From Gordonia humi (lineage in GTDB: Bacteria > Actinomycetota > Actinomycetes > Mycobacteriales > Mycobacteriaceae), in assembly GCF_014197435.1 (NCBI RefSeq), contig NZ_JACIFP010000001.1:2666001-2730000 (forward strand): 64,000 nt of DNA, written 5' to 3'. The position numbers and the translations under genes were made by a program. The notes below the pieces were generated by a model that searched no databases, was not told the origin of the DNA, and was given only the letters and a program-made list of their open reading frames with translations. Each line of letters begins with the position of its first letter. The first letter of the stretch is position 1. Positions 1-64,000 of this stretch are shown here, one piece after another.

Positions 1-147
1 CGTCTTGCGACGACGCCGCGCGGCGCCGAACTCGAAGCGCGACTGACCGGAGTGCAGGCCGAGCTCCTGGCCGACGTGTTCGACGGCGCCGGTGAGCGTG
101 CCGAGGCCGGGTGGCGCGCCGTGATCGGACGGCTCGCCGGCATGTAG
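1..147 (+). CDS. MarR-family regulator, C-terminal end (partial)
   Basis: The open frame runs in from the left edge and stops at 145-147. The 48 visible residues start RLATTPRGAELEARL, which resembles the end of the wing and the start of the dimerisation helix of MarR regulators (their usual LTPRG-x-L pattern). A long amphipathic helix follows to the stop. The DNA-binding part lies outside the window, so its target cannot be judged. The assignment rests on a short stretch and is moderate. Confidence 0.55.
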   Translation, partial: RLATTPRGAELEARLTGVQAELLADVFDGAGERAEAGWRAVIGRLAGM

Positions 148-162
148 CCGAGCGTTTCCCGT

Positions 163-256
163 GCTTGAGCTCTCCCCGCTGCATGAGCTCTCCCCGTTAC
201 CTGTGCGAGGGAGGACCGACCGTCTCCTGCTGCTTGAGCGAGGGAGGAACGACCGA
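163..256. repeat. short repeats downstream of the MarR gene
   Basis: Two near-tandem copies of TGAGCTCTCCCCG (about 166-178 and 184-196) are followed by two copies of GCGAGGGAGGAMCGACCG (about 206-222 and 239-256). The second is followed by AGTCGAAA. The GAGCGAGGGAGGAnCGACCGAG type resembles dispersed intergenic repeats common in high-GC actinomycetes. It is related in style to the GAGCGGAGTCGAGAC repeats elsewhere in this window. No gene is evident between 148 and 293. Confidence 0.45.
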
Positions 257-293
257 GTCGAAAGCCCACTGTCGAACGTCGCCCCTCGACGCC

Positions 294-746
294 TCACCGC
301 GTTCCGCGGAACGCGAGATGAAGTACCGGATACGGCCTGCCGTCGTCGTCGGCCTCGCTGTGCGCGTACTGCTCGAAGCCCTGCCGGAGATAGAATTCGA
401 GGGCGTGCGGATTCTGCTCGTTGACGTCGACGCGGAAGACGTCATGGTTCGCTATCGTCTCGGCTAGCAGTGCCTTCCCGACTCCCGTGCCGCGCGCATC
501 GTCGTGCACGAAGAGCATGGCGAGGTCGCGGCCCGACACGCCCGCGAATCCGACCGGGGTGCCCTCGCGTTCCGCGACGATCAGGGTCACGGCGGGGAAG
601 TAGTCGGACGCCAGCCTGTTCTCGATATCGCGGAAGTCGTCCTCGGCGAGGAAGTGGTGCGTCGCGCGGACGGCGCTGCGCCAGATCTCGACGAGTGCCG
701 GATACTCGTCGGGACCGCGGACCGGGCGGATCGTGAGGGGTTCCAC
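294..746 (-). CDS. GNAT N-acetyltransferase, YjaB-like
   Basis: A 150-residue single-domain GNAT acetyltransferase that would move an acetyl group from acetyl-CoA to a small amine. The acetyl-CoA loop reads RGTGVGKAL (around residue 86). The NVNEQN-type stretch VDVNEQNPHALEFYLRQGF and the end YPVLHLAFRG match Escherichia coli YjaB closely by recall. It starts at GTG 746 and reads away from the luciferase-like gene at 800, so the 53-base gap must hold both promoters. Substrate unknown. Confidence 0.8.
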   Translation of the reverse strand: MEPLTIRPVRGPDEYPALVEIWRSAVRATHHFLAEDDFRDIENRLASDYFPAVTLIVAEREGTPVGFAGVSGRDLAMLFVHDDARGTGVGKALLAETIANHDVFRVDVNEQNPHALEFYLRQGFEQYAHSEADDDGRPYPVLHLAFRGTR

Positions 747-799
747 GAGAGTGGAAGATATCAGGAATATAAGCGGACCACGGTACGGTTAATGCCATC

Positions 800-1819
800 A
801 TGAAGAACATCGGATTTCTGTCGTTCGGGCACTGGTCGGATGCACCGGGCTCGCAGGCGCGCTCGGCGTCGGACGTGCTGCATCAGTCGATCGACCTCGC
901 CGTCGCGGCGGAGGAACTCGGGGCCGACGGCGCGTACTTCCGGGTGCACCACTTCGCGCGGCAACTCGGATCGCCGTTCCCGCTGCTGGCGGCGATCGGC
1001 GCCAAGACGAGCCGGATCGAGGTCGGCACGGGCGTCATCGACATGCGTTATGAGAACCCTCTGTACATGAGCGAGGACGCCGGCGCCGCCGACCTCATCG
1101 CCGACGGCAGACTGCAGCTCGGCATCTCGCGGGGATCACCCGAGCAGGTCATCGACGGCTACAAGTACTTCGGTTACGCACCCGCCGACGGCGAGACGGA
1201 CGCCGATATGGCGCGTCGACACACCGACGTGTTCCTGAAGGTGCTCGAGGGCGAGGGATTCGCGCAGCCGAACCCGCGTCCGATGTTCCCCAACCCGCCG
1301 GGTCTGCTGCGCGTGGAACCGCATTCGGCCGGTCTGCGCGAGCGGATCTGGTGGGGAGCGGGCTCGCGCGCGACGGCCGAGTGGACCGCGCGTCAGGGCA
1401 TGAATCTGATGAGTTCGACGCTCCTCACCGAGGACACCGGTGTGCCGTTCCACGAGTTGCAGGCCGAGCAGATTCAGCGGTTCCGTGACGAGTGGACTCA
1501 GCAGGACTTCGACTGGGAGCCGCGAGTCTCGGTGAGCCGCAGCATCTTCCCGCTGCTCGACGATATGGACCGCGCCTACTTCGGCGGACGCGGCGACGAT
1601 CGGGATCAGGTCGGCAACCTTGAAGGCGGCACGGCGCGGTTCGGCCGGTCGTATGCGGCCGAGCCCGATGGGCTGATCGAGCAGCTGCGCGAAGACTCGG
1701 CGATCGCCGCCGCCGACACGCTGTTGCTGACGATTCCGAACCAGCTCGGCGTCGATTACAACGCGCACGTCATCGAGGGAATCCTCACGCATGTCGCGCC
1801 CGCTCTCGGCTGGCGCTGA
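800..1819 (+). CDS. LLM-class flavin-dependent oxidoreductase
   Basis: A 339-residue luciferase-like monooxygenase (TIM-barrel, FMN or F420 type). The N-terminus MKNIGFLSFGHW, the segment GADGAYFRVHHFARQLGSPF and the cofactor-side segment IEVGTGVIDMRYENPLYMSEDAG are characteristic, as is LADGRLQLGISRGSP-like text (here LIADGRLQLGISRGSP). Family members oxidise small organic compounds or act on sulfonates; the substrate cannot be told here. ATG 800 is the only well-placed start. It is a lone gene with no obvious operon partner. Confidence 0.85.
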   Translation: MKNIGFLSFGHWSDAPGSQARSASDVLHQSIDLAVAAEELGADGAYFRVHHFARQLGSPFPLLAAIGAKTSRIEVGTGVIDMRYENPLYMSEDAGAADLIADGRLQLGISRGSPEQVIDGYKYFGYAPADGETDADMARRHTDVFLKVLEGEGFAQPNPRPMFPNPPGLLRVEPHSAGLRERIWWGAGSRATAEWTARQGMNLMSSTLLTEDTGVPFHELQAEQIQRFRDEWTQQDFDWEPRVSVSRSIFPLLDDMDRAYFGGRGDDRDQVGNLEGGTARFGRSYAAEPDGLIEQLREDSAIAAADTLLLTIPNQLGVDYNAHVIEGILTHVAPALGWR

Positions 1820-2254
1820 CATCGACTCCGACGGCCACCTGTTTCCTGGGGGGGGCGTCGGAAGTGTCGGACGCGTCGGGTAGGTTCCCTTCTGGAGCGG
1901 TGATCCGCACCGCACAGTCGGGGAGGACTGACAATGCAGCCACCGATCTCGCGTCGGCGCCCGGTGTCCCGGCGGTGATCGACGGTCAGACGTGGTTCAC
2001 GGTTCGAACTCTCGGGTACATGGGGCAGTCGGTCCGGGAGTCGTCGATTCGGCGGCCCTGCCTCACCGGATTCGTGGAGCTGAGTTCGAACGACACGTCG
2101 CGCTCGGCGGGCTGGAGTCTCGCCTCGTGCGACCGCGTCGTGCCTCAGTTCACACGGACCACGCGAAAGACCGAGATGAATCCGGACGGTTCGCCTGCCG
2201 GCACCCGCTCGGTGAACCCGCTCGTCCCGTGACTCCGGTACTACGCTGAGGCGT
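1820..2254. other. 435-base stretch with only a weak open frame
   Basis: No recognisable gene. One plus-strand frame, 1864-2232 (GTG start; GTG at 1900 also possible), has fairly G/C-rich third positions and could encode up to 122 residues. The product is rich in Ser, Thr and Arg, has no hydrophobic core, and resembles no family I know. The opposite strand is also open over much of the stretch, which weakens the coding case. It could be an orphan gene, a decayed one or noncoding. Confidence 0.3.
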
Positions 2255-2764
2255 ATGACCGTCACACTCCGGGCCCAGGAGGCCACGGACACCGAGTTCC
2301 TGCACGGGCTCTTCAACGATCCCGAGGCGATGAGGTTCTGGTTCTACGAGCCGTACCTCACGCGAGCGGACGTGCAGGCGCAGTTCGACAAGCGCCGCGA
2401 CGACACCACGTCGCGGCGTTTCGTCGTATCCGATGACGGCGCCGACGTGGGCATCGTCGAACTCGTCGAGATCGACCTGCTGCACCGCACCTGCGAGTTC
2501 CAGATCATCGTCGCACCCGGCAATCAGGGGCGCGGATATGCGCATACGGCGACCCGCCTGGTCCTCGATTACGCGTTCGGCACGTTGAACCTGCACAAGG
2601 TGTATCTGCTGGTCGACGTCGACAACCCCGGCGCGATCCACGTGTACGAGAAGGCGGGCTTCGTCACCGAGGCGACGCTGCGGGAGGAGTTCTACGCCGA
2701 CGGCGCCTACCGCGATGTGCTGCGAATGGCGGTCTTCGGTCGCGACTGGACGCTGCACCCGTGA
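2255..2764 (+). CDS. speG: spermidine/polyamine N-acetyltransferase, SpeG-like
   Basis: A 169-residue GNAT enzyme that would acetylate spermidine or spermine using acetyl-CoA, limiting polyamine toxicity. It follows E. coli SpeG almost block by block: MRFWFYEPY, SRRFVV, GIVELVEIDLLHRTCEFQIIVAP, the acetyl-CoA loop NQGRGYA (about residues 89-95), LNLHKVYLLVD, AIHVYEKAGF and EEFYADGAYRDVLRM. It starts at ATG 2255 and its stop overlaps the GTG start of the crotonase gene by four bases, so the two are probably translated together. No polyamine gene is nearby. Confidence 0.85.
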   Translation: MTVTLRAQEATDTEFLHGLFNDPEAMRFWFYEPYLTRADVQAQFDKRRDDTTSRRFVVSDDGADVGIVELVEIDLLHRTCEFQIIVAPGNQGRGYAHTATRLVLDYAFGTLNLHKVYLLVDVDNPGAIHVYEKAGFVTEATLREEFYADGAYRDVLRMAVFGRDWTLHP

Positions 2765-3528
2765 CCGACGTGCGGATCGAACGCGACGGCGAGGTCTGGA
2801 TCGTCGTCATGGGTCGGGGCGACCGGCACAACGCCGTCGACGGACCGATGGCCGCCGAACTCGCCGCGGCGTTCCGCGCGTTCGAGGCGTCCGATGCGAA
2901 GGTCGCCGTGCTCGCGGGAGACGGGCCGTCGTTCTGCGCGGGCGCGGATCTCAAGGCCGTCGGCACCGAGCGGAGCAACCGACTCACGACCGACGGCGAC
3001 GGTCCGATGGGCCCGACGCGTCTCGATCTGGACAAGCCGGTGATCGCGGCGATCCACGGGCACGCCGTCGCCGGTGGGTTGGAGCTGGCTCTCTGGTGCG
3101 ATCTGCGGGTCGCCGATGAGGGCGCGACGCTCGGCGTGTTCTGCCGACGATGGGGAGTACCGCTCATCGACGGCGGGACGGTTCGACTCCCGCGGCTCAT
3201 CGGTCACAGCCGCGCCATGGATCTGATCCTGACCGGCCGTCCGATCGGCGCCGACGAGGCGCTCTCGTTCGGACTGGTCAATCGGGTGGCGCCGACGGGT
3301 GCCGCGCGCGAGGTCGCGGTGGCCCTGGCCCACGACATCGCACGGATGCCGAATACCTGCATGCGCGGCGATCGACGATCGGCGCGCGATCAGTGGGGCG
3401 AAGGCGAGGAGAGCGCGCTCGCCGACGAATTCGCCATCGGCCTGACGTCACTGACGGCCGACGGCGTCGGGGGAGCCGCGCGTTTCGCGTCCGGGAGGGG
3501 CCGCGGCGGATCGTTCGACGACATCTGA
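2761..3528 (+). CDS. crotonase-family protein (enoyl-CoA hydratase/isomerase-like)
   Basis: A 255-residue crotonase-fold protein that binds acyl-CoA. The oxyanion-hole motifs are intact: GPSFCAGADLKAVG near residue 60 and HGHAVAGGLELALWCDLRVA near 100. In true hydratases two glutamates follow at the PE..LG and GGTQRL positions. Here that segment reads FCRRWGVPLIDGGTVRLPR and I see neither glutamate, so hydration of enoyl-CoA is doubtful and another crotonase reaction is likelier. GTG 2761 overlaps the speG-like stop (GTGA). Confidence 0.8.
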   Translation: MTDVRIERDGEVWIVVMGRGDRHNAVDGPMAAELAAAFRAFEASDAKVAVLAGDGPSFCAGADLKAVGTERSNRLTTDGDGPMGPTRLDLDKPVIAAIHGHAVAGGLELALWCDLRVADEGATLGVFCRRWGVPLIDGGTVRLPRLIGHSRAMDLILTGRPIGADEALSFGLVNRVAPTGAAREVAVALAHDIARMPNTCMRGDRRSARDQWGEGEESALADEFAIGLTSLTADGVGGAARFASGRGRGGSFDDI

Positions 3529-3532
3529 GCAG

Positions 3533-4096
3533 TCACGGACTCGCGACGATGCGCTGCTCGTCGCCGTCGACCAGCAGAGCCTCGTCGTCGTCGATCGGTC
3601 GCAGCGGAAAACGCGGACCGTATGTGGCGAACGTCTCGGCGATCAGCGACGGCGGATACGCCGGCAGGATTCCGCCCGCATGCGGGATCATGACGGTGTC
3701 GATCCATCCGAAGCCCGTCGTGTCCCGCAGATCGGGCGCCTCGGCGGGATCGTCGAGCAGCCCGGCGGGCTCGATGTCCGGTCCGGCGATCACCGATCCG
3801 GCGCTGAGCCCGATGTAGGGGAGACCGCCGCGTACACGCGCGTCGATGACCCGGTCGAGTCCTGTGGCGCGCAGATGCGCCCAGATCGCGAAGGTGTTGC
3901 CGCCGCCGACGAACACGGCGTCGACCTCGTCGGGAGCCGCGGCGAAGTCGATCACGCGGCAACCCCGGTCGACCAGCAGTTCGCGACCCGCGCCGGTCAC
4001 GTGGCCGACGGTCGTCTCCGCGGGCGAGGTGCCGACGACGTCGGCGACGAAGCGCTCAAGCGCTCCGTCGCCGAGTGACAGGAGAAGAAGATGCAC
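3533..4096 (-). CDS. pepE: peptidase E, S51 family (alpha-aspartyl dipeptidase)
   Basis: A 187-residue cytoplasmic serine peptidase of the PepE family, which cleaves dipeptides with N-terminal aspartate. The nucleophile elbow GLSAGS places the catalytic serine at residue 98, the GGGNTF motif sits at 64-69, and the HAGG histidine is at 139. Family members run to about 200-230 residues, so this is slightly short. It lies nine bases downstream of allB on the same strand and may share its transcript. Convergent with the crotonase gene, with a four-base gap. Confidence 0.82.
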   Translation of the reverse strand: MHLLLLSLGDGALERFVADVVGTSPAETTVGHVTGAGRELLVDRGCRVIDFAAAPDEVDAVFVGGGNTFAIWAHLRATGLDRVIDARVRGGLPYIGLSAGSVIAGPDIEPAGLLDDPAEAPDLRDTTGFGWIDTVMIPHAGGILPAYPPSLIAETFATYGPRFPLRPIDDDEALLVDGDEQRIVASP

Positions 4097-4105
4097 GCTG
4101 GCGTG

Positions 4106-5473
4106 TCACACGTCGCCGCGACGCAGCATGCGTCCCTGCGCGGTCTGGTAGTCGACCTGCTTGCCGCGCAGCCACGTGCTCTTGACGACGCCTGCCAGGG
4201 CGCGGCCGTCGTACGGACTGATCGGGTTCTTGTGGTGCAGCTTGTGCACGTCGACGACCTGCGCGGACTCCGGTTCGAAGATCGCGAAGTCGGCGTCGCA
4301 GCCGAGTGCGATCCGGCCCTTGTTGGTCAGGCCGGCGAGCTGGGCGGGGTTGGTCGCCATCCACTCGATCACCTGGGGCAGATCGATGCCGCGGAGCTTG
4401 GCCTCGGTCCAGATGAGCGACAGCCCGAGCTGCAGTGACGCGACGCCGCCCCAGGCCACACCGAAGTCGCCGTTCTCCACGTCCTTGAGATCGACGGTCG
4501 ACGGCGAGTGGTCGGACACGATGCAGTTGATGGTTCCGTCGAGCAGCCCCTGCCACAGCAGTTCACGGTTCGACGCCTCGCGGATCGGCGGGCAGCACTT
4601 GTACGCGGTGCCGCCGTTGGGGATCTCCTCGGCCAGAAGCGTCAGGTAGTGCGGGCAGGTCTCGACGGTGATCTTCACGCCGTCGCGCTTGGCGGTCGCG
4701 ATCATCGGCAGCGCGTCCGACGACGACAGGTGCAGCACGTGCGCGCGAGCACCGGTCCAGCGGGCCCGCTCGATGACCTCGGCGATCGCCACGTTCTCGG
4801 CGCCCCGCGGACGCGACTTGAGGAATCGGTCGTACTGATTGCCCTCGGCGGTGGGGGCGTGGTCGATGGCGCGCGAGTCCTCGGCGTGGACGATCATCAT
4901 CGAGTCGAACCCGGCCAGCACGGCCATGTCCTTCTCCATCTCGTCCGCGTCCAAGTGTGGGAACTCGTCGACGCCCGAGTGCAGCAGGAAGCATTTGAAA
5001 CCGAAGACGCCCTCGTCGTGCAGGCCGCGCAGATCATCGGTGTTGCCCGGGATCGCGCCGCCCCAGAAGCCGACGTCGATGTGTGTCTTGCCCTGCGCCG
5101 CGGCGCGCTTGGCGGCCAGCGCCTCGACGTTGACGGTCGGCGGGATCGAGTTGAGAGGCATGTCGATGAGCGTCGTGACGCCTCCCGCCGCCGCGGCGCG
5201 GGTCGCGGAGTCGAATCCCTCCCACTCGGTGCGACCGGGTTCGTTCACGTGGACGTGCGTGTCGACCAGGCCGGGGATCATGACCTGCTCGTCGGTCAGT
5301 TCGATCACCTCGGTGCCGGTCAGGCCGCTACCCAGCGGTTCGATCGCGACGACGCGGCCGTCGCGGATGCCGATCTCGCGGGGGACGATGCCCGCAGTCG
5401 TCAGGGTGCGCTCGCCGCGAACGACCAGATCGAAACTCGGCTGGCTCGACTGCTCGGTGGCATCGATCGTCAT
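4106..5473 (-). CDS. allB: allantoinase
   Basis: A 455-residue amidohydrolase that opens the hydantoin ring of (S)-allantoin to give allantoate. All binuclear-zinc ligands expected in cyclic amidohydrolases are visible: HVH at residues 73-75, the carboxylated lysine K160 in FGFKCFL, H196 in HAED, H248 in HLSS and D321 in SDHSPS. Start ATG 5473 follows an AAGGAGAT-type ribosome site. The dyad at 5497-5513 lies just upstream, so the IclR regulator at 10384 probably controls it. Divergent from the permease gene. Confidence 0.95.
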   Translation of the reverse strand: MTIDATEQSSQPSFDLVVRGERTLTTAGIVPREIGIRDGRVVAIEPLGSGLTGTEVIELTDEQVMIPGLVDTHVHVNEPGRTEWEGFDSATRAAAAGGVTTLIDMPLNSIPPTVNVEALAAKRAAAQGKTHIDVGFWGGAIPGNTDDLRGLHDEGVFGFKCFLLHSGVDEFPHLDADEMEKDMAVLAGFDSMMIVHAEDSRAIDHAPTAEGNQYDRFLKSRPRGAENVAIAEVIERARWTGARAHVLHLSSSDALPMIATAKRDGVKITVETCPHYLTLLAEEIPNGGTAYKCCPPIREASNRELLWQGLLDGTINCIVSDHSPSTVDLKDVENGDFGVAWGGVASLQLGLSLIWTEAKLRGIDLPQVIEWMATNPAQLAGLTNKGRIALGCDADFAIFEPESAQVVDVHKLHHKNPISPYDGRALAGVVKSTWLRGKQVDYQTAQGRMLRRGDV

Positions 5474-5496
5474 GCAGGGATCTCCTTACGAGACGT

Positions 5497-5513
5497 GTTC
5501 CTCATCGTGGAAC
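5497..5513. promoter_or_regulatory. putative IclR/AllR operator in front of allB
   Basis: Perfect 5-base arms GTTCC (5497-5501) and GGAAC (5509-5513) around TCATCGT. It shares the TTCC-N7-GGAR spacing with the sites at 5628, 10253 and 10325. It lies 24 bases upstream of the allB start, where a bound repressor would block initiation. Confidence 0.6.
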
Positions 5514-5614
5514 TAAAACTCTACTCAACGGAAGATTTTAGATGTGAGGATTCCCACCGTCAATCGTGCGAAGAGCTTGACAGATCCCCGCTACATGAGA
5601 GTTACTTGACGACG

Positions 5615-5644
5615 TTGTGGAATACCTATTCCGCAAAGTGGAAT
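5615..5644. promoter_or_regulatory. putative IclR/AllR operator in front of the allantoin permease
   Basis: Two overlapping dyads. TTGTGGAATA (5615-5624), two bases, then TATTCCGCAA (5627-5636) pair at nine of ten positions. ATTCC (5628-5632), seven bases, then GGAAT (5640-5644) is a perfect copy of the shared TTCC-N7-GGAA motif. The site ends 48 bases before the permease start codon. Confidence 0.65.
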
Positions 5645-5691
5645 TCAGCGGCGGTCGTACGACCATCGCCCCGAACGTGAAAGTTCTTCCC

Positions 5692-7197
5692 ATGAGCACA
5701 GACACCGTAGAGTTCGTCGACGACCCGAGTCGCGACGACCGCAGTCGGCCCGCAGACGTCAGTCCGGCGCTGTACAACACCGACCTCGCGCCCACCAAGC
5801 GTGAGGGCCGTCGTTGGAGCGCCTACAACATCTTCACGTTGTGGGCCAACGACGTGCACAGCCTCGGCAACTACTCGTTCGCCATCGGGCTGTTCGCCCT
5901 GGGCCTGGGCGGCTGGCAGATCCTCCTGGCGCTCGTACTCGGCGCGGTCTTCCTGTTCCTGCTGCTCACGCTGTCCGGATTCATGGGGGAGAAGACCGGT
6001 GTCCCGTTCCCGGTGATGAGCCGTATCGCGTTCGGCATCCGTGGAGCGCAGATCCCGGCGCTGATCCGAGGCGGAGTGGCCATCGCGTGGTTCGGCATTC
6101 AGACCTACCTCGCCTCGGTCGTGTTCCGCGTGCTGATCATCGCGATCATTCCGTCGGCGTCGTCATTGGACGACAACAGCTTCCTGGGTCTGTCGACGCT
6201 GGGCTGGATCGCCTTCCTGATCCTGTGGGTGGTCCAGGTGATCATCGTCAGTTACGGCATGGAGATGATCCGCAAGTACGAGGCGTTCGCCGGACCGGTC
6301 ATCCTGATCACCATGATCGCCCTGGCGATCTGGATGCTCAGCAACGCCGGCTGGACCATCTCGTGGACCACCCCCGACTCGTTGACCGGCGGCGACATGT
6401 GGCTCAAGATCGTCGGCGGCGCCAGCCTGTGGGTCGCCATCTACGGCACCTTCGTCCTGAACTTCTGCGACTTCACGCGCAACGCGAAGTCGAAGGGCTC
6501 GATCGTCCGCGGCAACTTCTTCGGCATCCCGCTGAACATGCTCGTCTTCGGTGCGATCGTCATCATCCTGGCCGGCGCGCAGTTCCGCATCGACGGCCGC
6601 ATCATCGACTCGCCCGCGGAGATCGTCGAAGAGATCCCGAACACGTTCCTGCTGGTCCTGGCGTGCCTGGCGCTGCTGATCCTGACCGTCGCGGTCAACA
6701 TGATGGCGAACTTCGTCGCCCCGATCTACGCGCTGAACAACCTGTTCCCGAGGCACCTGAACTTCCGGCGCGCCGCGTTCATCTCCGCAGTCATCGGCCT
6801 GGTGATCCTGCCGTGGAACCTGTACGACAGCCCCGCCGTGATCAACTACTTCCTCGGCGGCCTCGGCGCCGTCCTGGGCCCGCTGTTCGGCATCATCATG
6901 GCCGACTACTGGCTGGTGCGTCGCAGCAAGGTGAATGTGAAGCACGTGTTCAGCGTGAACGCGAACGGCGACTACTTCTACACGCAGGGCGTGAACATGC
7001 GGGCCGCTCTGGCGCTGCTCGTCACCGCGGCATTCGCCCTGGTCGTGGCCTTCGTCCCGGCGTTCGACTCGGTCGCCGACTTCTCCTGGTTCATCGGCGC
7101 CGGACTCGGTGCGATCGTGTACCTGCTGGTCGCCGACCGGAAGGGCCCGTTCACAGATGCGGACGGCGAGGAGATCGCCGTCGCCAGCACGCACTAG
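5692..7197 (+). CDS. NCS1-family cytosine/purine/allantoin permease
   Basis: A 501-residue membrane transporter of the nucleobase:cation symporter-1 family, probably taking up allantoin. The signature WANDVHSLGNYSFAIGLF lies at the first TM helix, followed by about twelve hydrophobic segments with FCDFTRNAKS in the middle and the acidic C-terminus usual for the family. An upstream in-frame ATG exists at 5617, but it falls inside the operator, so ATG 5692 (MSTDTVEF) is preferred. The racemase gene follows on the same strand 45 bases on. Confidence 0.9.
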   Translation: MSTDTVEFVDDPSRDDRSRPADVSPALYNTDLAPTKREGRRWSAYNIFTLWANDVHSLGNYSFAIGLFALGLGGWQILLALVLGAVFLFLLLTLSGFMGEKTGVPFPVMSRIAFGIRGAQIPALIRGGVAIAWFGIQTYLASVVFRVLIIAIIPSASSLDDNSFLGLSTLGWIAFLILWVVQVIIVSYGMEMIRKYEAFAGPVILITMIALAIWMLSNAGWTISWTTPDSLTGGDMWLKIVGGASLWVAIYGTFVLNFCDFTRNAKSKGSIVRGNFFGIPLNMLVFGAIVIILAGAQFRIDGRIIDSPAEIVEEIPNTFLLVLACLALLILTVAVNMMANFVAPIYALNNLFPRHLNFRRAAFISAVIGLVILPWNLYDSPAVINYFLGGLGAVLGPLFGIIMADYWLVRRSKVNVKHVFSVNANGDYFYTQGVNMRAALALLVTAAFALVVAFVPAFDSVADFSWFIGAGLGAIVYLLVADRKGPFTDADGEEIAVASTH

Positions 7198-7209
7198 CAA
7201 GGACTCCGC

Positions 7210-7230
7210 TGGTCGAGCGGAGTGAAGACC
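7210..7230 (+). repeat. dispersed GGTCGAGCGGAGT-type repeat
   Basis: GGTCGAGCGGAGTGAAGACC in the permease-racemase gap matches the family GGTCGAGCGGAGTCGAGACC, also seen at 8091-8112, 11203-11225 and, reversed, at 27145-27164. Confidence 0.5.
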
Positions 7231-7242
7231 CAAGGAGCAACC

Positions 7243-7965
7243 ATGCGCATTCTCGTCGCCAACGTGAACACCACCGTGTCGATGACCGACGCGATCGCCG
7301 AGTCGGCGCGCGCCGTCGCATCGCCCGGTACGGAGATCGTCGGCATCACTCCGCGTTTCGGCGCGGACTCGTGCGAGGGCAATTTCGAGAGCTATCTCGC
7401 GGCGATCGCCGTGATGGACGCGATCACGTCGTACCCGGAGCCGTTCGACGCCGTCATCCAGGCCGGCTACGGCGAACACGGCCGTGAGGGGCTGCAGGAG
7501 TTGCTCGACGTCCCCGTCGTGGACATCACGGAGGCCGCGGCGTCGACCGCCATGTACCTCGGCCACAAGTATTCGGTCGTCACCACGCTCGACCGCACCG
7601 TGCCGCTCATCGAGGACCGTCTCAAGCTGGCGGGTCTCGACGACCGCTGCGCGTCGGTCCGCGCGTCCGGACTCGGCGTCCTGGAACTGGAGTCCGACCC
7701 CGAGCGGGCCGTCGAGGCGATCGTCGCGCAGTCGCGCGAGGCCGTCGAGAACGATCACGCCGAAGTCATCTGCCTCGGCTGCGGCGGCATGGCCGAACTC
7801 GAAGACAAGGTGAAGGCCGCCACCGGCGTGCCCATCGTCGACGGTGTCCGCTCGGCGGTCACCATCGCCGAGGGGCTGGTCCGTATGGGCCTGACCACGT
7901 CGAAGGTCCGCACGTACGCGACCCCGCGGCCCAAGACCGTCGTCGGCTGGCCGTTCCAGCTGTAG
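7243..7965 (+). CDS. allantoin/hydantoin racemase (Asp/Glu racemase superfamily)
   Basis: A 240-residue racemase of the HyuE/HpxA group. It would interconvert the allantoin enantiomers so that stereospecific allantoinase can use both. The first strand reads MRILVANVNTTVSMT. One catalytic cysteine region is GADSCEGNFESY (near residue 43; less canonical) and the other is ICLGCGGMAEL (near 178). ATG 7243 is chosen over GTG 7222 because AAGGAG sits six bases before it. It follows the permease and ends before a strong hairpin at 7979-8014. Confidence 0.85.
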   Translation: MRILVANVNTTVSMTDAIAESARAVASPGTEIVGITPRFGADSCEGNFESYLAAIAVMDAITSYPEPFDAVIQAGYGEHGREGLQELLDVPVVDITEAAASTAMYLGHKYSVVTTLDRTVPLIEDRLKLAGLDDRCASVRASGLGVLELESDPERAVEAIVAQSREAVENDHAEVICLGCGGMAELEDKVKAATGVPIVDGVRSAVTIAEGLVRMGLTTSKVRTYATPRPKTVVGWPFQL

Positions 7966-7978
7966 ACCTCCCGAGACA

Positions 7979-8014
7979 CGAGACCGGGCGTCGCCTCCCA
8001 GGCGCCCGGTCTCG
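7979..8014 (+). terminator. terminator after the racemase gene
   Basis: A 12-bp perfect stem, CGAGACCGGGCG (7979-7990) with CGCCCGGTCTCG (8003-8014), around a 12-base loop and followed by TCGTGTT. It begins 13 bases after the racemase stop. Confidence 0.7.
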
Positions 8015-8042
8015 TCGTGTTCGGCACCCTCCACGACGAAGC

Positions 8043-8077
8043 ACCGCCCGGCACGCGGAACACGCGTGCCGGGCGGT
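8043..8077 (-). terminator. terminator after allE
   Basis: A 15-bp perfect stem, ACCGCCCGGCACGCG (8043-8057) with its complement (8063-8077), and a 5-base loop. It lies 44 bases past the allE stop and back to back with the hairpin at 7979, separating the convergent transcripts. Confidence 0.7.
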
Positions 8078-8090
8078 AGCCGTCTCCTGC

Positions 8091-8112
8091 CGGTCGAGTG
8101 GAGTCGAGACCT
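8091..8112 (+). repeat. dispersed GGTCGAGTGGAGTCGAGACC repeat
   Basis: A copy of the GGTCGAGCGGAGTCGAGACY family, lying between the terminator pair and the allE stop codon. Confidence 0.5.
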
Positions 8113-8121
8113 CGTCGACGC

Positions 8122-8937
8122 TCAGAGCATGATCTGGCGGTTGACGTCCTTGTACAGCAGGTAGCGGAAGTTCGACGGCCCTCCGGCGTAGCAGGCCTGC
8201 GGGCAGAACGCGCGCAGCGAGAGGAAGTCGCCCTCCTGGACCTCCACCCAGTCGCCGTTGAGGTGGTAGACGGCCTTGCCTTCGAGCATCAGCAGGCCGT
8301 GCTCCATGACGTGGGTCTCGGCGAACGGAATGGTGCCGCCCGGCTCGAATGTCACGACGTTGACGTGCATGTCGTAGGCCAGGTCCTGCGGATCGAGCAT
8401 GCGCGTGGTGCGCCACTTGCCGTCGGTGTCGGGCATGGCCGAGGGTTCGATGTCCTGCTCGTTGCCGAACTTGATCGACGGGGTGTGACCCGCGATGGCC
8501 TCGTAACGCTTGCGGATCCACACGAACGACGCGTCGGCGTCTCCGTCGTTGCGGGCCGACCACGGGGTGCCGGCGGGCAGGTAGGCGAAGCCGCCTTCGG
8601 TGAGGGTCTGGCTCTGGCCGTCGGCGTCGACGGTCAGCGCGCCGGAGGTGACGAACAGGAAGCTCTGGACCTCGGGCTGCGGCTCGGGGCGCTGCGCGCC
8701 GCCACCGGGCTTGACCTCGACGATCGCCTGGAAATAGGTGGTCGCGCCGCCGGCGACCGGACGGTTGATGATCCATGCGCGGGTGTCGGTCCACTCGGGC
8801 AGAACCGAGGTGACGATGTCGGAGAGGACGCCGCGCGGGATCACGGTGTACGCCTCGGTGACGATGGCGCGGTCGGTCAACAGGTCGGTCTGCGGGGGCA
8901 GTCCGCCGCGGGGCGTGTAGTACGACGCAGTGGTCAC
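8122..8937 (-). CDS. allE: (S)-ureidoglycine aminohydrolase
   Basis: A 271-residue bicupin enzyme that releases ammonia from (S)-ureidoglycine to give (S)-ureidoglycolate. The first cupin spans about residues 60-130 (SFLFVTSGALTVDADGQ, FAYLPAGTPWSARN) and the second about 190-255. The second carries the metal-site run FAETHVMEHGLLMLEGKAVYHLN. Length and motifs fit E. coli AllE (YlbA). Start GTG 8937 overlaps the stop of the upstream CitE-like gene as GTGA, so the two are translationally coupled. Confidence 0.93.
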   Translation of the reverse strand: MTTASYYTPRGGLPPQTDLLTDRAIVTEAYTVIPRGVLSDIVTSVLPEWTDTRAWIINRPVAGGATTYFQAIVEVKPGGGAQRPEPQPEVQSFLFVTSGALTVDADGQSQTLTEGGFAYLPAGTPWSARNDGDADASFVWIRKRYEAIAGHTPSIKFGNEQDIEPSAMPDTDGKWRTTRMLDPQDLAYDMHVNVVTFEPGGTIPFAETHVMEHGLLMLEGKAVYHLNGDWVEVQEGDFLSLRAFCPQACYAGGPSNFRYLLYKDVNRQIML

Positions 8938-10211
8938 TGATTACTCCTGATCGGGCGGCCGAGCGCGAGGTCGCGCACGGTGGTCTGGGGAAGGTCGACG
9001 GCGGTCTCGATCTCGTCAACGGTGAGGGCGCCGCACACGCTGCCGCGGTTGATCACGTTGGCGAGGGCGCGGGCGGTGGCCGGCTCGTCCATCACCGTCG
9101 AGTCGAGCTTGTGGACGTAGTTGCGCAGCCGCGTCGCCGCGGGGGCGAAGGCGCCGCGGTAGAACGCGTAGGTCGCCAGATAGCGGGTCACCAGCTGAGC
9201 GGGATGCATGTCCCAGCCCTGGTAGATGCCGCGTTCGAGGTGGCGGCGGACGAGTCGGGCGTGGAGCCGCCATGCCGTTGCGATGTTGTCCGGATCGCCG
9301 ATCGGCAGGATGTTGGTGGAGCCGTCGGACATGTGCACGCCCGTTCCGGCGACAGCCAACTGCATGACGGATTTCGCGTGGTCGGCCGCGGGGTGCTCCA
9401 TCGACTGGTAGGCGGCGGCGATGCCGAGCGACGCCGAGTAGTCGTAGGTGCCGTAGTGCAGTGAGCTGACGCGGTCCTGACCGGCGTGGATGAACTGCGC
9501 GACCGGTGCGCGACCGTCCGCGCCGAGGATCGCCTGCGGCGTCTCGACCTGCACCTCGAACCGGATGCGGCCGGTCGGCAGGCCGTTCGCGGCCTCGAGC
9601 GCACCGGCGACGGCCACCATCGCCTCCACCTGATCGACCGAGGTGACCTTGGGGAGGGTCAGGGTCAGGCCGTCCGGGAGCCCGCCCGATTCGACGAGGC
9701 CGCTGACGAACATGTCCAGGGTGCGGAGTCCGCGGGCCCGAGTGCCCGCCTCGAAGCACTTGAAGCGGGTCCCGACGAACGGGGTGGAGGTGCCGGCGTC
9801 GAGGGCGGTCCGCAGGGCGGCGATCGCCTGGGTGACGTCGCCGTCCTCGGTGGTGTCGTCGAAGGTGCCGTAGCCGTCTTCGAAGTCGATGCGGAGGTCC
9901 TCGATCGGCTCGGTGCGCAGCTTGTCGTCGACGAGTGCGGCGAGGGTCTCGGGTGCGCAGTCGGAGTCCGACGTCGCGCCGACCATCGTGGCGACCTCGT
10001 CCAGTCCGCCACCGGCGCGCGCCGCTTCGAGTGCCGCGGTGCCCCAGTCGGCGGGCATCGTCGCCGTGTAGCGGTTGCCCGGGATGTAGACCGTGTGGAC
10101 GGGCTGGCGCCGTCCGTCGTCGCCGGGGTAGCGCGTCGCCAGTTGTGCGTCGGCGGCCGCGAGGCGGCGCTCGACGTCGGCGAGCACCGCGTCGTCGAGA
10201 CGTCGTGTCAC
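8934..10211 (-). CDS. CitE/HpcH-like aldolase-superfamily protein (DUF6986 type)
   Basis: A 425-residue protein of the HpcH/HpaI/CitE TIM-barrel superfamily. Metal-site acids appear in DLRIDFEDGYG (about 108-118) and in IRFEVQVETPQAIL (about 217-230). WDMHPAQLV near residue 336 matches the IHPxQ motif of CitE-type enzymes. The reaction is not assigned. Position in an allantoin operon suggests handling glyoxylate, the pathway's end product, perhaps by malate-synthase-like condensation (inference). GTG 10211 follows GAGGAG by seven bases; its stop overlaps allE. Confidence 0.75.
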   Translation of the reverse strand: MTRRLDDAVLADVERRLAAADAQLATRYPGDDGRRQPVHTVYIPGNRYTATMPADWGTAALEAARAGGGLDEVATMVGATSDSDCAPETLAALVDDKLRTEPIEDLRIDFEDGYGTFDDTTEDGDVTQAIAALRTALDAGTSTPFVGTRFKCFEAGTRARGLRTLDMFVSGLVESGGLPDGLTLTLPKVTSVDQVEAMVAVAGALEAANGLPTGRIRFEVQVETPQAILGADGRAPVAQFIHAGQDRVSSLHYGTYDYSASLGIAAAYQSMEHPAADHAKSVMQLAVAGTGVHMSDGSTNILPIGDPDNIATAWRLHARLVRRHLERGIYQGWDMHPAQLVTRYLATYAFYRGAFAPAATRLRNYVHKLDSTVMDEPATARALANVINRGSVCGALTVDEIETAVDLPQTTVRDLALGRPIRSNQ

Positions 10212-10252
10212 AGGTGTCTCCTCACTGTCGAGATGAATCCGCGGAACCCGAA

Positions 10253-10267
10253 TTCCACATCGTGGAG
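10253..10267. promoter_or_regulatory. putative IclR/AllR operator in front of the CitE-like gene
   Basis: TTCC (10253-10256), ACATCGT, GGAG (10264-10267). Six of the seven spacer bases equal those of the allB site (xCATCGT). The inner arms CCAC/GTGG pair perfectly. It lies about 40 bases upstream of the GTG at 10211. Confidence 0.55.
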
Positions 10268-10324
10268 TTTAGTATGTGTGGGTGGAGAAGTACAGGCCAG
10301 GGCGCTACCGGCCGGTAATCTCTA

Positions 10325-10339
10325 TTCCATATTGCGGAA
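10325..10339. promoter_or_regulatory. putative IclR/AllR operator in front of its own gene
   Basis: TTCC (10325-10328), ATATTGC, GGAA (10336-10339): the same TTCC-N7-GGAA dyad, 44 bases before the IclR start, suggesting autoregulation. A further TGGAA half-site pair follows at about 10347-10364. Confidence 0.55.
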
Positions 10340-10383
10340 GTGTTTTTGGAATTGTTTAATGGAACGAAATCTGTAGTTCGAGA

Positions 10384-11154
10384 GTGGGTCGTATGGCGGA
10401 GAAGACGGGCGGCGTTCAATCGGTGGAGCGCGCCTTCGAGCTGATGGAGCTCATCGGAAGGGCGGGCGGGGAGTGCTCGTTGACCGAGTTGTCGGCCGAG
10501 TCGCCGTTGCCGCCGCCGACCATTCACAGGCTGCTTCGCACCCTGGTCGGGATCGGTTACGTGCGACAGCTGCCGAATCGGCGGTACGCGCTCGGTCCTC
10601 GTCTGATCCGCCTCGGCGAGGTGGCCAACCGTCAGCTCGGCGCCGTCGCCGGCCCGGTGCTGCAGGCGCTGGTCGATCAGTTGTCGGAGACCGCCAGTCT
10701 CGCGGTGCTCGACGGCGACATGGCGATCTACACCGGGCAGGTTCCGTCGGCTCATCTGATGCGCACGAACAACGAGGTCGGCAAGCGAGTCGGCCTGCAC
10801 ACGTCCGGCGTCGGCAAGGCGGTGCTCGCCGAACTCGACGACGCGCGGATCCTCAAGCTGGTGACGCAGTCCGGGCTGCCCGCGCCGACGAGTAATAGTG
10901 CGTCGACCCTGTCGGCGGTGTTCGCGAACGTCGAGCGGACTCGCGTCGACGGCTACGCGATCGACGACGAGGAACTGGAGATCGGCGTCCGCTGCGTCGC
11001 GATGGCGGTGCCCGGTGCGCCGACTCCGATGGCCATCGGCATCTCTGGTCCCGCGGCGCGCGTGAACAAGGATCTGATCGCGAAGGCGGTACCCGCGCTG
11101 AAGAAGGCGACCGGGGTCATATCGGAAGCGTTGATCGGCGGTATGGAGGAGTAG
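10384..11154 (+). CDS. IclR-family regulator of the allantoin genes (AllR-like)
   Basis: A 256-residue IclR regulator. Residues 10-75 form the winged helix (SLTELSAESPLPPPTIHRLLRTLVGIGYV), and about 90-250 form the ligand domain with TSGVGKAVLA and the C-terminal IGISGPAARV. IclR proteins in purine catabolism (AllR) sense glyoxylate or allantoate and repress in its absence; that role is inferred from position and from the four matching dyads. GTG 10384 and ATG 10393 are both possible starts. It is divergent from the CitE-like/allE operon. Confidence 0.88.
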   Translation: MGRMAEKTGGVQSVERAFELMELIGRAGGECSLTELSAESPLPPPTIHRLLRTLVGIGYVRQLPNRRYALGPRLIRLGEVANRQLGAVAGPVLQALVDQLSETASLAVLDGDMAIYTGQVPSAHLMRTNNEVGKRVGLHTSGVGKAVLAELDDARILKLVTQSGLPAPTSNSASTLSAVFANVERTRVDGYAIDDEELEIGVRCVAMAVPGAPTPMAIGISGPAARVNKDLIAKAVPALKKATGVISEALIGGMEE

Positions 11155-11202
11155 GGGCTCCGATGCGCGGGCTGCTTCTGCCGCTGGTCTGAGCCTTCCC
11201 GG

Positions 11203-11225
11203 CTGGTTGAGCGAAGTCGAGACTC
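11203..11225 (+). repeat. dispersed TGGTTGAGCGAAGTCGAGACT repeat
   Basis: A diverged member of the GGTCGAGCGGAGTCGAGACY family, just after the IclR gene. Confidence 0.45.
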
Positions 11226-11269
11226 GTCTCGCGCAGAGCCATGATTCGAGGCTCGCGCGGGGGCGCGAC

Positions 11270-11856
11270 ATTGCGTTGCCCGTCCGTGGCATGGCGACTG
11301 CCGCTGGCGTCGTCGCCCACTCCGACACAGACATGCCGATCGCCCTCGACGCTGCTGACATGGCACAGGTCACGACTCCGTCCAGCACGCTAGCGAGCGT
11401 TTCGGCGGCATTGACGTCCTCGTCAACAATGTGGGTTACGGTGTTCGAGCGGTGATTGAGAAAGCGGACAGGCCGTCGTCGAGCGACTCTTCGCGACGAA
11501 ACGTCTTCGGCCCCTATCTGACTGATGTGAGCGGTGCTGCTGCAGATGCGTGCCCGACGGTCGAGGACGGTTGCGCTTCTCGTCGATGAGCTCAGACGTC
11601 CGTCCGGCGGGATCTTGCGAGCACGCGGTCTCCAAGTCTGTGCTCAACAGCATCTCGGAGGCGCTCCGCTACGAAGTCGAGCCACTAAGAATCTGCTTCG
11701 ATACCGTGCAGCCGGGGGTTACGTCGACACGGCTGGGCACGAGTAAGGAGAGCGATCGCGGCCGCTGTCCGGCGCGGCGGACCCTGAGAAGGCTGCTCGT
11801 GTGCTGGTCGATCTGGTGGACGTCGATCGCGTGCCGATGCAACAACTCCCTACTGT
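11270..11856 (+). pseudogene. decayed short-chain dehydrogenase/reductase
   Basis: Fragments of one SDR enzyme appear in order but in different frames. DTDMPIALDAADMAQV is followed by a frameshift near 11380, then ERFGGIDVLVNNVGYGVRAVIE with the family NNxG motif. A second shift comes near 11480 (NVFGPYLTD). VLLQMRARRSRTV follows near 11535. VSKSVLNSISEALRYEVEPL, the remains of the YxxxK active-site helix with the Tyr lost, precedes TVQPGVTSTRLG. A tail resembling VLVDLVDVDRVPM runs to about 11850. The nucleotide-binding glycine motif and part of the middle are missing. It ends directly at a CRISPR-type repeat. Confidence 0.7.
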
Positions 11857-11884
11857 GGACCAACCCCGGTCGGGCGGGGAGCAC
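11857..11884 (+). CRISPR. lone type I-E-like CRISPR repeat left of the element
   Basis: This 28-base unit matches the repeat at 16501-16528 at 25 of 28 positions, in the same orientation (differences at repeat positions 7, 13 and 17). The stem CCCCG/CGGGG and the end GGGGAGCAC are kept. No further repeat is seen 61 bases to its left. With the three repeats at 16440-16589 it brackets the integrated element, so the element appears to have split the array. Confidence 0.7.
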
Positions 11885-11901
11885 CAGCGCTACGGCCACC
11901 G

Positions 11902-11912
11902 GGTACGCGAAG
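11902..11912. other. putative attL core
   Basis: GGTACGCGAAG, identical to 16397-16407. It lies 17 bases right of the CRISPR repeat ending at 11884 and 17 bases left of the last cargo gene's stop. Confidence 0.55.
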
Positions 11913-11929
11913 ATCGTAGTTTACACCCG

Positions 11930-12910
11930 TCAGATTTTGTGCACGGCTGTCTTGCACTGCTGGATGAAGTTAGCCCGTTCCGAGGTATGCCAGTCCGTGT
12001 CCACCCTATGTGCACGACGTATGGCAGGAATCAGCACCTGCCATACGTCCTGAACCATTCGGGGCCAGTACTCGTCCTCAGGCAGATCCGCCATGTCCTC
12101 GTCGTCGTACTCACTAGTGCGCAACACACTGAACGATAAATCGCTAGAGAGAGTGATTTCAAAGAAGCTGTCGGGGTTCCCCGAGTACGTAAAACTAAAT
12201 TTGGCGGGGCCGAAAGTTGCGTTCCCCTTTGCGATTAGCGCCAAAATGTCGGCCCGGTCTATACTCGCGCCCTGCGAGAATCTTGACCGCCAGATCTTTC
12301 CGTTCCTTGATTCCATACGCGAAATATCTGAGATCTTCAGGCTAGGAGAGAGTTGGCGCGCGTGCGCGTCTCGATAAAACAACCACAGGAAAAGGTCTGG
12401 GTCAAAGTCGTCGGTATTCGCATAATCGGTGACCATTGCCGAAGCGTTCTCGTAGCCTGGGGTCACCAAGTTTTCGAGTGCGGGCTTCACGATCGTCTTG
12501 ATTTCGGACGAGTTGGTGGTAGATACCAGCACAGTCAGCACTCCATCATCTTCAACCTCATCAAGAAGGATGAAATCCAATCCGCGTCGCTGAAAGTACT
12601 GATCCCTGTCGGCGACCTCACCCAGCGCTTTCCGCAGTGTGGTGTTCGCCTCTTCAAAATAGTATCGGGCCTCTATAACTGGCGTCTGCCACTGGTTTCT
12701 GCTCAGCGATGGATTTCCCGGCTCAAAGGAGTTCCGAAGGACTTCGCGTGTGGCGTGAACTGAATCGTCAGCGAAGCTTCCCCATCCCGAGGACGGACCT
12801 TCGGTCTGATGGTATTTCGCTGCATTCCTGAACAGGGTGCGCATGTCTTGATCGCCGACCTGAAGCCTGAGAGCGCTGATGTTAATTTGTCCCGTGGTTA
12901 GAAGTCCCAC
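11930..12910 (-). CDS. unknown protein, third gene of the element's cassette
   Basis: A 326-residue soluble protein I do not recognise. It starts at GTG 12910 (MGLLTTGQINISALRL), overlapping the upstream gene by 29 bases. The middle has a hydrophobic core stretch, GLDFILLDEVEDDGVLTVLVST (about 110-131). Near the C-terminus is an acidic run EYDDEDMADLPEDEYWP (about 266-282) followed by WQVLIPAIRRAHRVD. No TM segment, signal peptide or nucleotide-binding motif is visible. Codon use is AT-richer than host genes. By position it is part of a defence-type or accessory cassette (inference). Confidence 0.75.
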   Translation of the reverse strand: MGLLTTGQINISALRLQVGDQDMRTLFRNAAKYHQTEGPSSGWGSFADDSVHATREVLRNSFEPGNPSLSRNQWQTPVIEARYYFEEANTTLRKALGEVADRDQYFQRRGLDFILLDEVEDDGVLTVLVSTTNSSEIKTIVKPALENLVTPGYENASAMVTDYANTDDFDPDLFLWLFYRDAHARQLSPSLKISDISRMESRNGKIWRSRFSQGASIDRADILALIAKGNATFGPAKFSFTYSGNPDSFFEITLSSDLSFSVLRTSEYDDEDMADLPEDEYWPRMVQDVWQVLIPAIRRAHRVDTDWHTSERANFIQQCKTAVHKI

Positions 12911-13562
12911 CGCTGATTCCTTCCAAGACGAATCGGTCCACTGCCGACTCTAGCTTGGCTAGTCTAAATGATGTACGCCACAGTTTCGGCTCCCAACACC
13001 CCGACGTACGTACGTGAACCTCCTGCGTGTATTCTGTTTGGCCGACACGCTTCAGCGTGAAGTCGGCGGTGCACACCGTTCGGTCGCCGTCGAGTTCCAC
13101 CCCGTCGAAGATCAGGGCACGCCTATCGTCCCTGCATCGAAAATGAGAGGTGCCGCCTTGCTTGGTCAGACGCACCAGATCCCCCGGCACAATCTGTACC
13201 TCAACGCTGAACTTGCCTGCGAGGGAGCGCTTTAGAAGGTAGCGTTGTAGGACTGTCCCCCCAGTAACCTTCAATCCGAGGTTGAAGGTCTGCTTCTTTG
13301 CCTGAACTAGGACGTCCCCGGACAGGGGCCTGTCCCGGGAGTCCTTGCGCCACTCAAGTTCAACGGTGGGTCTGCCTAAGATGATGTCGCAGACGATGAA
13401 AACGACCAGAAACGCGATCACTAAGTCCACGATTAGCTTTACAAGTTCCCCGCCCCAGTAGTCTGTTGGCAGAAAGCTCCATTTCCCCAATAACCCGAAG
13501 GTTAGAATTCCCCCAAATAGCTGAGACCACTCTATGACTCTATCGCGATAGTAAGAGGACAT
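12882..13562 (-). CDS. unknown membrane protein: two TM helices plus beta-rich domain
   Basis: 226 residues. Two hydrophobic segments, about 13-31 (SQLFGGILTFGLLGKWSFL) and 41-62 (VKLIVDLVIAFLVVFIVCDI), are followed by a 160-residue region of alternating short strands with no helix-forming runs. This layout resembles the two-TM beta-strand-rich effectors (S-2TMbeta/Cap15) of CBASS anti-phage systems, but no sequence motif proves it and no cyclase gene is present. ATG 13562 overlaps the previous stop by one base (TGATG). It is the middle gene of a tight three-gene unit. Confidence 0.7.
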   Translation of the reverse strand: MSSYYRDRVIEWSQLFGGILTFGLLGKWSFLPTDYWGGELVKLIVDLVIAFLVVFIVCDIILGRPTVELEWRKDSRDRPLSGDVLVQAKKQTFNLGLKVTGGTVLQRYLLKRSLAGKFSVEVQIVPGDLVRLTKQGGTSHFRCRDDRRALIFDGVELDGDRTVCTADFTLKRVGQTEYTQEVHVRTSGCWEPKLWRTSFRLAKLESAVDRFVLEGISGGTSNHGTN

Positions 13563-14017
13563 CAGGGCTGCTGGCCCCCATTGAGTGCGCGGGACAGATA
13601 CTCTATTTCCTCCGCGTGGGCATGTACTACACCTTCTTGACCGAGAACAATTACGTTACCTGTATTACGGTTTCGTAGACGCACGTGGTCAACAAAGAGA
13701 TCAACGAGAAACCTGGCCTTAAAATCTTTTAAACCACGCCTGTCACTAGCCACTAGCCGACGCAGTCGCGGCTCAAGCTGATCTGCTATGTCTTCATCAA
13801 CTTCAGTGAAATACCGATCCACCAAAGAGAATTCTAAAATCTTGAACCCAGCGTGGGAAAGTTGCTCTGCGAAGTCTATGAGCAAGTCGGAACCGGCGTC
13901 GACTGTGCTAAAGCCCTCACTTTCAAGAACCTCAGGCTCCTTCTCGTCAGGGTTAGGTAGGGGTTCTATGCGGGACGTGTCACCGCTTCGGTCCTCGATC
14001 AGTTGAAGGACGGCCAT
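13562..14017 (-). CDS. unknown protein, first gene of the element's cassette
   Basis: A 151-residue soluble protein of no recognised family. The first 35 residues are polar and acidic (PNPDEKEPEVLESEG) and probably disordered. Residues 40-105 look alpha/beta with SLVDRYFTEVDEDIADQLEPRLRRL. A basic helix-strand unit, FKARFLVDLFVDHVRLRNRNTGNVIVL, follows. Start ATG 14017 is three bases from the end of the upstream frameshifted gene. It shares a one-base stop/start overlap with the membrane protein gene, so the cassette is one operon. Confidence 0.7.
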   Translation of the reverse strand: MAVLQLIEDRSGDTSRIEPLPNPDEKEPEVLESEGFSTVDAGSDLLIDFAEQLSHAGFKILEFSLVDRYFTEVDEDIADQLEPRLRRLVASDRRGLKDFKARFLVDLFVDHVRLRNRNTGNVIVLGQEGVVHAHAEEIEYLSRALNGGQQP

Positions 14018-14020
14018 GCT

Positions 14021-14444
14021 CTAATCCTTCCGTCTCGAATCTGTCGAACTGGGCGTGCGCCTTGGATACCAAGACGGTAGACCGTCCTTCTGACAATCAC
14101 GCGAAGGCAACGTTGCGTTGGCGTGCCATGATAGCAGGTCCATTAGTCGGTGCTCGTGCTGGAACCGAAGCGTGGTGAACGCTTCGCGCATGGCGGGGTC
14201 GCCCAGTGTGCTCGGCGGCAGTCCGGGGCGGTCAGGTAACCGACAGGGGTCGATCACTGCCTGGGTGGCCAGGAGACGCGCCACGTCGGCCTCAGGCAGT
14301 TGTCTGTACCCCTACTGTCACCGATGACCACCCCCCAGCTCCCGGGCACGCTTGCGCCTGAGCGTTCGTGATGCCAAGTTGTCGGGCCACGTCGATCACA
14401 GTTGCCACGGGTGGTTCCTTCCGGGGGCGTGGGCGTACGCTCAT
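14021..14444 (-). pseudogene. frameshifted small gene of the element
   Basis: ATG 14444 (MSVRPRPRKEPPVATVID) overlaps the previous stop as ATGA and reads VARQLGITNAQAQACPGAGGWSSVTVG, then runs into a stop. Removing one G from the GGGG near 14309 joins it to YRQLPEADVARLLATQAVIDP and a further 75 residues ending at 14021. The join restores one protein of about 140 residues with a possible HTH-like start. Function unknown. A real mutation or a homopolymer sequencing error would look the same. GTG 14284 could also start the second half alone. Confidence 0.5.
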
Positions 14445-14700
14445 ACGTCCACCCGCTGAAGTAGGACCACGCCACCGGGGTGCCAGCGAAGCTGGTTGTA
14501 CTTGCCTGAGCCGGGTACGCCCTGGACTTCATACGTGGTGTCTTGCTCATCAGGCAGGAGGAACCGGATTCCCCGACTCTTCGCTGATGGCCTAACTTCA
14601 CGGAACTGAGCATTCCTGTGCGGATATACCGCTTTACGGTAACCGGCGATATTCCGAGGTGTTCCGCCGCTTCCGCGACGGTGTATAGGCGTTCCGGCAT
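14441..14700 (-). pseudogene. helix-turn-helix (excisionase-like) gene with a frameshift
   Basis: ATG 14700 follows GAAGGG by ten bases and encodes MPERLYTVAEAAEHLGISP and VTVKRYIRTGMLSSVKLGHQR, a clear MerR/Xis-type DNA-binding domain. The frame then turns non-protein-like. Adding one G to the GGGG near 14577 continues as GIRFLLPDEQDTTYEVQG and on to LLQRVDV, stopping at 14441 exactly where the next gene starts (ATGA). Total about 86 residues. Probably the element's excisionase or cassette regulator; whether it is active depends on the shift being real. Confidence 0.6.
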
Positions 14701-14780
14701 GTGGTCCATTCCCTTCCCATAGGGGGTTGTTGATAGACTAATCAAAACACATGACGTCTCAATTACCGACTGACCAGTGT

Positions 14781-16388
14781 CTATTCTTCCAGCGTCGCCG
14801 TATCGCTCAGAATATCGGGCAGGTCAGCGAACACGCCGAATAGCTGATCGGCGTCCAGGTTCATTTTCAGATCGCCGTCCAACTCGAATTCGTCAACGAT
14901 TGTCCGGCTTCCTTTGGTGTGGGATTTCCACACGACGCGGAAGTTCATCTGACGTAGCCAGATGTTCTTCGCTTCGATGTCCTGGTCGGCCCACCAGTCC
15001 GCGAACAGTTCGCCGGTCGGTTCGTATCGCCGCCCGGCTGGTTCGTTCGGCGTGGCCGACAGATCGGCCTGGCGTTCGGTCAGGGAGGCAATGCGCTTAT
15101 CGAGCCGTTCGCGCTGAGGCGTGCCGCGCTTGAAGGCCCGGTACCCAGTTGGTCGGTCAGGTCGGCTAGTAGGTCGTTGACTTCGGCCAGTTCGTTGGTG
15201 TGATCGTTTCCGGCGAACCAGACGCGCTTCCGCCGTTCCATCGGCCCATGTTCTCCAACACCCGGCGTTCGATTTCGGCGTCTGCCCACTCAAGGCTGAT
15301 CGTCCGGTTGTCGCACTGGTCCTTGTATTATGCTGAGGCACAACGGTATCGGGGCTTCCTTCCCTGGCCACCCTTCAGGCGATAGGCAGGACGGCCACAT
15401 ACCCCGCAGTAGATGACCCGAAGCAACAGGCCCGAACTCCGCCTCGTGGGTTCCTTCCTGTTCTCCCGGCCCGACAGTTCGACACCGACACGCTCGAACA
15501 TGTCGCGGGTGATGATCGGCTCAGCACGGACGACCGGCGAACCGTCTTCACCGACCACGATCGTTCCCGGACCCAGCGCGCGGTGGCCTTTGTCGTCGCG
15601 CTGTATGCGGCCCTGGGCGTCCAGGACTGGTTCCCGGGTGAACGGATCCGGTCCAACAGCGTCAGGGATGTCAGCATTCGTTTGAGCGGTGCGGAATGCC
15701 ATTCGTAGTTTGCCACGTCGCGGCCCTTCACCTGGGCGAAGCGATCCTTCGGCGTGAGTATGCCCCGGCCTGTCAGGTCGTGGGCGATGGCGCGCAACGG
15801 TTCCCCGGCCAGCACCCGCTGAACGACTTCGTGGATCACCGCGACCTGCTCGGCGTCCTGGACCAGTCGCCAGGTGCCTTCGTCGTCACGCTCGGGTAGG
15901 TAGCCCCAGGGCGGCACGCCGCCGCGCCACTTGCCCGCTTTGATGTTGTGCCGGAACGCATTTGAGTTACGTTCGCTGATGGCTTCCAGTTCCATTTCAG
16001 CGACCTTCGCGACCAGCAACGCGATGATGTCGCCAAAGTCCGTACTGAGGTCGAAATGGGCTTCAGTAGCCGACACCAGGGCCACGTCGTGCTGGCGCGC
16101 CCAACGAATCGGGTCGGCCAGGTCGAACAGGCGGCGAACGATCCGGTCCACCCGGAAGAACACGATCATGTCGTACCGTGTGGGATCGTCCAGCCAGCGG
16201 CCTAGCTGTGGGCGGTCGAACGGTGAGGTCTTGCCCGCCGACACGTCCAGGTCTTCGGCCACACCAACCACCTGGTAGCCGCGCTTTTCGCACAGCTCCC
16301 GGCAGGCGTCTAGCTGTCGTTCCGGGCTGGTCGTAGCGTCAGTGACGCGGGACAATCGAGTGACGATCAGGGCGCGCTGGTTCCTCAT
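14781..16388 (-). pseudogene. large serine integrase, broken
   Basis: The catalytic domain is intact: RALIVTRLSRVTDATTSPERQ supplies the nucleophile serine near residue 11, and FFRVDRIVRR and ISERNSNAFRHN are typical. The recombinase domain (PPWGYLPERDDEG, LTGRGILTPKDRFAQVKG) follows. After KRMLTSLTLL the frame shifts near 15640. The zinc-ribbon part (IYCGVCGRPAYRL) ends at an in-frame TAA at 15328-15330. Two more single-base shifts fall near 15245 and 15145 before the end NLDADQLFGVFADLPDILSD. Four lesions in 1.6 kb mean the protein is probably inactive and the element immobile. Confidence 0.85.
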
Positions 16389-16396
16389 GGAGTGTT

Positions 16397-16407
16397 GGTA
16401 CGCGAAG
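16397..16407. other. putative attR core
   Basis: GGTACGCGAAG, identical to 11902-11912, nine bases upstream of the integrase start. CACC left of the left core and GGTG right of this one would form a dyad in the rejoined attB, as serine integrases prefer. Confidence 0.55.
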
Positions 16408-16439
16408 GGTGTAACGCAAGACTACCGCGTAAGCAACTG

Positions 16440-16589
16440 GGGCCATCCCTGCTCGCGCAGGGAGCACACACTCAGTACCTCGCGGTCACCGCGTAAGAAC
16501 GGACCATCCCCGCTCGCGCGGGGAGCACGTCTCCGCCGGTGCCGCAGCGAACTGGTTCCGGGGGTCATCCCCGCTCGTGCGGGGAACAC
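16440..16589 (+). CRISPR. three-repeat type I-E-like CRISPR array
   Basis: Repeats of 28 bases at 16440-16467, 16501-16528 and 16562-16589, exactly 61 bases apart, with 33-base spacers at 16468-16500 and 16529-16561. Each has a 6-bp stem around a TCGC or TCGT loop and ends GGGARCAC, the form usual for type I-E in actinomycetes. The first repeat changes one stem pair from C-G to T-A on both sides, keeping the hairpin. No cas genes are in the window, so it is an orphan remnant. Nothing convincing follows up to 16759. Confidence 0.82.
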
Positions 16590-16759
16590 GCTTCTTGACC
16601 TGCAGAAATGCTAGCACGAAGTCGCTTTCAGAATGGCCTTGTGCCTGTCGCGCTCGAGGTCGGACTCGGTGTGCAGGATCGGCATCGAGCCGTCGGTGGC
16701 ACCGAACGAAAGTCGGCTCGCGGTCGCCGACGGGTACCTATGGAGGCGGTGTCCACGGG

Positions 16760-17362
16760 CTACTCGACCTGTGACGGCCCCGCACCCCGCGCCGCGAACC
16801 CCAGACACAACGACTCCACCCCTGCGTCCAGCCGCTCTTTGAGTCCCTCCGGTGCCGACGTCAGCGGAGGGTCGGCGTTCAGCAGGCGATCGGTCGTCAG
16901 CATCAGTGCGACGCCGTTGGTGAGATCCCATACCGACAACGCCATGGTGGTCGCCTCGTCGTGGTCGACGCCGAGGTCGGTCAGTCCGTCGGCGAGCCAG
17001 GCCAGACTCGCGCGCGAGGTCGCCGACAACGTGTATCGCGGTGCCGCGTAGGCCAGGACCATCCACGGATGGCGCTCGAACAGAGCCCAGTCGCGGTCGA
17101 CGGCGATCCGCACGCGCTCGCGCCAGGTCCAGAGACCGGCGTCGTCGAGCGGATAGGCGAATGCGGCGCCGGCCACGTCGGCCATTGCGCCGATGAGCTG
17201 GTCCTTGTCGGCGACGTGCCGGTACAGCGACATGGTTCCGGCGCCGAGCCGATCGGCCAGCTTCCGCATCGACAGTGCGCCGATGCCGTCCTCGTCGGCG
17301 AGGGCGATGGCCGCGTCGACGATCGCTGGCATCGTCAATCGGGCGCGTGGTGACGGTGTCAT
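16760..17362 (-). CDS. TetR-family regulator
   Basis: A 200-residue TetR repressor. The N-terminal helix-turn-helix reads IVDAAIALADEDGIGALSMRK and LADRLGAGTMSLYRHVADKD (about 12-52), followed by the TetR_C-type ligand domain (WRERVRIAVDRDWALFERHPWMV). ATG 17362 (MTPSPRARL) is preferred; the frame is open further upstream but would cover the operator. It is divergent from the MFS exporter gene, with a perfect palindrome between them, so it most likely represses that pump and itself. Confidence 0.85.
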   Translation of the reverse strand: MTPSPRARLTMPAIVDAAIALADEDGIGALSMRKLADRLGAGTMSLYRHVADKDQLIGAMADVAGAAFAYPLDDAGLWTWRERVRIAVDRDWALFERHPWMVLAYAAPRYTLSATSRASLAWLADGLTDLGVDHDEATTMALSVWDLTNGVALMLTTDRLLNADPPLTSAPEGLKERLDAGVESLCLGFAARGAGPSQVE

Positions 17363-17439
17363 TGGTCTCCTTCCGGGGCCGCGTGGACCGATTGTATTGC
17401 GTACACCGTACCCATCAATTAGTTTCGATCCTCGTAGCC

Positions 17440-17462
17440 TGCTGCGTACCGCGTACGCAGCA
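17440..17462. promoter_or_regulatory. probable TetR operator
   Basis: Ten-base arms TGCTGCGTAC (17440-17449) and GTACGCAGCA (17453-17462) pair perfectly around CGC. It lies 21 bases before the MFS start and 77 bases before the TetR start. A related GCGTACACCGTAC lies at about 17398-17410. Confidence 0.65.
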
Positions 17463-17483
17463 CTGAATCCGAGGAGGTCATCC

Positions 17484-18965
17484 ATGGTCGCCGACGTGCC
17501 CGCCGACATCGCCGCACCGACTCCGCGTCGCGCCTGGTTCGGCCTTGCCGTCCTCATGCTGCCGGTCCTGCTGGTGTCGATGGACGTCTCGGTGCTCTAC
17601 CTCGCGATGCCCCGACTGACCCATCATCTTCACCCGAGCGGCACAGAGGCGCTGTGGATCCTCGACATCTACGGGTTCCTGCTGGCGGGACTCCTGATCA
17701 CGATGGGCAACCTCGGCGACCGCATCGGTAGACGGCTCCTGCTCCTCGGCGGGGCCGCGGTGTTCGGCGTCGGCTCGGTGATCGCCGCCTTCGCGGTGGA
17801 CCCCACCATGCTCATCGCCGCCCGCGCACTCATGGGCATCGGCGGCGCGACCCTGCTCCCGTCGAGCCTGTCACTCATCTCCACGATGTTCCCGAACCCC
17901 GCGGCGCGGGCCCGGGCGATCGGGGTGTGGACCGCGGCGTTCGCGGGCGGCGCGGCGGTGGGACCGATCGTCGGAGGCGTGCTGCTCCAACACTTCTGGT
18001 GGGGATCGGTGTTCCTGGTGAACTTCCCGGTACTGGTGATCCTGCTCGCGGTGGGGCCGTTCCTCCTGCCCGAGCACCGCGTCACCACCGACGCGCCGTT
18101 CGACGTGGTCGGCGTGGTGCTGTCGATGGCGGGCATTCTGCCGACCGTCTACGCGATCAAGCACGCCGCCGTCGACGGTCCCGATCTCATCGCGTTGATC
18201 ACGGGTGTCGTCGGCGTCGCCTTCCTGATCGTGTTCGTCCGTTACGAGCAACGGGCGGCGCATCCGCTCCTGGATCTGACGCTGTTGCGCAGCAACCGTT
18301 TCGCGGTGGCGATCGGTTCGAGCCTGATCGGCATGATGTCGCTGGCCGCGCTCAGCTACCTCTCGAGCATCTACCTGCAGTCGGTCACCGGCCGCGAACC
18401 TCTCGACGCCGCCCTGCTCGGCATCCCGATGGCCGTCACCGTGTTCGTGTTCTCGCTCTCGGCGGCGCGGATCACCGAGAAGGTCGGTGCGCGAACCGGG
18501 TTCATCGCCGCGCTCGGTGCGGCGGCGGTCGGCAACCTCCTCCTGTTGGGCATCGGCGTCGACGGCGGCGTATGGGCGTACATGCTCGGATCGGCGATCG
18601 CCGGCGTCGGCTACGGCATCGCGTTCAGCCTGGTCTCCGACGTCGCGGTCTCCTCGGTGCCGCCGGAGCGCGCGGGTGCGGCCACCGGCATCTCCGAGAC
18701 CAGCTTCGAGCTGGGCAACGCCCTGGGGCTGGCACTTCTCGGAGCGCTCGCGTCCTTGGTATTCCAGCGCGGCACGGGGCCGTCGGGGGAGCACTTCGAC
18801 GGCACGCTCGACGAGGTGCTGTCGGCCGCGGGCGACGACGCCGGACTCGTCCACGCGGCGCGGGCGTCGTTCGTCGACGGAGTCCACATCGCGGTCGGCG
18901 TCGGCGGCGGACTGCTCGTCCTGATGGCGATCGTCGTCGCGGTGGTGCTTCCGCGGAATCGGTGA
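17484..18965 (+). CDS. MFS drug exporter, DHA2 (14-TM) type
   Basis: A 493-residue proton-driven multidrug exporter of the SmvA/QacA group. Signatures: VSMDVSVLYLAMPRL in TM1, WILDIYGFLLAGLL in TM2, GNLGDRIGRRLLLLGG as motif A, and ARALMGIGGATLLPSSLSLI as motif B. About fourteen hydrophobic segments fit the subfamily. ATG 17484 follows GAGGAG by seven bases. Control by the adjacent TetR gene through the palindrome at 17440 is very likely. The substrate is unknown; quaternary amines or dyes would be typical. Confidence 0.88.
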   Translation: MVADVPADIAAPTPRRAWFGLAVLMLPVLLVSMDVSVLYLAMPRLTHHLHPSGTEALWILDIYGFLLAGLLITMGNLGDRIGRRLLLLGGAAVFGVGSVIAAFAVDPTMLIAARALMGIGGATLLPSSLSLISTMFPNPAARARAIGVWTAAFAGGAAVGPIVGGVLLQHFWWGSVFLVNFPVLVILLAVGPFLLPEHRVTTDAPFDVVGVVLSMAGILPTVYAIKHAAVDGPDLIALITGVVGVAFLIVFVRYEQRAAHPLLDLTLLRSNRFAVAIGSSLIGMMSLAALSYLSSIYLQSVTGREPLDAALLGIPMAVTVFVFSLSAARITEKVGARTGFIAALGAAAVGNLLLLGIGVDGGVWAYMLGSAIAGVGYGIAFSLVSDVAVSSVPPERAGAATGISETSFELGNALGLALLGALASLVFQRGTGPSGEHFDGTLDEVLSAAGDDAGLVHAARASFVDGVHIAVGVGGGLLVLMAIVVAVVLPRNR

Positions 18966-18998
18966 TCCGGCGGAATTGTCGTACCCGTTCGATACATT

Positions 18999-19030
18999 CG
19001 TTTCGGCCCGGCAACAGCCGGGCCGAAACG
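18999..19030 (+). terminator. terminator after the MFS gene
   Basis: A 14-bp perfect stem, CGTTTCGGCCCGGC (18999-19012) with its complement (19017-19030), and loop AACA. It lies between the MFS stop at 18965 and the next start at 19048. Confidence 0.7.
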
Positions 19031-19047
19031 GCTATCGAAAGACGACG

Positions 19048-19929
19048 ATGACGAACCCCGACCCCTCCCAGGACCCCACCCAGCACTCCGAACCGCAGTA
19101 CCAGAACGCGGCGTGGCAGTACCAGCAGCCACCGCAGTACCAGCAGTTTCAGCAGCAGCCGCCGTACCCGCAGCAGGGATACGGCGTACCGCCGATGCAG
19201 CCCGAGCCCCAGCGACGCAACACCGTCGGACTGATAGCACTGATCGCCGCGATCATCGGCTTCGTCTTCGCATGCATCCCCGGGGCTCTGATCGTGGGCT
19301 GGATACTGCTGCCGATCGCGTTCATTCTGGGCATCGTCGGACTGTTCCAGTCACGACAGCCGAAGAAGACGTCGATCGCGGCGATCATCATCTCGGTGAT
19401 CGGAACCATCGTGGCGGCCGTCGTGTTCATCGCGGTGGTCAGCGATGCGATCGACGACGCCTTCACCCCTGACACCGCGAAGGTCACGCAAGACGGCCAG
19501 GAACAGTCCGGTGACGTCGGTACCCGCGAGAATCCCGCGAAGATCGGTGACACACTGACCGGCAAGGAGTGGACCGTCGTGGTCAACGAGTTCACCCCCG
19601 ATGCGACCGAGCAAGTGATGGCCGAGAACCAGTTCAACGACGAGCCCGAGTCCGGTCAGCAGTACGCGTTGATCAACCTGACCGTGACGTACACCGGTGA
19701 AGGCTCCGACTACGCCGAGTTCATCTCGGTCGCCTTCGTCGGCGACGACGGAAAGACGTACACACCGGCCGACTCGAACGCCGTCGCACCCGACGCACTG
19801 TCGGGCGAGCTGTACGCCGGCGCCTCAGCGACCGGCAACGTCGACATCGCGATCCCGAAGGACGCCTCCGGCGCGGTTCGTGTCACGCTCGGCGTGTTCG
19901 ACGACGAGGCCTTCGTCGCCGTTCCGTAG
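19048..19929 (+). CDS. DUF4352-domain membrane-anchored protein
   Basis: 293 residues. A Pro/Gln/Tyr-rich cytoplasmic N-terminus (about 1-60, repeats like QYQQPPQYQQ) is followed by two or three TM segments (about 63-135: LIALIAAIIGFVFACIPGAL, ILLPIAFILGIVGLF, AAIIISVIGTIVAAVVFIAVV). An exported C-terminal DUF4352 beta-sandwich runs about 160-293 (GDTLTGKEWTVVVNEF, QQYALINLTVTYTGEGS). Such proteins sit on the outer face of the membrane; function is unknown. ATG 19048 lies after the upstream terminator hairpin, so it needs its own promoter within or before it. Confidence 0.8.
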   Translation: MTNPDPSQDPTQHSEPQYQNAAWQYQQPPQYQQFQQQPPYPQQGYGVPPMQPEPQRRNTVGLIALIAAIIGFVFACIPGALIVGWILLPIAFILGIVGLFQSRQPKKTSIAAIIISVIGTIVAAVVFIAVVSDAIDDAFTPDTAKVTQDGQEQSGDVGTRENPAKIGDTLTGKEWTVVVNEFTPDATEQVMAENQFNDEPESGQQYALINLTVTYTGEGSDYAEFISVAFVGDDGKTYTPADSNAVAPDALSGELYAGASATGNVDIAIPKDASGAVRVTLGVFDDEAFVAVP

Positions 19930-19998
19930 CGGGACCGCGCCGGCATCGGAAGACGTCGACCCCTTCCGATGTCGGCGCGGCAGTGGCAGGGTCGAATC

Positions 19999-20277
19999 AT
20001 GGACTCCACCGATACGACAGCCGACCAGAACTGGACCCAGACCCCCGACGGCCTCGTCGCCGATTTCGCGACCGGAACCATGGTTCGCGGTCTCGACTTC
20101 GTCACGCGGATCGTCGGCGTCGCCGAAGCGGCGAACCATCATCCGGACATCGACCTCCGGTATCCGCGCGTACGCCTGACCTTGATCACCCACGACGCGG
20201 AGAACACGGTCACCGAGAAGGATCACGCACTGGCGCGGCAGATCTCCCAGATCGCCGCCGATCTGGGTATCGACTGA
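19999..20277 (+). CDS. 4a-hydroxytetrahydrobiopterin (pterin-4a-carbinolamine) dehydratase
   Basis: A 92-residue pterin-4a-carbinolamine dehydratase. The catalytic signature AANHHPDIDLRYPRVRLTLITHD (about 49-71) contains the paired histidines and the second histidine. It would recycle the pterin cofactor of aromatic amino-acid hydroxylases or serve a related pterin role; no hydroxylase is nearby. ATG 19999 gives a product of normal length. It is convergent with nuoN, which ends 34 bases away. Confidence 0.88.
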   Translation: MDSTDTTADQNWTQTPDGLVADFATGTMVRGLDFVTRIVGVAEAANHHPDIDLRYPRVRLTLITHDAENTVTEKDHALARQISQIAADLGID

Positions 20278-20311
20278 CGTCGCGCGGTCCGTCGCGTCGG
20301 CGTCGGTCGCC

Positions 20312-21967
20312 TCAGCCGACGAAGCTCGCTACCGAATCGGCCAGATCGAGCAGCCACTGCGGAAACACTCCCAGCACGAGCGTCAGGGCCACGCCCACCG
20401 CGATCGGGACCGTGGTCAACGGGCTCGGCGTCACGACGGTCGGCGCATCGTCGGGCGGATCGGCGAAGAACATCGCGACGATGACCCGGATGTAGAAGTA
20501 GGCGGCGATCGCACTGCACAGGACGCCGACGATCACCAGCGGCCACGCACCGTCATCGCCCGCCGCGGAGAACACGGCGAACTTCGCGATGAAGCCGCCC
20601 GTCACCGGAATGCCCGCGAACGAGAGCAACAGCAGCGACATCATCGCGCCCACCAGCGGATGCCGCCTGCCGAGTCCGGCCCACGCGGCGATCGTCGACT
20701 CCTCGCGGCCGGCGGCGTCGCGCACCACCGACAGCAGTGCGAAGCCCGCGAACGCCGACACCGCGTACACGGCGACATAGAACAGAGTCGCGCCGAGCGC
20801 CGCCGACGTGATCGTGACGGCACCCACCAGCGCGAAGCCGACGTGGCTGACGGACGAATAGGCGAGCATGCGCTTGATGTCGCCCTGCGTCACCGCCATC
20901 ACGGTGGCGACCACCATGGTCGCGATCGCCACGGCCCACAGCGCGGGACGGGCGATGTCGGCCAGCTCCGGGAATCCGACGTGCAGCACCCGGAGCAGTG
21001 CACCGAACGCGGCGGCCTTGGTCGCCGACGCCATCAACGCCGTCACCGGTGTCGGCGCGCCCTGGTACACATCGGGCACCCACGAGCCGAACGGGACCGC
21101 TCCCACCTTGAACAGCAGCCCGACGGCCAGCAGACACAGTGCGATGACCGCGAACGTCCGATCGTCATCGGTCAGCAGCGTCGCACCGATGTCGCGCAAC
21201 GACAGGGAGCCGCTCGCGCCGTAGGCGAACGCCGTGCCGAACAGGAAGATCGCCGAGGCGAACGCTCCGAGGAGGAAGTATTTGAGCGAAGCCTCCTGCG
21301 ACAGCAGTCTGCGACGACGCGCCAGCCCGCACAACACGTACAGCGGGAGCGAGAGGACTTCGAGTGCGATGAACATGGTCAGCAGGTCGCCGCACGAACC
21401 GAACAGCATCATGCCGCCGACGGCGAACAAGGCCAGCGGATACACCTCGGTGGTCAGGAAACCGGCCCGGCCCGCGGCCAGTTCGTCGGCCGAACCGGGC
21501 ACCGTGGCGCCCGACGGGGTGAACGCGTCGGCCGGGAGGTCGGCGTCGTCGGCGTCGACCACCTCGTCGGGTCCGCCGCCGACGGAGACGCGGTCGCCCG
21601 CAGCGGTCCGAACCTCCACCGGCGCCCACACGCGGTCGAGTCGCCGTTCGCCCATGAACAGCGTCGCGCCGAGCGCCACGACGAGCACCAGTCCCTGCAC
21701 GAACAGGGCCGGACCGTCGGCGAGGACCGCGCCGGACATCAGGACGCGGCGTGCCGGGGCATCGCCCGCCGAGGTGTGCGCGACGAAGCCCAGCATCACC
21801 ATCGCCGCGACGATGCCCGCGCACGCGAGCGACAACTGTGTCCGGTACCGGGCCGCCGACGGCGCGAACGCCTCCACCAGCACACCGACCACGGCGACGC
21901 CGAACACGATCAGCATCGGCGCCAACCGGTAGTAGTCGATGCTCGGCAGATCCAGCCCCACCATCAT
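20312..21967 (-). CDS. nuoN: NADH-quinone oxidoreductase subunit N
   Basis: A 551-residue antiporter-like membrane subunit of respiratory complex I and last gene of the operon. Conserved runs are SLPLYVLCGLARRRRLLSQEASLKYFLLGAFASAIFLFG, the proton-channel lysine in KVGAVPFGSWVPDVYQGAP, and SVSHVGFALVG. A hydrophilic insert of about 70 residues (about 108-175) makes it longer than the E. coli subunit. Its ATG 21967 overlaps the nuoM stop (ATGA). Confidence 0.95.
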   Translation of the reverse strand: MMVGLDLPSIDYYRLAPMLIVFGVAVVGVLVEAFAPSAARYRTQLSLACAGIVAAMVMLGFVAHTSAGDAPARRVLMSGAVLADGPALFVQGLVLVVALGATLFMGERRLDRVWAPVEVRTAAGDRVSVGGGPDEVVDADDADLPADAFTPSGATVPGSADELAAGRAGFLTTEVYPLALFAVGGMMLFGSCGDLLTMFIALEVLSLPLYVLCGLARRRRLLSQEASLKYFLLGAFASAIFLFGTAFAYGASGSLSLRDIGATLLTDDDRTFAVIALCLLAVGLLFKVGAVPFGSWVPDVYQGAPTPVTALMASATKAAAFGALLRVLHVGFPELADIARPALWAVAIATMVVATVMAVTQGDIKRMLAYSSVSHVGFALVGAVTITSAALGATLFYVAVYAVSAFAGFALLSVVRDAAGREESTIAAWAGLGRRHPLVGAMMSLLLLSFAGIPVTGGFIAKFAVFSAAGDDGAWPLVIVGVLCSAIAAYFYIRVIVAMFFADPPDDAPTVVTPSPLTTVPIAVGVALTLVLGVFPQWLLDLADSVASFVG

Positions 21968-23475
21968 CGGTCACCTCCCTGCACGATCGAGACCGACGCC
22001 TCGACACTGGGATTCACGAAGTCCAGGATCAGCCGCGGGAAGAAGCCGAGCACCAGCAGCGCCGCGATCAGCGGTACGACGACGACCTTCTCGCGCACTC
22101 CGAGGTCGGAGATCGGCGCCTCGGACTCGCGCGGCGGCCCGCCCATCATCCGCTGATACGTCCACAGGATGTAGACCGCCGACAGGACCAGCGCGACCGA
22201 GGCGATGATCCCGGCCACCGGATATCGCGTGAACGTTCCGATCAGCACCAGGAACTCGCTGATGAACGGGCCGAGACCGGGCAACGAGAGCGTCGCGAGT
22301 CCGGCGACGAGGAACGTTCCCGCCAGCACCGGTGCGATCTTCTGGACGCCGCCGTAGTCGGAGATCAGCCTGCTGCCGCGCCGCGACACTAGGAACCCGG
22401 CGATCAGGAAGAGTGCGGCCGTGGAGATCCCGTGGTTCACCATGTACAGCGCCGACCCGCTCTGTCCCTGTGCGGTCAACGCGAAGACTCCCAGCACGAT
22501 GAACCCGAAATGCGAGATCGACGTGTATGCGATCAACCGCATCACATCGCGTTGGCCGATCGCCATCACCGCGCCGTAGACGATGCTGATCACCGCGAGC
22601 GTGCACAGTGCGGGCGCGAAGGTCTCCGACGCGTCCGGGAACAGTCCGATGCAGAAGCGCAGCATCGCGAACGTGCCGACCTTGTCCATCACCGCCATCA
22701 TCATCACCGCGGCGGCAGGTGTCGTGGAGACCGCTGCATTCGGCAGCCAGGTGTGCAGCGGCCACAGCGGCGCCTTCACCGCGAACGCGAACACGAAGCC
22801 GCCGAACAACAGGTTCTGCGTCGTCGGCGACATCTCGAGAGCGCCGCTGCGCACGTCCCGCGCGATCGCGATGAAGTCGAATCCGCCCGCGACGACGTAC
22901 AGCCCGATCACGGCGGCGAGCATGATCAGCCCGCCCAGCAGGTTGTAGAGCAGGAAGGTGACCGCCGCGCGCGAACGCTGCGGACGCACCCCCATACCGT
23001 CGGACCCGAATCCGCCGATCAGGAAGTACATCGGGACGAGCATCGCCTCGAAGAAGATGTAGAACAGCAGCACGTCGGTGGCGACGAAGCTCATCAACAC
23101 CATCGCCTCCACCGCGAGGAGCAGCGCGACGTAGATGTGCACCGACTTTCCGCGTCCGCCGTCGGCGTCGCGCCACCCGGCCACCAGAAGCAGGGGAGTC
23201 AAGGCCACGGTCAGCAGGATCAGCGCCAGACCGAGACCGTCCAGACCCAGCGAATAGCGAGCACCGAACGCCGGGATCCAACTGACGTCCTCGGTCATCT
23301 GGAATCGCCCGCCGCCCGAGTCGAAGCGGAACGCGACGATCACCGCCCAGACCAGGACCACGAGCGACGCGCCGACCCCGGTGATCTTGGCCTGCACGGC
23401 CCGATCGGCGGGCAGAAACATCACGACCGCCGACGCGACCGCGGGCAGAAGCCACAACACGGTGAGCCAGGGCAT
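21964..23475 (-). CDS. nuoM: NADH-quinone oxidoreductase subunit M
   Basis: A 503-residue proton-pumping antiporter-like subunit of complex I. It shows LGLDGLGLALILLTVALTPLLLV, FYIFFEAMLVPMYFLIGGFG (the TM5 glutamate), FAFAVKAPLWPLHTWLPNAA and SISHFGFIVLG, all hallmarks of NuoM. ATG 23475 (MPWLTVLWLL) is chosen because the open frame further upstream is shadow of nuoL. It lies between nuoL (two-base gap) and nuoN (4-base overlap). Confidence 0.95.
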   Translation of the reverse strand: MPWLTVLWLLPAVASAVVMFLPADRAVQAKITGVGASLVVLVWAVIVAFRFDSGGGRFQMTEDVSWIPAFGARYSLGLDGLGLALILLTVALTPLLLVAGWRDADGGRGKSVHIYVALLLAVEAMVLMSFVATDVLLFYIFFEAMLVPMYFLIGGFGSDGMGVRPQRSRAAVTFLLYNLLGGLIMLAAVIGLYVVAGGFDFIAIARDVRSGALEMSPTTQNLLFGGFVFAFAVKAPLWPLHTWLPNAAVSTTPAAAVMMMAVMDKVGTFAMLRFCIGLFPDASETFAPALCTLAVISIVYGAVMAIGQRDVMRLIAYTSISHFGFIVLGVFALTAQGQSGSALYMVNHGISTAALFLIAGFLVSRRGSRLISDYGGVQKIAPVLAGTFLVAGLATLSLPGLGPFISEFLVLIGTFTRYPVAGIIASVALVLSAVYILWTYQRMMGGPPRESEAPISDLGVREKVVVVPLIAALLVLGFFPRLILDFVNPSVEASVSIVQGGDR

Positions 23476-23477
23476 CG

Positions 23478-25436
23478 TCACAGTACGTTCACCGCCAAGG
23501 TCAGGGCGGCGATCACCACGGTGCCCGCCAGAATCGACAACGCGTACGACCGCACGAATCCGTTCTGCGCCCGCCGGGTGATCTCCGAGGCCTCGGTGAT
23601 CGCCGTACCGATCCCGGACGGCACGGCGCCGAGACCGCGGTCTTCCACCGCGACCAGCGCCGTGGTCGCCACCGCTCCCGGCGCGACGACCACGTTCTCG
23701 TTGAACGCGTCGCCGTACAGGTCGGCGCGCGCCGCGCGAGTCAGCGGCGACACGTGGTCGGGAGCGGTCAGCGGAATCGGCGCACGACCGTACTGCGCCC
23801 ACGCGACCGTGGCACCGGCGACGACGCACACCAGCACGATCACCGTGATGCCCCACACCGGCAGACCGCCGTGATGCTCGGGAGCCTCGCCGACCACCGG
23901 CGCCAGCCAGTCCTTCAGCGTGCCGCCGATCGCGAGGAGCCCGCCCGCCGCGACCGAACCGACGGCCAACACGATCATCGGGGCGGTCATGGAGCCGCCG
24001 GACTCGTGAGGATGCGGACCGGTACCATCCCCCCTCGCTTCGCTCGCCCCGGTATTCCACCGCCGCGGCCCGAAGAACGTCATGACCATCACGCGCGTCA
24101 TGTAGAACGCGGTGACCGCGGCGCCGATGATCGCGGCCCCGCCGAGGAGCACCCCGCGTGCGCCGCCCGCGGCGAGGGCGGCCTCGATGATCCCGTCCTT
24201 GGAGAAGAACCCGGAGAACGGCGGGATCCCGATGATCGCCAGGTAGCCGAGCCCGAACGTGACGAACGTGATCGGCATGACCCGCCACAGGCCGCCGAAG
24301 CGGCGCATATCGGTCTCATCGTCCATCGCGTGCATGATCGAGCCCGCGCCGAGGAACAGCCCGGCTTTGAAGAAACCGTGCGTGAGCAGGTGCATGATCG
24401 CGAACGCGTAGCCCGCCGGTCCGAGCCCGGCGGCCAGCACCATGTAGCCGATCTGACTCATGGTCGACGCGGCCAGCGCCTTCTTGATGTCGTCCTTGGC
24501 GCAGCCGACGATCGCACCGAACAGCAGGGTCACCGCACCGACCACGACGACGCCGGTCTGCGCGTTGGGAGCGAGGTCGAACAGCGGTCCCGAACGCGTG
24601 ATCAGATAGACGCCCGCGGTGACCATCGTCGCGGCGTGGATCAGCGCCGACACCGGCGTCGGACCCTCCATCGCGTCGCCCAGCCACGCCTGCAGCGGCA
24701 CCTGCGCCGACTTGCCGCACGCGGCCAGCAGCAGCATGAATCCGATGCCCGTGAGCGTCGCCTCGCTCGCGGTGGACGCCTGTGCGAACACGTCGTCGAA
24801 GTTCACCGAGCCGAACGTGGAGAACATCAGCATCATGGCGATCGCCAGGCCCATGTCGCCGACCCGGTTCATCACGAACGCCTTCTTCGCGGCGGTGGCC
24901 GCGGCCGGCTTGTGCTGCCAGAACCCGATCAACAGGTACGACGCGACACCCACGCCCTCCCAACCGAGATACAGCCCGAGATAGTTGTTCGCGAGCACCA
25001 GGATCAGCATCGCCGCGACGAACAGGTTGAGGTAGGCGAAGAAACGGTGGCGGTCGGGGTCCGGTCGAGCGGAGCGAGGGGAGTCGCCACTGCGCATGTA
25101 GCCGATCGAATAGACGTGGATGAGTGATCCGACGACGGTGATCAGCAGGACGAAGCACATCGACAGTTGGTCCAGACGCATCCCGAAATCGACCTGCAAC
25201 TGACCGACCGGCACCCACGAGTACAGATCGCTGGTGGCCGCCTTGTCCGGGCCGTCGCGCCCGATCATCCCGATCCACATGACGATCGCCAGCACAGCGG
25301 ACGTCGACACCAGTGCGGTGGTCAGAAAGTGTGCCCACGCCTGCGTACGACGACCCGCGATCAGCACGACCGCAGCGCCGATCGCGGGGAGCGCGGGGAT
25401 CAACCAGAGCAGATGTCCGGTGAGTGCCTGGTCCAT
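23478..25436 (-). CDS. nuoL: NADH-quinone oxidoreductase subunit L
   Basis: A 652-residue antiporter-like distal subunit of complex [86 protein letters not shown] and [11 protein letters not shown] are diagnostic. Two inserts are unusual: [10 protein letters not shown] before [12 protein letters not shown] (about residue 118) and [14 protein letters not shown] before HPHES (about 463). Both are encoded by copies of a dispersed GAGCGnAGCGAGGGG repeat, in opposite orientations. The reading frame is kept, so the protein is probably still functional. Confidence 0.95.
24031..24052 (-). repeat. dispersed repeat inside nuoL (copy 1)
   Basis: On the minus strand it reads CCGGGGCGAGCGAAGCGAGG, with GAGCGAAGCGAGGGG matching the copy at 25063 in 14 of 15 bases. 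It encodes the extra GASEARGDG segment of NuoL. Confidence 0.5.
25063..25090 (+). repeat. dispersed repeat inside nuoL (copy 2)
   Basis: The plus strand reads GGTCGAGCGGAGCGAGGGG then AGTCGCC, a version of the family at 7210, 8091 and 11203. It encodes the [10 protein letters not shown] insert of NuoL between two otherwise conserved blocks. Confidence 0.55.
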
Positions 25437-25440
25437 GCCG

Positions 25441-25740
25441 TCACCGCCTCAACAGGTCGGCGTCGTCGACCGACGCCGACCTGCGCGTCCGGAAGATCGT
25501 CATGATGATGGCCAACCCGATCACCACTTCGGCCGCGGCCACGACCATGGTGAAGAACGCGATCACCTGACCGTCGAAGCTGCCGTGCATGCGGGCGAAC
25601 GTCACGAACGCCAGGTTGGCCGCGTTGAGCATCAGCTCGACGCACATGAACACGACGATCGCGTTGCGCCGCAGCAGGACTCCGGCCGCGCCGATCGCGA
25701 AGACGATCGCGGACAGGTAGAGGTAGTTGACGGGGTTCAC
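25441..25740 (-). CDS. nuoK: NADH-quinone oxidoreductase subunit K
   Basis: A 99-residue three-helix membrane subunit of complex [29 protein letters not shown] carries the conserved membrane glutamate, and [23 protein letters not shown] ends it. ATG 25740 overlaps the nuoJ stop by four bases. Confidence 0.95.
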
Positions 25741-26528
25741 GACTGCTCCGCTCGCTCGGCGGCCCGAACCTGGCGGGCCGCGTCGACATCACGCGGAGTG
25801 AGACGCTGATTGACCGAGAGCCGCGACGGACTGCCGTCGGGAAGACGACCCGGGATGTCGACCGCGTTGTGCCGCGCGTAGACGCCCGGGGCGGGCAGCG
25901 GCGTCACGTGTCCGCCTCGCTTGAATCGCTCGATCGACATCTCCCGCTGACCGCGCGCCGGACCGACCCGACGGCGATGCGCCAGCACCATCGCACCGAG
26001 CGTCGCCGTGATCAGCAACGCGCCGGTCAACTCGAACGCCCACAGGTAGCGGGTGAAGATGATCTCGGCCAGTGCCCGCACATTCGCGTTGCCGCCGCCC
26101 GGCGACGTGCCGTGACTCAGGTCGGGTGCCCCGACGAAGGGCGCCACCGTCGCCGACCCGATCGCGGCGACCAGCAGAACGCCGAAGCCGACGGCCAGGA
26201 CGGTCGCCACCAGCCGCTGCCCGCGCACCGCTTCGACGAGCGAGTCCGACGAGTCGACGCCGATCAGCATCAGCACGAACAGGAACAGCATCATCACCGC
26301 GCCCGTGTACACCACGACCTGGACGACGCCGAGGAACAGCGCACCCTGCATCACGTAGAAGACGGCGAAGATGATCATCGTCATCGCCAGGAACACCGCC
26401 GAATAGACGGCTTTCGGACTCAGGATCACGCCGAGGGCGCCGATCACCACGACGACGCCCAGGATCCAGAAGGTGACCGCCTCGGTGCCGGAGGTCTGAT
26501 CCAGCGCGGCCGCCAGGACGGTGCTCAT
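25737..26528 (-). CDS. nuoJ: NADH-quinone oxidoreductase subunit J
   Basis: A 263-residue five-helix membrane subunit of complex [57 protein letters not shown] is the conserved core, including the pi-bulge TM3. A C-terminal cytoplasmic tail of about 75 residues ([22 protein letters not shown]) is typical of actinobacterial NuoJ. ATG 26528 overlaps the nuoI stop. Confidence 0.95.
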
Positions 26529-27034
26529 ATCTCACCGCGATAGTAGTTCTCCGGGCGCGATCCCTCGGCCATCGGATGAGGCGGCGCCGTCATCCCGTCC
26601 GTGAGCGGAGCCAGGAGCCGATCCTTCTCGTAGATCATCTCGTCGCGGCTCGTGCCGACCATCTCGTAGTCGCCGGTCATCGTCAGGGCCCGGGTCGGAC
26701 ACGCCTCGATGCAGAGGCCGCAGCCGATGCACCGCAGGTAGTTGATCTGGTAGACGCGGCCGTAGCGCTCGCCCGGCGAGTACCGTTCCTCGTCGGTGTT
26801 GTCGGCGCCTTCGACGTAGATCGCGTCCGCCGGACACGACCATGCGCACAGTTCGCAGCCGATGCACTTCTCGAGGCCGTCGTCGTATCGGTTGAGCTGA
26901 TGGCGGCCGTGGTACCGCGGGGGTGCGGGCTTGCGCTCCTCGGGATACTGCTCGGTGATCGGCGTGCGGAACATGGATGCGAACGTCGTGCCGAATCCGG
27001 CGACGGGGCGCAGGGGGTCAGGAATGTCGGGCAT
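26525..27034 (-). CDS. nuoI: NADH-quinone oxidoreductase subunit I
   Basis: A 169-residue peripheral-arm ferredoxin-like subunit carrying clusters N6a and N6b. Two 8Fe-type motifs are intact: [12 protein letters not shown] (about 57-68) and [12 protein letters not shown] (about 99-110). ATG 27034 ([10 protein letters not shown]) is preferred; the frame is open upstream through nuoH. It overlaps the nuoH stop (ATGA). Confidence 0.95.
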
Positions 27035-28329
27035 CACGGGGCTCCTTTCTGATCGAGAGCGAGATCGGGCAGGGTCTGACCGGGCAGCGGTGGGACCGGG
27101 AAGCCGCCGGCCATCGGATCGAAGGGCTGCTGCGGGGGAGGGGGAGTCTCGACTCGGCTCGACCGCCGGGGCGATCCGGCCCGGTTCATGCGGGCGATCG
27201 CGTACACGAGCAGACCGGTCACACAGACGCCCGCGGCCGCGAGGATCAGGGAGGTCACCAGTTCGGACTGTGCGCGCGTGGCCTGGTCGATGACGGCGAC
27301 CACCATCACCCAGCCGAGGGCGATCGGGATGAGCACCTTCCAGCCGAGATTCATGAACTGGTCGTAGCGCAGGCGCGGCAGCGCGGTCCGCAGCCAGAAG
27401 AACATGAACAGGAAGCACCACATCTTGGCGGTGAACCAGATCAGTGGCCACCAGCCCGAGTCGGCGCCGTCCCAGACGCTGATCGGCCACGGTGCCTGCC
27501 AGCCGCCGAGAAACAAGGTGGTGGCCAGCGCCGACACCGTCGCCATGTTGATGTACTCGGCGAGCATGAACATGGCGAACTTCAGCGAGGAGTACTCGGT
27601 GTGGAAGCCGCCGACCAGTTCGCCTTCGGCTTCGGGGAGGTCGAACGGGGCGCGGTTGGTCTCACCGACCATCGAGATCAGATAGATCACGAACGACGGC
27701 AGCACCAGCAGCACGTACCAGTGGTGGCGTTGGCCGCCGACGATCTCCGACGTCGACATGGTGGACGAGAGCAGGAACACCGCGGCGAAGGAGAGTCCCA
27801 TCGCGATCTCGTAGGAGATGACCTGCGCCGTGGAGCGAAGACCGCCGAGCAGCGGGTACGTCGACCCGGACGCCCATCCGGCGAGGATGATGCCGTACAC
27901 GCCGATCGAGGTGATCGCCAGAACGTAGAGCACTCCCACCGGCAGATCGGTGAGCTGCAGCGGCGTGCGATGCCCGAACACCGACACCTGCGGCCCCATC
28001 GGGATGACGGCGAACGCGGTGATCGCCGGGATCACCGCGACCACCGGAGCCAACAGGTAGATCACCTTGTCGACGCCGATCGGGGTCAGCCCCTCCTTGA
28101 GGGCGAGCTTCACACCGTCGGCCAACGACTGCAGGATCCCCTTGGGGCCCACGCGGTTCGGGCCGAGGCGGGTCTGCATTCGCGCCATGATCTTGCGTTC
28201 GATGAGGATCGCCGCCAGGACGGTCAACACGAGGAACACGAAGATGCAGAGTGCTTTGGCCAGCACCAGCCACCACGGGTCGCGCCCGAAGTCGTGCAGG
28301 TCGGGGAACTCGGTGGCCGCGACGATCAT
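27034..28329 (-). CDS. nuoH: NADH-quinone oxidoreductase subunit H
   Basis: A 431-residue membrane subunit forming much of the quinone chamber. [57 protein letters not shown] and [22 protein letters not shown] are diagnostic. ATG 28329 ([11 protein letters not shown]) is the start because it overlaps the nuoG stop (ATGA). The C-terminal tail (from about residue 390) contains [15 protein letters not shown], encoded by a copy of the dispersed repeat at 27145-27164. Confidence 0.95.
27145..27164 (-). repeat. dispersed repeat inside the nuoH tail
   Basis: On the minus strand it reads GGTCGAGCCGAGTCGAGACT, one base from the family form GGTCGAGCGGAGTCGAGACY. It encodes SSRVET in the tail of NuoH. 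Confidence 0.55.
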
Positions 28330-30712
28330 GGCGCGTCCCCGATCGTCACGGTCTGGCCCGGTCCGGCGCCCAGCGTCGGATACAGGCGGGAGCCGGGTGA
28401 GTTCATCGGCACCCACACGACGCCGTCGACCATGTCGGTCACGACCAGCGGCAGCGTGATGGAGCCGCGATCGGTGGAGACGGTCAGCGGCTCACCGTCG
28501 GCGACGCCGACCGAGGAGGCCGTCGCGGCGGACAACCGCGCGACGGGGCGGTGCGCGGTGCCCGCCAGGTGCTCCTCGCCGTCCTGCATGCGACCCAGGT
28601 CGAGGAGCATCCGCCACGAGGCGAGGACGGCGGTGGGTCTGGACGCCGCTCGATCGGAGGACGGGGCTCGATCGGCAGCGGGCGGTCGATCGGAGGAGGC
28701 GGCAGCGGCCTCGTGCCGGGGGCCGCCCCAGGCGCCGATCCGCGCGAACTCGTCATGGACGGCGGCGACGGTGTCGCAGCGCAGGTCGACGCCCGTCTCG
28801 GCGGCGAGTGCGTGCAGCACTCGGTGATCGGAGAGCGGCACACTGCCCGATTCGGCGGGGACGGCGGCGTCGAACGGACGCGGTCGGCCCTCCCAGTCGA
28901 CGAATGTGCCGGCCTTCTCCTGGACGGCGGCGACGGGGAACACCACGTCGGCCAGCGCGGTCACCGCACCGGCCCGCTGCTCCAGGCTCACCACGAACGA
29001 CGCGGCACGCAGCGCCTTCTCGGCGAGTTCGGGATCCGGAAGGTCGTCGATCTCGACGCCGCCGATCACCGCGGCGTGCAGGCTCCCGTCGATGAGTGCG
29101 TCGAGGATCGCCGGGGTGGATCGGCCCGGCGCCTCGGGAACGTCGGCACCCCAGATCTCGGCGAGCTCGGCGCGCGCCCGCGCCGACGACACCGGCCGAC
29201 CGGCCGGGAGCAGATTCGGCGCCGCACCGACGTCGAGGGCGCCGCGTTCACCGGCTCGGCGGGGGATCCAGGCCAGCCGGGCGCCGGCCGCGGCGGCCGC
29301 GGTCAGCGCACCCGGGCTCGCCGCCAGCCGTTCGCCGACGACGAGGATCGCGCCGGGTTCGGCGAGGACCGCGGCGACGTCGTCGGACACCAGGGTCTGG
29401 GCTTCGTCGCCGGGCACGCACGGGTGCAGGACGCCCGCGAGCTTCTGTACGCCGGGACTGCTCCACGGCGCGATCGCATGGACACGGAGGCCGTGTCTGC
29501 GGACGGCGCGACGCAGCCGCAGGAAGACGATCGGCGACTCCTCCTCGGGTTCGAAGCCGGCGAGGACGACGACCGGCGCCGACTCCAGATCCGCGTAGGT
29601 GACGCCGATACCGCTGCCCGCGACGTGCGCGGCGAGGAAGTCGGTCTCCTCGTCCGAGGCGGAGCGGGCCCGGAAGTCGACGTCGGAGGTGCCCAGCACG
29701 GTTCGCGCGAACTTTCCGTACGCGTAGGCGTCCTCGACGGTGGCGCGCCCGCCGACCAGCACGCCGGCGCGCACCCCGGCGAGTCCGCGCGCGGCGACGG
29801 CCAGCGCGTGCGGCCAGGACGTCGGCGCCAGCACACCGTCGTCGCCCCGGACCATCGGGGCGGTGATGCGATCGGCCCGCGTGGCGTACCGGTGCGCCCA
29901 TCGGCCCTTGTCGCAGTTCCACTCGGTGTTCACCTCCGGATCGTCGCCGGCCATGCGCCGCAGCACCTGCCCGCGGCGGTGATCGGTCCGCTGTGCGCAC
30001 CCGGACGCGCAGTGCTCGCAGACGCTCGGCGTCGAGACCAGGTCGAACGGGCGCGACCGGAACCGGTAGGCGGCGCCGGTCAGCGCACCGACCGGACAGA
30101 TCTGCACGGTGTTCCCGGAGAAGTACGATTCGAACGGGTCGTCGGCGTACGCGGAGACCTGCTGCAGTGCACCGCGATCGGCGAGTTCGATGAGCGGATC
30201 GCCGGCCACCTGCTCGGAGAATCGGGTGCACCGCGCGCAGAGGACGCAGCGTTCTCGGTCGAGGAGGACTTCGGACGAGAGTGGGACCGGCTTGGTGTAG
30301 GTCCGCTTGGTGCCGCCGAACCGGGACACCGGCCGTCCGGCCGACATCGCCTGATTCTGGAGCGGACACTCGCCGCCCTTGTCGCAGGTCGGGCAGTCGA
30401 GCGGATGGTTGATCAGCAGGAGTTCCATGACGCCGCGTTGGGCCGACGCGGCCTCGAGCGAGGTGTGCTGGGTGCGTACCACCATGTCGGGGCTGACGAC
30501 GGTGGTGCACGAGGCCATCGGTTTGCGCATGCCCTCGATGTCGACGAGGCATTGGCGGCAGGCGCCGACCGGGTCGAGCAGGGGATGGTCGCAGAAGCGG
30601 GGGATGTCGACGCCGATCGTCTCGGCGGCGCGGATCACCAGGGTTCCCGGCGGGACCGAGACGGGGGTGCCGTCGATCGTCAGGTGCACCAGATCGGTGT
30701 CGACGGTGTCGG

Positions 30713-30716
<4 letters not shown>
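28326..30716 (-). CDS. nuoG: NADH-quinone oxidoreductase subunit G
   Basis: A 796-residue Fe-S subunit of the peripheral arm. The N-terminal 2Fe-2S domain has [19 protein letters not shown]4/N5-type sites follow as [13 protein letters not shown] and CVLCARC, then the N7-type CEHCASGC. The rest is a molybdopterin-like domain without catalytic use. A low-complexity stretch near residue 670 ([21 protein letters not shown]) is an unusual insert. ATG 30716 overlaps the nuoF stop (ATGA). Confidence 0.95.
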
Positions 30717-32043
<1,327 letters not shown>

Positions 32044-32047
<4 letters not shown>

Positions 32048-32706
32048 GGCAGCTCCTCGGTCAGTCCGGCCAGGAGCCGCGCGGTCTGGCGGAAGGTGCA
32101 CAACGACGGCGTGCCGCGGCTCGGCGCGGGCGGTGCGCCCGCGCGCAGGTCGTCGACCAGTCGCGCCGCCGACTCGGGCGTCTGCGCGTCGTAGAACTCC
32201 CAGTTCACCATCACGACCGGGGCGTGATCGCACGCCGCGTTGCACTCGATCCGCTCGTAGGTGATCGCGCCGTCGTCGGTGGTACCGCCGTCGTCGACGC
32301 CCAGCTTCTCGGTCAGGCTCGCCGCGATCGCATCGCCGCCCATCACCGCGCACAGCGTGTTGGTGCATACCCCGACCAGGTAGTCGCCGGTCGGTTCGCG
32401 GCGATACATCGTGTAGAAGGTGGCGACCGATGCGACCTGCGCGGTGGTCAGCGACAGACGGTCCGCGCAGAACGTGATGCCCGCACGGGTCAGGTACCCG
32501 TCGACGCTCTGCACCAGATGCAGCAGGGGGAGCAGCGCCGACCTCGACTGCGGATAGCGGGCGACGATCTCGTCGGCTTCGGTGCGGAGCCGCTCGCGGA
32601 CGTCGCTCGGGTACGCGTCGGGACCGGCGAACTCGATCGGCGGTGTCGGCGCTGAGGTGGAGAACACGAGCGGGATCGGCTCGTGGGGAATCGGTTCCGC
32701 ACTCAT
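32044..32706 (-). CDS. nuoE: NADH-quinone oxidoreductase subunit E
   Basis: A 220-residue thioredoxin-fold subunit with 2Fe-2S cluster N1a. The four cysteines are in [14 protein letters not shown] and [16 protein letters not shown], and [15 protein letters not shown] is the conserved helix. ATG 32706 overlaps the nuoD stop (ATGA). Confidence 0.95.
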
Positions 32707-34022
32707 CGGTCGACGCCTCCCATCACCGGATCGATACTGGCGACGGAGGTGATCACATCGGCGATCAGACCGCCCTCGCACATGGCCGCGACCGCCTGCA
32801 GATTGGTGAACGACGGGTCGCGGAAGTGGACCCGGTACGGCCGGGTCCCGCCGTCGGACACCATGTGGACGCCGAGCTCCCCGCGCGGCGATTCGATGCA
32901 GACGTAACACTGGCCCGCCGGAACGCGCATCCCCTCGGTGACGAGTTTGAAGTGGTGGATCAGCGATTCCATCGACATGCCCATGATCTCGGCGATGTGC
33001 TCGGGGGAGTTGCCGTAGCCATCCGGTCCGACGGCGAGGTCGGCGGGCCAGGCGAGTTTGCGGTCGGCGATCATGACCGGCCCCGGTTCGAGCTTGTCCA
33101 ACGCCTGCCGCACGATGGCGATGGACTGCTTCATCTCCTCGATGCGGATCGCGTACCGCGCGTAGGAGTCGCAGGCGGTGTCGGTCACGACGTCGAAGTC
33201 GTAGTCCTCGTATCCGCAGTAGGGCGCGCTCTTGCGCAGATCGTAGGGCAGGCCCGTCGACCGCAGCACCGGACCGGTGACGCCCAGCGCCATGGCGCCG
33301 GTCAAGTCGAGGTAGCCGACGCCTTTGGTGCGGGCCTTCCAGATGTAGTTCTCGCTCAGCAGCGCCTCGACGTCGCCGATGTCCTCGGGCAGCTCGTCGA
33401 GCAGTGTCGCGATTCTGGGGACGATGCCCTCGGGCAGATCGGCGGCCACTCCGCCGGGGCGGACGAACGCGTGATTCATGCGCAGGCCGCTGATCTCCTC
33501 GAAGACGTCGAGGATCTTCTCGCGGGCCCCGAAGCCGAGGAACATCGGGGTCACCGCACCGAGCTCCATGCCGCCGGTCGCCAGCGCGACCAGATGCGAG
33601 GCGATGCGGTTGAGCTCCATGAGGATCACGCGGATGACGCTCGCGCGGGGCGGTATGTCGTCGGTGACGCCCAGCAGCTTCTCGACCGCCAGACAGTAGG
33701 CGACCTCGTTGAACATCGGCGACAGGTAGTCCATCCGAGTCACGAACGCGACTCCCTGCGTCCACGTTCGGAACTCGAGGTTCTTCTCGATTCCGGTGTG
33801 CAGGAAGCCGATTCCGCAGCGGGCTTCGGTGACGGTCTCGCCTTCGATCTCCAGGATGAGACGCAGGACGCCGTGCGTCGACGGATGCTGCGGCCCCATG
33901 TTGACCACGATCCGCTCGTCGGCGGAGGTCTCGGCGGCGCGGTCGGCGACGGCGGAGACGATGTCCGCCCAATCGGTACCGGACACGGTGAAGGTGGATT
34001 CGGTGCTGGTGGATTCGGACAT
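32703..34022 (-). CDS. nuoD: NADH-quinone oxidoreductase subunit D
   Basis: A 439-residue 49-kDa-type subunit lining the quinone site. It shows [22 protein letters not shown] (with the HxxxH quinone-site region), [21 protein letters not shown] and [21 protein letters not shown] 34022 overlaps the nuoC stop by one base. Confidence 0.95.
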
Positions 34023-34714
34023 CAGTGGTACGACCTCCGTTGATCCGGCGGCGGCACGGTGGCGCCCTTGTATTCGACCGGGATGCCGCCGAGCGGGTAG
34101 TCCTTGCGCTGCGGGTGTCCCTCCCAGTCGTCGGGCATCTCGATGCGCGTCAGCGACGGGTGGCCGTCGAAGATCAGACCGAAGAAGTCGTAGGTCTCGC
34201 GTTCGTGCCAGTCGGTGGTCGGATAGATCGCGAACAGGCTCGGAAGGTGCCTGTCGTCGTCGGGGGCGCAGGTCTCGAGCATCACCGCGCGGCCGTGGGT
34301 GATCGACCGCAGCGGGTACACCGCGTGCAGTTCGCGGCCGACGTCGTCGGGATAGTGCACGCCCGAGACGCCGAGACACAGTTCGAAGCGCAGCGACGGT
34401 TCGTCCCGCAGCGTCGCGGCCACCGGCTGCAGATGTGTTCGGGCCACGTGGATCGTCATCTCGTCGCGGTAGATCACGACCTTCTCGACGGCGTCGTCGT
34501 AGGAGACACCGCGGGCCTCGAGCGCCCGTGCGAGCAGATCGGCTACCTCGTCGAAGTAGCCCCCGAACGGTCGGGTGGTGCTGCCGGGCATGGTGACCGG
34601 GGCGACGAGGCCGCCGTATCCGGAGGTGTCGCCGCTGCCCGAGGCGCCGAACAGGCCGTGGCGGACACCGATGGTCTCCGGGCGCTCGCGCCCGGTCGAG
34701 ATCTCCCCGCTCAC
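34022..34714 (-). CDS. nuoC: NADH-quinone oxidoreductase subunit C
   Basis: A 230-residue 30-kDa-type subunit. Conserved: [63 protein letters not shown] 34714 is chosen because it overlaps the nuoB stop (GTGA). It has a Gly/Ser-rich N-terminus of about 50 residues. Confidence 0.94.
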
Positions 34715-35265
34715 CGGAGGAGTCCTGTGAACTCGATGGTCGGCTTGGTCTCGAGGGCGGCCTGCTCGGCGGCACGGACGGCGTCCTCCCGGTGCACGCC
34801 GAGCGGCATCCGGCCGATCTGCTCGTGCAGCGTGAGGATCGCGTTGAGGAGCATCTCCGGGCGCGGCGGGCAGCCCGGCAGGTAGATGTCGACGGGCACC
34901 ACGTGGTCGACGCCCTGCACTATCGCGTAGTTGTTGAACATGCCGCCCGACGATGCGCAGACACCCATCGCCAGCACCCATTTCGGTTCGGCCATCTGGT
35001 CGTAGATCTGCCGCAGCACCGGCGCCATCTTCTGGCTCACCCGACCGGCGACGATCATCAGATCCGCTTGGCGCGGCGACGCGCGGAAGGCTTCCATGCC
35101 GAAACGGGCGATGTCGTAGCGGCCGGAGGTCGAGGCCATCATCTCGATGGCACAGCACGCCAAGCCGAACGTCGCGGGCCACAGGGAGCCCTTGCGAATG
35201 AATCCGGCGAGCTTCTCGACCGTCGTCAGCAGCACCCCGCCGGGGAGTTTCTCTTCGATTCCCAC
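34711..35265 (-). CDS. nuoB: NADH-quinone oxidoreductase subunit B
   Basis: A 184-residue subunit carrying cluster N2, the electron donor to quinone. The cysteines sit in [23 protein letters not shown] and [13 protein letters not shown] 35265 ([10 protein letters not shown]) is the likeliest start, two bases after the nuoA stop. Confidence 0.95.
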
Positions 35266-35267
35266 AA

Positions 35268-35630
35268 TCAATCCCACCTGAGTCCGCCGCGACGCCACTC
35301 GTAGGCGTAGGCGACGGACACGTTGACGATGAACAGGGCCACCGCGACGAGTCCGAACCAGCCGAGACTCTCCGAGGCGACGGCCCACGGGTAGAGGAAG
35401 ACGATCTCGATGTCGAAGATGATGAACAGCATCGCGGTCAGGTAGTACTTCACCGGGAAACGCTGGACGAGATCGGCGGCTGGCGGCAACGGTTCGATGC
35501 CGCACTCGTAGGCGGCGAGTTTGGCGGCGTTGCGGCGGCGCGGTCCGACGATCGAGGCGATGACCACGGAGACGATCGCGAAGACTGCAGCGATGGCCGC
35601 CAGCACCAGTATCGGTCCGTATGCGTTCAT
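35268..35630 (-). CDS. nuoA: NADH-quinone oxidoreductase subunit A
   Basis: A 120-residue three-helix membrane subunit and first gene of the nuo operon. Conserved: [40 protein letters not shown]. The promoter for all fourteen genes must lie in 35631-35820; TGTGACTCTGACCACACC precedes the gene there, but I assign no box. Confidence 0.95.
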
Positions 35631-35820
35631 GCCTCGAAGCCCTCCACTACCATTCGGCGTTGTGTGACTCTGACCACACCCTACTCACGGAAAGGTGTGC
35701 GGGGTGGGAGGTTTCGGCTAACCGCAGGGGAACATCGTCCTGCGCTGGGACTATGCGATCCGGCGGCGACGCGGCACCGGAGCCGTGTGCGCTTCCGGCG
35801 ACCGGGACCGGGGTCTGTTC

Positions 35821-35869
35821 GCACTCGGGCACTCGAAACGACCGTCGAGGTCGTTTCGAGTGCCCGAGT
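35821..35869. terminator. very strong hairpin between nuoA and the receiver-like gene
   Basis: A 22-bp perfect stem (35821-35842 with 35848-35869) and a 5-base loop GTCGA, opening CACTCGGGCACTCG. It starts 22 bases downstream of the receiver-like gene's stop, so terminating that transcript before the nuo promoter is the natural role. A repeat of the REP type is an alternative. Confidence 0.65.
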
Positions 35870-35890
35870 GGATGCGGGCCGAGGCGAGTG

Positions 35891-36295
35891 TCAGCGCAGA
35901 AGGTCGACGAGGGTGCGCGAGAGCTCCAGAGGATCGACCGGAACCCGAGCTGTCGCGTCGGCGCGCGACCAGTCGGCGAGCCACCGGTCGTCCCGGCGGG
36001 CGATCAGCACCACCATCGGCGGGCACGGATCGTATTCGTCGCGGATCTGCTTGGCCATGCCCATACCGCCCGCGGGAGCGGCCTCCCCGTCGAGGATCGC
36101 GACGTCGACGGTCCCCGAGTCGAGGTGCGAGAGCAGCATCGGGGCCGTCGCGACCTCGACGAAGGCCAGCTCCGGAAGGTCGGGGTGCAGGGTGGTGCCC
36201 AGCGCACCGATGACTTCGCGGCGCGTCCCCGCATTGTCGGAGTACACCAGGACTCGGAGGGTGACGCGGTCGGCGGAATCGGTGGAGGAGGTCAC
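35891..36295 (-). CDS. atypical response-regulator receiver protein (Rv3143-like)
   Basis: 134 residues, a lone receiver fold without output domain. The phospho-acceptor Asp is kept in VDVAILDGEAAP (about 69-80). The first-strand acid pair is reduced (VLVYSDNAG), the Thr/Ser position reads LIARR, and the usual KP motif is VP (ARVPVDPLEL), so the conserved lysine is missing. Phosphorylation may be lost. It sits just upstream of nuoA, as Rv3143 does in Mycobacterium tuberculosis, pointing to a link with complex I. Confidence 0.8.
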   Translation of the reverse strand: MTSSTDSADRVTLRVLVYSDNAGTRREVIGALGTTLHPDLPELAFVEVATAPMLLSHLDSGTVDVAILDGEAAPAGGMGMAKQIRDEYDPCPPMVVLIARRDDRWLADWSRADATARVPVDPLELSRTLVDLLR

Positions 36296-36322
36296 GGACC
36301 CGACCCTAACGCCCCGTGTCGG

Positions 36323-36937
36323 TCAGCGGGCTGAGTTCGCAAGCGTTCGAGCGGCGAAGTACGCGGCGATCCGGTCGTCGGTCCACCCGTGCGTCTCGCG
36401 CAGGCCGCGGCCGATCATCGCGAGATACGCCGTGCTCGGCGCGGTGTGGTCGACGGAGTCGGTGCCGTGGACCGAGGTGAACGTCAGCGCCGGGACGCCG
36501 TCGACGGTCGCGACGCGCAGGAGGCGTCCGTAGAGGCCGTCGTCGACGACGTGCGTGTCGCCGTCGTCGCGCAGCAGCCGGGGATCGCGTACGGCCGCCT
36601 CGACGGGACCGTCGGCGACGGGCTCGCGGTCGGACTCCTGCGCGGCCACGTCCGCGAACTGTTCGACGGTGATCAGATACGCGGCGGCGGGAGCGGGGCC
36701 CGCGACGGTGTGATCGTAGAAGGCCATGCCGCCGCGCCAGGTCCGAGACTCGCCGGCGAAGAAGATCCCGCCTGGAAGCGTCACGGCGCGGGAGTCGACC
36801 GGCGGCGCCGGGTCGCGGGCGCCCGGATAGTCGCGCAGTCCGCCGTCGGGGCGGCCGCCGCGCAGATAGCAGGCGAGCCGATCGGCGCACAGGTTGGAGC
36901 CGTAGCTGACATACCAGAGGCGGTCGGGGGCGGACAT
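36323..36937 (-). CDS. gamma-glutamylcyclotransferase-fold protein
   Basis: 204 residues. WYVSYGSNLCADRLACYL (about 8-25) is the substrate-loop YGSN motif of the GGCT fold, and the length is near family size. Related actinomycete proteins are often labelled histone deacetylase, which this sequence does not support. The substrate is unknown; a catalytic glutamate could not be placed with certainty. Start ATG 36937. Confidence 0.65.
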   Translation of the reverse strand: MSAPDRLWYVSYGSNLCADRLACYLRGGRPDGGLRDYPGARDPAPPVDSRAVTLPGGIFFAGESRTWRGGMAFYDHTVAGPAPAAAYLITVEQFADVAAQESDREPVADGPVEAAVRDPRLLRDDGDTHVVDDGLYGRLLRVATVDGVPALTFTSVHGTDSVDHTAPSTAYLAMIGRGLRETHGWTDDRIAAYFAARTLANSAR

Positions 36938-37067
36938 GATCCTCTAATCACTGCTCGATGCGGACGGTCGACGGGACTCGGTGGTCGATTCAAGCACCGT
37001 GTCGGCCCGGGGGTTGCAAGGGGTTGCAGTCTGGTGTGACGCCTCTCACGGGTCCTACCGTGGCCTC

Positions 37068-38129
37068 ATGAGAGCAGCACGCTACTACGCCCGCAACGAC
37101 ATCCGTATCGAAGACGTCGCCGAACCGCAGCTCATGCCGGGCAGCGTGGCCATCGACGTCGCCTGGTGCGGCATCTGCGGCACCGATCTGCACGAGTTCC
37201 TCGAAGGCCCCATCTTCATTCCGCCGACCGGCTGTCCGCACCCGATCTCCGGGGAGGACGCCCCCGTGGTGATCGGCCACGAGTTCTCCGGCACCGTCAC
37301 CGCTCTCGGCGAGGGTGTCGCCGACCTCGAGGTCGGCCAGAGCGTCGTGGTGGAGCCGTACATCATCGCCGACGACGTCGACACCGGTCCGGGCCAGGAC
37401 TACCAGCTGTCCAAGGACATGAACTTCATCGGATTGGGCGGCCGCGGCGGCGGGCTCGCGGAGAAGATCGTCGTGCAGCGACGGTGGGTGCATCCGGTCG
37501 GCGACATCCCACTCGACCAGGCAGCCCTCATCGAGCCGTTGTCGGTGGGCCATCACGCCTACGTCCGATCCGGTGCGCGCGCCGGACAGACGGCCGTCGT
37601 CGGCGGCGCGGGTCCGATCGGTCTGCTGACCGCGGCGGTGCTCAAGGCCGAGGGGCTCACCGTGTTCGTCTCCGAGCTGTCCGAGGCGCGTAAGGAGATG
37701 GCGCGTACGACGGGCGTCGCCGACGAGGTGCTCGATCCGCGCGACGGCGACGTCGCCGAGCGGGTCCGCGAACTGACCGGCGGCGCGGGCGCCGACGTGG
37801 GGTTCGAGTGCTCGTCCGTCCCCGTGGTGCTCGACATGCTGCTCGATGCGGTACGTCCCGGCGCGGTGATCGTCAACGTCTCCATCTGGGGCCACAAGCC
37901 GGAGGTCGACATGCCGACACTGGTGCTCAAGGAGATCGACCTGCGCGGCACCATCGGCTACTCCAACGATCATCCCGCGACCATCGCTCTGGTCCAGAGC
38001 GGGAAGATCGACCTCGCTCCGTTCATCACCGGTCGCATCTCGCTGGACACCCTGGTGTCCGAGGGGTACGACCAGCTGATCCACCACAACGAGGAGCACG
38101 TCAAGATCATCGTCGATCCGCGGGCCTGA
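37068..38129 (+). CDS. 2,3-butanediol dehydrogenase-type zinc alcohol dehydrogenase
   Basis: A 353-residue medium-chain dehydrogenase, NAD-dependent. Zinc and substrate-domain motifs are WCGICGTDLHEFL (about 25-37), VVIGHEFSGTV (about 66-76) and ALIEPLSVGHHAY. The Rossmann motif is VVGGAGPIGLLTAAV (about 178-192). Best match by recall is (R,R)-butanediol dehydrogenase, reducing acetoin or diacetyl. ATG 37068 is preferred over an upstream GTG. It stands alone between divergent and convergent neighbours. Confidence 0.85.
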   Translation: MRAARYYARNDIRIEDVAEPQLMPGSVAIDVAWCGICGTDLHEFLEGPIFIPPTGCPHPISGEDAPVVIGHEFSGTVTALGEGVADLEVGQSVVVEPYIIADDVDTGPGQDYQLSKDMNFIGLGGRGGGLAEKIVVQRRWVHPVGDIPLDQAALIEPLSVGHHAYVRSGARAGQTAVVGGAGPIGLLTAAVLKAEGLTVFVSELSEARKEMARTTGVADEVLDPRDGDVAERVRELTGGAGADVGFECSSVPVVLDMLLDAVRPGAVIVNVSIWGHKPEVDMPTLVLKEIDLRGTIGYSNDHPATIALVQSGKIDLAPFITGRISLDTLVSEGYDQLIHHNEEHVKIIVDPRA

Positions 38130-38202
38130 GCGGGCGCCCGAACCGCCCTCGCCTGCGAGCGCGCCGCCGAGGAGCCCACCGATCCGTTTCCGATCCGACT
38201 CG

Positions 38203-39453
38203 TCAACTGTCCGGAGACCGGTCGCCGAACTCGTCGAGCGCGTCGGCGAGGAAGTCGTCCTCGGCCGTGTTCCCGGGGAGCTCCAGCGCACGGCGATAGG
38301 CCGCCGCGGCGCCGTCGGAGTCGCCGACCTCGGCCAGAGTGATGGCCCGCGCGATGTGGAACGGGCGATAGCGGGCGAGTGCGGGCTCCTCGCGCAGCGC
38401 GTCGAGCAGATCGAGTCCTCGGTGCGGGCCGAACGCGCGACCCACCGCGACGGCGCGGCCGACGCGGACCACCGGGCCGGGATCGTGGTCCTGCAGCAGT
38501 CTGTAGAGGACGGCGATCTGCGACCAGTCGGTGTCGTCGGCGGTCCGGGCCTCGGCGTGAACCGCGGCGATCGACGCCTGAATCGCGTACGGCCCCGCGC
38601 CGCGGGATCCGGCCGCCGACTCGGCGAGGGCGAGCCCCTCGACGATCAGGTCGCCGATCCACCGACTGCGGTCCTGGTCGGCGAGGGGAACCGGGATGCC
38701 GTCCGCGGTGGTGCGAGCGGGTCGTCGCGCCTGCGTCAGCAACAGCAGAGCGAGGAGCCCGGTGGTCTCCGCGGTCGGCAGGAGTCGATGCAGCAGCCGT
38801 GCGAGCCGGACGGCCTCGGCCGTCAGATCGTCGTCGACGTGCGCCCGGCCGGTCGAGCGCGCGAAACCCTCCGAGAACAGCAGGTAGACCACTCGGAGGA
38901 CGCCGTCGATCCGGTCGGGCAGATCGTCGGTCCGCGGCGGTGTGAAGGGGACGCCCAGTGCGCGGATCCGCTTCTTGGCGCGCACGATCCGCTGCTGGAC
39001 CGTCGCGGTCGGGGTCAGGAGGGCGTGAGCCACCTCGACCGTCGAGAGGCCGCCCACGAATCGCAGCATCAGGGCGATGCGATCCTCCGGTCGCAGCACC
39101 GGGTGCGTGCACGCGAAGAACATGCCGAGTCGATCGTCGGGGACCGCCTCCTCGCCACCGGACGGATTCGGCGCCCGCGACGCCTCATCGCGAAGCCGCG
39201 CGAGCTTGGTCGCCAGAACCGCGTCGCGGCGGACGACGTCGAGCGCCTTGCGGCGCGCGGTCGTCGTCAGCCACGCGACAGGAGATCGCGGGACTCCGGA
39301 CTCGGGCCAGGACACCAGCGCCTGGGCCAGGGCGTCCTGGAGCGCGTCCTCGGCGAGATCGAGATCACCGAACTGCCTGGTCAATGTCGCCAGCAAGCGG
39401 GAGCGACCGTCGTGGTCGACGGCCGCCAGCGCCCGCTGCGTCGCATCGGACAC
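38203..39453 (-). CDS. ECF sigma factor with C-terminal TPR domain (ECF42 type)
   Basis: 416 residues. Sigma region 2 has FGDLDLAEDALQDALAQALVSWPESGVP and region 4 has FVGGLSTVEVAHALLTPTATVQQRIVRAKKRIR. After about 180 the protein continues with a 235-residue helical TPR-like extension (LLALLLLTQARRPARTTADG, HIARAITLAEVGDSDGAAAAYRRAL). This fusion plus the adjacent DGPF/YCII gene defines the ECF42 group; no anti-sigma factor is expected. The stop of the upstream DGPF gene is four bases before ATG 39453. Confidence 0.88.
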   Translation of the reverse strand: MSDATQRALAAVDHDGRSRLLATLTRQFGDLDLAEDALQDALAQALVSWPESGVPRSPVAWLTTTARRKALDVVRRDAVLATKLARLRDEASRAPNPSGGEEAVPDDRLGMFFACTHPVLRPEDRIALMLRFVGGLSTVEVAHALLTPTATVQQRIVRAKKRIRALGVPFTPPRTDDLPDRIDGVLRVVYLLFSEGFARSTGRAHVDDDLTAEAVRLARLLHRLLPTAETTGLLALLLLTQARRPARTTADGIPVPLADQDRSRWIGDLIVEGLALAESAAGSRGAGPYAIQASIAAVHAEARTADDTDWSQIAVLYRLLQDHDPGPVVRVGRAVAVGRAFGPHRGLDLLDALREEPALARYRPFHIARAITLAEVGDSDGAAAAYRRALELPGNTAEDDFLADALDEFGDRSPDS

Positions 39454-39457
39454 GGAC

Positions 39458-39802
39458 TCAGTACGGGGCCAGCGGACGGATCTCCACGTGTCCGCCGGCC
39501 GCGGAGCCCGGACTGCGTCTGGCCCACGCGATCGCCTCGTCGACGTCGTCGACGTCGATGATGTAGCCGCCGCCGACGAACTCCTGGACCTCCGCGAACG
39601 GACCCGACGACGCCACGACCCGCTCGCCCGCGTCGTCGGTGTGCACGACGACTCGCTCGTCTTCGAGCGCGAATGAGCTGACGACCACGCCGGCCGCGGT
39701 GATCTCCTGGTCGAAGGCGAAGAAGTCCTCCGGCTTCGCGCAGCCGTCCTCGCCGCACGCGGGATCGTCGACGTGTCCCATGAGAAGCAGTGCGTACTTC
39801 AT
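39458..39802 (-). CDS. YCII/DGPF-domain protein, ECF42 partner
   Basis: A 114-residue alpha/beta-barrel protein: MKYALLLMGHVDDPACGEDG at the start, GERVVASSGPFAEVQEFVGGGYIIDVDDVDEAIAWA in the middle (the DGPF motif appears as SGPF) and HVEIRPL at the end. Such genes travel with ECF42 sigma factors and are thought to be their targets or modulators. ATG 39802 with AGGAAT-like spacing; in the same operon as the sigma factor. The 231-base gap to 40034 holds only the divergent promoters as far as I can see. Confidence 0.85.
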   Translation of the reverse strand: MKYALLLMGHVDDPACGEDGCAKPEDFFAFDQEITAAGVVVSSFALEDERVVVHTDDAGERVVASSGPFAEVQEFVGGGYIIDVDDVDEAIAWARRSPGSAAGGHVEIRPLAPY

Positions 39803-40033
39803 GATTCCTCCAGTGTGTCTCGCCGAACCCGAGCGGCCCGACACCATGGTGACGGACGGACGGCGGCGATATCGACAGATGCGGGTACGGCGGCTCCGTC
39901 GACGACGACCCGATCTCGGTCCGACAGCGCCGAGGGGCGACCCCCGGGGCCGCTGCGCGGCGCGCTGAGATCCCGCGCACACTGGTACTCCAGTGACCAC
40001 ACCGACCCATGTCGAGAACCAGGACTTCACCGC

Positions 40034-42892
40034 ATGACCGCGACCTCCGCTCATCCACAGCGCGGCCAGGCGACCGAGGCGCTCGTCGCCGACCTCGTCG
40101 CCGCGCTGCCGGGCGCCGTCGACGATTCGCGGCTGAGCCGATCGATCTACTCGACCGACGCGTCCAACTACCGGGTGACACCGGAGGTGATCGTCACCCC
40201 GCGCACTCGCGATCAGGTGGTCACAGCGGTGCGGATCGCGATCGGCCACGGCGTCGCGGTGACCGCGCGCGGCGGCGGAACGTCGTGCGCGGGCAACGCG
40301 GTCGGTCCCGGTGTGGTGATCGACTTCTCACGGCACCTGGACCGGGTGATCTCGATCGATCCGAAGACGGCCACCGCCGTCGTCGAACCGGGGGTGATCC
40401 TGAGCAGGCTGCAGGGAACCGCGCGGCCGCACGGTCTGCGGTTCGGCCCCGATCCGTCGACGGCCACCCGCTGCACGATCGGCGGGATGATCGGCAACAA
40501 CGCGTGCGGTCCGCACGGTCTCTCGTACGGGCGCACCGCCGACAACGTGGTCTCGCTGACCTGGCTCACCGGGCGCGGCGAGATCCTCACCGTCGGCTCC
40601 GGCGCCGACGCCTTCGACGCGGTACCCGGACTCGACGAGCTCGTCACGGGCGACCTCGCGGTGCTGCGTCGCGAGTTCGGTCGCTTCGGTCGCCAGATAT
40701 CCGGGTACTCGCTCGAGCATCTCCTGCCGGAGAACGGCCGGAACCTGGCCGCCGCGCTCACCGGCACGGAGGGCACCTGCGGCATCCTCCTCGAGGCGAC
40801 GGTCCGCCTGGTGCCACGGGCGCCCGCTCCCGCACTGGCCGTCCTCGGATATCCGGACATGCCGACGGCGGCCGACGACGTGCCGAATCTGCTGCCCGCG
40901 GAGCCGCTGGCGTTGGAGGGCCTCGACGCCCAACTGGTCGACGTGGTGCGACGGGCCGCCGGCGGGGGTGTGCCGACCCTGCCCGCGGGCGGCGGCTGGC
41001 TGATGGTGGAGGTCGGCGGCGCGACATCGGAGGAGGCGATTGCCGCCGCCGAGACGTTGGTCGCGGCCTCGGCGGCCGTCGACGCCGTCGTTCTTCCGGC
41101 GGGCCCGGACGCGACGCGACTGTGGCAGATCCGTGCCGACGGTGCGGGTCTGGCCGGGCGGACGGCCACGGGGGAGCAGGCGTGGCCGGGGTGGGAGGAT
41201 TCGGCGGTGCCGCCCGAGCGGCTGGGCGACTACCTGCGCGGCCTCGAAGCGCTGATGGCCGCCGAGGGCGTGTCCGGTCTGGCGTACGGTCACTTCGGCG
41301 ACGGCTGCGTCCACGTCCGCATCGACTTCCCGCTCGATCACGACGGTCGGGGCATGCGCCGGTTCCTGGAACGGGCCGCGGCCCTGGCCGCCGACCACGG
41401 CGGGTCGCTGTCGGGCGAACACGGTGACGGCCGCGCACGGTCGGAGCTGTTGCCGGTCATGTACAGCCCGGACGCGCTCGCGCTGATGGCGGCGTTCAAG
41501 AACCTGTTCGATCCCGACGACGTGTTGAACCCGGGTGTCGTCGTGCGTCCCGCGTCGCTCGACGCCGATCTCCGTCGACCGCAGGCGCTGCCGCTGATCG
41601 CGGGCGACGGCTTCTCGTTCTCTCGCGACGGCGGCGACATCACCACGGCCGTGCACCGGTGCGTCGGCGTCGGCAAATGCCGTGCCGACATGCGCGAGCA
41701 GGGCGGATTCATGTGCCCCTCCTACACGGCGACGCGTGATGAGAAGGACTCGACGCGTGGTCGCGCGCGGGCGCTGCAGGAGATGGCCAACGGGTCGACG
41801 ATCACCCGGGGGTGGGCCTCACCTGACGTGCACCGGGCGCTGGACCTGTGCCTGAGTTGCAAAGCGTGCGCCACCGACTGCCCGACCGGCATCGACATGG
41901 CCATGTTCAAGTCTGAGACCCTGCACCGCACCTACCAGGGGCGACGTCGCCCGCGAAGTCATTACACGTTGGGCAGGCTCCCGCAGTGGCTGCGCCTGGT
42001 CGGCCCGATGGGGCCGGCCCTGAACCGTATCGGCCGGGTGCCGTTCATGCGGCGGGCGATGATGACGACGATCGGTGCGGACACCAGGCGCTCACTGCCG
42101 GAGCTGCCCGCCGTGCCGTTCCGCCGGACGCGGGCGGCTCGGCGGCCGGTGCCGCCGACGGCGGGACCGAAAGCGGTGCTGTGGGTCGACTCGTTCTCCG
42201 ACGCGTTGGCGCCGGACATCCCGCGGGCGGCGCTGCGGGTGCTGACCGCCGCGGGATGCGACGTCGAGATCGCCGCCCCCGGCGCGTGCTGCGGCCTCAC
42301 CCTGATCTCCACCGGCCAGCTGACGGCGGCCAAGGCGAGACTGCGGAAGACGGTCGACCTGCTCCTGCCGCATGTGCGGGCCGGTCGCACGGTGATCGGT
42401 CTGGAACCGAGCTGCACGGCCACGCTGCGGTCGGACCTCGTCGAACTCCTCGGCGACGATCCGCGCGCCGCCGAACTGGCACAGGCGGTGCGAACGGTCG
42501 CCGAGTTCCTGGTCGACATCGGCTGGACGCCGCCCCGCGCCGACGAGAAGCTGCTGGCGCAGCCGCACTGCCACCACTACGCGATCATGGGCTACGAGGC
42601 CGACCGGACGATCCTCGCCGCGATGGGCTGCGACGTCGAGGTCTCCGCGGGCTGCTGTGGTCTGGCGGGCAACTTCGGCATGGAGAAGGGCCACTACGAG
42701 ATCTCCGAGAAGATCGCACGGGAGGGGATCCTCGCGAAGGCCGCTGCGAGTCCGGACCGGCAGATCCTCGCCGACGGCTTCTCGTGCCGCACGCAGGTCG
42801 CCGACCTCGCCGATCTGCCCGCGCAGCATCTCGTCCAGGTGATCGCCGCCGCGCTGGACCGCGGGACGGGGACTCGACCGGCGGGCCGGTGA
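40034..42892 (+). CDS. FAD-binding and Fe-S-binding oxidoreductase (D-2-hydroxyacid dehydrogenase, YdiJ-like)
   Basis: A 952-residue fusion of a PCMH-type FAD domain (about 40-240: TPRTRDQVVTAVRIAIGHG, RGGGTSCAGNAVG, GGMIGNNACGPHGLSYG), a FAD-oxidase C domain (about 270-530: GEHGDGRARSELLPVMY) and an Fe-S domain. The Fe-S domain has CVGVGKCR and CLSCKACATDCP (from C606), then two CCG-type motifs (GACCGLTLIS, SAGCCGLAGNFGMEKGHYE). It would oxidise a D-2-hydroxyacid such as D-lactate or 2-hydroxyglutarate and pass electrons to a quinone or ferredoxin. ATG 40034 is well placed. Convergent with the LysR gene, one base apart. Confidence 0.88.
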   Translation: MTATSAHPQRGQATEALVADLVAALPGAVDDSRLSRSIYSTDASNYRVTPEVIVTPRTRDQVVTAVRIAIGHGVAVTARGGGTSCAGNAVGPGVVIDFSRHLDRVISIDPKTATAVVEPGVILSRLQGTARPHGLRFGPDPSTATRCTIGGMIGNNACGPHGLSYGRTADNVVSLTWLTGRGEILTVGSGADAFDAVPGLDELVTGDLAVLRREFGRFGRQISGYSLEHLLPENGRNLAAALTGTEGTCGILLEATVRLVPRAPAPALAVLGYPDMPTAADDVPNLLPAEPLALEGLDAQLVDVVRRAAGGGVPTLPAGGGWLMVEVGGATSEEAIAAAETLVAASAAVDAVVLPAGPDATRLWQIRADGAGLAGRTATGEQAWPGWEDSAVPPERLGDYLRGLEALMAAEGVSGLAYGHFGDGCVHVRIDFPLDHDGRGMRRFLERAAALAADHGGSLSGEHGDGRARSELLPVMYSPDALALMAAFKNLFDPDDVLNPGVVVRPASLDADLRRPQALPLIAGDGFSFSRDGGDITTAVHRCVGVGKCRADMREQGGFMCPSYTATRDEKDSTRGRARALQEMANGSTITRGWASPDVHRALDLCLSCKACATDCPTGIDMAMFKSETLHRTYQGRRRPRSHYTLGRLPQWLRLVGPMGPALNRIGRVPFMRRAMMTTIGADTRRSLPELPAVPFRRTRAARRPVPPTAGPKAVLWVDSFSDALAPDIPRAALRVLTAAGCDVEIAAPGACCGLTLISTGQLTAAKARLRKTVDLLLPHVRAGRTVIGLEPSCTATLRSDLVELLGDDPRAAELAQAVRTVAEFLVDIGWTPPRADEKLLAQPHCHHYAIMGYEADRTILAAMGCDVEVSAGCCGLAGNFGMEKGHYEISEKIAREGILAKAAASPDRQILADGFSCRTQVADLADLPAQHLVQVIAAALDRGTGTRPAGR

Positions 42893-42893
42893 G

Positions 42894-43811
42894 TCACGGA
42901 AGCCAGCTCGACGTCCGTGCGGCGACGTCGATGGTGGTCTGAGCGGCGGGGGAGAACACCGCATCGCGCGGCCACGAGACACCGATCTCGCGGTGCGCCG
43001 CGGTGTCGGCGATCGCGACCTCGACGATGCCCGCGGGCGTCGGCGCGGCCGGCGGAAGGATCGCCACGCCCAGACCCACCGCGACGAGTCCGCGGAGAGT
43101 GTGCAGATCCTCGCCTTCGAAACCGCGGACCGGTGTCGCACCGGCCGCGGCGAGCAGCCGGTCGACATGGCCGCGCAGACCGAACTCCGGCCGCAACTGC
43201 AGCATGTGCTCGTCGGTCAGCTCGTCGAGTCGGATGCGGGTTCGATGGGCGAAACGATGCCCGGCGGGCACCGCGAGCACCAGCGGCTCGGCGAACAACC
43301 GCGCGGTCTCGACGTCGAGGTCGCCGTCGTACGGCGGCGACACGATCGCCGCGTCGATCCCGCCGGACTCCAGCGCGTCGGTGCACAGCGTGCGTGATCC
43401 CTGTCGCAGATCGAAGTCCGTGCCCGGACGCCGGGCGAGGACCGCCCGCAGCAGTGCCGGGATCACCACCCGGCCCATGTCGTTCTGGAACGCCAACGAC
43501 ACCGTGTTCGCGCGCTGGTCGGCTCGCGCGCCGGTGGCCTCGATACCGGACCGGACGGTGTCGACCGCACGCTGGGCGTACGGCAGGAACTCGACCGCCT
43601 CCGGCGAGAGTTCGACGCCGCGGCCGCTGCGCACGATCATCGGCGCGTCCAGACGATCGGCGAGCCGTTGAAGTCCGCGGCTGACGGTCGGCTGCGGCAC
43701 ACCCAGTTCGTCGGCGGCCGCCGTGACCCCGCCGGTCTCGGCGACCGCCACGAGGTACGGAAGGTCCGCGAGCACCTCCCGCAGCGCGGATGTCACCACC
43801 TCGCTATTCAT
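42894..43811 (-). CDS. LysR-family regulator
   Basis: 305 residues. HTH: LPYLVAVAETGGVTAAADELGVPQPTVSRGLQRL (about 16-49), then the periplasmic-binding-fold effector domain (ANTVSLAFQNDMGRVVIPALL onward). ATG 43811 gives the right N-terminus. It is divergent from the MFS gene, with 72 bases between the starts containing ATCGTATTTCATTACG-like dyad text, so it probably activates that transporter. Effector unknown. Confidence 0.87.
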   Translation of the reverse strand: MNSEVVTSALREVLADLPYLVAVAETGGVTAAADELGVPQPTVSRGLQRLADRLDAPMIVRSGRGVELSPEAVEFLPYAQRAVDTVRSGIEATGARADQRANTVSLAFQNDMGRVVIPALLRAVLARRPGTDFDLRQGSRTLCTDALESGGIDAAIVSPPYDGDLDVETARLFAEPLVLAVPAGHRFAHRTRIRLDELTDEHMLQLRPEFGLRGHVDRLLAAAGATPVRGFEGEDLHTLRGLVAVGLGVAILPPAAPTPAGIVEVAIADTAAHREIGVSWPRDAVFSPAAQTTIDVAARTSSWLP

Positions 43812-43883
43812 GTCGATATCGTATTTCATTACGTCAATCGATGCATTGGTGCTATACGGTCGCTGCTCGTAGCGTTGCGGTAC

Positions 43884-45110
43884 GTGACACAGACGTTCAG
43901 TGGAGTGGAGAGTCGGGACTGGGGCGGCCACGCGAAGGGGTCGCCGGAGTATCGCCGTGTCCTGCTGGCGCTGGCCTGTGCGGGTGTCGCGACGTTCGCG
44001 CAGCTGTACTCGCCGCAGGGGATCCTCCCGGAGATCTCCGATTCCCTGCGGGTCGGTGCCGATCAGTCCGCTCTGCTCATCTCGGTGGCGACGCTCGGGC
44101 TGGCCGCGGCGGTCCTGCCGTGGTCGGTGGTGGCCGATCGGATCGGGCGTCTGCCCGCCATGCGGTACTCGCTGATCGCCGCGACGGTCTTCGGTCTCGC
44201 GGTCACCCTCTGCCCGAACTTCACCGGCCTTCTCGTGCTGCGTGCGCTGGAGGGCGCCGCGCTCGGCGGGCTGCCCGCGATCGCGATGACCTATCTGCAG
44301 GAGGAGATCGCACCGTCGCACACGGCGGTCGCGGCAGGCACCTACATCTCCGGCACGACGGTCGGCGGGCTGCTCGGTCGGCTCGTCGCCGCGCCCGTCA
44401 CGGGGTGGATCGACTGGCGCTGGGGTGTCGGTGTGGTGGTCGCGTTGTCGGCGTCGGCCGCCGCCGCGTTCATGGTCCTGACACCGCGACCGCGTGGGTT
44501 CGTGCGCACGGCACGCGCCGATCGTCGACCCCTGTCGCGTGTGCTGTGGCTGAACCTGCGCTCTCCGGCGATGCTCGCGCTCTATCTGCAGGGCTTCCTG
44601 CTCATGGGAGGTTTCGTCACCGTCTACAACTACCTGTCGTTCCGGCTGAAGGCTCCGCCGTTCCTGCTGCCCAGCTCGCTGATCGCCTTCCTCTTCCTGG
44701 CCTATCTCGCCGGAACGTGGTCGTCGCGCCGAGCGGGAGCGATCGCGGGCACGCGCGGACGGCTGCCGGTGCTGCTGACGGCCATCGTGATCATGATCGT
44801 CGGTGTGCTCATCACCCTCGTCGACTCGCTGCCGGTCATCATCGTCGGTCTCGTGATACTGACCGTCGGCTTCTTCGGAGCGCACTCGATCGCATCCGGA
44901 TGGTCGGCCGCCCGCGCGACGGTGGGGCGCGCCCAGGCGGCGTCGATGTACAACCTCTTCTACTACGGGGGATCGAGCGTCGTCGGGTGGGCCGCCGGTC
45001 TGGTGTTCACCCGATACGGCTGGGACGCGACCGCGCTGGTCGTCGTCGCGCTGGCCGTGGTCGCGGGTGCGTGCGCGGCGACCGCGCTGAGGTCGCCGCG
45101 CCGGAGCTGA
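43884..45110 (+). CDS. MFS transporter, YnfM/AraJ-like
   Basis: A 408-residue 12-TM exporter. FAQLYSPQGILPEISDSLRVGADQSALLISVATLGLA and SVVADRIGRLPAMRYSLIAATVFG (motif A) match the YnfM group, and EGAALGGLPAIAMTYLQEEI is motif B-like. GTG 43884 is the first in-frame start after the LysR promoter; the frame is open upstream only as shadow. LysR/MFS divergent pairs of this type export small metabolites or drugs; the substrate is unknown. Confidence 0.85.
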   Translation: MTQTFSGVESRDWGGHAKGSPEYRRVLLALACAGVATFAQLYSPQGILPEISDSLRVGADQSALLISVATLGLAAAVLPWSVVADRIGRLPAMRYSLIAATVFGLAVTLCPNFTGLLVLRALEGAALGGLPAIAMTYLQEEIAPSHTAVAAGTYISGTTVGGLLGRLVAAPVTGWIDWRWGVGVVVALSASAAAAFMVLTPRPRGFVRTARADRRPLSRVLWLNLRSPAMLALYLQGFLLMGGFVTVYNYLSFRLKAPPFLLPSSLIAFLFLAYLAGTWSSRRAGAIAGTRGRLPVLLTAIVIMIVGVLITLVDSLPVIIVGLVILTVGFFGAHSIASGWSAARATVGRAQAASMYNLFYYGGSSVVGWAAGLVFTRYGWDATALVVVALAVVAGACAATALRSPRRS

Positions 45111-45114
45111 GACC

Positions 45115-46068
45115 TCACACGGGCTGCTCCCAGCCTCCCCGGGTGTCGACGCCGGTGGCGGCGGCGAGCCGTTCGATCTCGGTGATCTCGTCGTCGGCCA
45201 GTTCGACGGCGACGGCGCGCACCAGCGAATCGATGTAGCGCGGTCTGGTGACGCCGACGATCGGGGTGGTGCCCTTGGCGATCGCCCATGCGGTCGCGAC
45301 GTCGGCGGCGCTCGCGTCGTGGCGGGCCCCGATCGCGGCGAGGGTGTCGGTCAGCTCGGTGAGCTCGGCCAGCGCCGGATTGTAGGCGTCCGCGCGGGCA
45401 CTGCCGGCGGGCATCGGGTTCTCGACGGTGAAACGCCCGGTCAGCGCACCCTGTTCGAGGACCATGTACGAGTAGAACTGGATGTCGTTGGCGGCACAGT
45501 AGTCGAGGATGCCCGCGTTCTCGGAGGCGCGGTACAGCAGGCTGTAGTGGTTCTGCACGGCGTCGACGCGGAAACCGGCGTCGCCGAGGATCCGCTGTGC
45601 CAGCTTCAGGTCCTCGAGATCGTGATTCGAGACGCCGACCCTGCGCACGCGGCCGCTCTCGAGCAGCGGGATCAGATGCGGGGTCCAGCGAGCGACGTCG
45701 TCGCGGTTGTGGATCCAGTACAGATCGATGTAGTCGGTGTTCAGACGCTCCATGCTCTGCGCGAGCATGTCGGCCACCGGGTCGTCGCCGTCGCCGGCGA
45801 TCCGCGGAGTGAACTTGGTGGACAGCTGATAGTCGGCGCGATCGTACTTCGCGAGCGTGCGTGCCAGGACCGACTCCGATCGGCCCATCCCGTAGACCGC
45901 GGCGGTGTCCCACAGGGTGAACCCGTTGCGGTGCGCGCTGTCGACGACGTCCTGCAATTCGCTCTCGTCGAGTGCGGTGCCGAAGTAGCCGTCGCCGACC
46001 GCTCCGCTGTCGCCCCACGCCCAGGTCCCCAGTGCGACGGTGTGTGCGGTCGGATCGGTCTGTGCCAT
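45115..46068 (-). CDS. aldo/keto reductase
   Basis: A 317-residue NADPH-dependent TIM-barrel reductase. The catalytic tetrad is visible: D in FTLWDTAAVYGMGRSE, the Tyr there, K in LSTKF and H in LYWIHNRDD. VRRVGVSNHDLEDL is the family run and IVGVTRPRYIDSLV the cofactor end. ATG 46068 (MAQTDPTAH) follows a GGAGGC site. Convergent with the MFS gene, four bases apart. Confidence 0.88.
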   Translation of the reverse strand: MAQTDPTAHTVALGTWAWGDSGAVGDGYFGTALDESELQDVVDSAHRNGFTLWDTAAVYGMGRSESVLARTLAKYDRADYQLSTKFTPRIAGDGDDPVADMLAQSMERLNTDYIDLYWIHNRDDVARWTPHLIPLLESGRVRRVGVSNHDLEDLKLAQRILGDAGFRVDAVQNHYSLLYRASENAGILDYCAANDIQFYSYMVLEQGALTGRFTVENPMPAGSARADAYNPALAELTELTDTLAAIGARHDASAADVATAWAIAKGTTPIVGVTRPRYIDSLVRAVAVELADDEITEIERLAAATGVDTRGGWEQPV

Positions 46069-46279
46069 CGGGCGCCTCCATGCGTTGAACGGTCGTCCTC
46101 CAGACTGCCGAATCGCACCGTTCGACGCCACTCGAACAGTCCCACCGATACGAGGTCCGCCGGGCCGATGACCGGAATGGACCGCCGTTCGACCCCCGGG
46201 CATGCGGACCCGTTCTGACCGGAACACCTTCTATCGTCGGCGAGGTGGCAGAGAGCCACCACACACCGACAGGAGCATC

Positions 46280-46651
46280 ATGGACTTCGCTGCGACCCGC
46301 ATCATCACCGACGACGTCGACCGGCTCGTCGCCTTCTACGAGCGCGTCACCGGCGTCACCGCGAACCGGCTGCACGAGATGTTCGCCGAACTGCGCACCC
46401 CGTCGGGCACCCTGGCCGTCTCGAGTTCGGCTACGGTGCCGCTCCTGGGTGACGACGCCGCGCAGGCGTCGGCGAACCGGTCGGCGATCCTCGACTTCCG
46501 GGTGGACGACGTCGACGCGCTCTACCCGACGCTGCGCGGCGTGGTCGACGAATTCGTGAACGAGCCGACGACCATGCCCTGGGGCAACCGGTCGCTGCTG
46601 TTCCGTGATCCCGACGGCAACCTGGTCAACTTCTTCACGCCGGTCGGATAG
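46280..46651 (+). CDS. VOC/glyoxalase-fold protein
   Basis: 123 residues with paired beta-alpha-beta-beta-beta modules: FAATRIITDDVDRLVAFYERVTGV at the start and WGNRSLLFRDPDGNLVNFFTPV at the end, the usual VOC layout. It may be a resistance or lyase-like protein; substrate unknown. ATG 46280 follows AGGAG by five bases. Ends before a clear terminator. Confidence 0.82.
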   Translation: MDFAATRIITDDVDRLVAFYERVTGVTANRLHEMFAELRTPSGTLAVSSSATVPLLGDDAAQASANRSAILDFRVDDVDALYPTLRGVVDEFVNEPTTMPWGNRSLLFRDPDGNLVNFFTPVG

Positions 46652-46665
46652 AGATCCGGCGGAAC

Positions 46666-46699
46666 CGCGTGCGCCGGGGAAGTGCACCCGGCGCACGCG
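46666..46699. terminator. bidirectional terminator between VOC and TetR genes
   Basis: A 13-bp perfect stem, CGCGTGCGCCGGG (46666-46678) with its complement (46687-46699), and an 8-base loop, between convergent stops at 46651 and 46719. Confidence 0.7.
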
Positions 46700-46718
46700 T
46701 CCCGTCGTACGACCGCGG

Positions 46719-47351
46719 TCAGGTCTGTGGTGCGGCCGTGAGGTCCGGGTCGGTTCTCCGCTCTCCCCAGATCTCACGCAACGGGCGCAGGCCCTCTTCT
46801 ACGTACCATGCGATAGGTCGGGTGCGGTCGTCGAGATACCACTGCTCGAGGCAGGCGAAATAGCCGAAGGCCAACGAGTTCGCCGCCACGCGAGCCTGGG
46901 TCGGACTGAGTGCGCCCGAGGAGACGAGCAGCGGCGCGATGAGTAGGCTCGCCCGATCGAGAGAGGCCTGTGCGGCCAATCGCACCGACGGTTCAGCGAA
47001 GAAGTAGCGCACGCGCCGCCACGGTATGTCCGCTGACGGGACGACACCGTCTCCCCCTGAGGTCCGAGGCGCTTCATAGGCGACCACCGCTTCGATCAAG
47101 CTGCCGACCGGATCCCGGGGGTCGAGAACCGCTTCGATGGTCTCCTTTCCCCAGGTGTCGAACTCATCGGCCACGATGAGACCTTCTTTGGTGCCGAAGT
47201 ACCGATAGATCGACGACGGCGACACTCCCGCGGCTTCGGCGACATCTTCAATCTTCACCGCTGCGAATCCACGTTCGTCGAACAGATCCAACGCACACTC
47301 TTGAATCGTCTGCATCGCGGCTACGCGCCAGCTCTCTCGAAGTCCCGCCAT
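46719..47351 (-). CDS. TetR-family regulator of the esterase/ABC operon
   Basis: 210 residues. HTH: TIQECALDLFDERGFAAVKIEDVAEAAGVSPSSIYRYFGTKEGL (about 15-58), then a TetR ligand domain. ATG 47351. It is divergent from the operon at 47442, and the AGTGACT/AGTCACT repeats overlapping that operon's promoter are its likely operator. The ligand is unknown. Confidence 0.87.
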   Translation of the reverse strand: MAGLRESWRVAAMQTIQECALDLFDERGFAAVKIEDVAEAAGVSPSSIYRYFGTKEGLIVADEFDTWGKETIEAVLDPRDPVGSLIEAVVAYEAPRTSGGDGVVPSADIPWRRVRYFFAEPSVRLAAQASLDRASLLIAPLLVSSGALSPTQARVAANSLAFGYFACLEQWYLDDRTRPIAWYVEEGLRPLREIWGERRTDPDLTAAPQT

Positions 47352-47385
47352 ATCGGCACGCTAACACCGAGGCCGACGTTCGGCA

Positions 47386-47455
47386 AGTGACTTTCAGTTA
47401 GGTGTTGACTCCCTCGGATGCCGTACCTAGAGTCACTCTCTATGAGACAGTCACT
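47386..47455 (+). promoter_or_regulatory. promoter and candidate TetR operator repeats
   Basis: A promoter reads TTGACT (47405-47410), 17 bases, TAGAGT (47428-47433). Around it are AGTGACT (47386-47392) and two copies of its complement AGTCACT (47431-47437 and 47449-47455). A repressor bound there would cover the -10 box and start. Confidence 0.55.
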
Positions 47456-47915
47456 TTCTGAAATGTCGAGTGAGCCCACTCTCCGAACAGGTCGTGGTCA
47501 CCGCTTCGCCGCGATCATGATCTGGGCTGCGGTGTTCGTGTCAGTGATCGTGGCGGCCGCCACGGTGATCGATCAGACGGGTGCACAGTCGCTCTACGGG
47601 TTCACAGACGCTGCGTACGCTTCGCACGGAGCGACCCCGGATCCAGGCCTGGTCTACGGGATTCTGTACGCCGTCGCGTTCACGGTCGCGCTGATCTGGG
47701 CGCTGATGCTCGTGGTCGTGAAGGCGCGAGGGTGGTGGCCTCCGGTGCTGTCGGCAGCGGCGACGCTGGTGACCGGTGCGGTCGCGATTCTGCTGTCGGC
47801 GACGACTGAGTACGGCGAGCGGATCTTCGCTCCGGTATGCGGGCTGGTGATGCTCGTTCCGACGATCTTCGGCATCGCCTCGACTGTCCAGTTGGTGCGC
47901 GATGCTCGGCACTGA
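47442..47915 (+). CDS. small four-helix membrane protein of unknown function
   Basis: 157 residues with four TM segments at about 24-43, 66-87, 90-112 and 118-145 (WAAVFVSVIVAAATVID, YAVAFTVALIWALMLVVV). I do not recognise the family. ATG 47442 lies eight bases after the -10 box, so the mRNA may be leaderless; ATG 47463 is the alternative. It is first gene of a TetR-controlled operon with an esterase and two ABC exporters, so a role in transport or membrane anchoring is plausible. Confidence 0.7.
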   Translation: MRQSLSEMSSEPTLRTGRGHRFAAIMIWAAVFVSVIVAAATVIDQTGAQSLYGFTDAAYASHGATPDPGLVYGILYAVAFTVALIWALMLVVVKARGWWPPVLSAAATLVTGAVAILLSATTEYGERIFAPVCGLVMLVPTIFGIASTVQLVRDARH

Positions 47916-48005
47916 GCATCGCGCTCCGGTCGACCGACAGGTGCACGCGCGCGCCGCATTCGAGGTCGAGGGAACCGATCGCACTACTACTGCAAGGAAG
48001 ATGCC

Positions 48006-49004
48006 ATGACCGACGTCGACGCCGATCGACCTCCACTGCGACTTCGGCTCTACGCCGCCCTCGGAAAAGAGCCCGAGTGGTCGCAGATGACAGCTGACGA
48101 ACTACGCGCCCTGCAACTGGCGGTGAATCGCAAGCGCGCGTCACCTCTGGCTCGCGTCATCACCGGTCGCATGGACTCCGGTGCGGACGCGGAGTGGCAG
48201 GACCTCGCCTTGCCGGGGCGTCTGCTTCCGGTGCGGGTGTACCGCCCGATTCGGCGTCGCCTCGAACAAACCGACCGTGTGTTTCCGCTCGTGCTGCACG
48301 TGCACGGCGGGGGGTTCGTGGGAACGGCGGCACAGAGCGACTGGGTCAACAGTCACCTCGCCGCTCGCCTGCCCGCAGTGGTGATCTCTGTCGAGCATCG
48401 CTTGCTCGCCCCGGACACACCGCTCTCGGAGGCGGTCGACGACGGCTGGGAAGCCCTCGAACACGTGCTCGGGGCGGCCGAGCAGTGGGGAATCGATGCC
48501 GACCGTGTCGCCGTGTTCGGCGAGAGCACGGGAGGGCTGATCGCGGCACTCAGCGCGATTCGCGCCCGGGACGCCGGCCACGCCGTTCGCGCGCAGGTGC
48601 TGGCGAATCCCTGTCTGGACGTCGCTTCTGCGATGAGCGAGTGGCCGTCGTACTCCCGGTACGCCGACAACCCCACACTGACCACCGGGCAGATGGAGAT
48701 GTTCCTGCGGCTCGCCGTCCCTCCCGGAGCCGACGCTGCGGCACTGTCTCCTCTCCGCCTGGAGGATCTCAGCGGGCTCGCCGCCGCACTGATCATTGTT
48801 CCGACGTACGATCCGATCTCCGACCAGGGGAGACGCTATGCCGAGCGCCTTCAGGCGGCCGGGACCGCCGTGCAGCTCGGGGAGTATCCGGGGGCGACGC
48901 ACGCATTTCTCAGCATGCCCACGCTCGTGCCCCAGGCGATGAGGGCGCGGACGGATGTCACCGAGTTCCTGCGGCGACGCCTGAACGAACGACCGACGCC
49001 ATGA
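48006..49004 (+). CDS. alpha/beta hydrolase (HSL-type esterase)
   Basis: 332 residues. The oxyanion motif HVHGGGFVG is near residue 98, the nucleophile elbow FGESTGGLIAAL puts the serine near 164, and the histidine lies in GATHAFLSM near the end. This is the hormone-sensitive-lipase/acetyl-hydrolase pattern, cleaving carboxyl esters. ATG 48006 follows AAGGAAG. It lies in the TetR operon, 26 bases before the ABC gene ATG at 49030, so it may act on the exported compound. Confidence 0.85.
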   Translation: MTDVDADRPPLRLRLYAALGKEPEWSQMTADELRALQLAVNRKRASPLARVITGRMDSGADAEWQDLALPGRLLPVRVYRPIRRRLEQTDRVFPLVLHVHGGGFVGTAAQSDWVNSHLAARLPAVVISVEHRLLAPDTPLSEAVDDGWEALEHVLGAAEQWGIDADRVAVFGESTGGLIAALSAIRARDAGHAVRAQVLANPCLDVASAMSEWPSYSRYADNPTLTTGQMEMFLRLAVPPGADAAALSPLRLEDLSGLAAALIIVPTYDPISDQGRRYAERLQAAGTAVQLGEYPGATHAFLSMPTLVPQAMRARTDVTEFLRRRLNERPTP

Positions 49005-49035
49005 CACGCGCGAACGCGGCGACGGGGAGATGATC

Positions 49036-50706
49036 ATGCGAACCAAGGAACTGGTGCGGCCCTATCGAGGTCGATTCGCGCTCATCGTCCTCCTCTATGC
49101 GCTGGGCTCGGTCATGGGGCTCGCCCCGCTTATGGCAGCGATGGAGATCGGCCGGGCGTTCCTCTCCGACGGGCCGACGGACGGCCACCATGTCTGGCGG
49201 GCCGTGATGTTCGGAGCCGGCGGGCTTGTCCTCGGCGTCGTACTCATCGCCGCGGCGGCCACCTCGGGGCATGTGCTCGACGGGACTGTACAGCTAGACC
49301 TCCGCAGGCGTCTCGCGATGAAACTGAGCCGGGTGCAACTCGGACGGCTCGTTGAGCGCCGGACCGGAGACCTCACGAAAGCGATCGGCGACGACGTGAG
49401 CACCGTCCACCCGTTCATCGCCCACGCGCCCGGCGAACTCGTCTCCGCATTCGTCGTCCCCATCGGCGTGGCCGTGTATCTCTTCACCGTCGACTGGCGG
49501 ATGACGCTGATCACGCTGATTCCCGTCGCCCTGGCGATCGTGTTCGTGCCTGCGATGATGACGCCGCCTCGATTGCGCGAACAGGAAGAGTTCGACGAAG
49601 CCATGGGGCACGTCACCAGCGCCGTCATCGAGTTCGTCGAGGGAATCGCCGTCGTCAAGACCTTCGGTGCTCCCGGACGGGCACACCAGCGTTTCCGGAC
49701 CGCGACGGACGCATTCGTCACGGTCTTCACTCGATGGGTGCGGGGGATCTCCCGCCCGGCCGCGGCGATGCAGTTCGTCCTCTCCCCGGCATTCGTACTC
49801 CTCGTCGTGTTCATCGGTGGGGCGACGCTGATCGTGACGGAGAGCATCGACGCCGTCGACCTTCTCCCGTTCCTCTTCCTCGGGATGGGGCTCACCGCCC
49901 CCGTCGCCGCACTCGGCCACGGATTCGACGACCTGGTCGCAGCGCGGCGTGCGCTCGGGCGCATCGAAGAGGTGCTCGCCATCCCGTCGATGGACGTACG
50001 ACGAGCACCCGAGACTCCCGTGGGGCATCGGGTGGAGTTCCGTGGTGTTCATGCGGGATACGGAGACCACGAGGTGCTCACCGGAATCGACCTGGTTCTC
50101 GAACCCGGTACGACGACAGCACTGACCGGGCCCTCGGGCAGTGGCAAATCCACGCTGATCGAGTTGCTTCCCAGGTTCGCGGATCCGACCGCGGGCGCCA
50201 TCCTGCTCGGCGGAGTCGACATACGCGAACTCAGTAGCGGTGACCTCTACCGCACCATCTCCTTCGTCTTCCAAGACGTCCGAGTGCTTCGCGCGACGAT
50301 CGCCGAGAACATCTCGCTCGCTGTGCCACACGCCGCCCACGGTGACATCGTCCGAGCGGCCGTACGGGCGAACATCCACGATCGGATTCTCCAGATGCCG
50401 CGTGGGTACGAATCGGTGATCGGCGAGGATGTGGAGCTCTCCGGTGGCGAACGACAGCGAATCTCCCTCGCGCGCGCACTGCTCGCTGATACGCCCGTGC
50501 TCGTTCTCGACGAGGCCACGTCGTTCGCCGACCCGCAGACCGAACGCGCCATCCGTCAGATGCTCGCGTCTCAAGACAAGACCGTTCTGATGATCGCTCA
50601 TCGGTCGGAGTCCACGTCGAACGCCGACACCGTGCTCGCACTCGATCAGGGACGCATCGAAGAAGTGCGCCATCAGTCGCCGCGAAAGGACAATCGATCC
50701 CGATGA
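49036..50706 (+). CDS. ABC exporter, fused permease-ATPase (first of pair)
   Basis: 556 residues: about six TM helices (1-300), then an ATPase with Walker A GPSGSGKSTLIELL, signature LSGGERQRISLARALL and Walker B VLVLDEATSFADP. ATG 49036 has GGGGAG six bases upstream and is preferred over ATG 49030. Its stop overlaps the next ABC gene (ATGA), so the two should form a heterodimer. The pair resembles exporters of the IrtAB/YbtPQ style, but no siderophore gene is in sight. Confidence 0.87.
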   Translation: MRTKELVRPYRGRFALIVLLYALGSVMGLAPLMAAMEIGRAFLSDGPTDGHHVWRAVMFGAGGLVLGVVLIAAAATSGHVLDGTVQLDLRRRLAMKLSRVQLGRLVERRTGDLTKAIGDDVSTVHPFIAHAPGELVSAFVVPIGVAVYLFTVDWRMTLITLIPVALAIVFVPAMMTPPRLREQEEFDEAMGHVTSAVIEFVEGIAVVKTFGAPGRAHQRFRTATDAFVTVFTRWVRGISRPAAAMQFVLSPAFVLLVVFIGGATLIVTESIDAVDLLPFLFLGMGLTAPVAALGHGFDDLVAARRALGRIEEVLAIPSMDVRRAPETPVGHRVEFRGVHAGYGDHEVLTGIDLVLEPGTTTALTGPSGSGKSTLIELLPRFADPTAGAILLGGVDIRELSSGDLYRTISFVFQDVRVLRATIAENISLAVPHAAHGDIVRAAVRANIHDRILQMPRGYESVIGEDVELSGGERQRISLARALLADTPVLVLDEATSFADPQTERAIRQMLASQDKTVLMIAHRSESTSNADTVLALDQGRIEEVRHQSPRKDNRSR

Positions 50707-52412
50707 TCCGCCTGCTCCTGCGTGTGCTGGGACAGCAGTACGCTTCACCGCTCAGACGCGCCGTCGCGCTCATGGTCGCCGCAGCAGTTCTCGAAGGCAT
50801 CTCTTATGCGCTCGTCCTTCCTGTTCTGCGCGGCCTGCTCGGGCCGACCCCCGACTCCGCCTGGCCCTGGATCGCGGTCTTCGCCGGCACCGTCGTCGCG
50901 TACGCCGTCCTCCGCTACGTGGCAGATCTCACGGGCTTCCGAGTCGGTGCGGCACTGTTGCGCGGCACGTACCGTCGTCTCGGAGACCATCTCACCGCGC
51001 TTCCCATCGGCTGGTTCACGCCTTCGCGAGTCGGCGAGGTCTCGGTCCTCGCCGGACGGGGTGTCCTCCAAGCGATGAGCGCAGTCGCGCATCTGCTCGG
51101 CCCGCTCATCTCGGCGACGTTAACTCCTGCGACCGTCGCCGTGGTCATCACCTTCGTCGACTGGCGCATCGGTGTCGCCGCGATCGTGGCCGCACCTCTG
51201 ATCGGCGCGGTCCACGTGTGGACGGAGAGGAGCACTGCTGCGGGTGACACGGAACGGATCGCACGAGAACAGGAGGCCACGGCACGAGTCGTGGAGTTCC
51301 TGCACGCACAGCCCGTACTTCGCGCCGGTGACCGGAACGCGGAACGCTTTGAGATCCTGGATCGATCGTTACGAGACCTGGAGACCGCGTCTCGGCGCAC
51401 AACGCTCAGGACGATCCCCGGTGCGATAGCACTGACGACCATCGTGCAGACAGCGTTCGTCTGCACGATGGTCCTCGCCGTCCACGTCGCCCTGAGCGGA
51501 GACCTCCGCGTTCCCGACGTGCTGGCCGTTCTGCTCCTCGCCACGCTCGGCGCCGATCCGCTTCTGTCGCTGAACGAGATCGGCGGGAGGATCCGCGGCG
51601 CGCGGACGGTGCTCATCGGCATCGACGACGTTCTCGAGACGAGGCCGTTGCCGGTAGCACCATGTCCCAGGACTCCGGTGCGCCACGACCTGGAACTCAA
51701 CGCCGTGACTCTGCGAGCGGGCGGGCGCACCATCATCGACGACCTCTCGCTGACCGTGCCGGACGGACACCGACTCGCACTGGTCGGGCCGTCGGGTGCG
51801 GGCAAGAGCACGATACTGAAACTCCTCGCTCGCTTCTCCGACGTCGACGGCGGTGCGGTTCACATCGGGGGAACAGACCTCAGAGACATCGACCCCGTCA
51901 CTCTGATGGCCCAGTTCTCGATCGTCTTCCAAGACGTCTATCTCTTCGACGGAACGATCGAACAGAACATCCACCTCGCCAGACCTGACGCCACACACGC
52001 CGAAGTACGCGCCGCCGCTACCGCCGCACAACTCGACGACGTGATCGAACGTCTCCCCGACGGCTGGTCGACCGTGGTCGGAGAAGGCGGAGCGTTCCTC
52101 TCCGGCGGAGAACGACAACGCGTGTCCATCGCGCGCGCACTGCTCAAGAACGCGCCGGTCGTTCTCCTCGACGAAGTGACGTCCGCGCTCGACCCGCTGA
52201 GCGATGCCGCCGTGCATCACGGGATCGACCGGCTGTGCAACGGACGAACTGTCGTGATGGCGGCGCACCGAGTGCACTCGGTGCGGGACGCGGATCAGAT
52301 CGCCTTCATCGATCACGGCCACGTCGTTGAGCAGGGCACGCACGCAGAACTCATGCTGCTGAACGGTCGCTACGCCGAGTACTGGGCGATGTCGGATCCG
52401 ATCGACGTGTGA
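50703..52412 (+). CDS. ABC exporter, fused permease-ATPase (second of pair)
   Basis: 569 residues: TM domain (about 1-310), then Walker A GPSGAGKSTILKLL, signature LSGGERQRVSIARALL, Walker B VVLLDEVTSALDP and H-loop MAAHRVHSV. It starts inside the stop of the first ABC gene, a sign of coupled expression in a fixed ratio. The catalytic residues of both halves look intact. Substrate unknown; the esterase upstream hints at an ester or lipid-like compound (inference). Confidence 0.87.
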   Translation: MIRLLLRVLGQQYASPLRRAVALMVAAAVLEGISYALVLPVLRGLLGPTPDSAWPWIAVFAGTVVAYAVLRYVADLTGFRVGAALLRGTYRRLGDHLTALPIGWFTPSRVGEVSVLAGRGVLQAMSAVAHLLGPLISATLTPATVAVVITFVDWRIGVAAIVAAPLIGAVHVWTERSTAAGDTERIAREQEATARVVEFLHAQPVLRAGDRNAERFEILDRSLRDLETASRRTTLRTIPGAIALTTIVQTAFVCTMVLAVHVALSGDLRVPDVLAVLLLATLGADPLLSLNEIGGRIRGARTVLIGIDDVLETRPLPVAPCPRTPVRHDLELNAVTLRAGGRTIIDDLSLTVPDGHRLALVGPSGAGKSTILKLLARFSDVDGGAVHIGGTDLRDIDPVTLMAQFSIVFQDVYLFDGTIEQNIHLARPDATHAEVRAAATAAQLDDVIERLPDGWSTVVGEGGAFLSGGERQRVSIARALLKNAPVVLLDEVTSALDPLSDAAVHHGIDRLCNGRTVVMAAHRVHSVRDADQIAFIDHGHVVEQGTHAELMLLNGRYAEYWAMSDPIDV

Positions 52413-52455
52413 CGAGGAGGGGCACGTCGTACGAGGGTTGACTGCCGAATGCAGA

Positions 52456-52488
52456 AGGTGGGAGACCCGTGAAAAGGGTCTCCCACCT
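52456..52488 (-). terminator. hairpin downstream of tRNA-His
   Basis: A 13-bp perfect stem, AGGTGGGAGACCC (52456-52468) with its complement (52476-52488), and a 7-base loop. It lies six bases past the tRNA 3' end and may also end the ABC operon from the other side. Confidence 0.7.
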
Positions 52489-52493
52489 GCGGG

Positions 52494-52567
52494 GGTGGCT
52501 GACGGGACTCGAACCCGCGACAGCCAGGATCACAACCTGGTGCTCTACCAACTGAACTACAGCCACC
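52494..52567 (-). tRNA. tRNA-His (GTG anticodon)
   Basis: Minus-strand cloverleaf: acceptor GTGGCTG with its complement, D-arm with AGTTGGTAGAGC, anticodon stem CCAGG/CCTGG around TTGTGAT (anticodon GTG) and T-arm GGTTCGAGTCC. The extra 5' G (52567) opposite the discriminator C (52494) is the tRNA-His identity feature. CCA is not encoded. It is adjacent to orn, as in mycobacteria. Confidence 0.95.
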
Positions 52568-52779
52568 ATCGGCGCCGGATTCCCACTGTTCACACAGTGT
52601 TGTCCGAGCCAGGGTCATACTCTAGCCGGTTTCCGACCGAAAACTCCAATCGGATTCTGACCAGCGACTTTCCATACGATCCCGCGGCAGTAGATCCTGC
52701 CACGGCATCCGTCGGCTCCCACGGTCGGCGTGGAGCGGATGGGGACCGACCACCGTGGGAGGTGTTGGGGCGCAGGCGG

Positions 52780-53379
52780 TCACACCGGCGGGAGATCGGC
52801 GACGATCTGCTGCAGAGCCTTCGAGTCGGGACCCGGCGCGGGCACGAAGGCGGCGGCCCGGTAGTAGCGAAGCTCTTGAATCGACTCGCGGATGTCCGCG
52901 AGGGCGCGGTGCGCGAGCCCCTTCGGCGGCTGACCGAAGTAGACCGACGGGAACCACCGGCGGCACAGCTCCTTGATCGAGCTGACGTCCACCATCCGGT
53001 AGTGGAGGAACGAGTCGAGGGCGGGCATGTCCCGCGCGATGAAGCCGCGATCGGTCGCGATCGAGTTGCCGGCCAGGGGAGTCGAGCCGGTGCCCTTGAT
53101 GTGCTGCCGCAGATAGTCGAGCACCATCTTCTCGGCTTCGGCGAGAGTCACCGTCGACGCACGCACCTCCTCGGTCAGTCCCGAGTCGGCGTGCATCTTC
53201 ACGACCACGTCGGGCATGTTCGCGAGCGCGTCGTCGTCGGCGTGGATCACCACGTCGACACCCTCGCCCAGAATGTTCAAGTCGCTGTCGGTGACGAGCG
53301 CCGCGATCTCGATCAGTTTGTCGGAGCCCACGTCGAGGCCGGTCATCTCACAGTCGATCCACACGAGTTTGTCCTGCAC
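52780..53379 (-). CDS. orn: oligoribonuclease
   Basis: A 199-residue DEDDh 3'-5' exoribonuclease that degrades di- to pentanucleotides, including pGpG. D9 and E11 lie in [11 protein letters not shown]; the later acids and histidine lie in [13 protein letters not shown] and [14 protein letters not shown] 53379 is the start (MQDKLVWID). The 212 bases to the tRNA hold no gene that I can see. Order tRNA-His, orn, SDR matches mycobacterial genomes. Confidence 0.95.
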
Positions 53380-53414
53380 TCGATCGACTCTATGCCCGAC
53401 GGAGCCGCCGTGTG

Positions 53415-54221
53415 TCAGTCGCCCTCGCCGAGCTTGCCGTAGAAGCGTCCGACGATCGGCGCGACCACCGCACGCGGAGAGTAGCCGCCCGCCACCGACA
53501 TCGCCTTCGAGAGGGCGCCGGGCACCACGCGCATCTTGTTGCGCCCCAATGCGTCCAGGCTCATCGCGGCGACCTTGTCGGACGAATGCCACAGGAAGTC
53601 GGGAACCATCCGATCGACCACCGACTGGTCCTCCGGTGCGGGTGTCTCGGTGCGGACCGGGCCCGGTGCGAGGAGGGTCACGTGAACACCGGTGCCCTTG
53701 AGCTCGCCCCGCAGCGACTCGCTGAAGGTGTTCACGAACGCCTTCGTCGCCGCGTACGTGGCGTTGTTCGGGATCGCCATGTTGCCCGCGGCCGAGCCGA
53801 CCATGAGGATTCCGCCGTCGCCTCGCTCGATCATCTGCGGCAGCACCGCCAATGTCAGATCGTGGACGGCGTTCGCGTTCAACCGCACCTGGGCGCGCTC
53901 GTACTCCCGATCGAGATCGGCGACGGCGCCGAAGGTGGCGATGCCCGCGTTGTTGCACAGCACCGAGATCTCGCGCGCGCTCAACTCGTCGCACAGTCGT
54001 GCGGTCGCCTCGGAATCGGACAGGTCGACGGCGCGGACCTCGGCCGCCACGTGGTGTCGGCTGCGCAACTCGGTGGCCAACTCGTCGAGGATCTCGCCGC
54101 GTCGTGCGACGAGGATCACCGAGTGGCCGCGTCGGGCCAACTCACGCGCCAACGCCATGCCGATGCCGGACGAGGCCCCGGTGACGACGGCGCGGGCGGT
54201 GGTACGGGCGGTGACAGGCAT
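53415..54221 (-). CDS. cmrA: mycolate reductase (SDR family)
   Basis: A 268-residue short-chain dehydrogenase. TGASSGIG at residues 14-21 binds NADPH, NNAG follows at 90-93, and Y156/K160 in [19 protein letters not shown] are catalytic. RNKMRVVPG and [24 protein letters not shown] near the end match M. tuberculosis Rv2509 (CmrA) by recall, which reduces the beta-keto mycolate precursor. Its presence beside orn argues for a mycolic-acid-containing host. ATG 54221. Confidence 0.88.
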
Positions 54222-54249
54222 GGGGCGATGGTACCGGCCCGGCAACCGA

Positions 54250-54296
54250 CTGTTCCGCCGGCTCGAACCGAGTATCGGCTCGAGTCGGCGGAACAG
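54250..54296 (-). terminator. terminator after fadH
   Basis: An 11-bp perfect outer stem, CTGTTCCGCCG (54250-54260) with its complement (54286-54296), with a mostly paired interior. It lies 18 bases past the fadH stop. Confidence 0.6.
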
Positions 54297-54313
54297 GGAC
54301 GGTCGTGAGCCCG

Positions 54314-56389
<2,076 letters not shown>

Positions 56390-56403
56390 CTAATCGGGGC
56401 TGT

Positions 56404-56973
56404 TCACTTCTCCGGTGACAGCGAGATCTGATAGTCGAGTTCGCGGCGGAGGCCGTCGATCACCTCGTCGCACCATTCGACGGTTCCCTCGGTGACGCGC
56501 ACTCCGCCGCGCAGAACCAGGTACTGGTTCAGCTTGCGGCCGTGCAGAGCGGTCGGGTCCGGGTAGTAGTCGCGTTCGAAACCGCGGTAGAGCTCCAGTG
56601 ACACCGCGGCCTCGGCCCGGTGCTCCTCGAGCTGTTTGATGACCTCGGAGAGGTCGCCGAACTCGGCGGCTCGTAGTTTGACGCCGAGATCGCTGCGCAA
56701 CGGAGGCAGCGGGGTGGGGCTGACCACCCATGTCGCCAGGACCTCGCGCCCGGCGTCGGAGATCGAGTACACCTTCTTGTCCGGCCGACCGTCCTGGGTG
56801 ACGGCCTCGAAGCTGACGAGTCCGTCGTCGTGCAGCTTCTTGAGCGTTCGATAGATCTGCTGGTGGGTGGCCGACCAGAAGTATCCGATGGACCGCACGA
56901 ACTGCTGCCCGATCTCGTAGCCGGTTCCCGGCCGTTCGGACAGCGACACCAGGATGGCGTGTTCCAAAGCCAT
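56404..56973 (-). CDS. PadR-family regulator
   Basis: 189 residues. The winged helix reads LEHAILVSLSERPGTGYEIGQQFVRSIGYFWSATHQQIYRTLKKLHDDGLVSFE (about 3-56) with GRPDKKVYSISDAGREVLATW as wing and dimer helix, then a C-terminal coiled helix domain. ATG 56973 (MALEHAIL). It is in line with fadH and divergent from the SMP-30-like gene, with a TGTTGCAT dyad in between. Confidence 0.87.
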   Translation of the reverse strand: MALEHAILVSLSERPGTGYEIGQQFVRSIGYFWSATHQQIYRTLKKLHDDGLVSFEAVTQDGRPDKKVYSISDAGREVLATWVVSPTPLPPLRSDLGVKLRAAEFGDLSEVIKQLEEHRAEAAVSLELYRGFERDYYPDPTALHGRKLNQYLVLRGGVRVTEGTVEWCDEVIDGLRRELDYQISLSPEK

Positions 56974-57003
56974 GCCGTCACGGTAGCAGTGCAACAAAGT
57001 GCT

Positions 57004-57032
57004 ATGCAACAACGTTCATATAGATGTTGCAT
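57004..57032. promoter_or_regulatory. candidate PadR operator
   Basis: ATGCAACA (57004-57011) and TGTTGCAT (57025-57032) form perfect 8-base arms around 13 bases, between the divergent PadR and SMP-30-like starts. A third TGCAACAA lies at about 56989-56996. Confidence 0.55.
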
Positions 57033-57071
57033 ATGCGACGTGGTCGACAGCACACGCGCGTCAATCCTGCT

Positions 57072-58001
57072 ATGAAGAGTTCCGTGAGCACTCTGCGCCT
57101 GATCCCGGTTCCCGGTTCCGCTCCCGAAGACGTCGTCGTGCTGCCCGACGGCCGGATCGCCACCGGACTGGCCGACGGGCGACTCGTGGCGATCGACGTC
57201 GGTTCCGGCGAGGCAGAGGTCCTCGCCGACACCGCGGGCCATCTGCTCGGACTCGATGCGCGCGCCGACGGCTCCATCGTCATCTGCGACCACGACCGCG
57301 GGCTCCTGCTCCTGGAAGCGGGCCGACGGCGTGCGACGGTTCTCGCCGACACCGTCGACGGCCGTCCGCTGCACTTCGCGAGCAACGCCGCGACCGCATC
57401 GGACGGCTCGGTGTACTTCACCACCTCGTCGCAACGCTTCACCATCGACCGGTGGCGCGCCGACCTGATCGAGCACTCGGGCACCGGTCGGCTGTGCCGC
57501 AGGCTCCCGGACGGCGGAGTCGAGGTGCTGCTCGGCGGCCTCCAGTTCGCGAACGGTGTGGTCCTGGCGCCGGACGAGACGTACGCCCTCGTCGCCGAGA
57601 CCGGCGGCGCGCGGATCACGCGGTACTGGCTGACGGGGGAGCGTGCGGGCTCGTCGGAGGTGTTCGTCTACGACCTGCCCGGCTATCCGGACAACATGGC
57701 CGTCGGGTCGGACGGACTGGTGTGGGTCGCGCTGGCCTCACCGCGCAACAGCGTGCTGGAGTCGATGTTCAAGCTCCCGCTTCGTGCTCGCAAGATCCTG
57801 GCGCGTGCGCCGGAGCGGATCGGTCCCGCACCGGAGGAGACCGTGCGGGTACTCGGGATCGGCTTCGACGGGACGATCGTCCACGACGTCCGCCGGGACC
57901 ACCCGGAGTTCTCCTTCGTCACCGGCGTCGCCGAACGCGACGGCGTGCTCTACCTCGGGACGATCCTGCATGACGCGATCGGCGTGCTGCCGGTCGACTG
58001 A
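57072..58001 (+). CDS. SMP-30/strictosidine-synthase-like beta-propeller protein
   Basis: 309 residues of a six-bladed propeller. Repeated blade texts include GSAPEDVVVLPDGRIATGLADGRL, HFASNAATASDGSVYFTTSSQRF, FANGVVLAPDETYALVAETGGARITRYW and PGYPDNMAVGSDGLVWVALA. Family members are lactonases or lyases on small cyclic substrates. ATG 57072 is used; GTG 57084 is possible. Its last 52 bases overlap the end of the convergent ABC gene. Confidence 0.82.
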   Translation: MKSSVSTLRLIPVPGSAPEDVVVLPDGRIATGLADGRLVAIDVGSGEAEVLADTAGHLLGLDARADGSIVICDHDRGLLLLEAGRRRATVLADTVDGRPLHFASNAATASDGSVYFTTSSQRFTIDRWRADLIEHSGTGRLCRRLPDGGVEVLLGGLQFANGVVLAPDETYALVAETGGARITRYWLTGERAGSSEVFVYDLPGYPDNMAVGSDGLVWVALASPRNSVLESMFKLPLRARKILARAPERIGPAPEETVRVLGIGFDGTIVHDVRRDHPEFSFVTGVAERDGVLYLGTILHDAIGVLPVD

Positions 58002-59635
58002 CCCAGCGTGACGACCGAGTCGGCGAGTGCCAGTACGCGGGCGTCGTGGGTGATCAGCAGCGTGGTGCGATCGGCGCAGAGCGTGCGCAGCGGTGTCAGC
58101 AGATCGCCGACGGAGCCGTCGTCGAGGGCCGCGGTCGGCTCGTCGAGGATCAGGATCGGAGTGTCGCGCAGCAGCGCTCGCGCGATGGACAGTCGCTGTC
58201 GTTGGCCGCCGGAGAGTTCGAGCCCGTCGGCGGCCAGAGCGGTGTCGTAGCCGTCGGGGAGCGCCATGATGAACTCGTCGGCGCCCGCCGCGACGGCGGC
58301 GGCGACGATGTCGACGCGCGTCGTGGCGTCGCATCCGTAGGCGATGTTGTCGGCGACGGTTCCGGCCTTGACGACCGGCGTCTGCGGCAGCAACGTGACC
58401 GTCGCCCGCACCGATCGAGCGGTCACCGTCGCCACGTCGGCGCCGTCGACCAGCACCCGCCCGGAGGTGGGCGTCTCCATGCGCGTCGCGATGGCCGCGA
58501 GAGTCGACTTGCCGATGCCGCTGGGGCCGATGAGTGCGGTCACCCGGCCGGGGTGGAGGGTGAGGTCGACGCCGTCGAAGACGGTGCGCTCGCCGCGCCG
58601 CATGCCGACGCCGCGGAACTCGACCAGCCCGTCGCCGACGACCAGATCCGTCGCGTCGTGGACGTCGGGTGCGTGCGGCGGCTCGTCGAGCAGCTCGCAG
58701 ATCCGTTCGGCACTGACCGCGGTGGCCGCCACCGAGAGCCGCACGTCGGCGATCTCCTGCAGTTTCGGGTAGAGCATCGACAGATACCCGGTCAGCGCCA
58801 TCAACTCGCCGACCGACAGCGCGCCGCGTCGGACCTGCCAGACGCCGGCCACGGCGACGACGAGGGCGACCAGGATCTGCGCGAATCCCAGTACCGCGCC
58901 GAAACCCGCTTCGACGCGGGCCAGCGCGATGCGCGAGGCCATCGCCTCCCGGCCGTACGCGTGGACGGCGGCCTGCTCGGCGTGCTCCCGGTTGTACGCG
59001 AGCGTCGTCTCGTGACCGGTGAATCCGGACTGGAGGCCTTCGGCCAAGTCGCTCGTCGCGTCGCGCTCCCGACGCGTGTGCTCGGTCTGCCGTCGTCCGT
59101 ACCAGGCGGACAACGCCCAGATCGGCGGCACCGCGCACAGTGCGACGAGGGTGACGATCGGACTCATCCAGCACGCGGCGGCCAACAGGGCGACCGTGTT
59201 GACCACGGCGACCACGGCCGACAGCAGACCCGAGGAGACGAGGTGTTCGACGGCCTCGAGATCCTCGGAGTGACGGACCACGAGGTCGCCGATGCCGCGG
59301 CGCCGATGGGCGGTGGGTGAGAGTCGTTGGACGTGCGCGAACACGCGGTCACGCAGTGCGAGCACGATCGTCTCCGATTCGCGTGCGGCGAGCACCTGAC
59401 CGCCGTAGTCGGTGAGCGACGACACCGCTGTGACGCCGATCCACACGAGTGCCAGCGGCGCGAGCGCCCAGAGCGTCGGCGCGTCGAGCGCGGCGTCGAC
59501 GACGTCGGCGAGGACGAACACGCCTGCCGCGTCGAATCCGGCCGCGACGACGAAGGCGACGGCGGCCACGGACAGTGCGCGTCGATGCCCGCGCAGCATC
59601 GGCGCGAACCGGGCGACGGCCTGGCGAAGAGTCAT
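57950..59635 (-). CDS. ABC exporter, fused permease-ATPase
   Basis: 561 residues: six-TM domain (about 1-310), then Walker A GPSGIGKSTLAAIA, signature LSGGQRQRLSIARALL, Walker B ILILDEPTAALDDG and H-loop LLITHDARV. Resembles CydC/CydD-like or small-molecule exporters, but no partner gene adjoins. ATG 59635. A 39-residue Arg/Trp-rich gene lies 77 bases upstream on the same strand, separated by a strong hairpin. Confidence 0.83.
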   Translation of the reverse strand: MTLRQAVARFAPMLRGHRRALSVAAVAFVVAAGFDAAGVFVLADVVDAALDAPTLWALAPLALVWIGVTAVSSLTDYGGQVLAARESETIVLALRDRVFAHVQRLSPTAHRRRGIGDLVVRHSEDLEAVEHLVSSGLLSAVVAVVNTVALLAAACWMSPIVTLVALCAVPPIWALSAWYGRRQTEHTRRERDATSDLAEGLQSGFTGHETTLAYNREHAEQAAVHAYGREAMASRIALARVEAGFGAVLGFAQILVALVVAVAGVWQVRRGALSVGELMALTGYLSMLYPKLQEIADVRLSVAATAVSAERICELLDEPPHAPDVHDATDLVVGDGLVEFRGVGMRRGERTVFDGVDLTLHPGRVTALIGPSGIGKSTLAAIATRMETPTSGRVLVDGADVATVTARSVRATVTLLPQTPVVKAGTVADNIAYGCDATTRVDIVAAAVAAGADEFIMALPDGYDTALAADGLELSGGQRQRLSIARALLRDTPILILDEPTAALDDGSVGDLLTPLRTLCADRTTLLITHDARVLALADSVVTLGQSTGSTPIASCRIVPR

Positions 59636-59655
59636 GGGAGTCCTGTGCGACGGCC

Positions 59656-59687
59656 GTGCGCCGGGCTCGTCGACGAGCCCGGCGCAC
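59656..59687 (-). terminator. palindromic hairpin between the small gene and the ABC gene
   Basis: 14-bp perfect arms GTGCGCCGGGCTCG (59656-59669) and complement (59674-59687) around TCGA. It starts 25 bases after the small gene's stop and would terminate or attenuate its transcript ahead of the ABC gene. Confidence 0.65.
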
Positions 59688-59712
59688 GCGGGGGTTGGAT
59701 GCGGGATGCGGG

Positions 59713-59832
59713 TCAGCGCCAGGTCCAGGTCCACCGACGGTTACGGCGGTCCCACTGGCGGACGCGGCGACGTCGCGGGGCCGCGTGCTGCTGCTGCGGG
59801 GCGGGCTGACGGTTCGGGGTGGGGTGTGCCAT
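59713..59832 (-). CDS. 39-residue Arg/Trp-rich small protein
   Basis: ATG 59832 is preceded by GAAGGAG with good spacing. The product begins MAHPTPNRQPAPQQQHAAP and ends RRNRRWTWTWR, with eleven arginines and four tryptophans in 39 residues and no lysine. The strong ribosome site, G/C third positions and a hairpin right after the stop argue for a real gene. It could be a nucleic-acid-binding or cationic membrane-active peptide. The ABC exporter downstream makes export conceivable, but there is no leader or GG site. Confidence 0.55.
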   Translation of the reverse strand: MAHPTPNRQPAPQQQHAAPRRRRVRQWDRRNRRWTWTWR

Positions 59833-60095
59833 GGGGCGCTCCTTCTTCTGATTCGGTTTCAATTCGGATGTGGCACCGGGCTTCTCGGCGCCACACGAAT
59901 CAAGGTATGGACGATTCCTGGACGCACACGGGGTGATCTCCTGTCGGTTTCCTGGTGGCCCTCACACGCGTGGTCGACGCGGTGCGAGGTCTTTGTGACG
60001 TCTCCGTGACGGCCGTGGCCGCCGTCGGCAACATCGGCTCCTTAGCGTCGTGTCCAGTCGGCGAGATCCGCCGACGACGCACGAGAGGGGCGCGC

Positions 60096-61418
60096 ATGCG
60101 GCGACGTCGGACGATCGAACACTGGGATCCAGAGGACACGGCGGCGTGGGAGAACGGCGGCGCGGCCGTCGCCCGCCGCAACCTGATCTGGTCCGTCGTG
60201 GCCGAGCACGTCGGATTCTCCGTCTGGTCGTTGTGGTCGGTGATGGTGCTCTTCATGCCGTCGGACGTGTACGGGATCTCGACCGGCGACAAGTTCCTGA
60301 TCGGCGCGGTGGCCACGCTGACCGGCGCACTGCTGCGGTTCCCGTACACGATGGCGACCACGCGGTTCGGCGGCCGCACCTGGACGGTGTTCTCCGCGGC
60401 GGTCCTGCTGATTCCGGTGTCGGCGACCATCGTGCTGCTCGCGAATCCGGGACAGCCGCTGTGGGCGTACCTGGTGTGCGCGGCGCTGACGGGGCTCGGC
60501 GGCGGCAACTTCGCGTCGTCGATGACGAACATCAACGCGTTCTACCCCCAACGACTCAAGGGATGGGCCCTCGGACTCAACGCGGGCGGCGGGAATCTCG
60601 GCGTCCCGGCCGTCCAACTGCTCGGCCTGCTGGTACTGGCCTGGGCCGGTGCGGGCGAGCCGTACTGGGTGTGTGCGTTCTATCTGGTGGCACTGGTCGT
60701 CGCCGGTATCGGTGCGGCGGTCTTCATGGACGATCTCGACGGTCCGGGAGTCGATGTGAGTGCCATGCGCGGCGCGTTGCGCGATCGGAACACGTGGTGC
60801 GTCTCGCTGCTGTACATCGGCACCTTCGGCTCGTTCATCGGCTTCTCGTTCGCGTTCGCCCAGGTGCTGGCCATCGACTTCCGGGAGGGCGGACAGTCGG
60901 CGTCCGACGCGGCGTTGCACGCGGCGTCGATCGCCTTCGTCGGCCCGCTGCTCGGCTCGATCAGCCGGGTGTACGGCGGTCGTCTCGCCGACCGGTTCGG
61001 CGGTGCGCCGGTGACGCTCGCGGTGTTCGTCGGCATGATCGCCGCCGCCGGGCTGCTGGTCGCGGGCGAAGGATCGCTGACCGTCATGACCGTCGCGTTC
61101 ATCGTGCTGTTCGTGTTGTCCGGGATGGGCAACGGCTCGGTGTACAAGATCATCCCGACCGTGTTCCCCGATCGTGCGGCGTCCGGGGCGGTCATCGGCA
61201 TCGCGGGAGCACTCGGCGGGCTGGGCGGCGTCGGCATCAACCTCGTGCTGCGGCAGGCGTACCAGTCCGGCGACGGCGGGTCGCCGGTGTGGGCGTTCGC
61301 GGTGTTCGCCGCGTTCTACGCCGTCGCCGCCGTCATCACCTGGCGGGCGTACGTCGGTGCGGCGCGCGGAGTTCCGGCCGAGGACGTCGTCGCGGCGTCT
61401 GGAACGATGAGGTCATGA
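60096..61418 (+). CDS. narK: nitrate/nitrite transporter, NarK family
   Basis: A 440-residue 12-TM MFS transporter. FLIGAVATLTGALLRFPYTMATTRFGGR has the nitrate-signature arginine region, ALTGLGGGNFASSMTNINAFYPQRLKGWALGLNAGGGNLGVPAVQ is nitrate signature 1, and GNGSVYKIIPTVFP with IAGALGGLGGVGINL covers signature 2. ATG 60096 after GAGAGGGG. Its stop overlaps the HemD-fusion start (ATGA). The 263 bases upstream to the small gene hold promoters only. Confidence 0.92.
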   Translation: MRRRRTIEHWDPEDTAAWENGGAAVARRNLIWSVVAEHVGFSVWSLWSVMVLFMPSDVYGISTGDKFLIGAVATLTGALLRFPYTMATTRFGGRTWTVFSAAVLLIPVSATIVLLANPGQPLWAYLVCAALTGLGGGNFASSMTNINAFYPQRLKGWALGLNAGGGNLGVPAVQLLGLLVLAWAGAGEPYWVCAFYLVALVVAGIGAAVFMDDLDGPGVDVSAMRGALRDRNTWCVSLLYIGTFGSFIGFSFAFAQVLAIDFREGGQSASDAALHAASIAFVGPLLGSISRVYGGRLADRFGGAPVTLAVFVGMIAAAGLLVAGEGSLTVMTVAFIVLFVLSGMGNGSVYKIIPTVFPDRAASGAVIGIAGALGGLGGVGINLVLRQAYQSGDGGSPVWAFAVFAAFYAVAAVITWRAYVGAARGVPAEDVVAASGTMRS

Positions 61419-62551
61419 CGTCGAACGCGGATACGAGAACCCCGCCCACACTGGCGGGGTTCTCCGTCGCGATCACGGCGGCGCGTCGGGCCGAGGAGTT
61501 CGAGGCGCTGTTGACCCGGCGCGGTGCGCGCGTGGTGTCGGCGGCCGCCATCTCGATGGTGCCGTTGTCCGACGACGCCGGACTGTCGGAGGCCACGCGC
61601 GCGCTGATCGCCGAGCCGCCGGACCTGCTGATCGCGACCACCGGCATCGGCTTCCGAGGCTGGATCGAGGCCGCCGACGAGTGGGGGCTGGCCGACGATC
61701 TGCTCGGCGCGCTCGGTTCGGCGCGGATCATCTCCCGCGGCCCCAAGGCGACGGGTGCGCTCCGTGCGGCGGGTCTGCGCGAGGAGTGGTCGCCGGCGTC
61801 GGAGTCGTCCGCGGAGGTGCTCGACCATCTGACGGCCGACGATCTCGACGGACGTCGTGTCGCGGTCCAACTGCACGGGGCCACCGACGCGTGGGACCCG
61901 AATCCTGGCTTCCTCTCCGGACTCGAGGACCGGGGCGCGCGCATCGTCGGTGTGCCCGTCTATCGATGGGAGGGGCCGAGCGACGTCGACGCGTTCGACG
62001 CGTTGATCGACGACGTCGCGCACGCCCGGGTCGACGCGGTGGCGTTCACGTCGGCGCCGGCCGCCGCATCGATGCTGCTGCGCGCGGGCGAGCTCGGCGT
62101 GCGCGACCGGCTCGTGCGGGTCCTCGAAACCGATGTGACGGCCTACAGCGTCGGGCCGGTGACCTCGGTTCCCCTCGACCAGGCCGCGATCCCCAGCGTG
62201 GCGCCTGATCGGATGCGGCTCGGTGCGCTGGCCAGGCTGATCGGTGAGGACCTGCCGGTCCGGTCGCCGGACCTGGACGTCGCCGGTCACCGGCTCGGTG
62301 TGCATGCGGCGTCGGCCGTCGTCGACGGTGAGGTCCGCGAGGTGTCGGCGACCGGTCTGGCCGTGCTCAGAGTGCTGGCGTCGACACCCGGCGAGGTCGT
62401 CTCCCGACAGGACCTGCTCGAGGTGCTGCCGGTCGCGGGCGACGATCCGCACGCCGTCGAGGTCGCCGTCGCACGTCTGCGGACCGCGCTCGGCGTCCGC
62501 GAGATGATCGGGACCGTGGTCAAGCGCGGGTATCGACTGGCGGTGGACTGA
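61415..62551 (+). CDS. uroporphyrinogen-III synthase fused to a winged-helix domain
   Basis: 378 residues. About 1-265 is a HemD fold (LAGFSVAITAARRAEEFEALLTRRGA, TTGIGFRGWIEAADEWG, VAFTSAPAAASML). About 275-378 is an OmpR/PhoB-type winged helix (ATGLAVLRVLASTPGEVVSRQDLLEVLP, VEVAVARLRTALG, VVKRGYRL). The pair matches M. tuberculosis Rv0260c, a putative regulator of nitrite assimilation; whether the HemD half is catalytic or a sensor is open. Translationally coupled to narK. Confidence 0.9.
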   Translation: MTSNADTRTPPTLAGFSVAITAARRAEEFEALLTRRGARVVSAAAISMVPLSDDAGLSEATRALIAEPPDLLIATTGIGFRGWIEAADEWGLADDLLGALGSARIISRGPKATGALRAAGLREEWSPASESSAEVLDHLTADDLDGRRVAVQLHGATDAWDPNPGFLSGLEDRGARIVGVPVYRWEGPSDVDAFDALIDDVAHARVDAVAFTSAPAAASMLLRAGELGVRDRLVRVLETDVTAYSVGPVTSVPLDQAAIPSVAPDRMRLGALARLIGEDLPVRSPDLDVAGHRLGVHAASAVVDGEVREVSATGLAVLRVLASTPGEVVSRQDLLEVLPVAGDDPHAVEVAVARLRTALGVREMIGTVVKRGYRLAVD

Positions 62552-62553
62552 GA

Positions 62554-63291
62554 TCAGCCGGTCGCGGCACCGCCCGCCGACACCTCCGCGTCGTCGAACG
62601 CCCCGGGCGCGTGGCCGAGCGAGGCGAGCCGACACACCCGGTCGAGGACCGACGGATGCAGACCGAGCGGCCGCGCGACGACATCGGCGCCCGCGGCGTC
62701 GAGCCGCGACTGGAACAGTCCGGGCGCCAGCAGGTGCGACGCGACGGCGACGCGATCGTGGCGGCGCCGCATCGCCGTGACGACGGCCTCGACCGAACGA
62801 TAGTGCGGCGCGGCGGCGGTCGGCGCCGCGAACGCCACCTCGACCGGTGCGTCCACCCGCGCCGCGAGGTCGCGTGCGACGGTCTCGACATCGGCGTGCG
62901 AGGAGGGGTCCGACGAGCCCGCGGCGGCCAGGACCACCGCGTCGCCCGGACGGCGCCCGGCCTGCGCCAACCGGTCGGCGAGCGCACGCACGATCTCCGC
63001 GGAAGGTCCGAGCGAGTCGGTGACACGAGTCGGCGGCAGTCCCGGACGCGTGAGGTGCCGCGGCAGATCCCGTCGCACGTGATGCCCGCGGCCGAGGAAT
63101 GCGGGTACGACGGTCACCTCGTCGTCGAGTGGAGACGAGGCGAGGGCCTCGGCGGGGTTCGGCCCGAGAACGTCGACGAACGCGACCCGGACGCGGACAC
63201 GGAGCCGCTCGCGCATCGCCGCCGCGAGATCGCCGATCACGGCAACGCCGTGCGGACTCCTGGTCCCGTGCGCGACGAGCAGCACGCTCAC
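62554..63291 (-). CDS. sirohydrochlorin chelatase-like protein (CbiX family)
   Basis: A 245-residue two-module CbiX-type protein: SVLLVAHGTRSPHGVAVIGDL at the N-terminus with the metal-site histidine, VPAFLGRGHHVRRDLP with the second histidine, and a second module ending SHLLAPGLFQSRL. It would insert iron into sirohydrochlorin for the sirohaem of NirB. GTG 63291 overlaps the nirD stop (GTGA), so it is the third gene of the nirBD operon. Convergent with the HemD fusion, two bases apart. Confidence 0.85.
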   Translation of the reverse strand: MSVLLVAHGTRSPHGVAVIGDLAAAMRERLRVRVRVAFVDVLGPNPAEALASSPLDDEVTVVPAFLGRGHHVRRDLPRHLTRPGLPPTRVTDSLGPSAEIVRALADRLAQAGRRPGDAVVLAAAGSSDPSSHADVETVARDLAARVDAPVEVAFAAPTAAAPHYRSVEAVVTAMRRRHDRVAVASHLLAPGLFQSRLDAAGADVVARPLGLHPSVLDRVCRLASLGHAPGAFDDAEVSAGGAATG

Positions 63292-63704
63292 CGCGCGACC
63301 TCGGAGACGACGGGCTCGGGTCGCGAACCGAACCGGATCTGCGGTGAGTTCGCCACGAACACCGTGCCGTCTATTCCGATCCGAGTGGCGTAGACCGGGA
63401 CTCGGACTCCGTCGACGTCGAGGCAGCGGCCGTCGATCAGGCTGAACACCTGCTTCTTCAGGGGCGACGCGACGACGGGGAAGCCGCCGCGGTCGCCGAC
63501 GATCCCGCGGGAGAGCACCGCGGCGCGTCCGATCGGATCGATGTTGCCGATCGCGCGCAGCGAGTCGTCGGCGAGCCGGAACAGGGCCACCTGGCCGCCG
63601 TCGGGCAGCAGCACGGCGACGCCGCGCAGCGGCTGCAGTCGGTGATACGCGCACGCGGGAGTCCAGTCGCGGGTCCAGCGGTGCAGGTCGAAGTTCACGC
63701 TCAC
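63288..63704 (-). CDS. nirD: nitrite reductase small subunit
   Basis: A 138-residue Rieske-like NirD subunit of assimilatory NADH-nitrite reductase. WTPACAYHRLQPLRGVAVLLPDG, QVALFRLADDSLRAIGNIDPIGRAAVLSRGIVGDRGG and VASPLKKQVFSLIDGRCLD are typical; like other NirD proteins it lacks a full set of Rieske cysteines and histidines. GTG 63704 has GAGGAG six bases upstream and overlaps the nirB stop. Confidence 0.92.
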   Translation of the reverse strand: MSVNFDLHRWTRDWTPACAYHRLQPLRGVAVLLPDGGQVALFRLADDSLRAIGNIDPIGRAAVLSRGIVGDRGGFPVVASPLKKQVFSLIDGRCLDVDGVRVPVYATRIGIDGTVFVANSPQIRFGSRPEPVVSEVAR

Positions 63705-64000
63705 GCGTTGCTCCTCACAGTCGGTTCCCCGAGCAGTACGGGGACGCGTCGGCCGTGGCTCTCGCCGAACGACACGGTCGGGTCCGGCACGTCGGGGGCG
63801 TTGACGAACGAGACGAATCGGGCCAGCTTGTCCGGGTCGTCGAGTACGCCCTTCCATTCGCAGCGGTAGCCGTCGACGTGGCGTGCCATCGCCGCCTCGA
63901 AGTCGGCGGCGAGGCCGAGGTCGTCGTTGACCACCACCGAGCGCAGGTGATCGAGGCCGCCGTCGAGGTTCTCCAGCCAGGGCGCGGTCCGTTGCAGACG
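63701..64000 (-). CDS. nirB: nitrite reductase large subunit, 3' end (partial)
   Basis: The last 99 codons of a gene entering from the right edge. LENLDGGLDHLRSVVVNDDLG, HVDGYRCEWKGVLDDPDKLARFVSFVN and DPTVSFGESHGRRVPV are the C-terminal segment of NirB, which reduces nitrite to ammonium with sirohaem and a 4Fe-4S cluster. The catalytic parts lie outside. Its stop overlaps nirD (GTGA). Confidence 0.9.
   Translation of the reverse strand, partial: RLQRTAPWLENLDGGLDHLRSVVVNDDLGLAADFEAAMARHVDGYRCEWKGVLDDPDKLARFVSFVNAPDVPDPTVSFGESHGRRVPVLLGEPTVRSNA

Follow-up and report, generated by a model that had tools for sequence, protein, structure and literature searches.

The genome of Gordonia humi contains a 4.5-kb element that interrupts a short CRISPR array, and this element is probably the decayed remnant of a phiRv1-type, PICI-like satellite of the Mycobacteriales, which inserted at a secondary site when its attP recombined with a pseudo-attB in spacer 1 of a type I-E array. 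The window, i.e. the whole stretch of 64,000 nucleotides that was analyzed, comprises the following features in this region.

11857..11884, plus strand: CRISPR repeat 1, leader-distal and terminal, left of the element; 25/28 identical to 16501-16528, one of four in the genome
11885..11905, plus strand: left part of spacer 1, remaining between repeat 1 and the core; putative B arm of attB with the TA core at its end
11904..11905, no strand: putative left crossover core TA, from attP symmetry; TA-N16-TACACCC seen directly
11906..11928, no strand: putative P' arm of attP (element end), pairing with 16407-16431 in the quasi-palindrome
11930..12910, minus strand: cargo gene, 326 aa, intact frame; 34% identity in L237
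12882..13562, minus strand: cargo gene, 226 aa, intact frame; 27% to the L237 counterpart
13562..14017, minus strand: cargo gene, 151 aa, intact frame; 39% to the L237 counterpart
14254..14745, minus strand: small HTH_17 protein, excisionase-like (PF12728, E=4e-9; phrog_66 excisionase/regulator, E=3e-7)
14781..16388, minus strand: serine integrase pseudogene in four frame pieces (PF00239; phrog_95 integrase)
16407..16429, no strand: putative P arm of attP, integrase-side element end, with the motif of the relatives
16430..16431, no strand: putative right crossover core TA, from attP symmetry and the relatives' P-arm motif
16432..16439, plus strand: right part of spacer 1, where the B' arm would begin; spacer 1, once rejoined, is similar to spacer 2
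16440..16467, plus strand: CRISPR repeat 2, of which roughly the first 10-14 nt are probably part of the attB right arm
16468..16500, plus strand: spacer 2 (33 nt; spacing 61)
16501..16528, plus strand: CRISPR repeat 3
16529..16561, plus strand: spacer 3 (33 nt, leader-proximal; repeat spacing)
16562..16589, plus strand: CRISPR repeat 4 (leader-proximal)
16590..16650, no strand: probable array leader, from which the array would be read along the minus strand

Repeat 1 at 11857-11884 agrees with 16501-16528 in 25 of 28 positions (89%), and the right-hand repeats at 16440, 16501 and 16562 lie on the same strand with a period of 61 bp. A degenerate form of the repeat (at most three mismatches) has three matches in the window, with 0.00 expected from 100 shuffles. 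Across all 5.09 Mb of the genome, a comparable pattern with at most three mismatches occurs in exactly four places (11857, 16440, 16501 and 16562), while none was found on the opposite strand and none with a reversed control. This bears out what the first-pass annotation had observed, namely four same-strand repeats flanking a low-GC serine-integrase element. It could be argued that the left repeat arose outside the array, by chance or by moving independently, and that the element merely sits beside a three-repeat array; an uninterrupted array is seen in no relative and the spacing is 4 bp off under the TA join favored below. We regard this as very improbable, given the 25/28 match on the same strand some 20 bp from the element end, the four genomic matches as opposed to none in the control and the fact that CGGCCACCGGGTA in the adjoining half-spacer is similar to CGGTCACCGCGTA in spacer 2 (p about 0.01 for the left part by itself). 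Solitary repeats are described on viral genomes in a section of PMC10651486, and the left repeat might accordingly be an element-borne RNA anti-CRISPR (Racr). Hardly any credence can be given to this idea, as repeat 1 lies outside the element, stopping 19 nt before the TA core, and three other repeats reside beyond the opposite end of the element.

The repeats resemble those in arrays of G019, G020 and G024, genomes that contain Cse1, and the spacers have type I-E length, with 33 nt for spacers 2 and 3 and either 29 or 33 nt for spacer 1. The G020 array itself harbors two IS-sized insertions, likened by eye to IS21 and IS256. Profiles for cse1 (PF09481) and cas1 (PF01867) gave no match in the Gordonia humi genome, the latter being a profile that also missed G024, a genome with Cse1. 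The probable leader scored 32-40 against the corresponding end of array loci in G019 and G060 (two loci in each), compared to about 16 for shuffles; the likeness is unconvincing for G020 (equalled by 51 of 500 shuffles) and G024 (98 of 500). Among 50,697 phage records, spacer 2 found matches only at an E of 4 and spacer 3 only at an E of 1 or more, and all three spacers matched 1.8 Mb of retrieved loci no better than shuffles. A plasmid search returned 28 matching records; among the matches listed (15), the repeat region alone matched. Overall, the array looks like a dead CRISPR relic.

The element has a GC content of 58.0%, in contrast to 68.4% elsewhere in the window. Its integrase exhibits the resolvase domain PF00239 (E=3.5e-26) and PF07508 (E=1.8e-5) of large serine integrases, is 56% identical to the integrase of Mycobacterium phage Severus and is presumably of the Bxb1/phiRv1 type. 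Three frameshifts divide the gene into four pieces (16376-15645, 15639-15244, 15253-15137 and 15146-14796 when aligned with L140), and the element is thus a relic. A Mycolicibacterium iranicum locus, L237, combines an integrase of this type with the same three cargo genes and has genes for capsid, scaffold, small terminase and adaptor located between integrase and cargo. In the 4.5-kb element, neither Pfam nor PHROG profiles recognized any packaging or head genes, and we therefore speak of it only as derived from a PICI-like satellite. For the cargo, no family was found in Pfam, PADLOC or PHROGs. The 326-aa protein has 10 homologues that are 53-94% identical; its predicted fold (pLDDT 79) found no PDB match with E≤0.001.

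A clue to the usual target comes from the integrase relatives. Scanning genome contigs with the single integrase as query found no relative, whereas an integrase alignment found 16 loci. In 23 of 34 distinct relatives, half of a gene for a Flp-pilin-like DUF4244 protein is located upstream of the integrase. This count leaves out the decayed copy in the own genome (L039/L108), relatives with 35-39% identity (L101-L104, L106, L107), loci on viral contigs (L158-L200, L202-L204) and L246, L247, L252 and L257, whose upstream sequences are identical to those of others; the integrase tree additionally omits the short L155 and L152. Both gene halves were seen in no more than five insertions, those of G020, G009, G071, G019 and the own genome, and one half for the other DUF4244 relatives. 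In L097, about 270 bp separate the DUF4244 half from the integrase, and in L141 the DUF4244 match is diverged. The site with its TA core is used in both orientations and occurs in Gordonia, Mycobacterium sensu lato and Tsukamurella. DUF4244 is present in 59 of 59 Gordonia genomes including that of Gordonia humi, where the sole copy found is split by a related insertion of about 30 kb. Among the papers searched, a single one paired DUF4244 with integrase, and its title concerns bifidobacterial typing. Our comparison exposes DUF4244 with a TA core as an attachment site that recurs in this clade of integrases, such that the attP/attB pairs of the clade become directly testable.

The first-pass annotation had pointed at immunity arrays as landing sites, in which case att sites of integrase homologues should lie near CRISPR repeats. 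This was not seen: none of the 34 relatives has the Gordonia I-E repeat upstream of its integrase, two of them having too little sequence to judge, and three or more repeats at regular spacing, whatever their sequence, occur in none of the 32 whose upstream stretch exceeds 100 nt; the same check detected both positive controls. The same figures speak against an integrase lineage that evolved specificity for the spacer/repeat sequence, which would make the array a true attB. Site switching does seem to occur in the clade, as L147 (69%) is situated beside a groEL-like end and yet groups with DUF4244 users in the tree, and cargo homologues of 81-94% identity exist in sequences without visible att sites. 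However, the nearest integrases seen, L139 and L140 (82-83%; 68-88% in the later frame pieces), adjoin DUF4244, and the Gordonia humi copy is nested among DUF4244 users. Furthermore, spacers differ between strains and a spacer is thus a poor stable attB. Evolved specificity appears rather improbable to us on these grounds.

Claims that the attB lay inside the array are upheld by both junctions, which were placed by attP symmetry and the P-arm motif of the relatives. We infer to the exact base that the crossover took place at TA 11904-11905/16430-16431, so that the element would span 11906-16429, bounded by TA cores. A 4.5-kb low-GC element, as originally annotated, is retained, although it does not fill the whole stretch between the repeats. 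Of 359 possible 2-bp joins (mean 5.8 pairs, sd 2.1), TA 11904/16430 yields the most symmetric attP, a 48-bp quasi-palindrome around a common 2-bp core with 15 of 23 positions paired that is equalled by none of 770 TA sites in the window. On the integrase side, TA-N16 followed by a TACACC-like hexamer is present in 14 DUF4244 relatives (TACACC itself in 8), with insertions in either orientation, while the remaining 9 of the 23 do not match the motif as it was defined. The 11-bp direct repeat GGTACGCGAAG (11902-11912/16397-16407) was considered as core and rejected as a decoy, since its right copy falls in the P arm and symmetry in that register reaches at most 9/23; L098, at the same place as L115, has a stretch similar to GGTACGCGAAG at that P-arm position.

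The TA join leaves a spacer 1 of 29 nt and hence a period of 57 bp; in seven array loci from four Gordonia genomes, 459 of 487 intervals measure 61 bp and none measures 57. Crossover at CG (11906-11907/16428-16429) would restore the canonical 61-bp period with a regular 33-nt spacer 1, everything else being as in the preferred explanation, and its attP symmetry is 14/23. We nevertheless consider it unlikely, because it breaks the rule that TA stands 16 nt from the TACACC-like hexamer in the 14 DUF4244 relatives and because the rejoined spacer scores only 9 against spacer 2 (p 0.028), compared to 12 for the TA join. In any case, the crossover is placed to within about 2 bp.

With the TA join, the putative attB is spacer 1, the leader-distal spacer, and its right arm probably extended into repeat 2. 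The local score of 12 between rejoined spacer 1 and spacer 2 is reached by 0.0015 and 0.0008 of shuffles, and spacers 1 and 3 or 2 and 3 show no likeness. A score of 12 is also attained by joins that leave 36 and 44 nt, and one of 14 by three TA-register joins; the likeness to spacer 2 thus singles out no one join, which slightly lowers the odds of the TA reading. In a DUF4244 matrix, this attB scores far lower than real sites (-15.5 as opposed to 50 to 60); with a matrix built from 30 intact DUF4244 sites, 8 of 1538 TA sites in the window score equally high, and simple scaling gives hundreds of equally good TA sites in the genome. The right arm (22 nt) taken alone is matched by 2 of the 1538 sites, and GGGCCATCCC of the repeat occupies the position of the right-arm motif in DUF4244 sites. 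The left arm is unlike DUF4244 sites (203 of 1538 score equally high).

No empty site was found, as none of the relatives covered carries this array at the locus. The left flank joined to the array has no match in 59 Gordonia genomes, the own one included, and the array joined to TetR does not occur among the matches listed from 41 genomes; searching with the right flank in these 59 and 41 genomes likewise revealed no empty site. Fifteen syntenic loci (whole or part) from 14 genomes lack any array of these repeats, and tblastn detected the SDR remnant, TetR or MFS in none of the 15. Six of them (L077-L082) carry both IclR and nuoN.

Taken together, the probable course of events would be the following. 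The Bxb1-like integrase family inserts mostly at the TA core of the DUF4244 gene. If this primary site was already occupied, i.e. split by the related insertion, a secondary site may have been favored, and the array half-site may have been recognized for its resemblance to the DUF4244 right arm. The attP of the element would then have recombined with a pseudo-attB consisting of spacer 1 and probably the first bases of the next repeat. Decay would have followed and would include the frameshifts in the integrase, the missing phage-structural module and the missing cas genes. The sequence itself shows where the element ends, how symmetric its attP is, the flanking repeats, the usual site of the family and the split DUF4244. 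It is also conceivable, albeit quite doubtful, that CRISPR itself made the landing site when a spacer captured during immunity chanced to yield a functional attB together with the first bases of the repeat after it; growing arrays could then give rise to new sites at which serine-integrase elements attach. As for the first-pass annotation's split type I-E-like locus, this holds only weakly: neither cse1 nor cas1 was found, four repeats are left and the spacer that was hit is leader-distal. The leader and two leader-proximal spacers lie outside the element and only the oldest spacer would have been cut off, so immunity need not have been disabled. As the relatives reside mostly in the pilin-like gene, the insertion points to a rare off-target landing and not to a habit of attacking arrays. 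The landing in a spacer was perhaps an accident, possibly one of site occupancy, and not an attack on immunity.

The 48-bp attP is about as long as that of Bxb1, whose core is GT; the Gordonia element differs in its TA core. It shares phrog_95 with Bxb1/phiRv1-type integrases and, through its relative L237 with capsid, scaffold and small terminase, resembles the PICI-like elements of mycobacteria as outlined in portions of PMC10654092. What sets it apart from the Bxb1/phiRv1/PICI-like kind is DUF4244 as usual site, the size of 4.5 kb, the broken integrase and the position in a CRISPR spacer. Insertion sequences move by transposition, whereas attP x attB recombination would account for the Gordonia element. 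The likeness to the insertion sequences in CRISPR-Cas loci, on cas genes, that an excerpt of PMC10359306 describes lies in mobile DNA interrupting a CRISPR locus. According to the same excerpt, Streptococcus pyogenes prophages integrate into CRISPR direct repeats and disrupt immunity (Varble et al., 2021, via PMC10359306). On this account, both cases feature an integrative element inside a CRISPR array; the Gordonia core, however, lies in a spacer and not in a direct repeat, in an array of four repeats and in a genome without a match for cas1 or cse1. An anti-CRISPR insertion strategy would have relatives repeatedly at CRISPR loci, where none of the integrase relatives was found. The Gordonia element offers an instance of a CRISPR spacer occupied by a serine-integrase element, without implying a strategy against immunity.

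A 4.5-kb serine-integrase element (11906-16429) separates the repeats of a CRISPR array, and this arrangement, proposed in the first-pass annotation, is confirmed: a low-GC stretch encoding a serine recombinase is flanked by repeats of the same strand. The GC content between the first and the second repeat is 58% (vs 68% in the rest of the window) and all genes of the element are located on the minus strand, reading leftwards.

Features of the interrupted array and of the element (window positions)
Start at 11857, plus strand, 28-bp CRISPR repeat 1, left of the element
11930-14017, minus strand, three overlapping open frames of 151, 226 and 326 aa
Within the element, minus strand, small HTH protein resembling excisionases
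Within the element, minus strand, integrase in four frame pieces
Start at 16440, plus strand, 28-bp CRISPR repeat 2, right of the element
Start at 16501, plus strand, 28-bp CRISPR repeat 3, right of the element
Start at 16562, plus strand, 28-bp CRISPR repeat 4, right of the element

The four repeats are the sole matches in the G. humi genome (5.09 Mb, three contigs, window included) in a pattern search allowing up to three mismatches, which gave no hit on the opposite strand and none with a reversed control genome-wide. Repeats of this kind make up large arrays in G019, G020 and G024, the Gordonia members among the four of 41 searched genomes that contain Cse1. The sequence right of 16589 is taken as the array leader, and the left end of the array as leader-distal, because two array loci in G019 and two in G060 carry sequence similar to the presumed leader at the corresponding end (scores of 32-40 vs about 16 in shuffles); the match to G020 and G024 is unconvincing, with 51 and 98 of 500 shuffles equally high. 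Neither cse1 nor cas1, the latter present in 11 of 59 Gordonia genomes, was found in the G. humi genome. The Cas1 profile also missed G024, a genome having Cse1, and a single negative is therefore short of proof. With cse1 and cas1 as the families searched, we regard the array, with its three spacers, as an orphan relic. Directly to its left lies the remnant of a short-chain dehydrogenase gene (11330-11850; PF00106 with E=2e-4 for 11553-11855, under the curated cut-off), and the region 4106-11154 reads as a purine (allantoin) degradation cluster with frames for allantoinase, permease, racemase, aminohydrolase, a malate-synthase-like protein and an IclR regulator.

Relatives of the integrase were found in 13 of 59 Gordonia genomes (E<=1e-30), in five of 298 genomes of an order-level set (1e-70), in 19 of 401 of a family-level set (1e-75) and at 16 loci in genome_contigs, while four of 50 loci from viral_contigs were used. 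We classified 34 distinct relatives by motifs in the sequence preceding the integrase gene (at most 420 nt). Half of a gene for DUF4244, a Flp-pilin-like protein, is present in 23 of these (among them L109-L115, L117, L139-L142, L144, L145, L152, L154 and others), a groEL-like end in three, one being a free phage, and eight received no label. A habitual use of CRISPR arrays as landing site by such elements is not supported: the Gordonia I-E repeat is upstream of none of the 34 (best 18/28), and no regular repeat array of any kind occurs in up to 1500 nt upstream of the 32 with more than 100 nt, in a check that detected both the window's own array and a control array. A tree of 33 integrases places that of the window among 23 rows whose grouping has poor resolution; 19 of these rows are DUF4244 cases. 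DUF4244 is entered in both orientations, as 14 relatives have the N-terminal half next to the integrase and nine the C-terminal half, which is to be expected if the palindrome TA is the central dinucleotide; efficient strand exchange takes place only with parallel alignment relative to the central dinucleotide, according to excerpts of PMC3783163. In 14 of the 23, a TACACC-like hexamer stands exactly 16 nt beyond TA, and in eight of these it is TACACC itself; the other nine do not fit the motif in this form. Judged from these loci, one clade of Bxb1-like integrases has the DUF4244 gene as its attB, the core being TA and either orientation being used.

The TA-N16 rule of the relatives places the core at 16430-16431, and an identical TA-N16-TACACCC is present at 11904, at the other end of the element. 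This TA pair yields the most symmetric attP among all 359 possible 2-bp joins (15/23 pairs), a value matched by none of 770 TA sites in the window. Rejoined at TA, spacer 1 reads CAGCGCTACGGCCACCGGGTAAGCAACTG and is similar to spacer 2 (score of 12 with p of about 0.001; equalled by 27 of 9129 background windows). The TA join is not alone in this likeness: a score of 12 is also reached by joins with a spacer of 36 or 44 nt, and 14 by three in the TA register. What speaks against TA is the resulting length of spacer 1, 29 nt, whereas the interval is 61 bp in 459 of 487 cases in related arrays. A crossover at CG, two bases away (11906-11907 with 16428-16429), is kept as a rival that would give a 33-nt spacer 1 with an attP symmetry of 14/23, but it violates the N16 rule. 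Crossover at TA is favoured.

DUF4244 was found in all 59 Gordonia genomes, G. humi included. Here, the profile finds the C-terminal part alone because insertion of a related integrase (70% identical) parts the halves: the integrase adjoins the N-terminal half at 1418.7 kb of contig 1, and the remaining half is located at 1448.9 kb. This insertion of about 30 kb with an open integrase frame of 575 aa splits the only DUF4244 found in the genome (L110, L124, L125), which leaves the usual site occupied at present. On a matrix built from 30 intact DUF4244 sites, eight of 1538 TA sites in the window score at least as high as the spacer-1 site. Its right arm (22 nt), which extends into repeat 2, is equalled by two sites, and its left arm (18 nt) is unremarkable (203 sites as high). 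Since its score is far below those of real DUF4244 sites, the spacer-1 site would be a low-grade pseudo-site, many equals of which must exist genome-wide. Another relative of the element, in a more advanced state of decay, resides at about 681.6 kb of contig 1 (L039, 6648-8402), with remnants of an integrase (63% over 158 aa) and of the HTH protein; the sequence upstream of this integrase may be a worn DUF4244. This copy is adjoined by a transposase that is IS3-like by eye.

The three overlapping frames are without family matches and the structure predicted for the 326-aa protein has no PDB match at E<=0.001; possibly, they are defence or other accessory cargo. Counterparts (39, 27 and 34% identical for the 151-, 226- and 326-aa proteins) occur in Mycolicibacterium iranicum (L237), 7-9 kb from the integrase and separated from it by capsid, scaffold, small terminase, head-tail adaptor and replication-initiation-like genes. 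Most likely, the window element is a trimmed remnant of a PICI-like satellite resembling that of M. iranicum; PICI-like elements with serine integrases have been reported for mycobacteria, according to excerpts of PMC10654092.

At most the oldest spacer was cut off from the leader by the insertion, and immunity need not have been blocked. Two IS-sized insertions reside within the large array of G020 (L241, 2764-4966 and 7047-8540), with frames resembling, by eye, IS21 and IS256 transposases; array interruption as such is therefore ordinary. Among the papers listed by literature searches on the subject (PMC8616872 and PMC10654092 included), none describes a case of a serine integrase in a CRISPR array by its title or the opening lines of its abstract; for S. 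pyogenes, prophage integration into CRISPR arrays has already been reported, as excerpted from PMC10359306.
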